Below are positions 1 to 64,000 of a stretch of DNA of 64,000 nt, one piece after another. The position numbers and the translations under genes were made by a program. This DNA is from Nguyenibacter vanlangensis (GTDB lineage: Bacteria; Pseudomonadota; Alphaproteobacteria; Acetobacterales; Acetobacteraceae), in contig NZ_CP152276.1 in the NCBI RefSeq assembly GCF_038719015.1, positions 3,358,501 through 3,422,500 on the forward strand, read 5' to 3'. The notes under the pieces were generated by a model, which was not told where the DNA came from, did no database searches, and was given only the letters and a program-made list of their open reading frames with translations. Each line of letters starts with the position of its first letter. The stretch's first letter is position 1.

Positions 1-578
1 TCGGCGACGTTGACGCCGCTTTCGCCCTGCACCGGCTCGATCATGATGCCGGCGGTCTCGGCCGTGATCGCGGCGCGTACGGCGTTCATGTTGTTCATCG
101 GCACATGGTCGAAGCCCTCGACCTGCGGGCCGAACCCTTCGAGATATTTAGGGTTGCCGGTCGCCGCCAGCATCGCCAGCGTCCGCCCGTGGAAGGCGCC
201 GTTGAAGCAGATGACGCGGTTGCGCTCGGGGTGGCCGCCGAAGGCCTGGGCGCGGCGGATCATCTTCACCATGCCCTCGTTCGCCTCGGCGCCCGAATTG
301 CAGAAGAAGACGCTGTCGGCGAAGCTGGCGGCGACCAGCCGTTCGGCCAGCCGCTCGGCCTGGGGTACCCGGTACAGGTTCGACACATGCATCACCCGCG
401 CGGCCTGGTCGGCCACCGCCGCGACCAGATGCGGGTGGCCATGCCCCAGCGACGAGGTCGCGATCCCCGCGCCCAGATCCAGGAATCGTCGCCCGTCCGC
501 CGCGTACAGCCAGCAGCCTTCGCCCCGCTCGAATGCGAGGTCGGCACGGTTGTAGGTGGGCATCAGGGCGGGAATCAT
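1..578 (-). CDS. argD: Acetylornithine aminotransferase (5' part; runs off the window)
   Basis: Class-III PLP-dependent aminotransferase of arginine biosynthesis, converting N-acetylglutamate semialdehyde to N-acetylornithine. The visible 192 residues begin MIPALMPTYNRADLAFERG, a typical ArgD N terminus, and include the cofactor-phosphate loop region NSGAEANEG and the MIEPVQGE strand that carries the PLP-ring-stacking segment. The catalytic lysine lies beyond the window edge. The start at 578 was chosen because it gives the canonical N terminus; a second ATG lies at 563, and the frame stays open upstream with GTG codons. Translation is away from the next gene, which is divergent. Succinyldiaminopimelate aminotransferase activity is also common in this family. 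Confidence 0.9.
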   Translation of the reverse strand, partial: MIPALMPTYNRADLAFERGEGCWLYAADGRRFLDLGAGIATSSLGHGHPHLVAAVADQAARVMHVSNLYRVPQAERLAERLVAASFADSVFFCNSGAEANEGMVKMIRRAQAFGGHPERNRVICFNGAFHGRTLAMLAATGNPKYLEGFGPQVEGFDHVPMNNMNAVRAAITAETAGIMIEPVQGESGVNVA

Positions 579-872
579 CGAAAGCCAGGCCTTGTTGTGA
601 TGGTTGTGTTCCGGATCGTTCGTCTGCGGAAACACCAAAGGGCCCACACGCCGCAGCGGGCAGGCCTCGGTCTCCGCGCGCATGATGCGGGCGGGCGGCG
701 GCACAAGTCAAATCCTGTCTTGACATGGCCCTCTTTCTGCGCACCCGCCGCGCCGGCGGGGCTTGAAGCCCCCCGGCTGCGTGCCAACGTCACCGACCGT
801 CCCGGGACGCCGGGCAGGACCGTTCGGCGCGGGATCGTCCGTCATGACAGGACGGACACAGGAGACCGGGTC
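579..872. other. Divergent intergenic region argD / slipin
   Basis: This 294-bp GC-rich stretch separates two divergent genes and must hold both promoters. I see no convincing sigma-70 pair, repeat or RNA gene in it. Confidence 0.4.
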
Positions 873-1760
873 ATGAATGCGATTACACTCGTCTTGTCGG
901 GGCTGCTGCTGCTGCTGGGCATCTGGGCCGGCGGCCTGCTGGGTCCCGAGGGCGCACCCATCCATCCTTGGTGGGCTCTGCCGTTCCTCGTCCTGTCGCT
1001 ATGGATCTTCCTGTCGCTGCGGATGGCCAATGTCTGGCAGAAATTCGTCGTGCTGCGGATGGGGCGCCTGCAGGGCGTCCACGGGCCTGGCCTGTTCATG
1101 ATCATCCCGGTGATCGACCGCATCGTCGCGATCATCGACGAACGCATCCAGACGACGGGTTTCAACGCCGAGCAGGCACTGACGCGCGACACCGTGCCGG
1201 TGAATGTCGATGCCGTGATCTTCTGGCATGTCCGCGATTCCGAGGCCGCGGCGCTGCGCATCACCAATTACCGCGAGGCGATCGACCGGATCGCCCAGAC
1301 CTCGTTACGCGAGATGATCGGCTCGTCCATGCTGGCCACGCTGCTGTCGGACCGGCGATCCTCGAACGAACAATTGCGCGCCGAAATCGCCGGCAAGATC
1401 ACGGCCTGGGGGATCGATGTCATGTCGGTCGAAATCCGCGACGTCGCCATTCCCGTGGCGCTGCAGGACGCGATGTCGCGCCAGGCTCAGGCCGAGCGGG
1501 AGAAACAGGCCCGCATCATCCTGGGCTCGGCCGAGGCCGAGGTGGCGGCCCGTTTCGTCGACGCGGCCGAAACCTATGCCGGCCATCCGGCGGCCCTGCA
1601 ATTGCGGGCGATGAACATCATTTATGAGACAACCAAGGAACGCGGCGCGACGATCCTGATGCCGACGACGATGATCGACAGCATGAACCCGGCCGCGGTC
1701 GCGGTCCTGTCGGGGGCGGCGGCCCGGACCGAACCCGAGATGCGCACCGCCGCCGAATAA
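873..1760 (+). CDS. Slipin / SPFH (band 7) membrane protein
   Basis: Predicted 295-residue inner-membrane scaffold protein of the stomatin/slipin family. Residues 1-55 contain two hydrophobic segments. They are followed by the SPFH/band-7 domain, recognisable from GLFMIIPVIDRI, TRDTVPVNVDAVIFW and SVEIRDVAIP, and by an Ala/Glu-rich helical region (AQAEREKQARIILGSAEAE) typical of oligomerising SPFH proteins. The ATG at 873 follows an AGGAGA ribosome-binding site at 859-864. The frame is open far upstream, but there it only mirrors argD. No NfeD partner is adjacent, so the usual slipin-NfeD pairing is absent here. Family membership is clear; the cellular role (membrane microdomain, protease regulation) is inference. 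Confidence 0.88.
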   Translation: MNAITLVLSGLLLLLGIWAGGLLGPEGAPIHPWWALPFLVLSLWIFLSLRMANVWQKFVVLRMGRLQGVHGPGLFMIIPVIDRIVAIIDERIQTTGFNAEQALTRDTVPVNVDAVIFWHVRDSEAAALRITNYREAIDRIAQTSLREMIGSSMLATLLSDRRSSNEQLRAEIAGKITAWGIDVMSVEIRDVAIPVALQDAMSRQAQAEREKQARIILGSAEAEVAARFVDAAETYAGHPAALQLRAMNIIYETTKERGATILMPTTMIDSMNPAAVAVLSGAAARTEPEMRTAAE

Positions 1761-1778
1761 CGGCGCAGACGGTCGGAC

Positions 1779-1804
1779 GCGCGGCCGGCGGTATCCGGCC
1801 GCGC
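1779..1804. terminator. Hairpin between convergent genes
   Basis: Perfect 10-bp inverted repeat GCGCGGCCGG with a 6-nt loop, between the slipin stop and the convergent M1 peptidase stop. It has no T tract, so it may act as a bidirectional, Rho-assisted terminator or an mRNA-end hairpin. Confidence 0.5.
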
Positions 1805-1811
1805 GCCGCGA

Positions 1812-4463
1812 TCAGTGGCCGTGTGCTGCCAGCCAGGCGGCCAGCGCCGGCTGCGCCCGTGCCGCGATCCCGGCATTGGCCGCGATCAGGTCGACGGCTT
1901 TCTTCGCCTGGATCGTGGCGCCGGTCGATGCAGTTACCGACGGGTCCGCCATCAGCGCCTTCGCCACGGCGGGGCTGACCGACTGGCCGGCGATGGTCGG
2001 CAGCAGATCCGCCTGCGACCAGGGGGCCAGGTGGCTGCGGATCTGCTTCTGGGTCGCAGGGGCCTGGACCAGGCTCCAGACCAGGTCCGGATTGTCGCTG
2101 TCATGGGCGACCACCGCCAGCACGCGCGCGATGCGCCCGTTCGGGATCACGCCGCTATAGGCGATCCGCACTGTCCGCGCGATCAGCGCCGGATCGCGCG
2201 CGGCGGCCAGGGCGCGGAAGAAGCGCAGCTTGTCCTCGGTATTGCCCGCCGCCTGCAGCATGCCGGCCAGCGCGTCATAGGTGGCGCTGTCGGCATGGCG
2301 TCCGACGACCCAGGTGACCGGGGCGACCATGCTGGCCGGCAGGCTGGCCGGATCGCGGCGATAGGCGGCAAAGCGGCGCTGGGCTTCGGCCGCCACGTCC
2401 TGGTCGTCGAACTGGCCCAGGGCCGCAATCACCTCGGGACGCAGCAGCGTATCCAGGAAGGATTCACCCGCGCGCGGCGTCCAGCCCAGGCGCGCCAGTT
2501 GCGGCGCCAGCAGGGCGCGGGCAAAGGCGTGGAAGGCCGGACGCGCCGCGCTGCCGCGCGCCAGTTCGTCCAGGGTACGCAGATGGCTGATCGTATCCTG
2601 CCAGACCGCGATATTGTCCTCGTGCCGGGCGTTCAGGTCGGCAATCAGGTCCAGCCAGGCCGCCAGCGGCGCCTGCCCAGCCTGGAACAGCGCGAACTGG
2701 TCCCCCAGCAGATCGGCCCGGTCGGCGGCGCCGAACCGGGCGAAGGCGGATGCCAGAGCCGTCAGCGACGCGGTGTCATAGGCGGTGCGGTAATAGCCGT
2801 TCTCGCCCATATTGGCCTTCAGCGCCTGGCCGCAGCCGGCGAAGGTCAGGCTCTGCGGATGGTCGGGCGTCAGGATCGTGCGCTGCGACGCGATGCCCGG
2901 ACCGCCGACGGTGACCGGAATGTTCCAGCGCGCCGGTAGTGGATGCGGATCATCGATGCTGAAGCGGCCCTCGGTCAGGGTCAGCGTCGTATTGCCTGCC
3001 GTGCAATGGCGCGCCACGCTGACCAGCGGGATGCCCTTCTGTTCGGTAAAGCTTCGGGCGACGCTGGCGACATCCTGGTGCGATACGCCGGACAGGGCGG
3101 CCCACAGATCGGCGCTGGTGGTGTTGCCATAGGCATGGGCCTTCATGTAGGCGCGCATGCCGTCGCGGAAGATCTCGGGACCCAGCCAGTCCTCGATCAT
3201 CCGGATGACCTGCTCGCCCTTCTGATAGCTGATCCGGTCGAAGGCCGTGTCGGCCTCGCTGACGTCATGGATCACTTGCTGGATCGGGTGGGTCGTGGGG
3301 TGCGCGTCCTGCGCCATGGCCGCCTCGCGCTCGGCATGTTCGCGCGGCCACATCTGCCAGCCCGGGTTGAAATGATCCGTGGCCTTGGTTTCCATCCAGG
3401 TGGCGAAACCTTCGTTCAGCCAGATATTGTCCCACCATCCCATGGTCACCAGGTCGCCGGACCATTGATGCGCCATTTCATGGGCTACGACGATATACAC
3501 GATCTCCTGCGTGCTGGGCGCGCTGTGCGCCGGGTCGAACAGCAGGTCGTCGTCGATGAAGGTGATGGCGCCCCAGTTTTCCATCGCCCCGGCCTCGTAA
3601 TTTCCGGGAATGGCGATCAGGTCCAGCTTGGGCAGCGGGTAGGGAACGCCGAAATATGCGTTGTAATAGGGCAGGATCTGCGACGCGGCCTGCAGGGCGT
3701 AGCGTCCGTTCTGCTGCTCGCCGGCGGGGGCATACACGTTGATCGGCGTGCCCCCTTCCGTCTTGCCGCTGACCGCGCTCAGGTCGCCCGCGACCAGCGC
3801 CAGCAGATAGCTGGCCATGCGCGGCGTGGTGCCGAAGACGACGCGCTTGGCGTCATGGCCGACGGGCGTGGTCGAGACGACGGGCATGTTGCTGATCGCC
3901 ACGTCATGCGCGGGTAGCGTCGCGGTCAGTTGGAACGTGGCCTTGAAGGCGGGCTCGTCCCAGCCGGGGAACATGCGCCGCGCGTCCGCGACCTCGAACT
4001 GCGTGACCAGCATGCGCCGCGTCTTGCCGTCCGGCGCGCGGTAATCGTCGTAATAGATGCCGTTCGGTGTGGCCGGGATCGGACCGCGATAGGCGATCGT
4101 CACCATGTGATGCCCGGGGGCGACCGGCCGCGCTGGGGTCAGGGTCGCGGTCTGCGCCTTGTCATCCTGGGTGATGGCGGCGGCTTGACCGTCCACCGTG
4201 GCCGAGATCAGCGTCAGGCCCGCCTGGTTCAGCGTGATGCGCGCCACCGGCGCCGACGCGGTGACGTCGATGGTCTCATGACCGTTCAGCATCAGGCGCT
4301 TCATGTCGGTCACGATGTCGATGCGATAGGCGCCGGGCACGACATCCTTGGGCAACTGGCCGGGCGCGTGCGCGAAATCGAACGGGGATTCGCCGAGAGC
4401 CGGACCCGAGAGCAAGGCCGTGCCGGCCAGCAGCAGGGTGGCGATGGCGGGTTTGTACCGCAT
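1812..4463 (-). CDS. Exported M1-family zinc aminopeptidase
   Basis: Metallo-aminopeptidase of 883 residues that removes N-terminal residues from peptides, probably in the periplasm. The start at 4463 gives a clean signal peptide (MRYKPAIATLLLAGTALLSG) and has a GGAG ribosome-binding site. The frame is open 66 bases further upstream, but that extension is Arg/His-rich and unlikely to be translated. The exopeptidase motif GAMEN is at about 292-296. The zinc site HEMAH is at 328-332, with the third ligand Glu near 351 in WLNEGFATW. The C-terminal half is a helical ERAP1-like domain. It is the first of three exported peptidases interleaved with TonB receptors on the same strand, which suggests peptide scavenging. 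Confidence 0.93.
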   Translation of the reverse strand: MRYKPAIATLLLAGTALLSGPALGESPFDFAHAPGQLPKDVVPGAYRIDIVTDMKRLMLNGHETIDVTASAPVARITLNQAGLTLISATVDGQAAAITQDDKAQTATLTPARPVAPGHHMVTIAYRGPIPATPNGIYYDDYRAPDGKTRRMLVTQFEVADARRMFPGWDEPAFKATFQLTATLPAHDVAISNMPVVSTTPVGHDAKRVVFGTTPRMASYLLALVAGDLSAVSGKTEGGTPINVYAPAGEQQNGRYALQAASQILPYYNAYFGVPYPLPKLDLIAIPGNYEAGAMENWGAITFIDDDLLFDPAHSAPSTQEIVYIVVAHEMAHQWSGDLVTMGWWDNIWLNEGFATWMETKATDHFNPGWQMWPREHAEREAAMAQDAHPTTHPIQQVIHDVSEADTAFDRISYQKGEQVIRMIEDWLGPEIFRDGMRAYMKAHAYGNTTSADLWAALSGVSHQDVASVARSFTEQKGIPLVSVARHCTAGNTTLTLTEGRFSIDDPHPLPARWNIPVTVGGPGIASQRTILTPDHPQSLTFAGCGQALKANMGENGYYRTAYDTASLTALASAFARFGAADRADLLGDQFALFQAGQAPLAAWLDLIADLNARHEDNIAVWQDTISHLRTLDELARGSAARPAFHAFARALLAPQLARLGWTPRAGESFLDTLLRPEVIAALGQFDDQDVAAEAQRRFAAYRRDPASLPASMVAPVTWVVGRHADSATYDALAGMLQAAGNTEDKLRFFRALAAARDPALIARTVRIAYSGVIPNGRIARVLAVVAHDSDNPDLVWSLVQAPATQKQIRSHLAPWSQADLLPTIAGQSVSPAVAKALMADPSVTASTGATIQAKKAVDLIAANAGIAARAQPALAAWLAAHGH

Positions 4464-4581
4464 GGGAACTCCAGAAAATGGCGGGTTCGGGCGCGGCACA
4501 TCGTCATGGCGGCGATCATGCCGCCGCATGCGGGATGCCCTGGGGCAGCCCGCCTGTTCCCGAACCCGGGAATGCAGGACA

Positions 4582-4608
4582 GCGTATCCCCCGTAAAGGA
4601 GGATACGC
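4582..4608 (-). terminator. Hairpin after the first TonB receptor
   Basis: Inverted repeat GCGTATCC / GGATACGC with an 11-nt loop, 20 bases past the receptor stop codon and upstream of the M1 peptidase. It lacks a U-run, so termination is only presumed. Confidence 0.4.
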
Positions 4609-4628
4609 CGTATGAACAGGGCAGGGAC

Positions 4629-7574
4629 TTAGAAGGAAGCCCGGACGGTGAACATGATGGTCGCAGGCATGCCCGGCAGGCCGTCGGCGAATTGCGGGGT
4701 GCACCCGTAATTGCTGACCGCGTTGCCGGCAAAGCCCGTGGTGCCCGGCGGGTTGCTGGTGAAGGTGCCGCAGGACGCCGGCGAGATCTGCCGGTATTTG
4801 TACTGCCAGTAGAACGTGTTGAACAGGTTCTGCACGTTCAAGTCGAAATCGACCTTCTTCAACGGACCAAGCTCATGCACCGGCATGGCGTAGTTGACGT
4901 CGAGGTTGAAGATTACGAACGGCGCGATCCCGCCGTTTGGATCCATCGTCGTGGCACCGGCCGTGGTGTTGTAATAATCATAGGTGCCATAACCACCCGT
5001 CGTGCCTGGAATCGGACCGATATTCTGGAACCCGGTCAGGTCGTACGTCGTGTACTGATGGCCGGTATAGCGCCCGGTCAGGTTGACGTTCAGGTCGTCA
5101 CCCCGGCGCAGCAGGTTGCGCTTGTTGTAGTCGACGCTGAACTGCGCCAGCCACTGCGGAATGCCCGAAACATGGCTGCCGCGCTGGGCGATGCCGAACT
5201 GGTCTTCCTGGACCGTCACGGACGCCTCGTACGTCTTCAGGTACCGCGCGCTGTTATGCGAGAAATTGCCCGAGAACGTCCAGGTGCTGTTCGGACGCCA
5301 CATCAGCGTGACTTCCTGGCCGCGCATCAGGCGCTGGCCGGAGTTCGTATACAGCGCATCGCCGGCCTGTGGTCCGGACTGGTACTGGAAGAACCCGAAA
5401 TCACGGTCGACCTTCTGATAGTAGTAATCGGCCGAGAACAACCAGTGGGACGTGTTGTACTTCACGCCGCCTTCATACATATGCACGATCGACGCGCTGG
5501 GCGGAGAGCCGATCACGCTGGGCGAGAAATCGCTGGTGGGGGCATAAAGTGCCGAGGTGCCGGCACTGCCGTAGAACGATACACCTTTCAGGGCCGGCGC
5601 GATCTTGTCCAGGTCGTAGGTCACGTTGACGAACGGCAGGAACTCGCGGTCCCATTTATGATTTCCGAACGGACCGTAATTGCAGGTATTGGCCTGACAA
5701 TAGGGAGTCGCCAGCGTCGCCGCGGACGGAGTGCCGAAAACCTGATATCCCGTGCTGTACGCGGTCTTGGTACCCTGCAGGGTAAAGCCCGGGGTGATAT
5801 GCAGCGTGTTGTGCAGCAAATCGATCTTGTCCTGCAGATAGCCGGAGAAGATCGTACGCTGCTGCCCGCCGCCGAGACCGCCGCCCTGATTCGGGGCACC
5901 TGCGACGTCGTTTATCGCATCATGCGGGACGGGCTGGGTAATGCCGTAATAGACCGGCGTATTCAACTGCGTCTCGCGCGCCACCAGGCCGCCGATATGG
6001 ATCGTGTTCCGGATGCCCCAGAATTCCGGCACGAGGATGGAAACGCGCGGCTGAATCCCGTACGTGTCCGTGTGCAGCGTCTGGGTATAGGCGTTATAGC
6101 CGCAGGGGCTGGTCTGACCGGCCGCTGCCCATTGCGCCACAACCGAAGCCGGACAGGCCGGGCTGTTATTGTACATGGCATTGCCATCGTACGTTACGGC
6201 GCCAGGCTGATAGGCGGGGTTGCCGTAGCCGTACAGACCCTGTTCGCCGAAGCCGGCGATGGTCTGGTTGAACGGATTGGCGCCTCCGACCGTGAAGGGC
6301 GTGTCGCCGCCATTCGGCGCGAACAGGGCCGGGTTGGCGTATTCCTCGGTCGTCGAGTTGGAGTAGCGATAGAATCCGCTCAGTCCAACATTGATATAAT
6401 CGTTGATGTAGGTGTCATTCTTCAGCATCAACGTGAAATAGTCGTTGTTCTGGCGGAAATATTCCTGATCCGGCGAGTAATTGCTGAAATTGCCGTTCTG
6501 CTGCAGGTACGGCATCGGAATCGGTTCCGGCGTAATCAGGCCGCTGCCGGTATTGTACAGCACCGTCGCCTGGAACATCGACTGGCCCTCGTCATAGGGC
6601 TTGTCGAGGGCCGCTTCGAACGAGTTGTAGCGGGCCGGCGTATAGTCGATGAAGCCCTTGGTCTGCATGTTGTCGTACTGCACCATGACCTTGGGCGCAT
6701 CGACGCCCCGGCCCAGCGCGCCGTCAAGCTGCCCGGAATCGACCTTGAAGCCTTCCCGCCAGGTGCCGAACGATCCTACGCCACCGTACACATCCACGCC
6801 GAACTTGTCCGCGGGTCGCAGCGAGTGATACGCCACCGTGCCGCCGATCGTGCCGAAGGTCGACTGGTCGGGATAGGCCACGCCGGGATAGACCGAAACG
6901 CCGCTGATCTGGTCCTGGGTGAACGGGGCCGCGATGATGTTCTGCAAGAATGCGCCGCTGCCGCCCTGCAGCAGGTCCTGCATCGGCATGCCGTCCAGCG
7001 TATTGGCGGCTTCCAGCCCGCGCGTACCGCGGATCGACATTACGGGTTCGTTATTGCCGATGCCCTGCTGATAGGTATAGACCGACGGCGCGTTACGCAG
7101 CAGCGAGACGATATTGCCCGCGGCACCGCTCATGCGGATCTGGGTCTGCCCGATTTCCGTCACCGCGCTGGGTGAATCCTGTTCGCGCAGCAGGCGGCGC
7201 TGGGCGCGGATCATGATGGATTCCATCTGGTCCGGCGGTGCGGTGTTGGCCGCGACGGTTGTCGCCACGGCCGGGGCGGCAACCGGTGCCGCCGCAGGAA
7301 CCACATGCGCCGCCCCGGCCACGGGCTTGGCCGCCGCATGGTGGCGGGCCGTGCTCTTGTGGTGATGGGTCGGGGGCGTGGCGGTGGTCACGGGGGCCGT
7401 CTGGGCGGCGGCCAGGGCCGGAATCGCCGCCGCGGCGATCAGCGCCGTGGCGCCCAGCAGCAGGGCGCGGCTGCCCGGGCGGGTTTCAATGAAAGCCGGA
7501 TAGCGCCGTCGCTTCCGGACCTGACCAGGTACCGCAAGGGTACGCTGACGCGGTGTTTCGCCGTATAAGGCCAT
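4629..7574 (-). CDS. TonB-dependent outer-membrane receptor 1
   Basis: A 981-residue TonB-dependent receptor importing an unknown substrate across the outer membrane. The start at 7574 has AGG nine bases upstream and gives a long, Arg-rich leader (MALYGETPRQRTLAVPG...) before the hydrophobic signal core LLLGATALIAAAAIPALAAA. A His/Ala/Pro-rich linker (THHHKSTARHH) precedes the plug domain (about residues 140-260: SIRGTRGLEAANTLDGMP, FGTIGGTVAY). The beta-barrel ends in the expected aromatic residue (FTVRASF). The frame is open 174 bases upstream, but that segment matches the untranslated leader of the second receptor. The barrel differs from the other two receptors here, while the leader is nearly the same as that of receptor 2. 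Confidence 0.92.
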   Translation of the reverse strand: MALYGETPRQRTLAVPGQVRKRRRYPAFIETRPGSRALLLGATALIAAAAIPALAAAQTAPVTTATPPTHHHKSTARHHAAAKPVAGAAHVVPAAAPVAAPAVATTVAANTAPPDQMESIMIRAQRRLLREQDSPSAVTEIGQTQIRMSGAAGNIVSLLRNAPSVYTYQQGIGNNEPVMSIRGTRGLEAANTLDGMPMQDLLQGGSGAFLQNIIAAPFTQDQISGVSVYPGVAYPDQSTFGTIGGTVAYHSLRPADKFGVDVYGGVGSFGTWREGFKVDSGQLDGALGRGVDAPKVMVQYDNMQTKGFIDYTPARYNSFEAALDKPYDEGQSMFQATVLYNTGSGLITPEPIPMPYLQQNGNFSNYSPDQEYFRQNNDYFTLMLKNDTYINDYINVGLSGFYRYSNSTTEEYANPALFAPNGGDTPFTVGGANPFNQTIAGFGEQGLYGYGNPAYQPGAVTYDGNAMYNNSPACPASVVAQWAAAGQTSPCGYNAYTQTLHTDTYGIQPRVSILVPEFWGIRNTIHIGGLVARETQLNTPVYYGITQPVPHDAINDVAGAPNQGGGLGGGQQRTIFSGYLQDKIDLLHNTLHITPGFTLQGTKTAYSTGYQVFGTPSAATLATPYCQANTCNYGPFGNHKWDREFLPFVNVTYDLDKIAPALKGVSFYGSAGTSALYAPTSDFSPSVIGSPPSASIVHMYEGGVKYNTSHWLFSADYYYQKVDRDFGFFQYQSGPQAGDALYTNSGQRLMRGQEVTLMWRPNSTWTFSGNFSHNSARYLKTYEASVTVQEDQFGIAQRGSHVSGIPQWLAQFSVDYNKRNLLRRGDDLNVNLTGRYTGHQYTTYDLTGFQNIGPIPGTTGGYGTYDYYNTTAGATTMDPNGGIAPFVIFNLDVNYAMPVHELGPLKKVDFDLNVQNLFNTFYWQYKYRQISPASCGTFTSNPPGTTGFAGNAVSNYGCTPQFADGLPGMPATIMFTVRASF

Positions 7575-7665
7575 GAAATACCTGCATTGAAGTTGAGACG
7601 AAGAAATAGCTCGAGCGATGCTCCGGGACGCATATGCGCCCAACTCGTAACAAGAAGGCAACATG
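7488..7665 (-). repeat. Shared TBDT leader module, copy A
   Basis: The start region and 5' UTR of receptor 1. It is closely similar to 8339-8530 (copy B) and 13199-13385 (copy C). The stretch around the start codon, including the ribosome-binding site and the 5' UTR segment complementary to CCTGCATTGAAGTTGA, is almost identical in all three. Confidence 0.85.
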
Positions 7666-8150
7666 GGTGGAACGGATTGTGTTGAAATTGTCCACACGTG
7701 GCATTTTAGCAACATTGAGCCGGATGGAAAACATATGAAATGATACAAAGATAAAGTGTATATCTTTATTTTTTTAAAAATTTCCCAGAATTTTTTTTCG
7801 ACTGTGTATCATATTATATATGATTTTAGTGGCAATTCCGCACGAATCGGTCGGACGCGCAGTGCTATCTGTTATTTTTGCAACGCTGGTTCCGGCTAGG
7901 GAGCGCCGGCCCCGCTCCCCGCACACGGACTGGGGCAATCCAAAAGCCCATTCCCTTGTGAATGAACGTGATTCTCCTAACGAATCAGATTTAAAATTAA
8001 TAAATTTAAATTAAATAAATTATCCACAATAATATTTGTCGTCCGAGAGAATTTTTTCTTTGCAGGGCTTATAAATTCTCATCTAGAAATTAATTATAAT
8101 TAATTTTTACATTTATCTGTTCGGTCACGCACTCCGCGTACCCACGAGGT
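7666..8150. other. AT-rich intergenic region
   Basis: About 485 bases, partly very AT-rich (7740-7825 and 7975-8120), in a GC-rich chromosome. It contains no credible gene. It probably holds the receptor 1 promoter, and its composition fits insertion or rearrangement debris next to the IS fragment. Confidence 0.5.
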
Positions 8151-8338
8151 AGAAGAGCGTGTCAGATGCGGGATCGTCGCCTGTAATGCCTAAAGGCAGT
8201 CATCCAGGGGCAGCAGGGTATGGCGGCGGAACGCCACGACGATTGCTTCTTCTTCGATCGACAGGACAGTTGAAGAAGGCACCTTCGGGTCGGTGCGTCG
8301 ATCTGACAGACCGCTCCGGCCCTTCCATTTGGCAGGCC
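8151..8338 (-). pseudogene. IS481-type transposase fragment
   Basis: Reading the minus strand in one frame gives AKWKGRSGLSDRRTDPK, then TVLSIEEEAIVVAFRRHTLL, PLDDCL, a stop, and ALQATIPHLTRS. This is the highly conserved N-terminal helix-turn-helix region of IS481-family transposases (usual form ...LPLDDCLYALQ.TIPHLTRS...). The conserved Tyr codon is a TAG stop, and both ends of the protein are missing: similarity stops abruptly after LTRS and before AKW. It is a dead fragment of about 60 codons, directly adjoining the broken receptor leader. Confidence 0.8.
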
Positions 8339-8530
8339 GCGGTTGCCGGAGTGGGTTTCAATAAGAGTCGGATAGCGCCGTCGCTTCCGGATCTGACCGG
8401 GTACCGCAATGCTACGCTAACGCAGCGTTTCGCCATATAAGGCCATGAAATGCCTGCATTGAAGTTGAAAGGAAAATAAAAAACTGCGAATCTCTCTCCA
8501 TGAGCATATGCGCCCAACTCGTAACGAGAA
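8339..8530 (-). pseudogene. Orphan TonB-receptor leader remnant (copy B)
   Basis: Third copy of the leader module of receptors 1 and 2. The ATG at 8446 and its upstream sequence are intact. The coding part reads MALYGETLR and then a TAG where receptor 1 has CAG (Gln). Past the stop the frame still matches (RSIAVPGQIRKRRRYPTLIE). Similarity ends near 8339, where the IS481 fragment begins, and no plug or barrel follows. The likely history is a receptor gene truncated by insertion and deletion, or a duplicated leader. Confidence 0.8.
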
Positions 8531-8556
8531 CGGCATGCAGCAAGCGCTTGCTGGGA

Positions 8557-9972
8557 CTAATGCGTGTGGCCGGGAAGGGGGCGCGGCGGCATGCCCGCGA
8601 AGGTCACCAGGCTCTGGGCACCGTTCGCCGAAACAGAAGATACGCCGAAGAAATGATCGTCGATATTGACATTCTTGAGGACGAGCGACGTCGCGCCGGC
8701 CGGCGCGACGTGATGGTCTGTCCAGGCAGTGCCGTCGGCCAGGCGCCAACTGACCCGATAGGATGCGGCGCCCGGCACCGACGCCCAGGTCACGGTGGTG
8801 TCGTCGGACAGCGCGCCGGTGATCGTCGCCTTGACCGGTGCGGCGGGGGCGGATGCCAGGTTGGACAGTACGATCATGTTCAACGCTGTCACCCGCGCGA
8901 GATACGGGAAGTCCACAAAATCGATCGTGTCACCGTAGAAGCGCCCGTCTTCCACCCGCACGCGCTGATGCTGGCGGTCATAATCCTCCACCGCTTCGGT
9001 GAAGCGAACGGCGGGGAAGCCTTCAGCCAGGAAGGGAATATGGTCACCACCGCGCATGAAGCGGTCCGGCCGCCGTACCGCCCGCACCATCAACCCGATG
9101 GCCGGATGCGCCGCTGCTTGTGCCACGATGGCCTTGGCCAATGCACGCGAGGGGGAATCATCCTCGCCGCCCGTCGCACGCTGCGTCTTGATGTCAGTGG
9201 TATCGGCGGCAGTCTGGATTCCTTCGCTGAACACGCGGACGCGATTGTCGACATGTTCGCCACCGATCCCGTGGGTGTTGCCGACGATGTCGTTGTTCAG
9301 CACGCTGGCGACCTGCCATCCTCGAGCTTTCACGGTACGGGCCAGAAGTTCGCCGCCCCATAATCCCTGTTCCTCGCCCGACAAGACGGCATAGATGATC
9401 GTCGCCGGGAAATGTCGCCGTGACAGCAGGCGCGCGGCCTCCATCACTAGGGCCACACCCGACGCGTCGTCGTTGGCGCCCGGTGCGTCGGTGGTCGCAT
9501 CCATCACGTCATTGACGCGGCTGTCGATATGGGCCTCCACGATTACCACCCGATCGGGATCCGTCATGCCTTTCTGGATGGCCAGCACGTCCTCGATCCG
9601 CACCCCATCCGGAGCGCGCGGTCCGGTGAACCGGTCGCCGATCGTCTCGATCGTCAGGCATCGGCCGCAAACGGCGCTGTCTGCCATGAAGCGGTCCGCG
9701 ACCCAGCGCCGTGCCGCGCCGATCCCTCGGTGGTCATCTGTTGTGGTGGACAATGTATGCCGCGTGCCGAACCTGACCAGTGCCGCCACCGTCTGGCGCA
9801 GCCTTGCCTGGTCCGGGTGCGGTATGTCGTTCGCCGCCGCCAGGCTGGATCCGGCAGGCGTCACGGATCCCGCCAATCCACACCCCAGCATGGCAAAGGC
9901 GGTAAGAAAGGTCAGGGACACACGCCTGCTGCGTGGACTGTCGTCAAGGTAGGATCCAATAGCGCGTTTCAT
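8557..9972 (-). CDS. Exported M28-family metallopeptidase
   Basis: Zinc aminopeptidase-like enzyme of 471 residues, probably periplasmic or surface-bound. The ATG at 9972 has a GGTGAAG ribosome-binding site. The N terminus carries a hydrophobic export segment (LTFLTAFAMLGCGLAG) with a Cys that could be lipidated, although the lipobox is imperfect. Metal ligands typical of M28 are visible: His148 (EAHIDS), Asp168/169 (GANDDASG), Glu200/201 (SGEEQGL), Asp228 (NNDIVG) and a late His in GGDHIPF. The C-terminal 90 residues look like a fibronectin-III-type beta domain (DDTTVTWASVPGAASYRVSW). It lies between two TonB-receptor loci on the same strand. Confidence 0.9.
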   Translation of the reverse strand: MKRAIGSYLDDSPRSRRVSLTFLTAFAMLGCGLAGSVTPAGSSLAAANDIPHPDQARLRQTVAALVRFGTRHTLSTTTDDHRGIGAARRWVADRFMADSAVCGRCLTIETIGDRFTGPRAPDGVRIEDVLAIQKGMTDPDRVVIVEAHIDSRVNDVMDATTDAPGANDDASGVALVMEAARLLSRRHFPATIIYAVLSGEEQGLWGGELLARTVKARGWQVASVLNNDIVGNTHGIGGEHVDNRVRVFSEGIQTAADTTDIKTQRATGGEDDSPSRALAKAIVAQAAAHPAIGLMVRAVRRPDRFMRGGDHIPFLAEGFPAVRFTEAVEDYDRQHQRVRVEDGRFYGDTIDFVDFPYLARVTALNMIVLSNLASAPAAPVKATITGALSDDTTVTWASVPGAASYRVSWRLADGTAWTDHHVAPAGATSLVLKNVNIDDHFFGVSSVSANGAQSLVTFAGMPPRPLPGHTH

Positions 9973-10035
9973 TTCTTCACCATTTCTTTCTTTCACTCCG
10001 CGCCGTAACCGCCTGTTCACGGCGGGCTAAGCAGA

Positions 10036-10062
10036 ACGGCGCGCCCCGAACAGACGCGCCGT
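10036..10062. terminator. Hairpin between receptor 2 and the M28 gene
   Basis: Inverted repeat ACGGCGCG / CGCGCCGT with an 11-nt loop, about 110 bases past the stop of receptor 2 and upstream of the M28 start. There is no T tract. Confidence 0.35.
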
Positions 10063-10172
10063 CCGCCAGACTCCGGCACGACCCACGGGCTGCACCGGTC
10101 CATGTGGCTCCGCTTCACGATCGCCCCGCTTTAATGACGGAGGGAGGTATGCGAAATGCGATGTTGACAAGG

Positions 10173-13100
10173 TCAGAAGTTCACGCCGGCCTGTGCCCAG
10201 ATATAGCGGCCGATGAACAGGTTGGAATAAAGCCCCGAGGCGCTGTTTTCCGTCGAATCCTGCACGAATGGTGGGTTCTTGTTTAGAATATTATTGACAC
10301 CAGCGGTAAATTTCCAGCGACGGAAATTATAGCCGACCGACACGTCATGGGTGAAGATGCCAGGCGTGTGCGTGTAGCCATAGAGCGGCCCATTGCCGGC
10401 AGCGATCGACTGCGCGTTATAGGTCGCAAGGTCGGTCTGTCCGTCGTTCCACTGCATGCCGCCCATATACTGCATCATGTAGGTGAAGCTGAACGCGCCG
10501 TGCATCCAGGTCGCGGTCGCGTAGTCGCGCACGCGGGGTTGGCCGTTGCCTGTCGTATACATCAAGCGGCCGGCTAGATTGTCCCACGCGCCGCCAGGTT
10601 CGAACTGTTCCAGATAGCTGACCAACTGCTGGTAATTGTTATGCAGGACGAACACATCCTCCGGCGTGACGCGAATGCGGTAATCCAGGTCGAAATCGAT
10701 CCCGCTGGTCCGCAAGCCACCGACATTCGTGTCGATCGTCGAAAGGTCGTTGATTTGGTCCGTCAGCGCTGATCGGTCGATCTGGTTGCAGTATTTCGGG
10801 TTGTTATACTGATAGCACTGGTTCGCGACATATTGCGGCGACAGCGCGGCGATCATGTTCTTCAGCGTGTAGTGCCAGTATTCGACCGAAGCCGACAGGC
10901 CAGGCGTCCAGCGCGGAGTGATGACGGTGCCGACGGTATAGGTGCGGCCGGTTTCCGGCTTCAGGCTGGCATTGCCGCCGACCAGCGACGGAATCTGGCC
11001 GGAATTGGCATCGACCAGCGTCTGCGGGTTGACCACGCCGTGCTTCATGCAGTTCGCGATGACGGTCGCGCTGATCGCATAGCTGCCGCCCGCACAGGGA
11101 TCGTTGCCCGCCAGATAGCTCAGGCCTTGGCCGCCATAGAGTTCATAGACATTCGGCTGACGGAAGGACGTGCCGAGCGTAGCGCGGAAGCGGATGTCAC
11201 GGATCGGCGCCCAGTTGATGGATACCTTCCAGTTCTCGGTGCTGCCAAACGTGTTGTAGGAGGAGAAACGCCCCTGGCCGTCGATCGTCAGGTCATGCGC
11301 GAAGGCGACATCGTGCAAAAGCTGCGCCTTGCCTTCCAGATAGGCTTCGTTGACATTGAAGCCGCCGCCTGTGTACTGGCTGGTATTCGTCATGCTCAGC
11401 CCGGCGGCCGCCAGCGGGTCCGGGTTATAGTTCAGCTGTTCGCTGCGATGTTCCATGCCCAGCGCGATACCGAACGCTCCACCACCGGCCCACGGCATCG
11501 TCGCGACCTTGTCGTTGTGGATGCGCACGTTCAGGTCGCGCATCTGATATGATCCACCGTCATGGGTGGTATAGTTGATATAGTTGATCTGCTGCGGCGT
11601 CAGGCGCGAGAACGCGTTCGTCACCAACTGGCAGCCTGCGGAGGCTTGGCAGACCGCGGGGTTGTACGTCACCGCGCTGTTCGGATCCGACGGGTCGAGC
11701 TGCTGGATCCCGTAGGAGTTCATCAGGTTCTGATAGCTGCCGATATTCTCGCCCTGGTCAGCGTACTGGTTGGCGCCGTACGTGTAGGAAACGTCGTACA
11801 TCCAGTGATGGGTGATTTCACCCTGGACGCCGAACTTTCCGGTCACGGTATCGGTCTGGCTTTCGAACCGGCGGTCGCCCAGTTCGATCAGGCGGCGGTA
11901 CAGATAGACGTCCTGCGGCGCGCCCGAATACAGGCCGCTGAGCGTGGCCAGGCCGTTGGGGCCGGTCGGGTTGTAGGGGGCGTTCGCCGGCAGGATGAAG
12001 GCGTTCGGCAGGTTGGAGGGAGGAACGCTGCCGGACGTCGGTTCGCCCGCCAGGGTGACGGCGGTGGCACGGTGCGAATACAGCGCAGTGGCATAGACCG
12101 AGAAATGCCGGTTGATGTCGTAGTGGAAATCGCCGTTCGCCGTGGCATCCTGATAAGCGTTCGAAATCCACTGCTGTGACCCATAGTTGTAACGGTCGGC
12201 ATCCGTGAAGTTATGGATGCTGGTACCGTTGTTACTAGTCGACCATTCGTAGTTGCCGTCCGCCGTGAAGATGTTGCCGCCGGGCGGAATGGATGAGCCA
12301 TAGGCTTGCTGGCCCGTGGGATTGTTGGTAACCGCCACCGGAGTGGCCCAGGGCCGATCGCGCTGCGGCACACCGCCCACGGTCTCGTACTGGGCGAAGA
12401 TGGTGATGTTGCCCTTGTCGTGATCGAAGTTGAAGCCCTTGTAGCCCGAGATCATGCCCGTCCGGTCATCGCCCTGGTCGGTGATGCCACCGCGAACGGT
12501 GATGTTCGCGTCGTTCATGTTGTGCTTGAGCTTGATGTTGATGACGCCCGACACGGCGTCGGCGCCATACAGTTCCGAACCGCCATCCTTCAGGATTTCG
12601 ACGCTCTGAACGGCCTGAATCGGAATAGTATTCAGATCCACGCAGGAATTTTCACCGTTCAGCGACGTGCGCTTGCCATCGATTAGAACCAGGACGCGGT
12701 TCTGGCCCAGGTTACGCAGGTCGGCGCAGGCCGCGCCAGCGGTGCCGTTGGTCTGGCTGTTATACGTGCCGCCCGATCCCATCGAGGGCAGGCGCTGCAG
12801 GTAGTCGCCCATCGACGTCGCGCCGGTCTGTTGGATCTGTGTCGCGGTGATAATCTGGACGGGGTCGGCTCCCTGATTGGCCGAGGTGGACAGCATCGAA
12901 CCCGTGACGACGACCGCTTCCGGTGCCGCCGCGTCGACCAGTCGCGGACTGGCCGCGGCGAGATTCGTGAACGAGCGGGCCGGGATCGGCGCGGCCATGG
13001 TTGCAGGCGCGGCCGAAGGCATCACATGCGTCGTCCTGGCCATCGGCTTGGCTGGCACATGGTGGTGGGTCGTGCTTTTGTGCTGGTGGGTCGGGGTCGG

Positions 13101-13292
13101 GGTGATCGCAGGAGCCGTCTGGGCAGTGGCCAGGGCCGGAATCGCCGCCGCGGCGATCAGCGCCGTGGCGCATGGCAGCAGGCCGCGATTGCCCGGACGG
13201 GTTTCATCGAGAGTTGGATGGCGTCGTCGCTTCCTGACCCGGTCGGGCGCCGCAAGTGCATGTTGACGCCGTGTTTCACTGCATAAGGCCAT
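10173..13292 (-). CDS. TonB-dependent outer-membrane receptor 2
   Basis: A 1039-residue TonB-dependent receptor. The start at 13292 sits in the conserved leader module, giving MALCSETRRQHALAAPDRV and then the signal core CATALIAAAAIPALATA and a His-rich linker (THQHKSTTHHH). The plug domain begins near residue 115 ([53 protein letters not shown]). The barrel ends FIGRYIWAQAGVNF. Plug and barrel are strongly paralogous to receptor 3 (both have TLGTS(F/Y)RQPNVYELYGG and GMEHRSEQL), whereas the leader is shared with receptor 1, so the gene looks like a mosaic. The S10 and M28 peptidases flank it. Confidence 0.93.
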   Translation of the reverse strand: MALCSETRRQHALAAPDRVRKRRRHPTLDETRPGNRGLLPCATALIAAAAIPALATAQTAPAITPTPTHQHKSTTHHHVPAKPMARTTHVMPSAAPATMAAPIPARSFTNLAAASPRLVDAAAPEAVVVTGSMLSTSANQGADPVQIITATQIQQTGATSMGDYLQRLPSMGSGGTYNSQTNGTAGAACADLRNLGQNRVLVLIDGKRTSLNGENSCVDLNTIPIQAVQSVEILKDGGSELYGADAVSGVINIKLKHNMNDANITVRGGITDQGDDRTGMISGYKGFNFDHDKGNITIFAQYETVGGVPQRDRPWATPVAVTNNPTGQQAYGSSIPPGGNIFTADGNYEWSTSNNGTSIHNFTDADRYNYGSQQWISNAYQDATANGDFHYDINRHFSVYATALYSHRATAVTLAGEPTSGSVPPSNLPNAFILPANAPYNPTGPNGLATLSGLYSGAPQDVYLYRRLIELGDRRFESQTDTVTGKFGVQGEITHHWMYDVSYTYGANQYADQGENIGSYQNLMNSYGIQQLDPSDPNSAVTYNPAVCQASAGCQLVTNAFSRLTPQQINYINYTTHDGGSYQMRDLNVRIHNDKVATMPWAGGGAFGIALGMEHRSEQLNYNPDPLAAAGLSMTNTSQYTGGGFNVNEAYLEGKAQLLHDVAFAHDLTIDGQGRFSSYNTFGSTENWKVSINWAPIRDIRFRATLGTSFRQPNVYELYGGQGLSYLAGNDPCAGGSYAISATVIANCMKHGVVNPQTLVDANSGQIPSLVGGNASLKPETGRTYTVGTVITPRWTPGLSASVEYWHYTLKNMIAALSPQYVANQCYQYNNPKYCNQIDRSALTDQINDLSTIDTNVGGLRTSGIDFDLDYRIRVTPEDVFVLHNNYQQLVSYLEQFEPGGAWDNLAGRLMYTTGNGQPRVRDYATATWMHGAFSFTYMMQYMGGMQWNDGQTDLATYNAQSIAAGNGPLYGYTHTPGIFTHDVSVGYNFRRWKFTAGVNNILNKNPPFVQDSTENSASGLYSNLFIGRYIWAQAGVNF

Positions 13293-13385
13293 GAAATACC
13301 TGCATTGAAGTTGAAAGGAAAAAATAAAAAACGCGAGCGAAGCTCCAGGACCATATGCTCCGGGTTCGCAACGAAATTGCAACAT
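13199..13385 (-). repeat. Shared TBDT leader module, copy C
   Basis: 5' UTR, start codon and signal region of receptor 2. It is closely similar to copies A and B; the match runs both into the coding region and upstream of the start codon. Confidence 0.85.
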
Positions 13386-13775
13386 CCTGCGTCCATCATG
13401 TGTCGAAAAATGTCCACAGGTTGCATTTTCGCAACGTACGTATTGCGCATTATGAAACGAGATGTATGAAATCAGTATGTTATGTAATTACTTTATAACT
13501 TTTGTACAATCCCTGGGCCGCGAAGCCGCGCTACGTAGCGGAATGGGTTGGTTTGCAATAGGATTGATTGCGAAATAATAAAATTATTTTTATGGAATTA
13601 TTTTTTCAAGGCACTTAAAAACTCTACTGCCGTCGAGGATTGTCCATCCCCAACCGTCATTTCGATCATGGCCGGAAATCAACCGGATAGATAACCCAAT
13701 TACGACATGCCCATACTTGGCGTGGCTCTTTCGTTGCGAATGCCACCAGGCAAGCCGCGCCAAGTGTGGGGTCGT
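13386..13775. other. Intergenic region upstream of receptor 2
   Basis: About 390 bases, AT-rich from 13460 to 13630. It must hold the receptor 2 promoter and the 3' end of the S10 transcript. I see no gene, RNA or clear operator. Confidence 0.4.
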
Positions 13776-15428
13776 TCAGTGCGGCAAATTATCCGTCCGG
13801 CGGATAAAGTCCGCCGCGTTGTCGTGCAGTTCCTTCAGCGCCGGTGCATGGGCGTACACCATGTGTCCCGACATATATTGATGGATCTCGATATTTCCGG
13901 CCAGCTTGCGCGGGATCGGCAGGTGGCGCATTTCGTACACGCCTTCGAAATAGGGCGTGCCCAGGTCGAAATAGCCCTGGTTGAGCTGAACCTTCAGCAT
14001 CGGATTTTCCTTCATCGCCATGGCCAGGTCGGGCAGGACGTTGGGCAGGCCGCGATTCGAATGCGGGACACCGGGCTGTTCGTGGGTAAAGGACCATTTG
14101 CCGATGGAATGGGCGCTGGCCTTGTATTCCTCATAGGCGCCGGTCGGGCTGTCGCCGCCATAATGCAGGACGTCGCGGGCATAATCGTTGAAGGCCGACA
14201 GATAGGCCGAGCCCATCGCCGAATCCATCGGGTCATAGAACGGATGCTGCGACAGCGGATCAATCGAGGCGCCCGAGAAACGGCTGTCGAGCCGGCCGGT
14301 ATCGGTGTCCTCATCCGCCATCAGGGTCTTTTCGAATTCGCCACCATTGACGCGCAAATTGGCGCGCTTGATGTAATCGACCGGCAGGCCCGTATAATCA
14401 TGCAGGCGGGCGGCGATCTCGTTCAGCCGTTGGTCGGTGATCGCCGTGCCGTCCTGCAACGCGCCGGCATAGTCGGTCAGTGCGAAATGCTCGACCTCAT
14501 GCAGGAATGCTTTCAGGTCCGTCGGCTGGTGCGGCAGCTTGCGATGATACCACGCGGTGGCGGCATAGCTGGGCAGGGCGAGGATATAGGGCTGATCGAC
14601 GCTGGGATTGGCCTCGGCCCGGTCGATGTTGTTGTCGTAATCCAGGATCTGCGACAGCAGCATGACCCCGTTCAGGTCGATCTCCTTGTCCTGCTTCAGC
14701 ATGTTCGCGACGATGGCCGACCGAGTGGTGCCGTAGCTTTCGCCGAAGAGATATTTGGGCGCGTTATAGCGGTGATACCGGCCCAGGAACTGGGCGATGA
14801 AATCCGTAAAGGCCCAGGCATCGGGGTCCGTGCCGTAGAACGATTTTTCCTTGTCCTTGCCCCCGATCCGCCCGAATCCGGTTCCCGGCGCGTCGATGAA
14901 GACCAGGTCGGTGACGTCCAGCAGGCTGTCGTCATTGTCGACCAGCTTGTAAGGCGCCGCAGGCGTATGGGTGTCGTCGGCCGTGACGATCCGCCGCGGG
15001 CCGAAGGCGCCCATATGCAGCCACACCGTGGCCGATCCGGGACCGCCATTATAGATGAAGGTGATCGGCCGCGCGGCCGGCGCCACGTTCTTCTTGAAAT
15101 AGGCGACATAGAACATCGCCGCCACCGGTTGGTCCCCCGGCTTGCCCTTCTTTTCCGGGGCCGCGTCGTCCCAGTCGCGGGGATGCACGATCAGCGTGCC
15201 CGCGACGGCCTGATAGGCGATTTTCTGCCCACGGACCGTGACGATGCCGTCCGAGATCTTCTGCCGCGGGGTGAAATCGAAGGGGGCGAGGGAAGATTTC
15301 CCGTCATCGTCCTGCGGGGCGTCCTGCGCCGCATGCTCGGCGGCCAGAGCCGGAACGGCAGGCAGTGTGGCGGTGGCGGACATCCAAAGCCCGAGGGCCG
15401 CGCCGCAGAGAAGGAGTTTGCGATTCAT
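13776..15428 (-). CDS. Exported S10-family serine carboxypeptidase
   Basis: Serine carboxypeptidase of 550 residues removing C-terminal residues from peptides. The start at 15428 gives a signal peptide (MNRKLLLCGAALGLWMSATA); open sequence upstream of it is Arg-rich and rejected. The alpha/beta-hydrolase fold is visible: ITFIYNGGPGSATVWLHMG (oxyanion and substrate region), FIDAPGTGFG, and the nucleophile elbow GESYGT with Ser231. The C-terminal His region is YMSGHMVYAH, and NQGYFDLGTPYF probably supplies the Asp. The length and the acidic insertion near residue 35 are usual for bacterial S10 enzymes. With the neighbouring M1 and M28 enzymes it would let the cell trim peptides from both ends. 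Confidence 0.92.
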   Translation of the reverse strand: MNRKLLLCGAALGLWMSATATLPAVPALAAEHAAQDAPQDDDGKSSLAPFDFTPRQKISDGIVTVRGQKIAYQAVAGTLIVHPRDWDDAAPEKKGKPGDQPVAAMFYVAYFKKNVAPAARPITFIYNGGPGSATVWLHMGAFGPRRIVTADDTHTPAAPYKLVDNDDSLLDVTDLVFIDAPGTGFGRIGGKDKEKSFYGTDPDAWAFTDFIAQFLGRYHRYNAPKYLFGESYGTTRSAIVANMLKQDKEIDLNGVMLLSQILDYDNNIDRAEANPSVDQPYILALPSYAATAWYHRKLPHQPTDLKAFLHEVEHFALTDYAGALQDGTAITDQRLNEIAARLHDYTGLPVDYIKRANLRVNGGEFEKTLMADEDTDTGRLDSRFSGASIDPLSQHPFYDPMDSAMGSAYLSAFNDYARDVLHYGGDSPTGAYEEYKASAHSIGKWSFTHEQPGVPHSNRGLPNVLPDLAMAMKENPMLKVQLNQGYFDLGTPYFEGVYEMRHLPIPRKLAGNIEIHQYMSGHMVYAHAPALKELHDNAADFIRRTDNLPH

Positions 15429-15642
15429 CGTGTGTATCTCATGTCGGTCTGTCGTTCGACCGGTCCGGCATGGGGTATGCCCGCGATTGCGCGCCCCCGC
15501 CCGCGGAATGCGTCCGGTTCGGTCGGTCGAGCGCGTTCGGTCGCGATCGCGGCAGGATAACAATGTTCTGCCAGTGCACCAATCCTGGCGCGCCTGCACG
15601 GGATAAAAGATAATTTAGAACATGTCGCGATTGGGCCGCCGA

Positions 15643-15678
15643 ATAAAAAAAGGGCAGTGGCCGCGAAGACCACTGCCC
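15643..15678 (-). terminator. Rho-independent terminator of receptor 3
   Basis: On the minus strand a perfect GGGCAGTGG / CCACTGCCC stem (9 bp, 9-nt loop) is followed directly by TTTTTTTATT. It lies 25 bases past the receptor 3 stop codon, a textbook intrinsic terminator. Confidence 0.9.
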
Positions 15679-15702
15679 GTCAGCAATCACATGGTGATCG
15701 CG

Positions 15703-18584
15703 TCAGAAATCCACGCCGGCCTGCAGGAAGACATAGCGGCCGACCACCAGGGTGCTGTATTGCGCCAGGTTGGTGTTGGACGCCGAGTCGAAGACGAACG
15801 GCGGCTTCTTGTCCAGGATGTTGTTGACGCCCGCCTCGAAGTTCCAGTTACGCAGGCGATAGGCCAGCGTCAGGTCGTGCGAGAAGATCCCCGGCGTCCG
15901 CCACTGGCCGGCGGTCTTGGCCGTCAGGTCCTGGGTGCCGTTGTTCCAGACCATGCCGCCCGTGTAATGCATCATATAGGTCAGGGCGAACGGACCGTGC
16001 TGCCACGTCGCGGTGGCGTAATCGGTCACGCGCGGAATGCCGCCGCCATCCAGGATGCCCACGCCGCCCTGATAGAACAGGCGCCCGGCATAGTTGAACC
16101 ACGCGCCCCCCGGCTCGTTCTGCTGCAGGTAGCTGACGATCTGCTGGAAATTGTTCGACAGCGTCAGCATGTCCATCGGCGACAGCCGCAGGCGGTAATC
16201 CAGGTCGAAATCGATGCCGCTGGTCTTCAGGCCGCCCAGGTTCTGGTCCAGGCCGGTAACCGTGGTCAACTGTCCGGTGTTGGTGCGGGCCGAGATATCG
16301 CTGCAATAGCCCGGGTTGGCGCCCGTATAGCAGCCATCCAGGATATACTGGGTCTGCAGCGGGCTGATCATGTTCTTCAGCGTGTAGTGCCAGTAATCGA
16401 CCGACACCGACAGGCCGCGCACCCAGCGCGGGGTCAGCACGGCGCCGATCGTATAGGTGCGGCCGGTCTCGGGCTGCAGCTTGGCATTGCCGCCCGAAAT
16501 CGTCGGCACCTGGCCGGAATTCGCATCCACGAAGGTCGCCGGGTTCACGCCCTGCCGCATGCAGTTCGCGATCACGTTGGGGGACAGGCCGCCATAGGAA
16601 TCGGCCTGCGCGCACGGATCGACCGCGGCGGCATAGCCCAGCGACGAACCACCATAGAGTTCATAGACGTTCGGCTGGCGATAGGACGTGCCCAGCGTGG
16701 CGCGGAAGCGCACGTCACGCGTGGGCGCCCAGACGATCGAACTCTTCCAGTTCTGGGTGGAGCCGAACGTGTTGTAGCTGGACCAGCGGCCCTGGGCGTC
16801 GACCGTCAGGTCGCGGGCCAGCGGGGCATTGTGCAGCAGCGTCAGCTGCGCTTCGCCATAGACCTCGTTCACGTTGAAGCCGCCGCCGGTATAGGACGAG
16901 GTATTGCCCGTCGTCTGCCCCGAGGCCACCAGCGGATCGGGCGAATAGCTCAACTGCTCGCTGCGATGCTCCATGCCGAAGGCCAGGCCGAGATTGCCGC
17001 CGTTCTTGTAGGGCAGTTTGGCGACCTTGTCGTTGTTGAGCCGAAGGTTGAAGTCGCGCAATTGGTAATAGGCGTGATCGTGCTCGGTGAACTTGCCGTA
17101 GTTCGCCGCGGCCGCCGAATAGGGCTGGAACGGGTTCTGCAGCACGCATCCCGGTTGGCTGGTGCACACGGTCGGGTTGTACACCACCGCGCTGTTCGGA
17201 TCGCTGGGGTCGAGCTGCTGCACGCCCAGTTCCTGCTCCAGATGGGCGTAATTGCCCATGTTATTGTAGGAATCGGTCGTCTGGTTCCAGCCGTACGTCA
17301 TGGACGCGTCATAGTTCCAGCCGTACCACAGCTCGCCCTTGCCGCCCGCGATCACGGTATAGGTGTCGGTCGCGTTGTTCTCGCGGCGCGGGCCCAGATC
17401 GTTCATGCGCTTGTACAGATCGACGTCCTCGCCCCAGTAATTATAGGGGTTGCCGGCCGGCAGGACGAAGCTGCTGGGCAGGGTGGACGGATAGATGCTG
17501 CCGGTGACCGGCGAGGCCGCCATCTGCATGAAGGACGTGCGGTGGCTGTAGCGGACGTTGGCATACACATCCAGATGCCGGTCGACATCGTAATGCGCGT
17601 CGCCGCTCAGCGATGAATTCTGGATCTGGTTCGTCAGGTACTGGTACTGGCCGAAATTGAAGCGATCGGCCTTCGTGAAGTCATGGAACGTCGTGCCGTT
17701 CTGGTCCGACACTAGGTTCAGATTGCCCGACGCATCCAGCACGCGCGCGGCAGGCGGAATTGACGATCCATAGACCGGCGTCACGCCCGGCCCGGCGACG
17801 GGGTTGGACAATTGCGGATTGGCCGACCAGTCGCGGTCCCGCTGGCGGATGCCCTGCGTCGTGTTGTACTGACCGAAGATCGTGATGTTGCCGCGATCAT
17901 GGTCGAAATTGAAGCCCTTCGTGCCCGAGATCAGGCCGGACAGCCCGTCGCCATACTGGCTGACCCCGCCCTTGACCATCAGGTTGGCCGTGTTCACGTC
18001 GTGGCGCAGCTGATGTTGACGACACCCGCCACCGCATCGGCGCCATAGAGTTCCGAGCCGCCATCCTTGAGGATCTCGATGCTCGCGATCTCGTTCAGCG
18101 GGATGGAGTTTAGGTCGACACAGGCGGCCTGGCCGTTGATGGCGGTGCGCTTGCCGTCGATCAGGATCAGCACGCGATTCTGCCCCAGATTGCGCAGGTC
18201 GGTGCAGGAGACGCCATCGCCGCCGTTGGTCTGGGTATTGCCCGTGCCGGACGAGCCGATCGAGGGCAGGCGGGACAGATAATCGCCAAGGTTCGTCGCC
18301 GAGGTCTGCTGGATCTGGCGCGACGTGATGACCTGGACCGGATCGGCCGTCGTATTGTTCGAGCTGCGCAGGAACGAGCCCGTGACCACCACGTTCTCGG
18401 CATTGCCGGCCCCCGAGGTGCCGCCGGAGGCGAGAGAGGCGGCATTGGTCAGCGATGCGGCTTGGGATGCCGCCGTCTGGGATACTGTCTGGGGCGCCGC
18501 TGTCTGGGCGAAGGCGGGCGACACCAGCGTTCCGCCGAATGCGGAAAACGCCAGCAGCATCCACTTCCTGTTCCGAGGGATCAT
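15703..18584 (-). pseudogene. TonB-dependent receptor 3, frameshifted
   Basis: TonB-dependent receptor that would be 960 residues if intact. The ATG at 18584 gives a normal signal peptide (MLLAFSAFGGTLVSPAFA). The plug is intact to [14 protein letters not shown] and then runs into a stop at 17994-17996. Restoring one T on the plus strand beside 18011 (codon AAG instead of AG) rejoins the frame as [13 protein letters not shown], matching receptor 2 (NIKLKHNMNDANI). The remaining roughly 770 residues are perfectly open and end VGRYVFLQAGVDF. The otherwise undamaged barrel means a very recent mutation, phase variation at a non-repetitive site, or a sequencing error. Confidence 0.85.
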
Positions 18585-18586
18585 TC

Positions 18587-18624
18587 TGTAACTTTCCTAT
18601 TACTTAGCGGTAATAAAAGTTACA
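18587..18624 (-). promoter_or_regulatory. 5' UTR hairpin covering the receptor 3 ribosome-binding site
   Basis: In the mRNA, TGTAACTTT pairs with AAAGTTACA and, inside it, TATTAC pairs with GTAATA around a 6-nt loop. Only two Gs bulge. The ribosome-binding sequence AGGAAAG lies in the 3' arm, two bases before the start codon region. The structure should mask translation initiation, which suggests translational control of this receptor. Confidence 0.65.
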
Positions 18625-19067
18625 TTCTTTATCCAGCTTGTCGACCGGCGGTCGAGCGGGATGTCGCAAATTCTCCATGATCTGTTGTTCATATGCAACA
18701 GAAGACAGATGTGCAACGGCCATGCCAGGCAGGTCGTTCGCCATGGGGCCTGGATTGAAATATGTCGTATTATGTCAAAACAATATGCAAAATTATCCAG
18801 GAATATTTGTTGCTGACAAAAAATATGTCGCAGGGACGCCTTCCCGTATCAAATCGCTCCATGCATGATCTCTGTGTTACAAAAGACACAAATCCGGGTC
18901 GCGATGGCACCGGAAAGCCGGGTGCGCGCGCCATCAGGCATGCGTCGCGCCACGCGGCGTAATCATTCTTATTCGTTGATCGAATCGATCTAAACAATCT
19001 ATTTTCACGTTTGATTTGATTGGTGCATCGTCCGCCGGTCGCGTCCCCGCAGAACGGTCCCGTCACC
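18625..19067. other. Divergent intergenic region, receptor 3 / TDT transporter
   Basis: About 440 bases. On the minus strand a TTGACA lies near 18775 but has no good -10 partner. The frame of the plus-strand transporter is open from a TTG at 19020. No gene or RNA is recognised. Confidence 0.4.
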
Positions 19068-20207
19068 ATGATGAATGTCCAGTCGCCTTTCCCGTCCGGT
19101 CGCGCCTGCGACGACGATTCGTATCCTGTCATCCGGCGCTTCACGCCCAACTGGTTCGCCGTCACGATGGGCACCGGCGTGCTGGGGCTGGCCTTGCATC
19201 AGGCGCCCTTCCGCACCGCGGCGACCGAGGTCGTTTCCACGGCCCTGTGGGGGGTGGCCGGCCTGCTCTGGCTGCTGTTCGCCGGGCTGTACGCGGCGCG
19301 CTGGGTCCTGTACCCGCATGAGGCGCGGCGCATCTTCGACCATCCGGTCATGGCGACCTTCCTGGGCGCCATTCCGATGGGGCTGGCGACGGTCATCGGC
19401 GGCCTGCTGGCTTTCGGCGTTCCCAGCTGGGGGCAGGGCGCGGTCGGTGCGGCCGTGGCGTTGTGGTGGTGCGATGCGGCTTTGTCCGTCGCGGTCGGGA
19501 TCGGCATCCCGCTGGCGATGATCGTCCGTCAGGACCACACGCTGCCCGCAATGACCGGGGTCTGGCTGCTGCCGATCGTCGCGGCCGAGGTCGCGGCCGC
19601 GACCGCGGGCGCGCTGCTGCCGCACCTGTCCGACCCGGCCGCGGCGTGGCGGATGCTGATCCTTTCTTACGCGCTCTGGGCATTTTCCGTGCCCCTGGCC
19701 TGCAGCGTGCTGGCGATCCTGGTGCTGCGGCTGATGCTGCACAAGCTGCCCCCGCGTGAGATGGCGGCCTCGGGCTGGCTGGCCCTGGGGCCGCTTGGGA
19801 CCGGCGCGCTGGGGCTCCTGGCGCTGGGCCAGGACGCGCCGGCGATCTGCGACGCCAACGGCATGGCGGCGCTCGGGCCCGTGGCCGCCGGCGCCGGTAT
19901 CGTCGGCGGGACGATCCTGTGGGGCTATGGCGCGTGGTGGCTGATGTTCGGGGTTGCGACTGCCCTGCGCTATCTGCGGCAGGGGTTGCCGTTCAACCTG
20001 GGGTGCTGGGGGTTCACCTTCCCGCTGGGGGTCTATGCCCTGGCTACCCTGACCCTGGCGCGCCAGACGCACCTGGCGCTGCTGGCGGTGATCGGCGGCG
20101 TGCTGGTGGCGGGCCTGGCGGTGATCTGGGCCATCGTCGCGGCGCATACGCTGCGCGGAGCCTGGCGGCGCACCCTGTTCGCAGCGCCCTGTCTCGGCCT
20201 GCCATAA
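19068..20207 (+). CDS. TDT-family transporter (SLAC1/TehA-like)
   Basis: Integral membrane protein of about 379 residues with ten hydrophobic segments, of the tellurite-resistance/dicarboxylate transporter (voltage-dependent anion channel) family. Family hallmarks are FTPNWFAVTMGTGVLGLAL in the first helix and CWGFTFPLGVYALATLTLA near the end. The substrate is probably an anion such as sulfite, malate or another organic acid, but it cannot be read from the sequence. The start is uncertain: ATG codons at 19068 and 19071, TTG at 19020 and GTG at 19023 are all in frame, and no strong ribosome-binding site singles one out. It is convergent with the EamA gene. Confidence 0.85.
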   Translation: MMNVQSPFPSGRACDDDSYPVIRRFTPNWFAVTMGTGVLGLALHQAPFRTAATEVVSTALWGVAGLLWLLFAGLYAARWVLYPHEARRIFDHPVMATFLGAIPMGLATVIGGLLAFGVPSWGQGAVGAAVALWWCDAALSVAVGIGIPLAMIVRQDHTLPAMTGVWLLPIVAAEVAAATAGALLPHLSDPAAAWRMLILSYALWAFSVPLACSVLAILVLRLMLHKLPPREMAASGWLALGPLGTGALGLLALGQDAPAICDANGMAALGPVAAGAGIVGGTILWGYGAWWLMFGVATALRYLRQGLPFNLGCWGFTFPLGVYALATLTLARQTHLALLAVIGGVLVAGLAVIWAIVAAHTLRGAWRRTLFAAPCLGLP

Positions 20208-20226
20208 CGGCGGAAGGCGGGGGCGC

Positions 20227-21150
20227 TCAGGGCTCGCCGGCCGTCGCCGCTGCGGGCCGGGCCGCGCGGGGAACCATCACGCCGCCGATCGAAGCCGCCA
20301 CGATGCACAGGATGCCGATCCATTGCGAGGGGGCCAGGCGTTCGCCCAGCAGGGCCAGCCCGATCAGGGCCGCCATCACCGGGTCCAGGCTGGCCAGGAT
20401 GCCGTACTGCCGGGCGTTCAGATGCTTCATCGCCAGCATTTCCAGCGTATAGGGCAGCGCCGAGGACAGCACGGCCACCACGCCTGCCAGCGCGGCGGCG
20501 GCGGGATGGGCCGCAACATGCGGCAGGGTGGGCACGAAGACCGGCGTCGCCAGCAGCGCGCCGACCGCCAGGCCGATGGCGGTGGCCCGTGGCGCGTCCA
20601 TCCGTCGGCTGACACGCGCGCCGACCAGGATGTAGACCGCCCAGGCCGCCCCCGCGAGCAGCGCGAAGACGACTCCCAGCAGGTCGATCCCGCCGTCATG
20701 CAGCGCCGCCCCCGGCTGCAGCAGAAGTCCCAGCCCCGCTAACACCAGGGCCGCCAGCAGCAGATCGACCGGCCGGCGCGACTCCGCGAAAGTCAGGATC
20801 AGCGGCCCCAGGAATTCGACCGCCACGGCGATGCCCAGCGGCAGGCGTGCCAGTGCCAGATAGAACAGCATGTTCATCACGGCGATCGACGCGCCATAGC
20901 GGGCGACCAGCAGCAATGTCCCCCGGTCGGGGGCCGCGCGCCACGGGCGCACCAGCGCGCCCAGCAGGATCGCGCCCAGCCACAGCCGCAGGCTGACGGT
21001 GCCCAGCGGGCCGAATTGCACGAAGACCAGTTTCGCCAGCGACCCGCCGACCTGGAACGACGCGATGCCGCCCAGCAGCAGCAAGGCGGCGCCGACCGGC
21101 CCGCCGGGTTTCTGCCCGGAAATGGCGTCCGGGGCCGTGCCGGTGGCCAT
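20227..21150 (-). CDS. EamA/DMT-family exporter (RhtA-like)
   Basis: A 307-residue membrane protein with ten predicted helices in two EamA repeats (about residues 18-145 and 155-290). The second repeat includes LSSALPYTLEMLAMKHLNARQYGILASLDPVMAAL, split here only by family convention. That arrangement (ALPY.LEM.AL..L....FG.L.SL.P..AAL) is characteristic of RhtA-type threonine/homoserine exporters. It lies 86 bases downstream of parE on the other side of an intergenic gap, same strand. Substrate specificity is inferred only from family resemblance. Confidence 0.82.
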   Translation of the reverse strand: MATGTAPDAISGQKPGGPVGAALLLLGGIASFQVGGSLAKLVFVQFGPLGTVSLRLWLGAILLGALVRPWRAAPDRGTLLLVARYGASIAVMNMLFYLALARLPLGIAVAVEFLGPLILTFAESRRPVDLLLAALVLAGLGLLLQPGAALHDGGIDLLGVVFALLAGAAWAVYILVGARVSRRMDAPRATAIGLAVGALLATPVFVPTLPHVAAHPAAAALAGVVAVLSSALPYTLEMLAMKHLNARQYGILASLDPVMAALIGLALLGERLAPSQWIGILCIVAASIGGVMVPRAARPAAATAGEP

Positions 21151-21236
21151 GATGGTCTGTATCCTGCGTCAGAAGGTCGGTGTTGGTGCCGTACGGCAGG
21201 AGGGGCAGTGGGACAAGATCCGATGAGACAGGATCT

Positions 21237-23264
21237 TCAGACGTCCAGATCCTCGACCATGCTCGCATGCTCCTGGATGAACTGGAAGCGGAGTTCCGCC
21301 CGCCGGCCCATCAGGTGCTCGACCCGCTCGCTGGTCAGGGCGCGGTCCTCGGCCGGGGTGACCACGCGCAGCAGGGTGCGCCGCTTCGGGTCCATCGTCG
21401 TCTGCTTCAGGTCGCCCGGTGGCATTTCCCCCAGGCCCTTGAAGCGCGAGACCTCGATTTTCGCGTTCGGCTTGAAATCGCGCTTCAGCTTGCGTTCCCG
21501 GTCGGCGTCATCCATCGCATAGACCGTCTTGCCGCCCTGGGTCAGCCGGTAGAGCGGCGGCTGCGCCAGATACAGGTGCCCCTGGCGGATCAGATCGGGC
21601 AGCTCGCGGTAGAAGAAGGTCATTAGCAGCGATGCGATATGTGCGCCGTCCACGTCGGCGTCGGTCATGATGATGACCCGGCCATAGCGCAGGCGGGCGG
21701 CCTCGAACCGGTCGCCGACGCCGCAGCCCAGCGCTTCGATCAGGTCGCGCAGCTCCTGGTTGGCGCGCAGTTTCTCGGTCGAGGCGCTGGCTACGTTCAG
21801 GATCTTGCCGCGCAGCGGCAGCACGGCCTGGGTCTCGCGGTTGCGGGCCTGCTTGGCCGACCCGCCGGCGGAATCGCCCTCGACCAGGAAGATCTCGGTC
21901 TCGGCCGCGTTCTCGCGCGTGCAATCGGTCAGCTTGCCCGGCAGGCGCAGGCGCCGGGTCGCGCTCTTGCGCGGCGTGTCCTTCAGGTCGCGGCGGCGCA
22001 GCCGCTCCTCGGCGCGTTCGATGATGAAGGCCAGCAGATTGTCGGCCTGCGCCGGATGGCCGGCCAGCCATTGTTCGAACCGGTCGCGCAGCGCGGTCTC
22101 GACCAGCCGGCCGGCCTCGGGCGAGGTCAGCTTCTCCTTGGTCTGGCCCTGGAATTGCGGATCGCGGATGAAGGCCGACAATTTGGCCGCCAGCGCCCCC
22201 AGCACGTCATCGGCATTGATCGAAGCGGCGCGCTTGTTGGAACGCTGCTCGCCCCAGGCGCGGAACCCCTTCAGCAGGGCCGCGCGGAATCCCGTCTCGT
22301 GCGTGCCGCCCTGCGGCGTCGGGATGGTGTTGCAATAGGACGCAAGATTGGCCGACCCGGATTCCAGGAAGGCGATGGCCCATTCCATCCGTCCGGTAGC
22401 CGCGCCGTCGGGGCCGACCGGCAGGTCGGCCTCGCCCGACCACATGTCGGTCAGCAGGGTGGCCGCGCCCAGTTCGTCGCGCAGGCTGTCGGCCAGGCCA
22501 CCGGGGAAATGCAGCACGGATTCGGCCGGGATGTCGGCGTCGCGAATCAGCGCCGGGTCGCACGACCAGCGGATCGTCACCCCCCGGAACAGATAGGCCT
22601 TCGACCGGCACAGCCGGTACAGCCGCGCGGGCGAGAAATGCAGCCGACCGAAAATCTGCGGATCGGGGGTAAAGCGGATCTGCGTGCCGCGCCGGTTCTG
22701 CGTGGCGCCGATCCGCTCCAGGGGCGTGACCGGATGGCCGCGTTCGTAGACCTGGCGCCAGACCGCGCGATCGCGCGCGACCTCGACTTCCATCCGCGCC
22801 GCCAGCGCATTGACCACCGACGAGCCCACGCCATGCAGGCCGCCCGACGTGGCATAGGCCTTGCCCGAGAACTTGCCGCCGGCATGCAGCGTGGTCAGGA
22901 TGACCTCCAGCGCCGAGCGATCCTTGAATTTCGGGTGAGGATCGACCGGGATGCCGCGCCCGTTGTCGCGGATCGTCAGCCAGTCGCCGGCCTCCAGCGT
23001 GACGTCGATCGTGGTGGCGTGGCCGGCCACGGCCTCGTCCATCGCATTGTCCAGGATCTCGGACGCCAGGTGGTGATAGGCGACCTCGTCCGTGCCGCCG
23101 ATATACATCCCGGGTCGGCGCCGCACGGGCTCCAGCCCCTCCAGCACCTCGATCGCGCTGGCGTCGTACTCTCCACCGTCGCCGCGCGCCGGTGCGCTGG
23201 GCGCGGCCGGACGGTTGCGTGTGTCCCGGTTCGGCCGCGGCGCGGAGAAGAGATCGTCGTTCAT
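21237..23264 (-). CDS. parE: DNA topoisomerase IV subunit B
   Basis: ATPase subunit of topoisomerase IV, which decatenates daughter chromosomes together with ParC. The 675 residues show the GHKL ATP site (NAMDEAVAGHA, RDNGRGIPVD, GGLHGVGSSVVNAL), the transducer domain, the TOPRIM metal-binding motifs (EGDSAGGSAKQARNR and MTDADVDGAHI) and the GyrB/ParE C-terminal domain (RFKGLGEMPPGDLKQTTMDP). Its length fits ParE rather than the longer GyrB, and the sequence lacks the GyrB-specific insert of about 170 residues. The ATG at 23264 precedes a short disordered N terminus. parC is not in the window. Confidence 0.95.
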   Translation of the reverse strand: MNDDLFSAPRPNRDTRNRPAAPSAPARGDGGEYDASAIEVLEGLEPVRRRPGMYIGGTDEVAYHHLASEILDNAMDEAVAGHATTIDVTLEAGDWLTIRDNGRGIPVDPHPKFKDRSALEVILTTLHAGGKFSGKAYATSGGLHGVGSSVVNALAARMEVEVARDRAVWRQVYERGHPVTPLERIGATQNRRGTQIRFTPDPQIFGRLHFSPARLYRLCRSKAYLFRGVTIRWSCDPALIRDADIPAESVLHFPGGLADSLRDELGAATLLTDMWSGEADLPVGPDGAATGRMEWAIAFLESGSANLASYCNTIPTPQGGTHETGFRAALLKGFRAWGEQRSNKRAASINADDVLGALAAKLSAFIRDPQFQGQTKEKLTSPEAGRLVETALRDRFEQWLAGHPAQADNLLAFIIERAEERLRRRDLKDTPRKSATRRLRLPGKLTDCTRENAAETEIFLVEGDSAGGSAKQARNRETQAVLPLRGKILNVASASTEKLRANQELRDLIEALGCGVGDRFEAARLRYGRVIIMTDADVDGAHIASLLMTFFYRELPDLIRQGHLYLAQPPLYRLTQGGKTVYAMDDADRERKLKRDFKPNAKIEVSRFKGLGEMPPGDLKQTTMDPKRRTLLRVVTPAEDRALTSERVEHLMGRRAELRFQFIQEHASMVEDLDV

Positions 23265-23375
23265 GGAGTGTTCTTTGTTCCGCCACCCCGGCGCCTGTCA
23301 AGCGCGCCCGTCGTGGCACGTGCCCCACCGGCCGGCGTCGCCCGTCTTTCAGTCCCCTGCGTTCCGCTGCCCGCC

Positions 23376-23918
23376 TCAGCTACGGGTCGAATGCGTCCGC
23401 CGGCCGCGATAACGGGTGCGGATTTCGGTGCGCAGGCTCCGCTCGGGCGCGATGCAGGTCTCGTAGGAGGCCGGCTGGATGATGTCCTTGGCCTGGGCAT
23501 AGCTGGACAGATCGGCCGGCGTATCCAGGACCGCGACCTCGTCGAACATCGCAGCGCGCTGGTTGCAGAAGGCGGTGCCGGCCTTCAGCCCCCGCTCGGA
23601 CTGCACGTTGGCCAGTTGGGTGATGTAGTCGTCATGCTCCCGCTGGGCGCTGCGGCCATAGGTGGCGCGGAAATAGCCGTTCAGCGTGTTCTCCTCGGCC
23701 AGCAGCGTGCCGCGGAACTGGGCGACGAAGCTGTTGTAGCGGTCCTGCATGTTGCACGACAGCGCCGTGACCATCAGCTCGCTCTTCAGGCCCTGGACGT
23801 CGAACGCCTCATGCGCGGGTGAGGTGGTACAGGCATCAGCCGCCATCGCCGCCTGGCCGTTCAAAAAACCGGCAAGCGCCATGCCGGCCATTGCGGCACG
23901 CCGAATCGGAAAAGACAT
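23376..23918 (-). CDS. Exported hypothetical protein, Cys-rich, 180 residues
   Basis: Unrecognised small secreted protein. It has a signal peptide (AAMAGMALAGFLNGQAAMAA), and the mature part carries four cysteines (DACTTS, LSCNM, FCNQ, ETCIAP), enough for two disulphides. It has several Tyr/Gln-rich helices and a basic C terminus (RTRYRGRRTHS). A GGAG ribosome-binding site precedes the start at 23918. It follows the same strand as parE, 111 bases upstream, and may be cotranscribed. No function is proposed. Confidence 0.75.
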   Translation of the reverse strand: MSFPIRRAAMAGMALAGFLNGQAAMAADACTTSPAHEAFDVQGLKSELMVTALSCNMQDRYNSFVAQFRGTLLAEENTLNGYFRATYGRSAQREHDDYITQLANVQSERGLKAGTAFCNQRAAMFDEVAVLDTPADLSSYAQAKDIIQPASYETCIAPERSLRTEIRTRYRGRRTHSTRS

Positions 23919-24303
23919 GGTGCGATTTCTCCAGACCGATCAAGGTGCTGCGCCGGATGGCAGCCGGCATATGAACCAATATGTGAACTAGATTGGCTAG
24001 AACTTTATAATGGCAACATAACCCTGGCGGTTGCGTTGGCAATTAAAATCTGGGTCCGTTCGGACGCGCTTCTATCGTCCGGGGGCGCGGGCCGCAAGCG
24101 TTCCGGTGCCGCATTTCCGCGTGCTCGGGCGTTGTCCCGATGGTCCGTCCGGGCAGGTCCGAACGGTGTCGGCCGGCGGGCCGGCACGCAGATTCACGCG
24201 GCGGGGGAGTTCCACCGTCCCGCGATCTGCTCTAGAGCGGTGGCCGGCGATTTTCGACCGCGTGCCCCGGCGCCTGCGGTCTGTGAACAAGCGGAGCTGA
24301 CGA
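23919..24303. other. Intergenic region between divergent small exported proteins
   Basis: This 385-base region contains one good -10 element (next feature). Otherwise I see no gene, tRNA or repeat. Confidence 0.4.
23983..24011 (+). promoter_or_regulatory. Possible sigma-70 promoter
   Basis: A perfect TATAAT at 24006-24011 lies 17 bases after a weak -35, GTGAAC. The nearest plus-strand gene starts at 24304, so the transcript would have a leader of nearly 290 bases or would be a separate small RNA. Confidence 0.4.
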
Positions 24304-24843
24304 GTGCGAGTGCGACTGTCTTCTGCAATCCTGGTGGCGGCGTCCGCGCTGCTGGCCGGCTGTCAAAACAGGCCCGTGATACAGGCCGCCGTGCCGCCCA
24401 ACCCGTTCGGCTATCTGAAGCGTTCGGCGGTCTGCAAGGTCGGTCCCGTGCGTCCGGACGCGTCGGGCCAATTGCAGGCCAGCATGACCGTGCGGAGCGA
24501 TGACGGGAATTGCGAGATCCTGGTTCAGCAGGATGGCGGGCAGTCCTATGCCTCGTTCGGCGTGGCGCCGGCGCCCGAGCACGGCAAAGCGTTCATCTAT
24601 AATTACAATAATCACACTTATGTGACGTACACGCCCAACACCGCCTATGCCGGGCCGGACCATTTCACGGTGACGCTGATCCGCGGCAGCGGCCTGCCGC
24701 GCCGGTCGCTGGTCGTGGCCGCCAGCGTCGACGCCACGGGCGTCGTGGTGCCGACCCCCGCCGTCACCGCCCCGCCGCCACCCGCGCCGGTCAAGAAGAA
24801 GACGGCGCGTCGCCGGACGACGCACACCGCCCAGCATCACTAA
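24304..24843 (+). CDS. Putative lipoprotein with basic C-terminal tail
   Basis: Outer-membrane or periplasmic lipoprotein candidate of 179 residues. The GTG start follows GGAG. The signal sequence ends in a good lipobox (ASALLAGC, Cys20). The middle (about residues 45-140) is beta-rich and ends in TYTPNTAYAGPDHFTVTL, resembling an Ig-like/cadherin-type repeat with the PN..Y.G.D.F.. pattern seen in bacterial adhesin-like domains. The tail is Pro-rich and then Lys/Arg/His-rich (VKKKTARRRTTHTAQHH), perhaps contacting peptidoglycan or the inner leaflet. Its function is unknown. Confidence 0.72.
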   Translation: MRVRLSSAILVAASALLAGCQNRPVIQAAVPPNPFGYLKRSAVCKVGPVRPDASGQLQASMTVRSDDGNCEILVQQDGGQSYASFGVAPAPEHGKAFIYNYNNHTYVTYTPNTAYAGPDHFTVTLIRGSGLPRRSLVVAASVDATGVVVPTPAVTAPPPPAPVKKKTARRRTTHTAQHH

Positions 24844-24855
24844 GGGCATCACTAA

Positions 24856-24875
24856 GGCCGGCGCCACCGCCGGCC
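24856..24875. terminator. Hairpin between convergent genes
   Basis: Perfect 8-bp stem GGCCGGCG / CGCCGGCC with a 4-nt loop, between the lipoprotein stop and the convergent Rrf2 stop. There is no T tract. Confidence 0.55.
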
Positions 24876-24914
24876 GTCAGATCCGATCAATCAGACCGGA
24901 TCAGATTGACCCGG

Positions 24915-25364
24915 TCAGATCGAAAAGGTGATCGGCTCGGCCAGCGGGCGGCGCATGCCGCTGGACTCGGCGCGGCGGACCAGGTCGTCCAGGGTCAGCT
25001 TGCGGCACTGGCCGGATACCGCATCATCCAGCTTCTGCCAGCAGGGTTCGATCACCTTGGCGAACAGCGCGCCGGCCGGGCCGTCATCGGTCGACGAATC
25101 GTCTGCGGTGGCGGTATCGACGATATCGGCCAGCGTGATGTCCCGGCGTGGGCGGCCCAGGCGGTAGCCGCCGCGCGGCCCGCGCACGCTCTCCAGCAGC
25201 CCGGAACGCGACAGGGTCTGCAGCAGCGGTTCGATGCCGCGTCGCGCCAGGCCCGCGCGCTCGGCGATGTCGGCGGCGCTGACCGTGCCGCTTCGCCCGG
25301 CATGAAACGCGACATCCAGCATGATAAGGACCGCGATCATCGCCCTGTCACGCCGAAGCAGCAT
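24915..25364 (-). CDS. Rrf2-family transcriptional regulator
   Basis: A 149-residue winged-helix regulator. The N-terminal HTH (TVSAADIAERAGLARRGIEPLLQTLSRSGLL, broken here by family convention) and the wing SVRGPRGGYRLGRP are typical of Rrf2/IscR/CymR. Only two cysteines lie in the region where IscR has three cluster ligands (EPCWQKL and SGQCRKL), so an IscR-type [2Fe-2S] site is doubtful. It is divergent from cysK, and regulation of cysteine synthesis in the manner of CymR is a reasonable guess. Confidence 0.85.
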   Translation of the reverse strand: MLLRRDRAMIAVLIMLDVAFHAGRSGTVSAADIAERAGLARRGIEPLLQTLSRSGLLESVRGPRGGYRLGRPRRDITLADIVDTATADDSSTDDGPAGALFAKVIEPCWQKLDDAVSGQCRKLTLDDLVRRAESSGMRRPLAEPITFSI

Positions 25365-25456
25365 CCCCGTTCTCTCCTGTCCTGCCGTGTGTCCGATCCG
25401 GCGCGCGGGCGGCCCGGCGCAGGGTTAATGGCGGAAATCTAACAGGAACGGGGACG

Positions 25457-25493
25457 ATGATCCACGTTTCTGTTCGGTATGATGGTGGATTAT
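25457..25493. promoter_or_regulatory. Dyad in the Rrf2-cysK divergent region
   Basis: ATGATCCAC at 25457-25465 and GTGGATTAT at 25485-25493 form an inverted repeat (8 of 9 positions) around a TATGAT -10-like element at 25478-25483. It is a candidate operator for the adjacent Rrf2 regulator acting on cysK. Confidence 0.4.
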
Positions 25494-25593
25494 CTCCATG
25501 ATTGCGATTAAATCCGCGTCAGGGGCCGTGCCGGGGAATATGGAACGGTGCGATTGCCGGAACGGCCGTGATGCAGGCGAAGGGGAGATGACG

Positions 25594-26571
25594 ATGGCGG
25601 ATGAAGACCGGCTGGGCCTGGCCCATCCCAGGGGCCGGGTGTACGATTCGATCGTCGATACGGTCGGTGGCACGCCGCTGGTTGGGTTGCCGCACCTGAC
25701 GCGTGAGGACGAACTGACCAGCCGCATTTTGCTGAAGCTGGAATTCTTCAACCCGCTGGCCTCGGTCAAGGACCGGATCGGCGCGGCCATGGTGCTGGCC
25801 GCAGAACGGCGGGGGGAGATCGTGCCCGGCAAGACGGTGCTGGTCGAGCCGACCTCGGGCAATACCGGCATTTCGCTGGCTTTCGTCGCCGTGGCGCGGG
25901 GATACCGGCTGATCGTCACCATGCCGGAGGGCGCGTCGGTCGAACGGCGCAAGATGCTGCGCCTGCTGGATGCCGAACTGGAATTGACGCCGGCGCGGCT
26001 GGGCATGGCCGGCGCGATTGCCCGGGCCGAGGACATCCTGAAGAAGACGCCCCATGCCTGGATGCCGCGCCAGTTCGACAATCCCGATAATCCCGCCATT
26101 CATGCCGCCACCACGGCCGAGGAGATCTGGGCCGACACCGAGGGTACGGTGGATATCGTCGTGGCAGGCCTGGGTACTGGCGGCACCGCCAGCGGCATCG
26201 CCCATGCGCTGAAGCCGCGCAAAGAGGGGCTGGCGGTCTATGGCGTCGAACCGGTCGAAAGCGCGGTCCTGAGCGGGGACGAGGCCGGCCCCCACGGTAT
26301 CCAGGGCATCGGCCCGGGTTTCTGCCCCCATACGCTGGACCTGGCCGCGCTGGACGGCGTGCTGACTGTGTCCGAGCGCGAGGCGATCGCCGCCGCCCGC
26401 CGCTGCGCCCGGCTGGACGGGGTGCCGATCGGCATTTCCTCGGGCGCCGCGCTGCATGCGGGGATAAGACTGGCCCAGAAGCCGGAACATGCGGGCAAGA
26501 CGATCGTGGTGATCGCGCCGTCCTTCGCCGAACGCTATCTGTCCACTTCGCTCTTCACCGGCCTGGCCTGA
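25594..26571 (+). CDS. cysK: Cysteine synthase (O-acetylserine sulfhydrylase)
   Basis: PLP enzyme of 325 residues making cysteine from O-acetylserine and sulfide. The PLP lysine is Lys59 in NPLASVKDRIG, the phosphate loop is EPTSGNTGISLAF, and the conserved GTGGTASGI and ISSGAA segments are present. The start at 25594 was chosen because AGGGGAG at 25581-25587 is correctly spaced for it; the ATG at 25588 is too close, and the open frame extends to 25498. The protein lacks the C-terminal CBS pair of cystathionine beta-synthases, so CysK is preferred. It is divergent from an Rrf2 regulator with a dyad in between. Confidence 0.93.
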   Translation: MADEDRLGLAHPRGRVYDSIVDTVGGTPLVGLPHLTREDELTSRILLKLEFFNPLASVKDRIGAAMVLAAERRGEIVPGKTVLVEPTSGNTGISLAFVAVARGYRLIVTMPEGASVERRKMLRLLDAELELTPARLGMAGAIARAEDILKKTPHAWMPRQFDNPDNPAIHAATTAEEIWADTEGTVDIVVAGLGTGGTASGIAHALKPRKEGLAVYGVEPVESAVLSGDEAGPHGIQGIGPGFCPHTLDLAALDGVLTVSEREAIAAARRCARLDGVPIGISSGAALHAGIRLAQKPEHAGKTIVVIAPSFAERYLSTSLFTGLA

Positions 26572-26605
26572 GTTTTCATGCTCCCGGGCCAAAGCTGGCC
26601 GGTCC

Positions 26606-26625
26606 AAGGGGCCATATGGCCCCTT
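26606..26625. terminator. Perfect palindrome between convergent genes
   Basis: A 20-bp perfect palindrome centred on ATAT (AAGGGGCC on one arm) lies between the cysK stop and the convergent ompA-like stop. It is probably a bidirectional terminator, although T runs are absent. Confidence 0.55.
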
Positions 26626-26653
26626 GCGGGTTCGGGCAGAGCCCGGCCGTGAC

Positions 26654-27802
26654 TTATTTCAGAATGATCTCGACGCGCCGATTCTGCGGCTCGCGGGTGT
26701 TGGGGCCGGTCGGCACCAGCGGATGCGATTCGCCGAAGCCGTGGATCTCGATCGCGGCGCCGGGCACGCCGTCGCGGACCAGTTCGGCCTGCACGGCCTG
26801 GGCGCGGCGCAGCGACAGCGCCATGTTGTAGCGTGCGCCGCGCGGCCCGGGATGGGCGGCGGAATTGTCGGTATAGCCGTCCACCTCGATCCGCGTCGTC
26901 TGGGTGTGGGTCGATGCCTGGGCAGCGGCCGCGACGATGCTGCGGGCACGCTCGGTCAGCGCCGCCTTGTCCCAGTCGAAGAACACCAGATAAGTCCGGC
27001 TCTGCGCGGGCGCCGGAGCCGCGGGTTCGGGCGCGGGCGGCGGCGGCGGGGGCGCCGGATTGAATTCGTAGCGCAGGCCCAGCAGCAGGGAATGGTTGAA
27101 ATCGGTCTTGGTGTCGCGATTGCCCGACGACGCGCCATAGGGGTGCATCATGTCATAGCCGCCGATGGTGCCCAGCGCGCGCGCACCGTGCGACTGGGGC
27201 CCCAGCATCGTCCAGAACCGGTATTCCGCGGTGGCCGACAGCCCGACCACCCACGGCACCGGGAAGGCCAGGCCGAAGATCCCCTGATAGGCGAAATTGC
27301 CGTAGGTGCCGCCGATCTGCTGGCTGAAGCTGTTGTTCGGCGCCGTGACGCTGGCATTCATCGCCTGCCAGGCATAGCCGACGCCCGCGCCGAAATACGG
27401 GAACAGCCAGCTCTTACCGATATCCATGTCGAACAGGGCATTGGCCATGACGCCATAGGTCTGCTGGCGCCCGCCGGCCCGGCTGCCGGGCACTGCGCCC
27501 GAATTGAAGCCCTGCAGCCCGTTATTGCGGTAATTGCCCTCGATTTCCACGCGGAAACCGTTGCCCAGGCCCCAGCCGACGCTGCCGATGCCGGTGACGC
27601 CGGTATGGTAGCTGTCGCGCCCGTCGGGGAAATTGGGCGAGGACCGTACCCGCTGGTCCTGGTTGAAGCTGGCCCCGCCGGCGCCGGCGACATACAGGCC
27701 CTGCACCGGCTGGGCAGCGGCCGGGGCCACGGACAGGACGGCGCCGAGGGCGCATGAAGCCGCGAGGAAGGACCCCGTAAGCAATCCGTGCCGCAATGTC
27801 AT
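26654..27802 (-). CDS. OmpA-family outer-membrane protein
   Basis: Peptidoglycan-anchored outer-membrane protein of 382 residues. The start at 27802 (AGG six bases upstream) gives a signal peptide ending VAPAAAQP. Residues 25-270 form an eight-stranded barrel (repeated aromatic/Gly strands such as GLYVAGAGGASFN and LLLGLRYEFNP). A Pro/Ala hinge follows (APPPPPPAPEPAAPAPA), and the C-terminal OmpA/MotB domain binds peptidoglycan (FDWDKAALTERARSIV, VDGYTDNSA, LSLRRAQAV, GFGESHPLVPT, NRRVEI). The domain order is canonical. It stabilises the envelope and probably forms a small pore. Confidence 0.92.
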   Translation of the reverse strand: MTLRHGLLTGSFLAASCALGAVLSVAPAAAQPVQGLYVAGAGGASFNQDQRVRSSPNFPDGRDSYHTGVTGIGSVGWGLGNGFRVEIEGNYRNNGLQGFNSGAVPGSRAGGRQQTYGVMANALFDMDIGKSWLFPYFGAGVGYAWQAMNASVTAPNNSFSQQIGGTYGNFAYQGIFGLAFPVPWVVGLSATAEYRFWTMLGPQSHGARALGTIGGYDMMHPYGASSGNRDTKTDFNHSLLLGLRYEFNPAPPPPPPAPEPAAPAPAQSRTYLVFFDWDKAALTERARSIVAAAAQASTHTQTTRIEVDGYTDNSAAHPGPRGARYNMALSLRRAQAVQAELVRDGVPGAAIEIHGFGESHPLVPTGPNTREPQNRRVEIILK

Positions 27803-28023
27803 AACCTGTTCTCTCCCTTCGCCGGGCGCCGTCGATCGTCTCGCCCGGTCGAGCGAATATGCCTGGCCCGGCCGGCGGTCTCTCGTAAGAGCCCCCTTGC
27901 GGGCGGTCAATCACCGTCTTCTTTTGCCGAAAGACGGGCTTATGGCAATCCATGGGCTGCCCGGCCGCGCGTGGAACAGGTTGTGCGGCCCGTTGTGTGG
28001 CTCAGCGCACACAGCGCCCATGG

Positions 28024-28362
28024 TCAGATCAGCAGCGCCTCGAACGGGGGCAACAGGTTCGGCGCGTCGAATTCCAGCACCCACAGATCGGGGTCGCGGC
28101 CTACCTGGCGGGCGACATAGGCGTCGGCGGCCTGCTGGTCGACCGGTTCGACCCCCGTGCCGCGAATCCAGGCCGGACGCCCGTCCGGCGCCCGGGTCTG
28201 GCTCAGCACGGACAGGCGTCCATCCCGTCCCAGCAGCACCGCCAGCACCCCCCCCGCATCCGCATCGCCGCGGCGCAGCACCATGGCGGGGTGGCCGTCC
28301 TGGTTCGCCTGCCGGATGACGGCGGCAGCCCACAGGCTGGTACGCAGCCGGGCCTCGGTCAT
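28024..28362 (-). CDS. DUF1491 family protein
   Basis: A 112-residue protein beginning MTEARLRTSLWAAAVIRQAN and ending DLWVLEFDAPNLLPPFEAL, matching the small alphaproteobacterial DUF1491 family (the pattern R..L.V.A.IR.....G......GD...G...V). The start was placed at 28362, 41 bases after the S41 peptidase stop; the same frame continues open upstream only as an artefact of GC-rich sequence. It is the last gene of the gltX-to-S41 operon. Its function is unknown. Confidence 0.78.
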   Translation of the reverse strand: MTEARLRTSLWAAAVIRQANQDGHPAMVLRRGDADAGGVLAVLLGRDGRLSVLSQTRAPDGRPAWIRGTGVEPVDQQAADAYVARQVGRDPDLWVLEFDAPNLLPPFEALLI

Positions 28363-28403
28363 GGTCCGCCGCCCTTCGTCATCTCGTTCCGTTCCATCGG
28401 CCG

Positions 28404-30167
28404 TCATTCGGTTTGCGGGGCATAGGTGCCCTCGTCGGGAATGGCGTCCAGGGCGGCGCGATATTCCGCCGGATTGTCCAGCAGCGACCGCGCGGCATCC
28501 AGGTCGGAATCGGTGCCGATGGCCGCCGGGCAGAATTTGCGGATCTCCAGGATCCGCGACACCGGGACCGGATAGCGCGCGGCCCGCGCGGCGTGAACGG
28601 CATCGCGCATGTCGTCCTGGCCGGCCGCCAGGTCCTGCAACTGCCGGGCCAGGTCGGCCTCGCCCCGGCTGGTGCAGAGCTGCGGCATCACGCCCAGCCC
28701 CTGCAGCGGCCAGCCCAGTGGTGCCAGCACGCGACTCCAGGTCACGAATAATTCCCCGCCGTCGGGCATCTGGCCGATCGTCTGCACCAGCCCCTTGCCC
28801 AGCGTGGCGCTGCCGACCACCACGGCGCGCCGGTGGTCGGCCAGCGCGGCGGCCAGGATTTCCGCCGCGCTGGCGGTGCGCCCGTCCACCAGCACGACGA
28901 TCGGCACGCCGCCGGTCATGTCGCCGCCCTGCACCGCCCAGACATGGTTGGCCTGCGGATCCCGCCCGTTGGTGATCGCCGCGACGCCGCGATCCAGCAC
29001 CAGTGCGCTGGTCGTCACCGCCTGCTGCAGCACGCCGCCCCGGTTGCCGCGCAGATCCACCACCAGCCCGCGCAGATGCGCGTCGTCCGACGCCTGGTCC
29101 AGATACTGGCTCATTTCCTGCGCCGTATCGGCGGAAAAGGCCGTGACGCGGATCACCACCACATGGTCCGCCGCATAGGCGAAGACCGTCTCGGGCGGTA
29201 CCGATGCGCGGCGCAGCACGACAGTCCTCCGGCCACGTGCATCGCCCACCAGCAGCGTCACCTTGCTGCCGGCCTCGCCCAGCAGCCACTGGGCGACCGT
29301 CCCGGCCGTCTGGTCGCGGGTCGCGCGGCCATTGACGGCATAGAGCCGCTGGCCGGTCGACAGCCCTGCCGGCCAGGCCGGACCATTAGCGTTGACCCCG
29401 GTAATCAGGACCGATCGCGCGTCGCGGCCCAGGGTCAGGCCGGTCCCGGCCTCGCCGCCCGTGCGCGTGTCGCGGTCGGTCGTGGCCGGCGCGGGCGCGA
29501 CATAGCGCGAATACGGATCCATATGGTTGAACAACTCGTCGAAGAACCCCTGCAGCAGCCCGCCGCCGCCGCCGTCGCGCAGGGCGGCCGAGCGGCCCCA
29601 GGCCGCCCGCATCAACTGGACCGTCAGCGCGGTCCAGCCGGCCAGGTCGCTCTCGGCCGGGGCGGGCAGGCGCAGGATCGTCTCCTGCCCTTGGGCAAGC
29701 TGGACCGCGCCGGCGGGTTCGGTCACCGTCAGGGACGGGTCGATGGCGCTCAGCCCGTTCAGGCCCCACAGGGAAAATTCGCGCGGCGTATGGCTCTCCA
29801 GCGTGCGCGGCAGCAGGAAGGCCAGCGCCGCGCTGACGACCGAGGACAGCAGGGCAGGGTCCAGGTCGGCCTGGACCGATGCGCCGGTACCCTGCGGCGT
29901 CTGGGCATCCTGCGCCGCCTGGGGCGCCGGCGCAGCCGGAGTCGTGGCCGGAGTCACGGTCGGCGTTGGGGTGGATGGCGGCGCGGGCTGCGGGACGGGG
30001 GCCGGCGTCTGGGCCGCATGGCCCGCCACCGCCGTCGTCAGATGGATGACGATCAGCATCGCCGCGATCGACCGCGTCGGCAGCGCCAGCATGGCGATGC
30101 GCCGCGCCGCCCGGCGCAATCGCGCGGGCGGCCGGCCCGGCGCAGCCGAAAAGGGCAGGCCGCGCAT
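28404..30167 (-). CDS. S41-family (C-terminal processing) peptidase
   Basis: Exported serine protease of 587 residues. The N terminus is basic with a hydrophobic export segment (SIAAMLIVIHLTTAVAG), followed by a Pro/Thr/Ala linker. A PDZ domain sits around residues 240-315 (GLTLGRDARSVLITGVNANGPAWPAGL, broken here by convention). The catalytic S41 domain follows, with DLRGNRGG, the nucleophile region DGRTASAAEI and the general-base Lys in ATLGKG. It probably trims envelope proteins. Its ATG shares one base with the rnr stop codon (TGATG), implying translational coupling. Confidence 0.88.
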   Translation of the reverse strand: MRGLPFSAAPGRPPARLRRAARRIAMLALPTRSIAAMLIVIHLTTAVAGHAAQTPAPVPQPAPPSTPTPTVTPATTPAAPAPQAAQDAQTPQGTGASVQADLDPALLSSVVSAALAFLLPRTLESHTPREFSLWGLNGLSAIDPSLTVTEPAGAVQLAQGQETILRLPAPAESDLAGWTALTVQLMRAAWGRSAALRDGGGGGLLQGFFDELFNHMDPYSRYVAPAPATTDRDTRTGGEAGTGLTLGRDARSVLITGVNANGPAWPAGLSTGQRLYAVNGRATRDQTAGTVAQWLLGEAGSKVTLLVGDARGRRTVVLRRASVPPETVFAYAADHVVVIRVTAFSADTAQEMSQYLDQASDDAHLRGLVVDLRGNRGGVLQQAVTTSALVLDRGVAAITNGRDPQANHVWAVQGGDMTGGVPIVVLVDGRTASAAEILAAALADHRRAVVVGSATLGKGLVQTIGQMPDGGELFVTWSRVLAPLGWPLQGLGVMPQLCTSRGEADLARQLQDLAAGQDDMRDAVHAARAARYPVPVSRILEIRKFCPAAIGTDSDLDAARSLLDNPAEYRAALDAIPDEGTYAPQTE

Positions 30168-32482
30168 CAGCGTCGGTGCATGCCACGCGTGCGGCCGCGG
30201 CGCGCCGCGCCGGTCCGAGCTCGATCGGCAACCCGATCGGCGCCCATGTCCGGATCGACCAAGGCGAACAGCAGGCCGCCCGTCACCGGCGTCGCCTCGA
30301 CCAGACGAATCGTGACGGGCTGTCCCAGCGAGAGACGCATCCCGCCATGGCGGCCGCGCAGCGTTTGAGTCGTGTCGTCATGGGTCCAGACATCGTCGGG
30401 CAGGGTCGATACCGGCACCAGACCGGTGGCGCCGGTCCGCGTCAATGTCACGAACGCGCCGAACCGGGCCACGCCTGTCACGTGACCGTAAAATTCCATT
30501 CCGATGCGTTCGGCAAGCCACAGTGCGACATAGCGTTCGGTGGTTTCTCGTTCGGCCAGGACGGCGCGCCGCTCGGTGGCGCTGACCTGCTCGCCGATCT
30601 CGGCCAGGCGCGCGGCATCGCCGGCTGGCATGCCGTCGGGCGGCAGCGTGCCCAGGCCGATCAGGGTGCGGTGGACCATCAGGTCGGCATAGCGACGGAT
30701 CGGGCTGGTGAAATGGGCATAGGCCGGCAGCGCCAGGCCGAAATGACCGATATTGTCCGGGCTGTATTCCGCCTGGCTCTGCGCCCGCAGGATCGTCTCG
30801 CTGACCAGCGTCGCCGAGTCGCCCCCGGCCGCCTGCGCCAGGACCCTGCCCAGGTCGCGGGCCTGCAGCGCGCCGGCCGGCGGCAGGGCAAAACCCATGA
30901 CCGACAGGCTGTCGCGCATCGCCCCCGCCCGCTCGGGCGAGGGCGGAGCGTGGACGCGGTAGAGGCACGGCCGGCGGCGGCGCTCCAGTTCCTCGGCGGC
31001 GGCGACATTGGCCAGCACCATGAATTCCTCGATCAGCCGGTGGCTGTCGAAGCGCGGGCGCGGGTCTATGGTGACGATTCGCCCCTGCGGATCCAGCCGC
31101 ACCGTCCGTTCCGGTACGTCCAGGTCCAGCGTGCCACGCCGCGCCCGTGCCGCCGCCAGCGCCCGAAAGGCGGCGAACAGCGTGCCGATCAGCCCGTCCG
31201 GCAGCCCCGTCTCCTGCGCCCCGTCGATCGCCGCCTGCGCTTCGTCATAGGTCAGGCGCGCGGCGCTGCGCATGATGCCCCGGCCGAAGCGATGGCGGGT
31301 CTTGGCGCCGTGGGCATCGATATGAAGCTCGGCGAACAGGCAGCCCCGATCCTCGCCGGGCCGCAGCGAGCACCAGCCATTGGACAGCGCCTCGGGCAGC
31401 ATCGGCACCACCCGGTCGGGGAAATAGACCGAGTTGCCGCGCCGCTGCGCCTCGCGGTCCAGGGCCGATCCCGGACGCACGTAATGCGCCACGTCGGCGA
31501 TCGCGACGATCAGGCGGAATCCGTCGCCGTCAGGCTCGGCATAGACCGCATCGTCGAAATCGCGTGCGTCGGCCCCGTCGATGGTGATCAGCGGAACCTC
31601 GCGCAGATCCTCGCGCCCTTCGGCCGGCACGCCACGCGCCCGCTCGGCCTCGGCCAGCGCCTCGGCGGAAAAGGCGTCGGGAATCCCATGGGTATGGATC
31701 GCCAGCAGGCTGACCGACCGCGCATCCCCCATCGGGCCCAGCCGTTCGATGATCCGCGCGGGCTTCAGCCCCGGCCCGGCCAGCGGCAGCGGCTCGGCGA
31801 TGACGACGTCCTCGTCCTCGGCGCCCAGCGTCTCGCCCGCGGGGATGATCCATTCCGCCTTCGCCCGCCGGTCGGCGGGGATCAGCCGGCCGGCCTCGGC
31901 AGGGCGGCGCGGTACGTCCCCCGGCGGCGGCACATCGGGCGGCGCGGAGCGGAATACCCCGACAATGCGCGCCGGCGCGTCGGTCAGCCGGCGCAGGGTG
32001 CGTCCCTCGTACCGGCCGGGGCCCAGTCGCTTCAGGCGGGCGACCACCCGCTCTCCCGGCGCCAGGGCGGGGCGTCCCTTCTGCTCGGGATGCATGAAGA
32101 TGACCGGAGGCGGCCCGTCGCCGTCCCATGCCACCGGCCGGGCGATCGGATCGCCGTCCGGGTCGGTGCCCGTGACCTGCACCACCGCGGCCTCCGGCAT
32201 CGCGGCCGAGGCACGGAACCGCCTGGCGCCGGCCGGCACCAGCGTGCCCTCCAGCGCCAGCGCGCGCAGCATGTCGCGCAGCGCCGCCTTGTGCTCCGGC
32301 CCCAGGCCGAACGCCCGGGCGATCTCGCGCTTGCCCACCCGGCCGCTGGCGCCGGCGATGAACCGGCGCAGGGTCTCGCGATCCGGCAACGCCCCCTTGG
32401 CCGCCGGAAGAGCGGCCGGGGGCGCAGTATCGGTCGGCACGGGATCGGGTGAAGGCGGGTCGGACAGGTCCCGTCCCTCCAT
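30167..32482 (-). CDS. rnr: Ribonuclease R
   Basis: Processive 3'-5' exoribonuclease of 771 residues degrading structured RNA. Order of domains: an N-terminal winged helix (DRETLRRFIAGASGRVGKREIARAF), cold-shock domains, the RNB catalytic domain with the metal-binding DGADARDFDDAVYA and RFDSHRLIEEFMVLAN, and a C-terminal S1 domain (FYGHVTGVARFGAFVTL). The tail is short and basic (GAARRGRTRGMHRR). It follows topA by two bases, so the two are cotranscribed. Confidence 0.94.
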   Translation of the reverse strand: MEGRDLSDPPSPDPVPTDTAPPAALPAAKGALPDRETLRRFIAGASGRVGKREIARAFGLGPEHKAALRDMLRALALEGTLVPAGARRFRASAAMPEAAVVQVTGTDPDGDPIARPVAWDGDGPPPVIFMHPEQKGRPALAPGERVVARLKRLGPGRYEGRTLRRLTDAPARIVGVFRSAPPDVPPPGDVPRRPAEAGRLIPADRRAKAEWIIPAGETLGAEDEDVVIAEPLPLAGPGLKPARIIERLGPMGDARSVSLLAIHTHGIPDAFSAEALAEAERARGVPAEGREDLREVPLITIDGADARDFDDAVYAEPDGDGFRLIVAIADVAHYVRPGSALDREAQRRGNSVYFPDRVVPMLPEALSNGWCSLRPGEDRGCLFAELHIDAHGAKTRHRFGRGIMRSAARLTYDEAQAAIDGAQETGLPDGLIGTLFAAFRALAAARARRGTLDLDVPERTVRLDPQGRIVTIDPRPRFDSHRLIEEFMVLANVAAAEELERRRRPCLYRVHAPPSPERAGAMRDSLSVMGFALPPAGALQARDLGRVLAQAAGGDSATLVSETILRAQSQAEYSPDNIGHFGLALPAYAHFTSPIRRYADLMVHRTLIGLGTLPPDGMPAGDAARLAEIGEQVSATERRAVLAERETTERYVALWLAERIGMEFYGHVTGVARFGAFVTLTRTGATGLVPVSTLPDDVWTHDDTTQTLRGRHGGMRLSLGQPVTIRLVEATPVTGGLLFALVDPDMGADRVADRARTGAARRGRTRGMHRR

Positions 32483-32484
32483 CC

Positions 32485-35181
32485 TCAGCCCGCCTTGGCT
32501 GCGGCGCGCCGCGCCCGGGGGGGGGCGCTCTCCTTGGTGTCGGCCTTGGCGCTCGCGCGTGCGGCTTTCGGCTTCGCTTCCTTGGGGGCGGCCTTGGGGG
32601 CGGCGGCTTTTTTGGCAGAAGCCTTCTTCACGGGGGCCTTCTTCGCTGCGGCCTTGCCGCGCGGTTTCAGCGGCTTGCCCTTCTCGGCCAGCAGCGCCAG
32701 CGCCGCATCCAGGGTCACGTCCTCCATCGCCTCGCCGCGCGGCAGGTTGGCGACGACCTGCCCGTGCTGGACATAGGGGCCGAAGCGGCCCTTGCGCACG
32801 ATCACCGGCTCGCCGTCCTTGGGATGCGGCGCCAGGGTGCGCACCGACGCCAGCTTGCGCGCCAGCACGTCCACCGCGCGATTCAGCCCGACGGTCAGGA
32901 TGTCGTCATCCTTGTCCAGCGACCCGAACACGGCGCCCATCTTCACATAGGGCCCGAACCGCCCCAGCCCGGCCTCGATCATCTCGCCGGTTTCCGGATG
33001 GGGGCCGATGATCCGCGGCAGGGACAGCAGGCCCACCGCCTGGTCCAGCGTGATCTTGTCGCCTTCGATGCCGCGCGGGATGGTGGCGCGCCGGGGCTTG
33101 GCCTTCTTGTCCTCGGGGTCGGGTTCGCCCTGCTGGACATACAGGCCCCACGGGCCGCGCCGCACGCTGATCTCGTCGCCGGTCTCGGGGTGCTGGCCCA
33201 GCACCCGCATCCCGTCCTTCAGCGTGTCGGCATCGCCCTCTTCCTTGGGGTCCACCACCAGCCGGCGGGTGAACTGGCAGGTCGGATAGTTCGAACAGCC
33301 GATGAACGCGCCATAGCGCCCCAGCTTCAGTCCCAGCCGCCCGGTGCCGCAGGCGGTGCAGACCCGCGGGTCGCCGCCGTCGGGTCGGGCGGGGAAGAAA
33401 TGCGGCGCCAGGTCGTTGTCCAGCGCGTTGATGACGTCGGAGATCTTCAGCTCCTTCGTCTGGTCGACCGCGTGGGAAAAATCCTGCCAGAAGGCCGCCA
33501 TCACGTCGCGCCAGTCCGCCCGGCCGCCCGATATGTCGTCCAGCTGCTCTTCCAGCCCGGCCGTGAACTGGGTGTCGACATAACGTTCGAAGAACGAGGT
33601 CAGGAACGCGGTGACCAGCCTGCCCCGATCCTCGGGAATGAAGCGGCGGGCCTCCAGCCGAACATAGTTGCGGTCGCGCAGCACCGACAGGATCGAGGCA
33701 TAGGTTGACGGCCGCCCGATGCCGATCTCTTCCATCTTCTTGACCAGCGACGCTTCCGAATAGCGCGGCGGCGGCTGGGTGAAATGCTGCTCGGCCGCAA
33801 CCGCGCCGCGCCGCAGCGGATCGCGCTCGCGCATCGGCGGCAGCATGCGGCTGTCCTCGTCCTGCTCGTCTTTCGACCCGGTATCGTCCCGTCCCTCGCT
33901 GTACAGCTTCAGGAACCCGTCGAAGGCGATCATCGAACCGGTGGCCCGCAATGTCGCCGCCCCGCCCGCATCGGCGATCTCGACGATCACCTGGTCCAGT
34001 TCGGCCGACTGCATCTGGCTGGCGACCGAGCGTTTCCAGATCAGCTCGTACAGCCGCCGCTGGTCGTCGGTCAGGTAGCGCGCGACCTCGGCGGGCGCGC
34101 GGTCGACATCGGTGGGGCGGATCGCCTCGTGCGCCTCCTGCGCGTTCTTGGCGCGGGTGGAATAGATGCGCGCCTTGTCCGGCAGGTAGGCGGCGCCGAA
34201 GCTCTCGCCGATATGGCCGCGGATGGCGGCGATGGCCTCGCCGGCCATCTGTACGCCATCGGTGCGCATATAGGTGATCAGGCCGACCGTTTCGCCGCCC
34301 AGGTCGATGCCTTCGTACAATTGCTGGGCGGTGCGCATCGTCACCTGCGCGCCCATGCCCAGCTTGCGCGACGCCTCCTGCTGCAGGGTCGAGGTCGTGA
34401 AGGGCGGCGGCGGATTGCGGCGCACCTTGCGCCGTTCGACCGACCGCACGGCGAACTGCCCGGCTTCGACCGCCGCCTTGGCGGCCATCGCGCCGGCCTC
34501 GTCATGCAGGTCGAACTGTTCCAGCTTGCGGCCGGCCAGGTGGGTCAGCCGCGCGGTGAAGCGCGCCCCCTCGGGCGTGGTGAACTCGGCGCCGACCGTC
34601 CAGTATTCGCGGCTGCGGAAGCTCTCGATCTCCGCCTCGCGCTCGCAGATCAGGCGCAGCGCCACCGACTGCACCCGCCCCGCGCTGCGCGAGCCCGGCA
34701 GCTTGCGCCACAGCACGGGCGACAGGGTGAAGCCCACCAGGTAATCCAGCGCCCGCCGCGCCAGATAGGCCTCGATCAGCGGCTGGTCCAGGTCGCGCGG
34801 CTGCGCCATGGCGGCGCGGATCGCGCTCTTGGTGATCTCGTTGAAGGTCACCCGCTGGACGTCCACGCCCTTCAGCAGGTTCCTCTCTTCCAGCATCGCC
34901 CGGACATGCCAGGAAATCGCCTCGCCCTCGCGGTCCGGGTCGGTCGCCAGATACAGATGCCGCGCGCCGCGCAGCGCCTTGGCGATCGCGGCGACCTGCC
35001 GGGTGCCGCGTTCGTCGGCCTCCCAGTCCATGGCGAAATTCTCGTCGGGCCGGACGCTGCCATCCTTCGGCGGCAGGTCGCGCACATGGCCGAACGAGGC
35101 GAGTACCGTAAATCCATCCCCCAGATACTTGTTGATCGTCTTCGCCTTGGCGGGCGACTCGACCACGACGACATCAGTCAT
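32485..35181 (-). CDS. topA: DNA topoisomerase I
   Basis: Type IA topoisomerase of 898 residues relaxing negative supercoils. The TOPRIM domain opens with VVVESPAKAKTINKYLG. The active-site Tyr is in GLITYMRTDGVQMAGEA. One Cys4 zinc ribbon is visible (CTACGTGRLGLKLGRYGAF...CSNYPTC), followed by repeated GPYV-type topoisomerase C-terminal repeats. The last 60 residues are a Lys/Ala-rich tail (KKAPVKKASAKKAAAPKAA) that probably binds DNA electrostatically. It lies between dprA (12 bases upstream) and rnr. Confidence 0.95.
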   Translation of the reverse strand: MTDVVVVESPAKAKTINKYLGDGFTVLASFGHVRDLPPKDGSVRPDENFAMDWEADERGTRQVAAIAKALRGARHLYLATDPDREGEAISWHVRAMLEERNLLKGVDVQRVTFNEITKSAIRAAMAQPRDLDQPLIEAYLARRALDYLVGFTLSPVLWRKLPGSRSAGRVQSVALRLICEREAEIESFRSREYWTVGAEFTTPEGARFTARLTHLAGRKLEQFDLHDEAGAMAAKAAVEAGQFAVRSVERRKVRRNPPPPFTTSTLQQEASRKLGMGAQVTMRTAQQLYEGIDLGGETVGLITYMRTDGVQMAGEAIAAIRGHIGESFGAAYLPDKARIYSTRAKNAQEAHEAIRPTDVDRAPAEVARYLTDDQRRLYELIWKRSVASQMQSAELDQVIVEIADAGGAATLRATGSMIAFDGFLKLYSEGRDDTGSKDEQDEDSRMLPPMRERDPLRRGAVAAEQHFTQPPPRYSEASLVKKMEEIGIGRPSTYASILSVLRDRNYVRLEARRFIPEDRGRLVTAFLTSFFERYVDTQFTAGLEEQLDDISGGRADWRDVMAAFWQDFSHAVDQTKELKISDVINALDNDLAPHFFPARPDGGDPRVCTACGTGRLGLKLGRYGAFIGCSNYPTCQFTRRLVVDPKEEGDADTLKDGMRVLGQHPETGDEISVRRGPWGLYVQQGEPDPEDKKAKPRRATIPRGIEGDKITLDQAVGLLSLPRIIGPHPETGEMIEAGLGRFGPYVKMGAVFGSLDKDDDILTVGLNRAVDVLARKLASVRTLAPHPKDGEPVIVRKGRFGPYVQHGQVVANLPRGEAMEDVTLDAALALLAEKGKPLKPRGKAAAKKAPVKKASAKKAAAPKAAPKEAKPKAARASAKADTKESAPPRARRAAAKAG

Positions 35182-35193
35182 TCTGTCTCCGGA

Positions 35194-36417
35194 TTACGCT
35201 TCTCGTTCCAGGTCCGGCCGGCCTGCGGGGGGCAGGGATGGAAGGACAACGCTACCACCTGGAAGGGTTTCGATGTTGCCTGCCAGCTCCAGTTCCGACA
35301 GCACGGTCAGGATAGCCGATGTCGAGAACTGGCAGCGCCGTACGAGATCGTCAACCGGCGTCGGCGTAAATGACAGCAGCGACAGCACCGCGCGGCGAAT
35401 CTCCCCGGCATCTTCAGGGGTGTCGGCGTCGATCGCCGGGGCCCTCCCGGCGGCCTCCGCCGGGGGCGGGGCGGGCCACGGCGCCTGATGCTGCGCCAGG
35501 TCCCCCGGCCGGCCGGGACGGGGCGCCGCGGCGCCCGCCCCGATCCTTTCCCCACGTCTTTCTTCTGGCAGTTCGGCCAGCACGTCATGCTCGCTTTCGG
35601 TCAGGACCGCCCCATGCCGCAACAGCGCGTTGCTGCCGCGACAGCGCGGATCCAGCGGCGATCCGGGCACGGCGAAGACCGTCCGACCATACAGGGTCGC
35701 CAGTTCGGCGGTGATCAGGCTGCCCGAGCGCAATGCGGCCTCGACGACGACGCAGCCCTGGGCCAACCCGGCGATCAGCCGGTTGCGCCGGGGGAAATGA
35801 CGGGTCTGCGGCGCAACGCCCAGCGGGGTCTCGGTCACCACCGCGCCGTGCCGGGCGATCAGCGACTGCAATTCTGCGTGTTCGGACGGATAGGGACGGT
35901 CCAGTCCGCCCGCCACCGCCGCGATCGTCGCGCCGGCGCGCAGCGCGCCGCGATGGGCGGCGGCGTCGATTCCCCGTGCCATTCCTGAAATGATCGTGAT
36001 CCCTTGCGCCGCCAGGGTGGCCGCCAGGCTTTCGGCCATGCGCGCCCCGTTGGACGAGGCATTGCGTGCGCCCACGATCCCCACCGCGCAGCCGTGCAGC
36101 CGCGCCGGGTCGCCCAGCACGGACAGCGCCGGCGGCGCGTCGTGGATCGCCGCCAGCAGGGGCGGATAATCCGGATCGCCCAGGATCAGGATCCGGCCGC
36201 CCAGCGCCGTCGTGCCGTCGATTTCCGCCGCGATCTCGTCTGGCGTGGGAATGCGCAGCGCCCGCGCGCGTCCGGCCGCGCGGGCCCGCGCCGGCAAGGC
36301 GGCCAGCGCGTCGGCCGCGTCGCCGTAATCCAGCAGCAATTTGCGATAGCCGACAGGGCCGACCCCCTCGGTCCGCGCCAGGCGCAGATGGGTGGCCAGC
36401 CGTTCGGCGGCGCTCAC
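35194..36417 (-). CDS. dprA: DNA-processing protein DprA
   Basis: Single-strand DNA-binding RecA loader of natural transformation, 407 residues. The GTG start at 36417 overlaps the plsY stop by four bases (GTGA) and yields the usual N terminus (SAAERLATHLRLARTEGVGP). The Rossmann-type domain shows GIVGARNASSNGARMAESLA, SGMARGIDAAAHRGAL and RSGSLITAELA. A C-terminal winged helix (TPVDDLVRRCQFSTSAILTVL) follows a Pro-rich linker. The window also contains comEC, so two parts of a DNA-uptake route are present. Confidence 0.93.
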   Translation of the reverse strand: MSAAERLATHLRLARTEGVGPVGYRKLLLDYGDAADALAALPARARAAGRARALRIPTPDEIAAEIDGTTALGGRILILGDPDYPPLLAAIHDAPPALSVLGDPARLHGCAVGIVGARNASSNGARMAESLAATLAAQGITIISGMARGIDAAAHRGALRAGATIAAVAGGLDRPYPSEHAELQSLIARHGAVVTETPLGVAPQTRHFPRRNRLIAGLAQGCVVVEAALRSGSLITAELATLYGRTVFAVPGSPLDPRCRGSNALLRHGAVLTESEHDVLAELPEERRGERIGAGAAAPRPGRPGDLAQHQAPWPAPPPAEAAGRAPAIDADTPEDAGEIRRAVLSLLSFTPTPVDDLVRRCQFSTSAILTVLSELELAGNIETLPGGSVVLPSLPPAGRPDLEREA

Positions 36418-37055
36418 GGCGTCTTCCGCCCGATCCGCGGCTCGGCGCCGGACAGCAGCCGGCGGATATTGCCGTGATGCCGCGCCAGGGCCAGCACCGC
36501 GATCAGCAGCCCTGCCAGCGGAATCGGCGCGCCCGGATCGCCGCCGTTCAACAGCGTCAGCAGCACCGGCAACGCCACGAACGCCGACAGCGCCCCGGCC
36601 GAGGAAATGCGCGTCAGCCGCGCCACCGCCAGCCAGATCGCGCAGCAGGCCAGGCCGACCCGCCAATCCAGGGCCAGCGCCGCGCCCAGCCCCGTGGCCA
36701 CGCCCTTGCCGCCGTGAAATTTCAGCCAGACCGGAAAGCAATGGCCCAGCACAGCGAATATGGCCGCCACAGCCATGGCCTGCTCGGTATGGAACGGCGA
36801 CAGGATAAAGCCGCAGGCCACGGCGAAAGCGCCCTTGGCCCCGTCCAGCAGCAGGGTCGCCGCCGCCAGCCCGCGCCGTCCCGTGCGCAGCACGTTGGTC
36901 GCGCCGATATTGCCCGACCCGATACGCCTGATATCCCCCGCCCCGCCGAACTGCGCCAGCAGCAGGCCGAACGGCACGCTGCCGATGCCATAGGACAGCA
37001 GCGCGATCGCCGCCAGCAGGGGCAGGGCGAAGGCCGGAACCGCGTCGTGCATCAT
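36414..37055 (-). CDS. plsY: Glycerol-3-phosphate acyltransferase PlsY
   Basis: Inner-membrane enzyme transferring the acyl group of acyl-phosphate to glycerol-3-phosphate, the first step of phospholipid synthesis. The 213 residues contain about five helices and the three PlsY motifs: RIGSGNIGATNVLR, the glycine-rich KFHGGKGVATG, and a late NHH-like region in place of the usual NIRR form (HHGNIRRLLSG). The start at 37055 (GGCGGG upstream) is preferred to the ATG at 37073 inside pyrC. It is translationally coupled to dprA downstream. Confidence 0.92.
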   Translation of the reverse strand: MMHDAVPAFALPLLAAIALLSYGIGSVPFGLLLAQFGGAGDIRRIGSGNIGATNVLRTGRRGLAAATLLLDGAKGAFAVACGFILSPFHTEQAMAVAAIFAVLGHCFPVWLKFHGGKGVATGLGAALALDWRVGLACCAIWLAVARLTRISSAGALSAFVALPVLLTLLNGGDPGAPIPLAGLLIAVLALARHHGNIRRLLSGAEPRIGRKTP

Positions 37056-37065
37056 ATTCCCGCCG

Positions 37066-38370
37066 TCAAGCATCGGTATGGGCGAAGACCGGCTTTCCGG
37101 CCTTCCAGGTGCCCAGCACCCGCCCCTCCAGCGCCCGCCCGTCGAAGGGCGTGTTCTGTGCCTTGCCGGGCATGCGGTCGGCCTCGACGCGCCAGGCGCG
37201 TTCCGGGTCGAACAGGCACAGGTCCGCCGCCGCCCCGTCGGACAGGGTACCGGCCCTGCTGCGCAGCAGGGCGGCCGGCCGGTGGGTCAGCAGGCCCAGC
37301 GCCTCGATCATCGGCAGCGCACCGCCATGGACCTGCGCCAGGGTCACCGCCAGCAGGGTCGCCAGCCCGGTTCCCCCCGGCGACGCCACGGCAAAGGGCT
37401 GGCGCTTGTCGTCGGCATCGCAGGGCGCGTGGTCGGACGCGATGGCGTCGATCGTCCCGTCGGCCAGCGCCGCGCACACTGCTTGCCGGTCGGCCTCTCC
37501 CCGCAGCGGCGGCGACAGCTTGGCATAGGTGCGGAAATCGCCGATCGCGGTCTCGTTCAGGTCGAAATAGGGCGGCGCGGTGTCGCAGGTCACGCGCAGC
37601 CCGCGCGCCTTCGCCGCGCGGATCAGCTCCAGACCCTCGGCGGTCGAGACATGGCAGAAATGCAGCCGACCCCGCGTCAGTTCGGCCAGGCGCAGGTCGC
37701 GGGCGATCATGATCGCCTCGGCCGCCGCCGGAATGCCCGGCAGGCCCAGCCGGGTCGCCAGTTCGCCGTCGGTGGCGCAACCGCCTCGGGCCAGGGCCGG
37801 CTCCTCAGGGTGCTGGACGACCAGCGCGTCGAACCCGCGCGCATAGGTCAGGGCCAGGCGCATCATCCGCGTGTCGGCCAGCGCGCGCGGCCCGTCGGTG
37901 AAGGCGATCGCCCCGGCCTCATGCAGCAGGCCGATCTCGGCCATCTCCGCGCCCTCGCACTGCCGGGTCAGCGCGCCATAGGGCAGGATCGACACCATGC
38001 CCGTTTCCTCGCCGCGTGCGCGCAGGTGGCGCACCAGTGCCGGGTCGTCGGTCGCCGGCTGGCTGTTGGGCAGCACCGCCATGGTGGTGATGCCCCCGGC
38101 CGCCGCCGCCCGCGCCGCCGACAGCACGGTTTCACGATATTCGAACCCCGGCTCGCCGATCGCCACGCGCATGTCGACCAGCCCCGGGCACAGGATCGCG
38201 CCGCCCCCGTCGATCACCCGCGCGCCCTCGGGGGCGCCCTCGGCCGCCGGCAGGTCGATCCCGGCGATCACCCCGCCGCGCACCAGCAGCCGGCCGGGCC
38301 GGTCCAGCCCCCGCGCCGGGTCGATCAGGCGCACATTCTCGAAAATCGTGGCGTCTATTGCGGCGTTCAC
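37066..38370 (-). CDS. pyrC: Dihydroorotase-like protein, probably non-catalytic
   Basis: Amidohydrolase of 434 residues of the class-I dihydroorotase family, partner of PyrB. The usual metal motif D-x-H-x-H-x-R-E-P-G reads [10 protein letters not shown], so both zinc-binding His and the substrate-binding Arg are missing. Other family marks remain: His in [15 protein letters not shown] and ASDHAPCD. In some bacteria such PyrC-prime/PyrX proteins do not catalyse but hold aspartate carbamoyltransferase together; that role is likely here. It overlaps pyrB by four bases (ATGA) and precedes plsY. Confidence 0.85.
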
Positions 38371-39332
38371 GGGGCATCTCCGGCACGCGACAGCAGGTCC
38401 AGCACGGCCATGCGCACGGCGACCCCCATTTCCACCTGCTCGCGGATCGCGCTCTGGTCGGAATCGGCGACGCGGCTGTCGATCTCGACGCCGCGATTCA
38501 TCGGGCCCGGATGCATGACCAGCGCCTGCGGACGGGCCACCGCCAGCCGCTTGTGATCCAGGCCATAGAAGCGGAAATATTCGCGCGCGCTGGGCACCTG
38601 GCCGCCGCTCATGCGCTCGCGCTGCATGCGCAGCATCATCACCACGTCGGCGTCGCGCAGCCCGTCTTCCATCGTGTAGTGCACATCCACCCCCAGGGCG
38701 CCGATCGCGCCGGGGATCAGGGTCGGTGGCCCGACCACCCGCACCCTCGCCCCCATCGCCGTCAGCAGGTGGATGTTCGACCGCGCCACCCGGCTATGGC
38801 TGACATCGCCGCAGATCGCTACCGTCAGCCCGTGCAGCGTGCCGAAATGCCGCCGGATCGTCAGTGCATCCAGCAGCGCCTGGGTCGGATGCTCGTGCGT
38901 GCCGTCGCCGGCATTCACCACGCTGGCCTCGACCTTGCGGGCCAGCAGCGCCGGTGCGCCCGACTGCGAATGCCGCACCACCAGCAGGTCGGTGCGCATG
39001 GCGTTCAGCGTCGCCGCCGTATCCAGCAGCGTCTCGCCCTTGTTCACCGACGAACTGGCCACCGTCATGTTGACCACGTCCGCGCCCAGCCGCTTGCCCG
39101 CCAGCTCGAACGAGGTCCGCGTGCGGGTGCTGTCCTCGAAGAACAGGTTGATCACGGTGCGCCCGCGCAGCCGGTCGCGCGGCGTCTTGCGCGACCGGTT
39201 CATCAGGGCATAGCTCTCGGCCAGGTCCAGGAACGGCTCGATACGGCTGGGATGCATGCCCTGCACGCCCAGCAGATGCCGCGCATGCTGCGCGAAGAAC
39301 CGTGGCGGTGCGGCGCGCGGGGCGTCGTTCAT
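38367..39332 (-). CDS. pyrB: Aspartate carbamoyltransferase catalytic subunit
   Basis: Enzyme of 321 residues making carbamoyl-aspartate in pyrimidine synthesis. Carbamoyl-phosphate-binding [16 protein letters not shown], the [11 protein letters not shown] loop, [14 protein letters not shown] and the C-terminal [12 protein letters not shown] are all present. The start at 39332 overlaps the gltX stop by four bases. No regulatory PyrI is encoded nearby, so it probably works in the dodecameric complex with the dihydroorotase-like PyrC that follows. Confidence 0.95.
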
Positions 39333-40747
39333 CGGGCGACTGCCCCGATCCGGGCCATCACCTCGTCCCGCCCCAGCGCGGCCAGCGTCGCGTCGATGCC
39401 AGGCGAGGTCGTGGTGCCCGTCATCGCCGCGCGCACCGGCTGCGCGACCTGGCCCAGCTTGTGGCCGTGATGCTCGGCGAAGCGCCGCAGCGCCGCGTCG
39501 ATGGCCGGCGCGTCGAACGGCTCGATCACCGCCAGGTCGCGGGCCAGCAGCCCCAGCATCTCCCTGGCCTCCGGCGTCAGCAGCTTCTCGGCCTTGGCAT
39601 CGCACTCCAGCGGCACGTGCCGGCCCAGGAAGGCCGCGCTGTCGGCCAGGTCCACCAGCGTCCTCGCCCGTTCCTTCAGTCCCGGCATCAGTTGCAGGAT
39701 GCGCGCCCGCACCGTGTCGTCCAGCGTCACCCCCGGCCGGCCGGCCAGGCGGGCGGCCACCTCCTCGGTCAGCCGCGCATCCTCCGCCTGACGCAGCCAG
39801 ACGCCGTTCAGGTGCTGCAGCTTGACGTAATCCATGCGCGACGCCGACCGCCCGACGCCATCCAGGTCGAACAGGCGGATCTGCTCCTCGCGCGACAGGA
39901 TCTCGGCATCGCCGTGGCCCCAGCCCAGGCGCAGCAGGTAATTGTTCAGCGCCTCGGGCAGGTATCCCATGTCGCGGAATTCCACCACCGACTGCGCGCC
40001 GTGCCGCTTGGACAGCTTGGCGCCGTCGGGCCCGTGGATCAGCGGCAGATGCGCGAAGGCAGGCAGCTCCCAGCCCATGGCGCGATAGATCATCGCCTGG
40101 CGGAAACTGTTGGTCAGGTGGTCGTCGCCGCGGATGACGTGGGTGATGTCCATGTCATGGTCATCCACTACCACCGCCAGTTGATAGACCGGGGTACCGT
40201 CGCCGCGCAGGATGATCATGTCGTCCAGTTCGGCATTCGCCACGCGGACCTCGCCCTGCACCAGGTCGTGGATGACCGTCTCGCCCTCGCGCGGGGCGCG
40301 GATGCGCACCGTGAAGGGTGCGCCCGGCGGCGCCTCGGCCGGGTCGCGGTCGCGCCAATAGCCGTTATAGCGCGGCGGCTTGCCCTCGGCAGCGGCCTGC
40401 TCGCGCATCTGCTGCAGTTCTTCGGGCGTACAGAAACAGCGATAGGCCAAACCCTGCGCCAGCAGGTGATGCGCCACCTCGGCATGGCGGGCCTGACGCG
40501 TGGACTGAAAGACCGGCGCCTCGTCCGGGGTAAGCCCCATCCAGGCCAGCCCGTCGAACAGCACGTCCACCGCCTGCTGGGTCGAACGTTCGCGGTCCGT
40601 ATCCTCGATGCGCAGCAGGAACTTGCCGCCATGGTGACGGGCATAAAGGAAGTTGAACAGGGCGGCGCGGGCGTTGCCGATATGCAGCAATCCCGTCGGG
40701 CTGGGTGCGAAGCGCGTACGAACGGTCATGAGCCGGGTCCATACCAT
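39329..40747 (-). CDS. gltX: Glutamyl-tRNA synthetase
   Basis: Class-I aminoacyl-tRNA synthetase of 472 residues charging tRNA-Glu (and often tRNA-Gln in alphaproteobacteria). The HIGH motif is in [19 protein letters not shown] and the KMSKS-type motif in [13 protein letters not shown]. The start at 40747 has a correctly spaced GCGGAG. The ATG at 40729 ([13 protein letters not shown]) would match many homologues but has no ribosome-binding site. Many Acetobacteraceae carry two gltX copies; which one this is cannot be told here. It is the first gene of the nine-gene minus-strand operon. Confidence 0.94.
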
Positions 40748-40841
40748 GGGATGTCTCCGCCATACAGGGGGTGCGCCCGGCTGGTGCTTCTCCCGACGGG
40801 CGCATCTTCTGCAACCCGCCTGCCGGGGCTAGTCTGTCCGG

Positions 40842-43073
40842 GTGGAACAGCGGGCGGGCAAAGGCGGGGTGACGGACGCAACCGGCAGGCAGGATTGCAC
40901 CAAGCCATGGCTCGCGCGCCAGCTTCTGGCCGAACGGACGCGGCTGGCGCTCTGGCTGCCGGTGGGGCTGGGGCTGGGCATCGCGGGCTATTTCATGCTG
41001 CGGCAGGAACCGGGGCGGCCGGCAATGCTGGCCGTGCTGCTGCTGGCCGTGGCCATGGCGGGCTGGATCGCGCGGCGCCCGGCCGACCTGGTACCCCGGC
41101 TGGCCGGCGGCGCGGTCGCGGCGATCGCGCTGGGGTTCGTCGCGTCATGGGTTGATGCGCACCGCCGGCCGCCGCTGCCCGACCTGCCGCGCCGTGCCAG
41201 TATCGTGACCGGCCGCATCGCCGCCGTCACCCTGCTGCCGCCCCGTTTACCGCCGTCCCACTCGTCATTGCATCCATCGGGGCATCCATCAGGGCATCCA
41301 TCAGGGCATCCGTCGGGGCACCCGGCAGGCGATGCCGAGCCGGCCATCCGGCGGCTGGACCTGGCGGATGCGGTGCTGGACGATGCGATCGATGACGGCA
41401 TGCCGCCCTTGCGCCGTATCCTGCGCGTGCGGGTGCGGCCGGACGACCCGGCGGCGCTGGTGCCGGGCATGACGGTACGGGTGCGCGCGCTGTTGCGCCC
41501 GCCGCCGCCGCCCGCCTGGCCGGGCGGCCCCGACGGTCAGCGCCGAGCTTGGTTCGATGGCAGCGCCGGCAGCGGCACCGCCCTGGGCCTGGTGCAATCC
41601 GCAGGGCCGCCGGTGCCGCCGCGCAGGGTGGACGTCCTGCTGGAATCGCTGCGCGAATGCGTGGTGGCGCGGATCCTGCGCGTGCTGCCCGGCGCGCCGG
41701 GCGGGGTGGCGGCCGCCATTCTGACCGGGTCGGCCGCCGCCATGCCGCAATCCGACCGCGACGCCTTCGCCGATGCCGGGCTGGCGCACTTGCTGGCGGT
41801 CGCGGGGCTGCATCTGGGCATCGTCATGGGGGTGGCGATGACGGCCGCGCGGCTGGCGCTGGCCTGTTCCGAACGGGCCAGCCTGTACTGGCCCTGCCGG
41901 CAGATCGCGGCCCTGGCCGCCCTGGCGTCAGGCGGGGCCTACGTCCTGCTGACCGGCGCGCATCTGCCGGCAGTGCGCAGCCTGACCATGGCCGCGCTGG
42001 TGGCGCTGGCGATCATCACCGGCCGCCGTGCCGTCTCGATGCGCGGGCTGGCGGTGGGGGCGACCCTGCTGCTGCTGGCCGGTCCGGCGGACCTGCTCGA
42101 GGCTCCGCTGCAGATGTCGCTCGCCGCCGTGATGGGCCTGGCCGCGGGGTTCGAGGCCGCGCGTCCGCTGCTCGCGCGGCTGGCTGACGGACCCGGCTGG
42201 TGGCGCCATGCCGCGCGCCACGGCGCGCAATTGCTGCTGGCCAGCCTGTTCGCCGGGGGCGCCACCGTGCCGGTGGTCATGGCGCATTTCGGCACGCTGC
42301 AACCCTGGTTCGTGCTGGCCAACCTGCTGGCGGTGCCGCTGATGGCGGTGTGGATCCTGCCCCTCGGGCTGTTGGCCCTGGCGCTGATGCCCCTGGGGGG
42401 CGAACCCCTGGCGCTGGTGCCGATGGGCTGGGGCATCCGGCTGGTGCTGGCCCTGGCGCATGGGGTGTCCGGCTGGCCGGCGGCGCGGGTCATGGTGCCT
42501 GCCATGCCGGCCTGGGGGCTGGCGGCCTGGCTGCTGGGCCTGTGCTGGCTGTGTTTGTGGACACGGCGCTGGCGCTGGCTTGGGGCGGCGCCGCTGTTGC
42601 TGGCACTGGCCGCGCCGTTCCTGATCGCGCGGCCCGACCTGCTGCTCTCGCCCGACGGGCGGGTGCTGGCGGTGCGCGACGGCGCGGTGCTGCGGATCGG
42701 CCCGCGCCCGGGCGCCGACATGCCGGTCGAACGCGACTGGCAACAGGCGCTTGCCCTGTCGCTTGCCCCGCTGGACTGCCCTGGCGGCGCCTGTCGCATG
42801 GGCGCCGTCGCGCTACGCCTTGCGGCGGCGGCCGGCGTCGATTGCGCGGGCGGCGCCGTGCTGGTCACGCTGGTGCCGCTGGACGATGCGCACTGCCCGG
42901 GCGTTCGCACCCTCGACGGGCTGACGGCCTGGCAGGACGGCGCCCAGGCCGTCTTCCTGCACGGCGACAAGGTCGAAATCGTCTCGGACCGGCAGACCCG
43001 TGGGGCGCGGCCCTGGGTGCTGGGGCCGGGCCAGCATGGCCTGCCCACCCTGCCGCTCGCCCGGCGGGAATAG
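40842..43073 (+). CDS. comEC: ComEC/Rec2 DNA-uptake channel
   Basis: Inner-membrane protein of 743 residues expected to pass single-stranded DNA into the cytoplasm during transformation. It starts with GTG at 40842. There is an N-terminal DUF4131-type membrane/OB segment (about residues 35-240) and then the Competence domain with the conserved AVAGLHLGIVMG and LTGAHLPAVRSLTMA. About ten helices can be drawn. The C-terminal metallo-beta-lactamase domain of classical ComEC is lacking, as in many alphaproteobacterial forms. A run of HPSG repeats occurs near residues 144-163. It is divergent from gltX. Confidence 0.88.
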   Translation: MEQRAGKGGVTDATGRQDCTKPWLARQLLAERTRLALWLPVGLGLGIAGYFMLRQEPGRPAMLAVLLLAVAMAGWIARRPADLVPRLAGGAVAAIALGFVASWVDAHRRPPLPDLPRRASIVTGRIAAVTLLPPRLPPSHSSLHPSGHPSGHPSGHPSGHPAGDAEPAIRRLDLADAVLDDAIDDGMPPLRRILRVRVRPDDPAALVPGMTVRVRALLRPPPPPAWPGGPDGQRRAWFDGSAGSGTALGLVQSAGPPVPPRRVDVLLESLRECVVARILRVLPGAPGGVAAAILTGSAAAMPQSDRDAFADAGLAHLLAVAGLHLGIVMGVAMTAARLALACSERASLYWPCRQIAALAALASGGAYVLLTGAHLPAVRSLTMAALVALAIITGRRAVSMRGLAVGATLLLLAGPADLLEAPLQMSLAAVMGLAAGFEAARPLLARLADGPGWWRHAARHGAQLLLASLFAGGATVPVVMAHFGTLQPWFVLANLLAVPLMAVWILPLGLLALALMPLGGEPLALVPMGWGIRLVLALAHGVSGWPAARVMVPAMPAWGLAAWLLGLCWLCLWTRRWRWLGAAPLLLALAAPFLIARPDLLLSPDGRVLAVRDGAVLRIGPRPGADMPVERDWQQALALSLAPLDCPGGACRMGAVALRLAAAAGVDCAGGAVLVTLVPLDDAHCPGVRTLDGLTAWQDGAQAVFLHGDKVEIVSDRQTRGARPWVLGPGQHGLPTLPLARRE
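41271..41329 (+). repeat. 12-bp tandem repeat inside comEC
   Basis: Nearly five in-frame copies of a 12-base unit (CATCCATCAGGG and variants) encode HPSG four times and HPAG once. Copy number can change without shifting the frame. Confidence 0.85.
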
Positions 43074-43112
43074 TCCGGGACGGATAGCCGGCAATGGGCA
43101 GGCGGCAGAGCT

Positions 43113-43811
43113 TCAGGGTGGCGTCAGCACCTTGCCGGTATATTGGCAGGGTTCCTGCGCCGGGCAGCGCCAGCATTCGGGCCGCCGCGCCTTGCAGACA
43201 TAGCGCCCGTGCAGGATCAGCCAATGATGCGCCGGGCGCAGCAGCGGCGCCGGGATTCGCGCCACCAGTTGGTCCTCGACTGCGCGCGTGGTCTTGCCCG
43301 GCGCCAGCCCGGTGCGGTTGCCGATGCGGAAGATATGCGTATCCACCGCCATCGTGCTGTCGCCGAACGCCACGTTCATCACCACGTTCGCGGTCTTGCG
43401 CCCCACGCCGGGCAGCGCCTCCAGCGCCGCGCGGTCACGCGGGACGCGCCCGTCATACCGGTCCAGCAATGTCTGCGACAGGGTTATGACGTTGCGCGCC
43501 TTGGTGCGCCACAGGCCGATCGACCGGATATGCGCCCCGACTCCATCCTCGCCCAATGCCACCATCGCGGCCGGGTCAGGCGCGTCGCGGAACAGGCCCC
43601 GCGTCGCCCGGTTGACCGACGCGTCGGTGGCCTGAGCCGACAGCACGACCGCGACCAGCAGCGTGTAGTCATCAACGAATTCCAGCTCGCTCTCGGCGTT
43701 GGGATGGGCCTCGGCCAGCAGCGTGATGAATCGTTCCACTTCCTTCAGCGTCATGCGGCGCTTGGCCCGCGCGGGGCGCGGCACCTTGACTGGGGTAAGG
43801 GGCTTGGTCAT
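43113..43811 (-). CDS. nth: Endonuclease III
   Basis: Base-excision repair DNA glycosylase/AP lyase of 232 residues removing oxidised pyrimidines. The helix-hairpin-helix is LEALPGVGRKTANVV with the catalytic Lys, the catalytic Asp is in TMAVDTHIFR, and the [4Fe-4S] ligands follow Cys-x6-Cys-x2-Cys-x5-Cys (CKARRPECWRCPAQEPC). The start at 43811 is favoured; 60 bases of open frame lie upstream. It is convergent with comEC. Confidence 0.94.
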   Translation of the reverse strand: MTKPLTPVKVPRPARAKRRMTLKEVERFITLLAEAHPNAESELEFVDDYTLLVAVVLSAQATDASVNRATRGLFRDAPDPAAMVALGEDGVGAHIRSIGLWRTKARNVITLSQTLLDRYDGRVPRDRAALEALPGVGRKTANVVMNVAFGDSTMAVDTHIFRIGNRTGLAPGKTTRAVEDQLVARIPAPLLRPAHHWLILHGRYVCKARRPECWRCPAQEPCQYTGKVLTPP

Positions 43812-43997
43812 GGGGTCTGGCCGTCCGTTCGATTCGGGCCCTTTTTTCCGCCGGGCAGCGGCGACAGGCAAGGGGCGACTTAAGGGTGGCGGTTGCTTTC
43901 ATCCAGCCGCGCGGCGATAGTCCGGGCCGTTGCAGGCGGCCCGCCGCATGCGGCCGGAACGGACGAAAGGATGGCCGACGGGACCGGCCGGGATATC

Positions 43998-45818
43998 ATG
44001 ACGGACACTGACTCCGCGCCCGCCCCCCGGGGCCGTGCGCGCAACGAATTTGTCGAAGTGCTGGGCTTCGTGATCCGGCGCTGGTCGCGCCATCCCGGCG
44101 CGCTGGCCTGGACGATGGCCGGCATCGCCGTCGCGACGGTGGCCGACGTGGTCACCCCGCTGCTGGCCGGCTGGATGGTCGACGACGTGGCGCGCGGCGG
44201 CGCGGTCGGGTCCCTGACGCCGGCGCTGGCCGCGGCCCGGCACGGCGTGCTGTGGACGCTGGGCGGGCTGGTGCTGCTCGGCCTGCTGGGTGTGGCGGGG
44301 CGGCGCATGTCCTATCTGGGCATCACCTTCCTGACGGCGCGGGTGATGCGCGGCATCGCCGAAACCGCCTTTGCCCGTGTGCAGCGTTTTTCCACCGACT
44401 GGCACGGCAACACCTTCGCCGGCTCGACGGTGCGGCGACTGACGCGCGGCATGTGGGCGGTCGATACGCTGGCGGACACGCTGATGCTGATGCTGCTGCC
44501 CAGCGTGCTGGTGCTGGCGGCCACGACCGTGGTGCTGGCCTGGCACTGGCCGTCGATGGGGCTGCTGCTGGGGCTCAGCTCGATCATGCTGGTGGCGATG
44601 TCCGCCTGGCTGACCCTGCATTATGTCGCGCCGTCCGCCCGGCTGGCCAATGCGTGGGATACGCGCATGGGCGCGGCCCTGGCCGACGCCGTCACCTGTA
44701 ACGCGGTGGTCAAGGCCTTCGGCGCCGAACGGCGCGAGGAAGCGCGCCTGTCCTGGATTCTCTCGCGCTGGCAGCGTCGCACCGAACGGTCCTGGGTGCG
44801 GGGCACCAATTCCGGAAACCTGCAGAACGTGGCCGCGCTGTTGATGCGCGTGGTGCTGATCGGCGCGGTGCTGGCGCTCTGGTGGCGCGGCCGGGCGGGG
44901 CCTGGCGACGTGGCCTATGTGCTGACGATGGTCTTCCTGGTGCAGGGCTATCTGCGCGATATCGGCCAGCAGATCTCGATGGTCCAGCGTTCGGTGAACG
45001 AGATGGAGGAACTGGTCGCGATCTATCGCTTGCCGCCCGGCGTGCAGGATCGGCCGGACGCCCCGCCGCTGCGCATCTCTCACGGCGCGATCCGCTTCGA
45101 CCAAGTCGGTTTCGGCTATCGCGGACAGCGCGGGCTGCTGTTCCGTGACCTGTCGATCGACATTCCCGCCGGCAGCCGCGTGGCCCTGGTCGGGCCCTCC
45201 GGCTCGGGCAAGACCACGTTGGTCAAGCTGGTGCAGCGCCTGTACGACGTGACCGACGGCCGGATCCTGATCGACGGCATCGATATCGCGACCGTCGCGC
45301 AATCCAGCCTGCGCAGCCAGATCGCGATCGTACAGCAGGAACCGGTGCTGTTTCACCGCTCGCTGGCTGAAAACATCGCCTATGGCCGGCCCGGCGCCTC
45401 GATGGCCGAGATCGAGGAAGCGGCACGCCAGGCCAATGCCGCCGGCTTCATCGGCCGCCTGCCCAAGGGCTATGCCACCATGGTGGGCGAACGCGGGGTC
45501 AAGCTGTCGGGCGGCGAACGCCAGCGCGTGGCCATCGCCCGCGCCTTCCTGGCCGACGCCCCGATCCTGATCTTCGACGAGGCCACGTCCAGCCTGGATT
45601 CGGAATCCGAAATCCTGGTGCAGGACGCGATGGAACGGCTGATGATCGGCCGGACGGTGCTGGTGATCGCCCACCGCCTGTCCACCGTCGTCGGGCTGGA
45701 CCGCATCCTGGTCTTCGCCCACGGCGAACTGCGCGAGGACGGCTCCCACGCCCAACTGATCGCGCGCGAAGGCGGCCTGTATCGCCGCCTCTTCGACCTG
45801 CAATCATTGGACGGATAA
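43998..45818 (+). CDS. ABC exporter, fused membrane and ATPase domains
   Basis: Half-size type-IV ABC exporter of about 606 residues, acting as a dimer. The six-helix membrane domain covers about residues 25-330. The nucleotide-binding domain has Walker A GPSGSGKTT, Q-loop IVQQEPVLFH, signature LSGGERQRVAIARA, Walker B ILIFDEATSSLDSES and the His switch IAHRLST. It resembles MsbA/LmrA-type lipid or drug exporters; the substrate cannot be inferred. The start is uncertain: ATG at 43998 follows GGGAT, and another in-frame ATG is at 43971. Confidence 0.88.
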   Translation: MTDTDSAPAPRGRARNEFVEVLGFVIRRWSRHPGALAWTMAGIAVATVADVVTPLLAGWMVDDVARGGAVGSLTPALAAARHGVLWTLGGLVLLGLLGVAGRRMSYLGITFLTARVMRGIAETAFARVQRFSTDWHGNTFAGSTVRRLTRGMWAVDTLADTLMLMLLPSVLVLAATTVVLAWHWPSMGLLLGLSSIMLVAMSAWLTLHYVAPSARLANAWDTRMGAALADAVTCNAVVKAFGAERREEARLSWILSRWQRRTERSWVRGTNSGNLQNVAALLMRVVLIGAVLALWWRGRAGPGDVAYVLTMVFLVQGYLRDIGQQISMVQRSVNEMEELVAIYRLPPGVQDRPDAPPLRISHGAIRFDQVGFGYRGQRGLLFRDLSIDIPAGSRVALVGPSGSGKTTLVKLVQRLYDVTDGRILIDGIDIATVAQSSLRSQIAIVQQEPVLFHRSLAENIAYGRPGASMAEIEEAARQANAAGFIGRLPKGYATMVGERGVKLSGGERQRVAIARAFLADAPILIFDEATSSLDSESEILVQDAMERLMIGRTVLVIAHRLSTVVGLDRILVFAHGELREDGSHAQLIAREGGLYRRLFDLQSLDG

Positions 45819-45867
45819 GGGCGGCTGGCGGCCCCGCCGATCACGTAGCCATAGATGGAACAGGCGC

Positions 45868-45899
45868 GTCTCGATCCGCGCTTCCACGCGGAGCGCAAC
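45868..45899 (-). repeat. Degenerate terminal repeat of CRISPR array 1
   Basis: A 32-base segment with the repeat layout (GTCTCGATCCGCGCTTCCA...) is separated by a 34-base spacer-like stretch (45900-45933) from the first intact repeat. It marks the oldest, leader-distal end of the array. Interestingly it resembles the array 2 repeat as much as that of array 1. Confidence 0.7.
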
Positions 45900-45933
45900 C
45901 GTCGAGTGGCGGGAAAGCCAGATCCCCGCCATG

Positions 45934-47426
45934 GTTTCAATCCACGCTCTCGTACGGAGAGCGACCGTATTTTTCCCACGAATTAGGCGCGTATGACATG
46001 TTTCAATCCACGCTCTCGTACGGAGAGCGACTAAAAGTAGTCACGTTTGCCATTAGAATAATACCTGTTTCAATCCACGCTCTCGTACGGAGAGCGACAA
46101 TCCGGGACCGGTCAGGATCACGGTGCCATCCGGTTTCAATCCACGCTCTCGTACGGAGAGCGACCCGCGACCGATAACCACGGCGCCGGATATGTCTGGT
46201 TTCAATCCACGCTCTCGTACGGAGAGCGACTGGCCTCGCGCGATGGCCACATTCTACCTGGCTGCGTTTCAATCCACGCTCTCGTACGGAGAGCGACCGT
46301 TCGAGGCGCCGTGCGAGGTGATCAACGACGCGTTTCAATCCACGCTCTCGTACGGAGAGCGACCCGTCGTTGCGGGTTTGCGGGAGGGCGCCTCTGTGTT
46401 TCAATCCACGCTCTCGTACGGAGAGCGACATGACCGCAATTGGCCGCGCAATCCTCGAAGCAGTTTCAATCCACGCTCTCGTACGGAGAGCGACGTCGGG
46501 GATACCGGGTTTTGGCAGCGCGGCGCCGTGTTTCAATCCACGCTCTCGTACGGAGAGCGACCCTATGGGTTTGTGCTCTATGCGTTCCCATGGGGGTTTC
46601 AATCCACGCTCTCGTACGGAGAGCGACGCTTTTCGAGCCACCTGCCCGCGTCGCTGAGAAGGTTTCAATCCACGCTCTCGTACGGAGAGCGACACCCGGC
46701 CGCAGCAACCAGTGCGGACTTGGCAACGGTTTCAATCCACGCTCTCGTACGGAGAGCGACGTTCCCGACGATGGAACATGATTTCGACATACCTGTTTCA
46801 ATCCACGCTCTCGTACGGAGAGCGACGGCATTGATGGCATCCTCATTGCCCATCAACTGGTGTTTCAATCCACGCTCTCGTACGGAGAGCGACCAGCAGC
46901 CGGGTTGCGCCCGGCGGCGGCGCTGCGGTTTCAATCCACGCTCTCGTACGGAGAGCGACGGATTGCCCCAGGACGGCGAATAGCCCTTCACGCCGTTTCA
47001 ATCCACGCTCTCGTACGGAGAGCGACGCCCGGGTCAGACTCGGCAGCCGGCCACAGCGCATCGTTTCAATCCACGCTCTCGTACGGAGAGCGACCCTTGA
47101 GGGGAGCCCTTGAGAGAACTGGAGCGATGTTTCAATCCACGCTCTCGTACGGAGAGCGACCAGCGATGGCGCTCTCTCTGGCTGCATGCGACGAGTTTCA
47201 ATCCACGCTCTCGTACGGAGAGCGACGAGCTCTCCCCTGTTTTCCGGGCGCTGGTGCGACGTTTCAATCCACGCTCTCGTACGGAGAGCGACCATAGTGG
47301 TCCAGACCTTCCATGCGGTTCTGATAGTTTCAATCCACGCTCTCGTACGGAGAGCGACGTGTATGATACTGCCCGCGCTGTGCAGGTGTTGGGTGTTTCA
47401 ATCCACGCTCTCGTACGGAGAGCGAC
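45934..47426 (-). CRISPR. CRISPR array 1 (type I-C), 23 repeats
   Basis: There are 23 identical 32-base repeats at about 66-base intervals, with 22 spacers of 33-36 bases. On the minus strand the repeat starts GTCGCTCTCC and ends GTGGATTGAAAC, the type I-C form with stem CGCTCTC/GAGAGCG. The crRNA precursor therefore reads from 47426 down, with the leader next to cas2. Spacers are all different, and none can be assigned to a phage without a search. Open frames that run through the array in both directions are products of the repeat periodicity. Confidence 0.97.
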
Positions 47427-47609
47427 ACCCTTTATGCTATCATCTTGTTCGGTCTTATAAAAACGGAACATTTGCGCGAAATGCATGGCGGTTAGTCCCC
47501 TGGCGAGACGGGCGAGCGCGTTCATATCAGTAAAGCATTGATCGCAAAAAGTATTCCGGCCGCGCGAACCGACCCGGTCCGGCGTGATCGCTTGTGGTTC
47601 GCGCGCACT
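47427..47609 (-). promoter_or_regulatory. Leader of CRISPR array 1
   Basis: A 183-base AT-richer region between cas2 and the first repeat. On the minus strand it holds TTCGCG (47480-47475), GTTTTT (47464-47459) and CAAGATGATAGC (47447-47436), ending nine bases before the repeat. Array 2 has the same motifs at the same spacing. Further out is the inverted repeat GCGCGAACC ... GGTTCGCGC (47562-47604, 25-base interior). Confidence 0.8.
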
Positions 47610-47900
47610 TCAGAACAGCAGCGGCCCGTCCAGGTCCAGAACGGGCTTGGCCCCGACATGCTCGATCCGCTGCCTGCCCTTCGCCCCAAGCTGATAGAAG
47701 CGCAGGCTGTCCTTCGCCGTATCGGCCTCCGCAATCAGGCGGGCACGCAGTTCCGCCCAGCGTGCCGGGTCGACATCGCATTCGAAGACGGAATGCTGCA
47801 CGCGCTGCCCGAAATCGAGACAGGCGCGCGCCACCCGCCGCAACCGACGCCGGCCTGCTGCATCTTCGGTATTTACGTCATAGGTGATCAGGACAAGCAT
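47610..47900 (-). CDS. cas2: CRISPR adaptation protein Cas2
   Basis: A 96-residue ferredoxin-fold protein that dimerises between two Cas1 dimers for spacer integration. The start MLVLITYDVNTEDAAGRRRL contains the conserved Asp of the first strand, and the Arg-rich helix RRLRRVARACLDFGQRVQHSVFE is typical of the I-C group. It starts three bases after the cas1 stop and is the last cas gene before leader 1. Confidence 0.96.
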   Translation of the reverse strand: MLVLITYDVNTEDAAGRRRLRRVARACLDFGQRVQHSVFECDVDPARWAELRARLIAEADTAKDSLRFYQLGAKGRQRIEHVGAKPVLDLDGPLLF

Positions 47901-47903
47901 CGG

Positions 47904-48944
47904 TCATTTCCAGATGAAGGCGGGGTATCCGTCCAGTTCCCCTCGCAAATGCCGCGCCAGCAGCAGGGACTGAAGATGGGCGACCAGCCCGAATGTCACC
48001 GATTCCTCCAGGAAAGGATGGCGGATTTCGTCCTTCTTGCGATCTTGCCACGCGACCAGGACCGCCTTGCGCGCGTCCTCGGTCATCAGGACCGCGCCGC
48101 CGTCGCTGACGGTAAAATCATCCGCGGCGACCTGTCGCCGGTTGATCAGGCTCAGCGCCAGTCGGTCGGCCAGGACCGGCCGCAATTCCTCCATAAGGTC
48201 CAAGGCCAGGCTGCTGCGCCCCGGCCGGTCCGCATGTAGAAACCCGACCTGTGGGTCGAGCCCGACGCTTTCCAGCGCCGACCGGCAATCATGGCCCAGA
48301 ACGGCATAAAGGAAAGACAGAAGGGCGTTGACCCGATCCAGCGGCGGTCGGCGGGTGCGGCCGGCGAAGACGAACGCGCTGTCCTCGACACGGATCAATT
48401 GATTGAATGCGCCGAAATAGACCTGGGCGGCTTCGCCCTCGATCCCGCGTGCCGTATCGATATCCGGCGCCTGTGCGACACGCCGGACGACGTTGGTCAG
48501 GCGCTGTTCGGCATCCTGCAACTGCGCTTGCGCATCAGGCGCCAAGGCTGCCCCGTGGTCGCGCAACGCTCGGCGCAGGACCGTCCGCTGGTTGGCCGCT
48601 TTGGCGGCAATGATATTGCGCACGATGGCCAGGGCACGTGCGCTGTCATCGGCAGCACGGTACTGCGTGCGACGCAGCAGCACGTTGCCGCTGCGCGCTC
48701 CCTCGGCGCGCGCCAGAAAACGGCCCTGCGGCGAAAGCCATGACAGGGTGATGTTCGCTTCGGCGCACGCGCCCATCAGGGCGGGCGACGCCCCGGCATG
48801 TCCGAAACAGATGATGCCGTCCAGCAGATGCAGCGGCGCACGGCCGCGCTCTCGGCCTTCCACCTCCACGACGACATTGGCGCCGTCCTTGCGCAGCCAG
48901 GCATTCTCGGTCGTGACGTAAATGGTATTGAGATGGCGGCGCAC
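47904..48944 (-). CDS. cas1: CRISPR integrase Cas1 (type I-C)
   Basis: Metal-dependent integrase of 346 residues. The N-terminal beta domain (MRRHLNTIYVTTENAWLRKDG) is followed by the helical catalytic domain with Glu in IEGEAAQVYF, His in GFLHADRPGRSSLALDL and the acidic MEELRP. It has the I-C length and order (cas4-cas1-cas2). Together with Cas2 and Cas4 it selects and inserts spacers at both leaders. Confidence 0.96.
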   Translation of the reverse strand: MRRHLNTIYVTTENAWLRKDGANVVVEVEGRERGRAPLHLLDGIICFGHAGASPALMGACAEANITLSWLSPQGRFLARAEGARSGNVLLRRTQYRAADDSARALAIVRNIIAAKAANQRTVLRRALRDHGAALAPDAQAQLQDAEQRLTNVVRRVAQAPDIDTARGIEGEAAQVYFGAFNQLIRVEDSAFVFAGRTRRPPLDRVNALLSFLYAVLGHDCRSALESVGLDPQVGFLHADRPGRSSLALDLMEELRPVLADRLALSLINRRQVAADDFTVSDGGAVLMTEDARKAVLVAWQDRKKDEIRHPFLEESVTFGLVAHLQSLLLARHLRGELDGYPAFIWK

Positions 48945-48950
48945 GGATGC

Positions 48951-49601
48951 TTATCCTTCCTCGTCCAGGCGCGATGCCAGCCAGCGTGCGATCGCGGGTG
49001 GCCGCTCCAGCCGGCGCGGCTGGCACGCATGCACCAGCGAACATTTCTTGCAGGCCGGCCGATATTCGGGACGCGGCGTTTCCTGCCCGGCGATCATCGC
49101 CCGCACGTCCCGCGCCACGCAGGCAGTCAGACGGCGCAATGCGTCGTCGAAGACCACGATGGTGCGGCGGCGCGGCTGGCCATAGAACAGCGCGCCTTCG
49201 GGCACCGGCCGTCCGAACATATCCTCCAGGCACAGCGCCTGTGCGCAAAGCTGGACCTCGTCGGCACGATGGGTCTTGGGGCGTCCGCGCTTGTATTCGA
49301 CAGGATAGGGGATCGCATCGGTGCCCTTGCCGTGGAACTCCACCGCGTCGGCCTTGCCGAACACGCCCAGCGCCAACGAACGGATGACCAGCGACCGGAC
49401 GGTGCGCACGTCCCGCCGCCGGTCGGGCCGCCCATCATCCACACGCTCGTGCAGGATGCGCCCTTCGGCGGTCGCACCATCCTCGGCCCAGATCCGTTCG
49501 ACATGAATCAACGCACATTGCCGGGGGCAGAACAGATAATGCTGCAAGGCCGAGAGCGGGATGAGCGCATCCTCGGCCGCGCCATCCGGTGGCGGACGCA
49601 T
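48951..49601 (-). CDS. cas4: Cas4 PAM-selecting exonuclease
   Basis: RecB-like nuclease of about 216 residues with an iron-sulfur cluster; it trims prespacers and enforces PAM and orientation. The cysteines are FCPRQCALIH at the N terminus and CKKCSLVHAC at the C terminus, and the nuclease core shows GKADAVEFHG and PVEYKRGRPK (catalytic Asp/Glu/Lys). The ATG at 49601 is best spaced from GGTAGG; the ATG at 49607 is also in frame. It begins within ten bases of the cas7 stop. Confidence 0.93.
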   Translation of the reverse strand: MRPPPDGAAEDALIPLSALQHYLFCPRQCALIHVERIWAEDGATAEGRILHERVDDGRPDRRRDVRTVRSLVIRSLALGVFGKADAVEFHGKGTDAIPYPVEYKRGRPKTHRADEVQLCAQALCLEDMFGRPVPEGALFYGQPRRRTIVVFDDALRRLTACVARDVRAMIAGQETPRPEYRPACKKCSLVHACQPRRLERPPAIARWLASRLDEEG

Positions 49602-49608
49602 CCGCATC

Positions 49609-50523
49609 CTACCGTTCGATGATCTCGACCCCGTCGGGTGCGCCGTCATGGTTGACGACGATTTCGTAATCGTCCCACGACCGGGCGGGCGGCCAGTTGT
49701 CGATGGCAGGGCTGCCGACCGGATGCGTGGCGCCCTGATGGGCGCGCAGCACCGTCACTCGATCGAACAGATCCTGCGCCCGCGCATTGCCCAGGGCGGA
49801 GGCATGGCGGAAAATGACCAGCTTGCGCGCCGACATTTCACCCCGCGCGGCCGATCGGTCATGATCGAACATGCCCAGCAGCGCATCCCACAGCAAGTCC
49901 AGGTCGCTGTCGGAAAAACCGGTTCCCTTGACAGGATGGGACGCGAGCGGTGCCGAGACATAGCCATGCATGCGATACAGTCCGTACGGCACGATATGCT
50001 TGCGCCCCATCGTGCGGCCGCCCTTGCTTTCCGCATCACTCTCGGTCGTGGCGGCCAGCCGGGTGATGGAGATCTCCAGCGGCAGGACCGGTTCGACCGA
50101 CCGCGCGAAGGAAAACTGCACCGGCCCGCGCACCTGCCCCGCATTCACGCCGGTCGTCATCACAGCACCGAAGGTCCGGATATCCCAGAAATTGGCGCAC
50201 ATCCAGCGCGTCAGCCCACGGGATTTCGCTTCATCCTTAGGCAGTTTATTGAAATCGCTGGTGGCCTCGGGCATGACGGCCGACCAGGCGCGCTTGTGCT
50301 GGTTGTTCAGCGTCGCGCCCTCGCTCATATAGATCTCGAAGCCCTGCATGTCCGGGCGCGCCAGCGTGATGTAATTGCGCACCTTGCGCTTCAGCGCGAC
50401 ATCCGACACCAGGCCCTGATTGGTTTCCGGGTCCAGTCGCGGCATGTTGCCGGCATCCGGGTCGCCGTTAGGATTGCCGTTGCTGACGTCGAAGAACAGG
50501 ATGAATTCGTGGCGGTTCTGCAT
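49609..50523 (-). CDS. cas7: Cas7c (Csd2), Cascade backbone
   Basis: A 304-residue RNA-binding backbone subunit of the I-C effector, present in several copies along the crRNA. The start at 50523 gives MQNRHEFILFFDVSNGNPNG, the family signature, with DPDAGNMPRLDPET following and the glycine-containing VSDVALKRKVRNYI. It follows cas8c by ten bases. Confidence 0.95.
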   Translation of the reverse strand: MQNRHEFILFFDVSNGNPNGDPDAGNMPRLDPETNQGLVSDVALKRKVRNYITLARPDMQGFEIYMSEGATLNNQHKRAWSAVMPEATSDFNKLPKDEAKSRGLTRWMCANFWDIRTFGAVMTTGVNAGQVRGPVQFSFARSVEPVLPLEISITRLAATTESDAESKGGRTMGRKHIVPYGLYRMHGYVSAPLASHPVKGTGFSDSDLDLLWDALLGMFDHDRSAARGEMSARKLVIFRHASALGNARAQDLFDRVTVLRAHQGATHPVGSPAIDNWPPARSWDDYEIVVNHDGAPDGVEIIER

Positions 50524-50533
50524 CGTTATGGTC

Positions 50534-50968
50534 TCACTCTTCGGTTTCTGCAGTATCGGCGGCGTCCGGCGCATCCTGGTCCGCCACGGCGCCGGCGGGG
50601 CCGCCGATCCGCTCCCGACGCTGGTGGTAATAGCCGATGGCGAATTCGGCCTGGTGTTCCAGCGGCAGCGATCGCGGCAGCGACAGCGGCCCGGCCGGGA
50701 TGATCCGGCCGAAGATCTCTTCCAATTCCTTCTCGATCACCGCCGCCCAGCCGGGTTTCTTCTTGCGGACATTGGCCAGGTGATTCTGTCCGTTTCTAAT
50801 GATAACGGCAAAGATTCCAGCCGGCGTGGCCGAGGCTGCGCCGAAATACCGGTCGCGCATCGACGCCTTCACGCCCGGACCCAGCGCGGCGCGCTGCGCG
50901 AGTTCGTAGACGGCGAACAGCCGTCCCAGTTGGTACCCGATATTGGGATAGTCACGGTCGAGACTCAC
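50534..50968 (-). CDS. cas11c: Cas11c small subunit from an internal start in cas8c
   Basis: An in-frame GTG at 50968 is preceded by a strong AAAGGAG (50984-50978, nine-base gap), far stronger than expected inside a coding region. It would give 144 residues starting VSLDRDYPNIGYQLGRLFAV, exactly where small subunits begin in type I-C systems shown to make Cas11 by internal translation. The helical C terminus fits a small subunit lining the R-loop. The location and ribosome-binding site are seen; production is inferred. Confidence 0.75.
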   Translation of the reverse strand: MSLDRDYPNIGYQLGRLFAVYELAQRAALGPGVKASMRDRYFGAASATPAGIFAVIIRNGQNHLANVRKKKPGWAAVIEKELEEIFGRIIPAGPLSLPRSLPLEHQAEFAIGYYHQRRERIGGPAGAVADQDAPDAADTAETEE

Positions 50969-52354
50969 GGGAATGTCTCCTTTGTCTGAACGGTTCGCGC
51001 CGCGCCGCGCGCGCCGCAATACGGCGCGCAGCACGGCGGCGTGCCAGCCGGTCGCCGGGTCGTCGCCCGCGCGCAGACGCATGAGCGTGGCGGCCAGCCA
51101 TGATCGCGGATAGGGGCTTCCGGCCAGGATCGCGCGCAGGACCTCGCCGGCCAGCAGGGGCGGGATGTTCTCGAACTTCTCCTGCAACGCCACGGTCTTC
51201 GCCAGCAGCAGGTTGACGTCCGGCGGCCGTGCCCAGGGCGACGGCTCCATGCGCATGTCGTCATAATGCGCGGCCAGCCGTCGGGCGAACGCGTCCAGAC
51301 TGTCCGACTGCCAGAACCGGACCGACAGCCGCGCCGCGTTCGGCGACAGTCCCAGCACGTGAAAGCGCGTGCCTGGCTGAATGTCGGGGCGCAATTGCGA
51401 CAGCGGCAACCCGCGCGCCACCGCGTCCAGTTCGTCGCCGATCGCGCGCGCCGCGCCTGCATCGGCGACCGATGGATGCAGCGCCTCCTGGAACCAGTCA
51501 TCGGCGTTCCGTGCCGCCTGCGGGTCGTCCGCTTCGGCCCAGAACACGACCGTCGCATCCCCCACCGGCCGCCGGACGCGGTTGGGCCCGTTGCGGGTCA
51601 GCAGCCGGTTCAGCGCCGCGCCATAGCGAAAGGCCGCGCCCTCCGATGTCGGCGCATTGTCCCCCTGCTTGTGATCATAGGAACAGAACGCATCCAGATT
51701 GAACGAGACCAGGCTGGCCCCGGCCGTCTGCGCGCCGTCCACGCCCTTGATCGAAGGGTGCAAGCGCGCGGGCATCGCCCGCTCGCCGGTCACCAGGCAG
51801 AAAACCGTCCGCGTGTCGGCCGTCTCACGCACCCGCTCGGCCAGGCGCCGGGCGGCGGGGCGGCGATGCAGGTAATCATCGTCGCCGTCCAGGCGAAACA
51901 CGATATTGGCATCCAGCATCTCGGACCGAAAGGGTTCCGCATTGAACCGATCCGGCTGCCAGTTCTCCAGGAAACGCAGAAACGCGACCAGGCCCGCATC
52001 GTTGGTGCCGTTCAGTTGCGCCTGGTGGAACGCCACGAACGCCGCATGCTCCTGCGCCGTCCGCTTGCCGGTGCCAGCCGTTCGGCTCAGCGTATAGGAT
52101 GTTTTGTCCCACAGGAAATTGGGTGCGATGCCGACGGTACGCTTGATCGACGCCGGCACCGGCAGCAGCCGGGGCGCCGGCTTCTTGCCGTTTCGGTCAT
52201 GGCAGTCCAATACGTCCACGACCTGTCCGTCACGGTCGATGATGATGCACCAGCCGATCTTCTCCAGGCTCCAGCCCGGTTCTTCGGCATCGTCCATCCG
52301 GTTGTAATACCCGACCAGCGCTTCCAGCGGGCCGGGGCGATGTGCGGCCATCAT
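50534..52354 (-). CDS. cas8c: Cas8c (Csd1), PAM-recognising large subunit
   Basis: Large subunit of the I-C effector, 606 residues, which reads the PAM and helps recruit Cas3. The N terminus (LVGYYNRMDDAEEPGW) and PNFLWDKTSYTLSR are typical of Csd1. The ATG overlaps the cas5c stop by four bases. The C-terminal 144 codons also form a separately startable small subunit (see the cas11c entry). The acidic C terminus (DAPDAADTAETEE) is variable in the family. Confidence 0.95.
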   Translation of the reverse strand: MMAAHRPGPLEALVGYYNRMDDAEEPGWSLEKIGWCIIIDRDGQVVDVLDCHDRNGKKPAPRLLPVPASIKRTVGIAPNFLWDKTSYTLSRTAGTGKRTAQEHAAFVAFHQAQLNGTNDAGLVAFLRFLENWQPDRFNAEPFRSEMLDANIVFRLDGDDDYLHRRPAARRLAERVRETADTRTVFCLVTGERAMPARLHPSIKGVDGAQTAGASLVSFNLDAFCSYDHKQGDNAPTSEGAAFRYGAALNRLLTRNGPNRVRRPVGDATVVFWAEADDPQAARNADDWFQEALHPSVADAGAARAIGDELDAVARGLPLSQLRPDIQPGTRFHVLGLSPNAARLSVRFWQSDSLDAFARRLAAHYDDMRMEPSPWARPPDVNLLLAKTVALQEKFENIPPLLAGEVLRAILAGSPYPRSWLAATLMRLRAGDDPATGWHAAVLRAVLRRARRGANRSDKGDIPVSLDRDYPNIGYQLGRLFAVYELAQRAALGPGVKASMRDRYFGAASATPAGIFAVIIRNGQNHLANVRKKKPGWAAVIEKELEEIFGRIIPAGPLSLPRSLPLEHQAEFAIGYYHQRRERIGGPAGAVADQDAPDAADTAETEE

Positions 52355-53016
52355 GCGGCCAGGTCCGGACTATCGGCGGCAGGCACCGTCAGCACGCCGT
52401 CTTCCATCTTGGCGCGGAAGAAGCGCGCGGTGCAGCCGTCGGCGAAATCGATGTCGTGCAGCATCCATCCCAGATCGACCGAGCCGGCCGGGTGGTCCGA
52501 CGCGGGCAGTGGCGCGCCCTCGGGCAGCAGGGCGAATTCCGCAGGGAACTCGCGCGTGCCCAGGCACGGGCGGTGGAAACATTGCCCCTGCGCGGCGCGC
52601 CGGTTGAACATGCTGATATGCTTGGCCGGCGTATCGCCGGACCCCGCCTTTTCTGTCATCGTGAAATGAGCCTCGATGACATAGGCGACATCGATCAGGA
52701 TGGTTGCCGCGCGCTGCTGGCGATGATCATCGACATTCAGGCCCAGCCCGTCGGTCCGGCCCGCCGCCATGCCGCGCGCCGCAAGCGCGGCGCTGGCCTT
52801 GGCGCCGACTTCGTTGCGGCGCAAGGACTGGAACCGGATCGGCTTCAGAACATGAATGCGATCGATATGCCAGCGAATTGCCGGCTTCCAATGGATGGCT
52901 TCAAGTATTCCCCGCGCGGCCGAGGGGGGCGGCACGTCATACGACACTCTTTCAGACTTGAGCTCTGGCCTGGTGAAGCAGGCCCGTTCGCCCCAGACAT
53001 GCAGTCGCACTCCCAT
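52351..53016 (-). CDS. cas5c: Cas5c (Cas5d) crRNA-processing endonuclease
   Basis: A 221-residue RAMP protein which in type I-C replaces Cas6: it cuts the repeat hairpin base, leaving an 11-base 5' handle, and stays in the effector. The start MGVRLHVWGERACFTRPELK and SYDVPPPSAARGILEAIHW are characteristic, as is DVAYVIEAHF. It is the first gene of the cas5c-to-cas2 transcription unit, with its own promoter upstream. Confidence 0.94.
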   Translation of the reverse strand: MGVRLHVWGERACFTRPELKSERVSYDVPPPSAARGILEAIHWKPAIRWHIDRIHVLKPIRFQSLRRNEVGAKASAALAARGMAAGRTDGLGLNVDDHRQQRAATILIDVAYVIEAHFTMTEKAGSGDTPAKHISMFNRRAAQGQCFHRPCLGTREFPAEFALLPEGAPLPASDHPAGSVDLGWMLHDIDFADGCTARFFRAKMEDGVLTVPAADSPDLAA

Positions 53017-53051
53017 GGGATGCCTTTCTCCTGGACGTCGCTTGTTTTGAT

Positions 53052-53080
53052 AAATAAAACGATCAATGGGGCTTTGTCAA
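53052..53080 (-). promoter_or_regulatory. Promoter of the cas5c-cas8c-cas7-cas4-cas1-cas2 operon
   Basis: On the minus strand a perfect TTGACA (53080-53075) is followed after 17 bases by TTATTT (53057-53052; TATTTA if read with 18). Transcription would start about 28 bases before the cas5c ATG. It is the best sigma-70-type promoter seen in the window. Confidence 0.75.
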
Positions 53081-53082
53081 GC

Positions 53083-53119
53083 GATGAGTCATACTGACTC
53101 AATCGTCACAAGGAAGGAA
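53083..53119 (-). other. Protospacer-like target of the pseudo-spacer, with TTC PAM
   Basis: TTC (53119-53117) is the usual type I-C PAM. The next bases on the minus strand (from 53116) match the pseudo-spacer at 18 of 24 positions. Mismatches are at 6, 12, 15, 18, 20 and 23, and positions 25-34 do not match at all. Such partial, seed-proximal pairing allows binding without Cas3 cleavage. Confidence 0.7.
53085..53101. promoter_or_regulatory. Operator-like dyad upstream of the cas5c promoter
   Basis: Perfect inverted repeat TGAGTCA-GTA-TGACTCA ends four bases before the -35 box. It looks like a binding site for a dimeric regulator, and it also overlaps the distal part of the pseudo-spacer target. 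Confidence 0.6.
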
Positions 53120-53277
53120 GATTGTCTTGCGCGCGGGATGCCACCGGGCTTGTCTCGCCGCGGGTCAATGGAGCAGAAATGTCTTGTCGGAAGAAAAATT
53201 TTGGCAAGATTGTAATCCGCGTGAAAATCGGTGGAAGAGCTGACATGCGGATCGTGGTCGAGGTAGAACCTCCATAG
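53110..53277 (+). other. Possible small transcript/ORF between target site and pseudo-repeat
   Basis: AAGGAAGG at 53110-53117 is a strong ribosome-binding sequence on the plus strand. A TTG at 53127 (nine-base gap) opens 38 codons, a TTG at 53122 opens 51 codons ending in TAG exactly at the pseudo-repeat, and an ATG at 53138 opens 25 codons containing AGA and AAA codons that are rare in this GC-rich genome. The true frame, if any, cannot be decided. In CreTA modules a short toxin transcript occupies this position. Confidence 0.35.
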
Positions 53278-53338
53278 TCGCCGCATAGCGGCGTGGGTTG
53301 AAATCTTCCGTGTGAAGAATGTGACACTTATGGCGGGT
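53277..53338 (+). ncRNA. Solitary pseudo-repeat plus pseudo-spacer (CreA/CreR-like guide RNA)
   Basis: 53277-53304 is a shortened I-C repeat: GTCGCCGC-ATA-GCGGCG (perfect 6-bp hairpin) followed by TGGGTTGAAAT, nearly the normal 11-base handle TGGATTGAAAC. The next 34 bases (53305-53338), the same length as genuine spacers, end at a 12-bp hairpin in place of a second repeat. The element lies on the strand opposite to cas3 and cas5c. Its first 24 bases match the site just upstream of the cas5c promoter. It resembles crRNA-like regulators that direct Cascade to nearby promoters (CreA antitoxin, CreR). Confidence 0.72.
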
Positions 53339-53366
53339 GATTTCCGGTCCAAACGGACCGGAAATC
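53339..53366. terminator. 12-bp hairpin after the pseudo-spacer and after cas3
   Basis: GATTTCCGGTCC and GGACCGGAAATC flank AAAC, a perfect 12-bp stem. It begins directly where the 34-base pseudo-spacer ends and lies five bases past the cas3 stop, so it could end both the guide RNA and cas3 mRNA. No T tract is present on either strand. Confidence 0.55.
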
Positions 53367-53371
53367 GCTGA

Positions 53372-55708
53372 CTACCACACATTGTTTTCGGAATGACGGA
53401 AGGTCGGGTCGTCAAGTTTCAGGCCCAGCCTGTCATCGTACAGATCCAGCGCGCCGGGATCGAGACAGACGAACCGGTCTCCATAGTCCTGCGCTCGGAT
53501 CGGCTGCACGGCACCAGCGGCCAGCAGCACCCGGCGCGTCTGTGCCGGAACGGGCACGCTATATTGCTGCAGCCGCCGCATCGTGCCGCCGGGCAGCACC
53601 GGCGCATGTTCCAGCGCGTGCAGGACGCGCCGGGCGGTCTCGTCCCATGGGATGATCACCTCTTCCATGACCGTGTCGATCATGCGAAAGGCTTGGTCGA
53701 TCTGCGCGAAGGGAAAATCACGTCCCTGCGCCGCGTGTGCGACGGCCGGCAGGATGGGGAAAACCCGGCCATCGATCCGGGCCGCATCCATTCCCTCATA
53801 GCGCAGTTGAAAATAGAGTTCCCGGAAATAGGCATGCACGGCCTCCAGCCCCAGCACATCCAGGCCCCGGTGCAGGATGGGCCGCGTCGCCTGCCAGAAT
53901 GGCTCCAGCGCCGGCATGATCCGGCGCTTCGACGCATCGTCGGGGTCCGGCGCCTCGAACACCACCACGCGGCCCAAGCCTGCCAGGCGCCCCTCGCGAT
54001 TGCAGCGCCCGGCGGCCTGTGCGATGGAGGCCAATCCCGCCGCAGCCCGCCATACCTCGGGAAAATCGACATCCACCCCGGCTTCGATCAAGCTGGTCGA
54101 TACCAGGCGCACCGGCTGCCCGGCCGTCAGGTCCTGACGAATTTCCTCCAGAATCGCGCGGCGATGCGCCGGACACATCAGGGTCGTCAGATGGCGTGCC
54201 CCGGGCATGGCGCCGATGCGGGTAAATAATTCCTGCGCATGAGCCCGCGTATTGACGATGCACAGCATCTGGTCGCGCTCCGCGAAACGGTCCGCGATGT
54301 CCTGGTCCGAAACCGGCTCCTGCCGCCATTCGACCGAAACCCGCTTCAGCGCCGTATAAAGACCGGCCGGATCGGGGGCCAGTTCGCGCGTGTCGTCGAT
54401 GTCCAGCCCTTCGCGATGCCCGCGCGGCGCAGGCGGCAATGCTTCGTCCTGCCGTCGCAGCGCCGACTGCGTGGCGGTGCACAAAACGATGCTGGTCCGG
54501 TAATTGCGGGCCAGTTCGTCCAGGGCCGCCATGCACGGGCGCAATAGATGGACCGGCAGCGACTGCACCTCGTCCAGCACCACGACGCTTTGGGCGATGT
54601 TGTGCAGTTTCCGCGCCCGGCTGCCGCGCGCGGCGAACAGCGATTCGAAAAATTGCACGCTGGTGGTGACGATGATCGGCGCGTCCCAGTTCTCGGCATC
54701 GCGGCGCAGTTTGCTCAGCCCGTCCGCGCCCTCTTCCTCGCTGTCATTCTCGCTGCCCGGCTGGCGTCTGTCCCAATCGAAGCTGGCGTGATGCTCCAGA
54801 ATATCGTCCGGCGTGCCCAGAGCCGCGCGGAACACCGCCGCCGTCTGTTCGATGATCGAGGTGAAGGGAATGACATAGATGACACGGCGCATGCCGTGCC
54901 GCGCCGCATGTTCCAGCGCGAACTGCAGTGACGTCAGCGTCTTGCCACCGCCGGTCGGCACCGTCAGCGTGAACAGCCCCGGCGCCAGAGCGGCCTTGCC
55001 GACAGCATGGTCCAGAATGGCGCCCCGCAACCGGTTCAGGGGCGTGTCGTCGCGGCGCCGCGTTCGCATGTGGCCGCGTATGGCGTCCAGGTGCGCGGGC
55101 CGCAGTGTGCCGCCGCGCGCTGGCGGCGGCTCCTGCGCCGCCGTGGCATAAAAACGCTCGGTCGCGATGAAGTCGGCATCCGTCAGGCAGGAAAATAGCA
55201 TGCGGGTAAAGAAGGCGACGGTAAAACCGGGATAATCCGGATTGGCGGCCGGCGGCCGCAAGGCCCTCAGGTCCTGCGGGCTCGGCAGGGTCGGGCAGAC
55301 CGATTGCCAGTCCCCAATGGGTTCGATGTCGTAAACCCCGCTATCCAGGCGTTCCTTCAGCGTGCGGTTTTTTCCGCCATGCCCGGCACCGTCCATCAGA
55401 CCGCTGTGGTGGCCGGCAATGGCAAAGGCCAGCAGCCGCCCCAGGGCGCCATACAATTCGACGGCCACGCGGGCGCCGGCCGTGCTGTGGTCGGGGCCGC
55501 GCGCGCCCGCCATTCGGATATAATGCTGATACGCGGCCGAACATTTCCCGATATCGTGCAACAACCCGACCACTCGGCCAAACAATGCGGCGCCGAACGG
55601 CGTGGCGAACGATTCCGCCAGGCCGCCGACATCAGCCAGATGGTCGATCAACGGTTCCCACCGTCGTGGGTCCGGGTCATCGGGTAGCGAATGCGCGAAC
55701 AGGTCCAT
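53372..55708 (-). CDS. cas3: Cas3 HD nuclease-helicase
   Basis: Interference nuclease of 778 residues recruited to target-bound effector. The HD domain is at the N terminus (VGLLHDIGKCSAAYQHY, AIAGHHSGL). The SF2 helicase follows, with Walker A TVPTGGGKT, the DEAD-type box VVLDEVQSLP, SAT-like CTATQSAL and motif VI AQAAGRCNREG. It is separated from cas5c by the 355-base regulatory gap, so it is probably transcribed on its own from a promoter upstream at about 55.8 kb. Confidence 0.96.
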   Translation of the reverse strand: MDLFAHSLPDDPDPRRWEPLIDHLADVGGLAESFATPFGAALFGRVVGLLHDIGKCSAAYQHYIRMAGARGPDHSTAGARVAVELYGALGRLLAFAIAGHHSGLMDGAGHGGKNRTLKERLDSGVYDIEPIGDWQSVCPTLPSPQDLRALRPPAANPDYPGFTVAFFTRMLFSCLTDADFIATERFYATAAQEPPPARGGTLRPAHLDAIRGHMRTRRRDDTPLNRLRGAILDHAVGKAALAPGLFTLTVPTGGGKTLTSLQFALEHAARHGMRRVIYVIPFTSIIEQTAAVFRAALGTPDDILEHHASFDWDRRQPGSENDSEEEGADGLSKLRRDAENWDAPIIVTTSVQFFESLFAARGSRARKLHNIAQSVVVLDEVQSLPVHLLRPCMAALDELARNYRTSIVLCTATQSALRRQDEALPPAPRGHREGLDIDDTRELAPDPAGLYTALKRVSVEWRQEPVSDQDIADRFAERDQMLCIVNTRAHAQELFTRIGAMPGARHLTTLMCPAHRRAILEEIRQDLTAGQPVRLVSTSLIEAGVDVDFPEVWRAAAGLASIAQAAGRCNREGRLAGLGRVVVFEAPDPDDASKRRIMPALEPFWQATRPILHRGLDVLGLEAVHAYFRELYFQLRYEGMDAARIDGRVFPILPAVAHAAQGRDFPFAQIDQAFRMIDTVMEEVIIPWDETARRVLHALEHAPVLPGGTMRRLQQYSVPVPAQTRRVLLAAGAVQPIRAQDYGDRFVCLDPGALDLYDDRLGLKLDDPTFRHSENNVW

Positions 55709-55790
55709 GTATCGCAGGATGAAGGCATCTACCCGGGTTGGCGATGCGCCAGATCAACGCGCCGTACGTTTTCTCGGCGGAGTTGCATAA

Positions 55791-55814
55791 ATTTTATGTG
55801 AAGATTCAGTCACA
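55791..55814 (-). promoter_or_regulatory. Possible cas3 promoter element with dyad
   Basis: On the minus strand TAAAAT (55796-55791) lies right after TGTGA-N8-TCACA (55814-55797), an inverted repeat reminiscent of CRP/FNR sites but with 8 rather than 6 central bases. No good -35 is visible, as expected for an activator-dependent promoter. Confidence 0.35.
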
Positions 55815-55905
55815 CCCGCCGCAGCATCCATTTCGCTGATCCGGCTTTGCCTAGATCTCCACCTGGGCCGGCATGATAGCCTCTGCCTTAATCCACTAAC
55901 GTCTG

Positions 55906-58855
<2,950 letters not shown>

Positions 58856-59070
58856 GCCCTACCAGCTATCATATTGCCTTACCAAGGAAAAACCCTTCTA
58901 TTCCGCGAACGTTCGGCCGGATTGCCGGCGGCGGAAGGAAACGGGTTGGGTGCTCTCGGCCAAGCTGTTGGTTCGTATGCGTTTTAGCCGTGCGCGAACC
59001 GGCCGGGTTTTTTCCGACAGCTTATGGTTCGCGCGCCGGGATGGCGGTGGGATCTGGTCTCCCGACCGGC
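58856..59070 (-). promoter_or_regulatory. Leader of CRISPR array 2
   Basis: A 215-base region upstream of the first repeat. It repeats the leader 1 motifs at identical distances: TTCGCG (58909-58904), GTTTTT (58893-58888) and CAATATGATAGC (58876-58865), ending nine bases before the repeat. The GCGCGAACC ... GGTTCGCGC inverted repeat (58992-59034, 25-base interior) is 136 bases from the array. Confidence 0.8.
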
Positions 59071-59451
59071 CTAGTGACGATGCAGCATCGGCCCCAGCGC
59101 GGCGCCGCCGAACAGGTGGATGTGGAAATGCGGCACTTCCTGACCGGCCGCCACCCCCATGTTCGACAATAGGCGATACCCCGCATCCTCCAGTCCCAGC
59201 AGCGAAGCTACCTGCCCTACCGCACGGGTAAAGCCCGCGATCTCGGCATCGCTGGCCGTGCTGCTGAAATCCGCGAAGGAGACATACGCCCCCTTGGGAA
59301 TAATCAGCACATGCACCGGTGCCTTCGGCGCGATGTCATGAAACGCCAGGGCATGGTCGTTTTCATAGATTTTCCGGCACGGGATTTCCCCGCGCAGGAT
59401 CTTGGCGAAGATATTCTGCGGATCGTACGGACCCCGTCCCGAAACGGCCAT
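59071..59451 (-). CDS. HIT-family nucleotide-binding hydrolase
   Basis: A 126-residue histidine-triad protein, probably hydrolysing purine nucleoside phosphoramidates or similar adenylated compounds. The His triad is HFHIHLFGG near residue 112, and the N-terminal IFAKILRGEIPCRKIYEND is the usual HINT-branch opening. The start at 59451 is better spaced from AGGAG than the ATG at 59457. It ends the his operon, 76 bases after hisE, as is common in alphaproteobacteria. Confidence 0.92.
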   Translation of the reverse strand: MAVSGRGPYDPQNIFAKILRGEIPCRKIYENDHALAFHDIAPKAPVHVLIIPKGAYVSFADFSSTASDAEIAGFTRAVGQVASLLGLEDAGYRLLSNMGVAAGQEVPHFHIHLFGGAALGPMLHRH

Positions 59452-59527
59452 GGACATCTCTCCTCGTTTATGGCGGCTCACGATCAAGGCGGCCCTGCGT
59501 CGCGCGGGGGCGTATGCCAGTCCGGCG

Positions 59528-60052
59528 TCAGCCCGCCAGCGGGTCATGGGGGCGGGCGGCCTTCTCGGCAATGCCGCTCACGCCCTCGCGGCGTTGCAGT
59601 TCGGCCCAGATTTCTTCCGGCTGCACCGCGGCATCCACCCACATGACGATCAGGTGGTACAGCACATCTGCGCTTTCGCCCACCAGTTCGTCGCGGTTGC
59701 CGGCCACGGCCTCGATCAGACACTCGACGGCTTCCTCGCCGAATTTCTGTGCGATCTTGCGCCGCCCACGGGCCAGCAGCCGCGCGGAATGACTCAGCGA
59801 CGGATCGGTCCCGCGGCGCGCGGTGACCACGGCGAACAGCCGGTCCAGTACGTCGGACGTGGCTTGCGGCGCGGCCGGCAGCGGCGTCGGCACAATGGTG
59901 TGCTTGGTGCTCTTGCCCGGGGTCGTCGCGCTCTTCTTGGCGGATGCCTTCTTGCCGGCGGCCTTGGCGCCGTCGGTCTTGTCCAGGGACTTGGGGGTTG
60001 GAGACTTTGGGCCCCGGGTCTTGGGACGCAGGGTCTTGGGGGTCTTCGGCAT
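59528..60052 (-). CDS. hisE: Phosphoribosyl-ATP diphosphatase with basic N-terminal tail
   Basis: Second step of histidine synthesis: hydrolysis of phosphoribosyl-ATP to phosphoribosyl-AMP. The catalytic domain occupies about the last 105 residues ([51 protein letters not shown]). About 65 residues of Lys/Pro/Thr/Ser-rich low-complexity sequence ([18 protein letters not shown]) precede it, which HisE normally lacks. The ATG at 60052 is the only good start; a shorter product cannot be excluded. Confidence 0.92.
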
Positions 60053-60083
60053 CGTGCTCTCTGGCTCGGGGGTCCGGCGCGGC

Positions 60084-60860
60084 TTACGCCGTATGATCGG
60101 GCTGGATGTGGCGCACCGGCAGGCCGGCTTCGGCCAGCGCCTGCTTGACCTGCGGAATGGCGAACTGGCCGAAATGGAACACGCTGGCCGCCAGCAGCCC
60201 GGTCGCCCCGGCACGCGCGCCCTCGACGAAATGCGCCAGCGTGCCCACACCGCCCGACGCCACGATCGGCACCCGCACCGAAGCGCAGGCCGTGCGCAGC
60301 AAATCCAGGTCGAATCCGCTGCCGGTGCCGTCGCGGTCCATGCTGGTCAGCAGGATCTCGCCCGCGCCGCGTTCGGCCACCTCGCGGCACCAATCGATCA
60401 CATTGCGTCCCGTGGGGGTGCGCCCGCCATGGGTATAGACTTCCCACGACCCATGCCCGTCCGACCGCGCGTCGATCGCCACCACCACGCACTGGCTGCC
60501 GAATTTCCGCGCGGCCTCGTTCACCAGCTCGGGCCGGTTGACCGCGGCGGAATTCATCGCGCATTTGTCGGCGCCGGCCAGCAGCAGCCGCCGCATGTCG
60601 TCGGTGGTGCGCACCCCACCCCCCACCGTCAGCGGCAGAAAGATCCGCTCGGCCGTGCGGCTGACCACGTCCAGAATCGTGTCGCGGTTCTCATGGCTGG
60701 CGGTGATGTCCAGGAATGTCAGCTCGTCTGCGCCCGCCGCGTCATAAACGGCCGCCTGTTCGACGGGATCGCCCGCATCGCGCAGCGCGACGAAATTGAC
60801 CCCCTTCACCACCCGGCCGTTCTTGACGTCCAGGCAGGGTATGACCCGCAATTTCAGCAT
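60084..60860 (-). CDS. hisF: Imidazole glycerol phosphate synthase, cyclase subunit
   Basis: A (beta/alpha)8-barrel of 258 residues that works with HisH to form imidazole glycerol phosphate and AICAR. The start [20 protein letters not shown] contains the first catalytic Asp; [19 protein letters not shown] contains the second. The phosphate sites [10 protein letters not shown] and TVGGGVRT are present. Its start shares a base with the hisA stop. Confidence 0.96.
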
Positions 60861-62215
60861 CAGGACAGAACCCGCAGCGCGTCCGCCGGGTCAACCCTGC
60901 CGTCATACAGGGCCCGGCCGACGATCACGCCTTCGATTCCCGGTGCGTGCACGGTCGCGACCCGCAAGGTGCGCAGATGCTCCACCGTCCCGACTCCGCC
61001 GCTGGCAATGACCGGGATCGACAGCGCATTCGCCAGTTCGGCGGTCTGAGCGATGTCGATGCCCGTCAGCATGCCGTCGCGGCTGATCTCGGTGAAGATA
61101 ATCGCGGCGACCCCGGCATCTTCCATCCGGCGGCCCAGTTCGATCGCCTTCATGTTCGACGTCTCGGCCCAGCCCTCGGTCGCCACCTGGCCCGACCGTG
61201 CGTCGATCCCGGCCACGATCCGTCCGGGAAAGGCCCGGCAGGCCTCGCGCACCAACTCCGGATTCTTGACCGCGACGCTGCCCAGGATTACCCGGGTCAC
61301 GCCGGCGGCCAGCCAGCGCTCGATGCTTGCCATGTCACGCAGCCCGCCGCCCAGTTGCACCGGCACGGTGGCGTTGGCGATGATCGCCTCGACCGCCGGC
61401 GCGTTGGCCGATCGCCCGGCGAACGCGCCGTTCAGGTCCACGACATGCAGCCACCTGCACCCGGACTGCGCCCAGACCCGGGCCTGCGCGCCCGGATCGT
61501 CGGAATAGATTGTGGCATCGTCCATCTCGCCCCGGCGCAGGCGCACGCAGGCCCCGTCCTTCAGGTCGATGGCGGGATAGAGGGTCAGGCTGTGTCCGGT
61601 CACGCTGGCGGGTCCCGTGGCAGGAATGGGGATGCTGGCCGCCCGCGGATGGGCGGGCACGACACGCTCATTCTCCTGCAGGCGTTTGGTGAAGAACAGG
61701 CCGCGCACCGTGCGCCCGCCCGCGCGGGCATAACTGGGATGCGTGCCCCAGTGATGAAAGCCGAAGCCGCGAAACAGCCGGATGGCGGCCTCCTGCGTCT
61801 CGCGCACATCCAGGTTCAGGATCTGGTACCCCATCGCCCGCGCGCACTGCTCGGCCTCCAGCAGCAACAGCCGGCCCAGCCCATGTCCGCGGGCATAGGG
61901 CGCGACATAAAGATGCATCAGCGTGGCGCTCATCGCCTGCGCTTCGTTGTTGCGCGGCGGCCGCACCAGTTGCGCCGCCCCGACGATGATGCCGTCCAGC
62001 CGGGCGACGAACAGCATGCGTTCCGGCACCATCAGCAGGCCACGGAAATAGCGCTCCAGCGCCTGCCGCCCGGGCACGTTCAGCCAGCCGAACCCGCCGC
62101 CGTCCAGGATCGCGGCATCCGTCGCCTCGCACAGCGCCTGCATGTCGTCGTCATGCAGTTCCTGCACCCGTTCGGCGCGCACGCGGCCCGCCATCGGGAC
62201 GCCGATCTCGTTCAT
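60860..62215 (-). CDS. hisA: GNAT acetyltransferase-HisA fusion
   Basis: One 451-residue frame joins a GNAT N-acetyltransferase (about residues 10-182; acetyl-CoA loop [16 protein letters not shown]) to HisA (about 206-451), the ProFAR isomerase of histidine synthesis. The HisA part has [18 protein letters not shown] with the catalytic Asp, [19 protein letters not shown] and [11 protein letters not shown]. No stop separates them; the linker is Pro/Ala-rich. A GTG at 61603 could also start HisA alone but has only a weak GGGA upstream. The ATG at 62215 overlaps the hisH stop by four bases. Confidence 0.9.
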
Positions 62216-62913
62216 GCGCGCACCTCTTGCGGGGCGGGCGCCCAGCGCAGGAAGTTCGCCAGAATGCGCAGCCCGACCGCCTGGCTCTTCTCGACATGGA
62301 ACTGCGTGCCGGCCCGGTGCCCCCGTGCGACGATGGCCGGCACCGCGCCGCCATACTCGGTCGTTGCCACCAGTTCCCCGGCCACTCCGTCGCGCAGGGC
62401 ATAGGAATGCACGAAATAGCCGTGGGCGTCGGGCGCCAGCCCATCAGTCAGCGGATGCGCGCCCGGCGTGAAATCCAGCTTGTTCCACCCCATTTGCGGC
62501 AGGCGCAGCCCGGGCGCCTCCATCGCGGCGATTTCGCCGGCGATCCAGCCGAATCCGGGGGTGATCGCGTGTTCCAGTCCGCGCGTGGCCATCAATTGCA
62601 TGCCCACGCAAATACCCAGGAACGGCGTGCCGCGATCCGTCGCGTCGATGATCGCCTGCCGCAGGCCGGGCACGGCCTCCAGCCCGGCCGCGCAATCGGC
62701 GAACGCTCCCTGTCCGGGCAGCACGATCCGGTCGGCATTGCGCACTGCCTGCGGGTCGGCGGTAATCGTCACCGCGGCGTCGATCCCGCTATCGGCGGCG
62801 GCGCGCGCCACCGCTCGCGCGGCCGACGCCAGGTTGCCGCCATTATAATCGATTACCACGATGGATTGGGGCGCGGGAACCCCCGCCCCGGGAGACCGGC
62901 TCTCGAATGCCAT
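62212..62913 (-). CDS. hisH: Imidazole glycerol phosphate synthase, glutaminase subunit
   Basis: Class-I glutamine amidotransferase of 233 residues supplying ammonia to HisF. The nucleophile Cys102 is in [13 protein letters not shown], and the catalytic His206 and Glu208 are in TQFHVEKSQ. The conserved N terminus [13 protein letters not shown] begins about 17 residues after the ATG at 62913. It lies two bases from the DUF2628 stop. Confidence 0.95.
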
Positions 62914-62915
62914 GC

Positions 62916-63299
62916 TCACGTCTCCGTGGCCGCCGCGCGCGGCACCATTGTCTGGGGATAGCGGTCCAGCAGACGCAGCATGGCCGCGTCGCGCCCCTTC
63001 GCCACGACGACCGGCCCGGCCGTCAGCCCGTTCAGCCGCAATTCCCAGGTCCGGATATCGGCGGCGCACAGCGCCAGTCCCAGATGGAGCCCCACCCACA
63101 GCGCGATGGCCGGCATCCCATGCCCGGCGACGGCCATCAGCACCAGACTGGCTGCCCCGGCCAGCAGGCCCGCGATCCAACTGCCCTGCAGCACCAGCCC
63201 CAGCCAGCCCAGCAGCAGCACCCGCCAGGACAGGCGCTCGCCTACCAGCACCGGCGGCCGGGCCCCCTGCGCCCGGAACCAGGAGGAATAGGTCGTCAC
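62916..63299 (-). CDS. DUF2628-type small membrane protein
   Basis: A 127-residue protein with three hydrophobic helices (about 27-65 and 70-90) and a conserved C-terminal [13 protein letters not shown]. Proteins of this DUF2628 kind sit between hisB and hisH in many alphaproteobacterial his operons. The GTG start at 63299 overlaps the hisB stop by four bases (GTGA) and gives [20 protein letters not shown]. Its role is unknown; the position suggests only cotranscription. Confidence 0.82.
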
Positions 63300-63892
63300 A
63301 GCACGCCCTTGGTCGATGGGATCGCCCCGGCGGCGCGCGGATCGGCCTCGGCGGCCATGCGCAGCGCCCGCGCCGTCGCCTTGAACGACGCCTCGGCGAT
63401 ATGGTGGCAATTCCGGCCCGCCTTCTGCGTGACATGCAGGGTGATCATCGCGCTCATGGCGAAGGCGCGGAAGAATTCCTCGAACAGCTCGGTGTCCATC
63501 TCCCCGATCTTGTCGCGCGTGAAGTCCACCGACCAGGCCAGGTAGGGCCGGCCGGAAATATCCACCACCACCTCGCTCAGTGCCTCGTCCAGCGGGGCCA
63601 GCGCATGGCCGAACCGCCGGATGCCCCGCTTGTCGCCGATCGCCTTCGCAAAGGCCTGGCCCAGCGCAATGCCGGTATCCTCGGCCGTATGGTGGAAATC
63701 GATATGCAGGTCGCCCTTCGCCGCGATGTCCATGTCGAACATTCCATGCCGGGCCAGCGCCGTCAGCATATGGTCGAAGAAGCCGATTCCCGTCTCGATG
63801 CGGGATTGGCCGGTGCCGTCCAGATCCAGGCGAACCAGAATGTCGGTCTCGCCGGTGACGCGATGAATCGTGGCTGTGCGGGCTGTGTCCAT
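63296..63892 (-). CDS. hisB: Imidazoleglycerol-phosphate dehydratase
   Basis: Manganese enzyme of 198 residues converting imidazole glycerol phosphate to imidazole acetol phosphate. It has the two HHxAED-like metal motifs ([17 protein letters not shown] and the C-terminal [16 protein letters not shown]) and [16 protein letters not shown]. It is monofunctional, without the phosphatase domain of enteric HisB. A TAGGAGAA ribosome-binding site precedes the ATG at 63892. It is the first his gene in the window. Confidence 0.96.
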
Positions 63893-64000
63893 GCCCGTTC
63901 TCCTACAGGAGTGGACCGCATTAGGCCACCATTCCTGTGGTCCGGATTGCCTTGCGGCGGGTTTCGCCCCGTGGCCATGCCCGATATTGGCTTTGCGGGG
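63893..64000. other. Upstream region of hisB
   Basis: The last 108 bases of the window. Apart from the hisB ribosome-binding site, nothing can be assigned. Confidence 0.4.

Follow-up and report, generated by a model that had tools for sequence, protein, structure and literature searches.

The closest described relatives of the element reported here are CreTA, CreR and CrePA. In the CreTA of haloarchaeal type I-B systems, a degenerate repeat is combined with a guide that matches its target at positions 1–5 and 7–11 next to a TTC PAM; this target precedes a small gene that has a start signal, and the location is inside the cas operon or next to it (PMC8501985, PMC9458426); CreA in these organisms depends on nucleotides 1–5 and 7–11 and on the TTC PAM (PMC8501985). 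The locus described here shares the layout of repeat, guide match, PAM and target. It differs from the I-B units in that it belongs to subtype I-C, its small gene runs to 32 codons instead of 4–6 and its peptide is conserved, its single repeat is followed by a hairpin where that of H. hispanica is followed by a terminator, and the unit is divergent from cas5c. The CreTA of Acinetobacter type I-F likewise occupies a gap of roughly 400 bp after cas3 (cas3-csy1), with its target upstream of a mini-ORF that has a Shine-Dalgarno sequence (PMC10097628); unlike our locus, it uses a CC PAM, its mini-ORF of 33 bp acts as RNA and is divergent from creA, and it has two repeats. CreR of types I-B, I-E and V-A is a crRNA-like RNA whose sequence matches a cas promoter in part (PMC12737573, PMC13131331) and is generally uncoupled from a toxin gene (PMC12737573). 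Our locus resembles it in that the target lies 2 nt from a possible -35 of cas5c, and departs from it in having a conserved candidate ORF between target and guide. In CrePA, too, the cargo that is likely repressed codes for a protein, and CreP typically carries a KilA-N domain (PMC12737573), whereas the 32-aa peptide encoded here gave no match in Pfam. A 2025 review states that type I-B is thus far the sole type in which CreTA has been clarified, and asks whether it occurs in other CRISPR types and which other toxins are coupled to it (PMC12737573); an I-F case has also been published (PMC10097628). No I-C case of either CreTA or CreR was found in those parts of the literature that were searched, the survey of Shmakov et al. 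2023 lying outside that scope. This survey reportedly predicted crRNA-like regulatory elements, including standalone repeats whose spacers show partial matches to cas promoters or to cargo, for example toxin-antitoxins.

The window, by which we mean the whole 64,000-nt stretch of Nguyenibacter vanlangensis (NZ_CP152276.1) that was analysed and whose positions are used as coordinates, encodes on its minus strand a full type I-C operon in the order cas3, a 355-bp gap, cas5c, cas8c, cas7, cas4, cas1 and cas2:

53372..55708, minus strand: cas3 (Cas3c)
52351..53016, minus strand: cas5c
47610..52354, minus strand: cas8c, cas7c, cas4c, cas1c and cas2c
45863-47450 and 55902-58890: two CRISPR arrays, which flank the cas operon

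The array repeats are 32 nt long, end in TGGATTGAAAC in crRNA orientation and have a spacing of mostly 66. Two repeat variants are present in the two arrays that flank this one operon. The repeat at 55902, the outermost one, is degenerate, and near 58130 and 58330 one spacer appears in two almost identical copies.

An earlier note on this DNA had proposed that a mini-CRISPR guide inside the cas locus targets the cas5c promoter region. The parts that it assigned to the guide, namely a lone degenerate I-C repeat with an intact 6-bp hairpin, a 34-base pseudo-spacer and a 12-bp hairpin instead of a second repeat, were all recovered by direct reading and folding, the last with a 12-bp core that extends to 15 bp as folded:

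53277..53304, plus strand: degenerate I-C repeat (psiR), GTCGCCGCATAGCGGCGTGGGTTGAAAT, read directly and folded
53294-53304, plus strand: 11-nt handle of psiR, TGGGTTGAAAT, after the 6-bp stem
53305..53338, plus strand: pseudo-spacer (guide) of 34 nt, CTTCCGTGTGAAGAATGTGACACTTATGGCGGGT
53336..53369, plus strand: strong hairpin in the position of a second repeat

The 6-bp stem of psiR is formed by pairing of 53279-53284 with 53288-53293, and the pseudo-spacer has the length of a typical array spacer. Direct reading found no second repeat after it, the promoter and terminator scan called no terminator in the gap, and a search of 53000-53420 against Rfam returned no match. In Gluconacetobacter diazotrophicus (L009), a hairpin with other arms stands at the matching place after the guide. 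As in CreTA, a putative crRNA-like guide gene with a degenerate repeat is found in a type I cas locus.

The guide has a partly matching site in the same gap, on the opposite strand:

53083..53116, minus strand: target (protospacer) of the guide, 18 of 24 positions matched
53117..53119, minus strand: PAM TTC, assessed by a PAM control in relatives
53083..53104, minus strand: imperfect dyad within the target, GATTGAGTCA-GT-ATGACTCATC, read directly

Recomputation gave exactly the match claimed earlier: positions 1-5, 7-11, 13-14, 16-17, 19, 21-22 and 24 are paired, 6, 12, 15, 18, 20 and 23 are mismatched, and none of the last ten match. The TTC at 53119-53117, directly before the minus-strand target from 53116, was equally confirmed, and TTC is the PAM reported for a Xanthomonas I-C system (PMC8406640). 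The dyad named in the earlier note is present (53104-53083) and imperfect. A dyad is seen in the targets of both species, starting at protospacer position 13 in the window and at position 10 in G. diazotrophicus; the two differ in sequence, that of G. diazotrophicus having perfect 12-bp arms (L009 10612-10640), and they may be an operator, a transcript hairpin or something else.

The guide/target match is beyond chance. Its score was attained by none of 20000 dinucleotide-block shuffles of the gap, and none of 1000 shuffled guides equalled the real guide in L014, a locus whose gap is identical to that of the window at 355 of 355 bases and which is not independent of it. Among the 1727 TTC sites of the window, the target ranked first with a score of 13.5, as against 9.0 for the runner-up. 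The PAM and seed together, TTCCTTCCNTGTGA, have one exact match in the 4.75-Mb genome, which is the target, and four more with one mismatch.

Between the target and the repeat lies a small ORF with a translation start signal:

53179..53277, plus strand: 32-codon ORF encoding MSCRKKNFGKIVIRVKIGGRADMRIVVEVEPP followed by a stop, a candidate creT or toxin-like gene
53170..53173, plus strand: Shine-Dalgarno sequence GGAG, 5 nt before the ATG

Its TAG stop overlaps the first base of the repeat. As in CreTA, the small gene and its start signal are downstream of the target, and all ten seed positions (1-5 and 7-11) match at a TTC site 59 nt upstream of the ORF. The earlier note had allowed for 'a small toxin' as target and had no ORF to offer; a conserved 32-codon ORF now occupies the place between target and repeat. 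A similar peptide is encoded at the same place in seven other alphaproteobacterial loci (L026, L027, L031, L037, L051, L084, L089). These peptides start with basic residues, continue with alternating hydrophobic ones on both sides of a turn, and close with a motif like E-[VI]-E-x-[ED]-P. When the eight loci were aligned, a family assembled by eye, the mean BLOSUM62 score was 39.5 in frame and 15.9-27.9 in the other five frames, and shuffled peptides reached a mean of 17.6 and at most 20.2. The DNA of these loci is only about 50% identical and the pattern of amino acids nevertheless persists across 26-32 codons, so that the peptide appears to be under selection. A family model run against 385 genomes of the class gave no convincing new member, its matches being the window's own copy (4.3e-9) and three weak ones (9.5e-4 to 4.3e-3). 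A low-confidence structure model of the peptide (mean pLDDT 67, pTM 0.25) has the form of a two-stranded hairpin with strands at 10-17 and 21-28.

Related I-C loci were compared for independent variation of guide and target, and the two were found to co-vary. In G. diazotrophicus (L009/L015) the repeat likewise follows cas3, and both guide and target are altered: GTTTTcTGTGA stands against GTTTTaTGTGA there, and CTTCCgTGTGA against CTTCCtTGTGA in the window, with seed positions 1, 4 and 5 changed alike in guide and target (three of three, by eye). Three genomes of one other genus, probably Tistrella, gave a second comparison (L095-L097). Positions 3, 4, 5 and 8 differ between L095 and L096 in guide and target alike (four of four, by eye), and a single target change without a matching guide change is found in L097.

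For the survey of relatives we used named I-C loci, those 80 that ranked best among at least 570 confirmed Cas5c relatives. Every site resembling the 12-base handle within 1300 bp upstream of cas5c was taken as a candidate (201 in the 80 loci), and each was tested for a TTC site in the same upstream stretch. A pair was called strong with at least 9 of 10 seed positions and 12 of 20 scored positions, or with 8 and 15; this threshold was chosen after the per-locus shuffle result, and the controls were scored by the same rule. Strong TTC pairs were present in 19 of these best 80 loci (19 of the 201 candidates) and not in the remaining 61. The other 63 trinucleotides in place of TTC gave 0-2 pairs each, 43 of them none, and 12 permuted handles yielded three strong pairs among 1603 candidates. 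Among 26 lone repeats, 19 had no more than one in 1000 shuffled guides doing equally well; in L019, L038 and L086 guide and target are weakly matched and 18-21 of 1000 shuffles reached them, and L026, L039, L046 and the second repeat of L079 failed the shuffle test. A pair in L026 is seen only with a TTT PAM (by eye).

Mismatches at positions 6, 12 and 18 are the pattern expected of a type I R-loop. Over the 19 pairs, matches at positions 1-5 numbered 19, 18, 19, 19 and 19 and those at positions 7-11 numbered 19, 15, 14, 19 and 17, compared with 7 at position 6, 7 at position 12, 6 at position 18 and background beyond 24. Positions 6, 12, 18 and 24 were outside the selection of pairs, and the remaining positions up to 23 were used in it. 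The handles differed from the array of their own locus by 0.74 mismatches in 11 and from other arrays by 1.33 (raw means, an array having been found in 19 of 24 loci). Strong pairs were found in 18 of the 31 loci with a gap of more than 250 bp and in one of the 48 with a shorter gap.

Three further sets of loci were scanned. In the genome-search set, where whole loci were scanned and L001, L007 and L108 were left out, 9 of 21 loci passed; L002/L003 are of the type counted as L015, and L095-L097, L098 and L107 are new. The pairs of L102 and L106 were discounted as likely chance. In the window's family, 28 genomes have Cas5c and the loci of 25 others were scanned, in part also allowing TTT, with L143 and L149 left out since the start motif was not found and L150 having only 125 bases upstream. 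Seven scanned loci had pairs: L002/L003 of the L015 type, L128 from the window's species, L132, L139 and L140 with the pairs of L016, L084 and L089, and L144, the only new one. None of six plasmid I-C loci (six of 55 records with a Cas5c match) had a pair, and a BLASTN search of 52900-53500 against plasmids gave five records that match in the cas5c part only. As side observations from these sets, the pair of L144 (G459, window's family) comes with a different possible small ORF before the repeat, which starts MRSSFDVSIGLTTPNGIWIGIRL, and L107, a distant Cas5 homologue (E 4.9e-18), has a similar pair with 9 of 10 seed and 15 of 20 scored positions; its divergent Cas5-like gene is perhaps of another subtype.

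Wherever a gene could be assigned among the 19 loci, the order was target, gene, guide. The cargo was a peptide of the 32-codon type in seven loci, a vapBC-like pair in one, other small ORFs in four and mini-ORFs of 9-10 codons with a strong Shine-Dalgarno sequence in three, and none was assigned in four (L016, L017, L073, L079); L095-L097 also have a pair and no assignable ORF. For L065 an ORF was picked by eye over the listed one, and the ORFs of 41 aa in L017 and 13 aa in L073 were left unassigned. In L009 a PIN protein (PF01850, E 6.4e-22) replaces the ORF, with a partner that is MazE-like at E 1.3e-4, below the curated cut-off. The distance from the target edge to the ATG was 40-65 nt in the 11 loci with a peptide or other small ORF, in either orientation, while that from target to cas5c was 66-416 nt in those 11 loci and 66-432 nt in all 19. 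The target edge was 105 nt from vapB and 142-150 nt from the mini-ORF in the mini-ORF class. The unit faces toward cas5c in 15 loci and away from it in four Acetobacteraceae (L014-L017). The best promoter match starts 1-11 nt beyond the target in 10 of the 19 loci, a raw count taken without a shuffled control.

We consider it likely that the element is a CreTA-like unit in type I-C, in which Cascade carrying the guide represses the small ORF and probably also cas5c. This reading is drawn from the guide/target pair, its excess over chance, the co-variation, the ORF, and the recurrence in relatives of the order target, ORF, repeat, spacer, hairpin. The lone repeat and the 34-base pseudo-spacer would give rise to a crRNA-like guide. 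Cas5c would trim the transcript to leave an 11-nt 5' handle, with UGGGUUGAAAU as the predicted 5' end of the RNA, and the strong hairpin would cap the 3' end in place of a second repeat. Cascade would be directed by such a guide to the partial match and its TTC at 53083-53119, where pairing at positions 1-5 and 7-11, and partly up to 24, would permit binding and the unmatched far end would keep Cas3 from cutting. Bound Cascade would then block RNA polymerase between the divergent 32-codon ORF and cas5c. On loss of Cascade, on its titration by crRNAs or on its inhibition by an anti-CRISPR, the levels of cas5c and of the small protein would increase jointly, so that repair would be attempted first and growth arrest by the small protein would follow if Cascade stayed absent; the cell would thereby sense the loss of its own immune complex. 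The growth-arrest step is inferred by analogy with CreTA and from the vapBC-like pair in the same place in G. diazotrophicus. Points that speak against the CreTA-like reading are the weak promoter signals of both genes, the 61 surveyed loci and six plasmid loci that lack such a pair, the loci that have a pair and no assignable ORF, and the target change in L097 to which the guide does not correspond.

Which gene is switched in the window was considered from the promoter-like sequences around the target:

53075..53080, minus strand: TTGACA, possible -35 of cas5c, read directly, with a weak -10
53122..53127, plus strand: TTGTCT, weak -35-like sequence for the ORF, read directly, 2 nt after the target/PAM edge
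53201..53228, plus strand: promoter-like TTGGCA-16-GAAAAT inside the ORF, from the promoter scan

No recognisable -10 accompanies TTGTCT, the scan reported neither TTGTCT nor TTGACA, and no good promoter for the ORF was recognised in the window. The site inside the ORF is at chance level (1 found, 0.4 expected, sd 0.7) and could drive the guide alone. The TTGACA, which the earlier note had placed next to the site, indeed begins 2 nt past the far edge of the target. Counted from the target edges, the ORF begins after 59 nt and cas5c after 66 nt, and both genes may therefore be repressed in the window; with TTGACA facing cas5c at this distance, one bound Cascade could block both divergent promoters.

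The main rival to a CreTA-like unit is that the guide holds down the cas5c operon only, as a pure CreR, with the 32-codon ORF as a leader or bystander. On the cas5c side, a perfect TTGACA is placed relative to the target as the small-ORF promoters are in other loci, and at this spacing of 2 nt the gene truly targeted in the window could be cas5c by itself. L079 and L095-L097, in which promoter, repeat and cas5c follow one another and no ORF could be assigned, look like plain CreR, and CreR is itself described in types I-B, I-E and V-A (PMC13131331). We nevertheless judge this reading to be rather improbable, since the peptide is conserved far beyond its nucleotides, the distance from the target is constant to the ORF and not to cas5c, and in a close relative the ORF gives way to a vapBC-like pair. 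The constant spacing to the small gene, together with the flips of orientation, points to the small gene as the switched gene. The earlier assignment of the target to the cas5c promoter is compatible with position (a possible -35, TTGACA, at 2 nt and cas5c at 66 nt) and not with the spacing across loci. The proposal of a crRNA-like guide is supported by the seed-type, incomplete match at a TTC site between cas3 and cas5c and by the co-variation, whereas a target consisting of cas5c alone is half the picture. From the spacing and the flips, the shared position of the target and the loci that lack an ORF, our reading is that I-C systems span the range between CreR and CreTA, both being probably combined in the window.

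It is unlikely, in our estimate, that the ORF matters as an RNA, through its strong start signal and rare codons, and not as a peptide; this is a sub-case of the CreTA-like reading and the likelihoods of the two overlap. The CreT toxins described in two studies (PMC10097628, PMC8501985) act as RNA despite their mini-ORFs, and L067, L076 and L088 have ORFs of 9-10 codons with strong Shine-Dalgarno sequences and AGA/AGG codons. The window's family, on the other hand, keeps its amino-acid pattern over 26-32 codons at about 50% nucleotide identity, which an RNA toxin would not need.

The remaining explanations were rejected. A decayed array remnant, that is, an old repeat with a chance or ancestral self-match and no function, would fit the single degenerate repeat with no second one and is very improbable in view of the specificity of PAM, handle and seed, the co-variation, and the recurrence in distant Proteobacteria. 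An anti-CRISPR RNA of the phage type (Racr), in which a lone repeat causes Cascade to assemble wrongly, has a precedent in a lone I-C repeat with anti-CRISPR activity described from a prophage (PMC10651486). It is scarcely credible here: the element lies inside a cas locus, its target is matched, its spacer has the usual length, and units of this kind recur in the cas3-cas5c gap of other hosts. A chance match was dismissed on the shuffles of gap and guides, the one exact match in the genome, and the PAM and handle controls.

Returning to the CreTA-like reading, we tentatively put forward, as a possibility somewhat short of even, that the cas3-cas5c gap of proteobacterial type I-C systems houses a guard of the CreTA type whose cargo can be exchanged, the cargo being a new family of beta-hairpin proteins of 26-32 aa that are true protein toxins, small hydrophobic proteins (judged by eye), mini-ORF RNAs or VapBC. 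A single guide would, in Nguyenibacter and Gluconacetobacter, control both the toxin and the cas genes through one divergent promoter that they share, and one Cascade-occupied site would report the level of Cascade, make more of it, and kill or arrest the cell on failure. For subtype I-C, the survey offers 19 candidate units in the best 80 of at least 570 relatives, with testable pairs, several kinds of cargo and a peptide family without a Pfam match. Units of this kind would help to explain the long cas3-cas5c gaps and, if true, would suggest how cells guard I-C against anti-CRISPRs.

Several minor observations concern the gap in other hosts. A GIY-YIG-like small ORF lies in the cas3-cas5c gap of L056, L063, L078, L087, L091 and the plasmid locus L121 (by eye), all without a strong pair, and is another accessory gene at this insertion point. 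L019 and L038, which come from different hosts, have in common AAAGGAGxAGCGCTATGTGG..CATAGCC before a degenerate repeat upstream of cas5c. Lastly, L067, L076 and L088 display a CreT-like layout upstream of cas5c, in which a promoter adjoins the target and is followed by a 5' hairpin (judged by eye), a strong Shine-Dalgarno sequence and an ORF of 9-10 codons containing AGA/AGG codons, with a tandem AGG AGA in L067.
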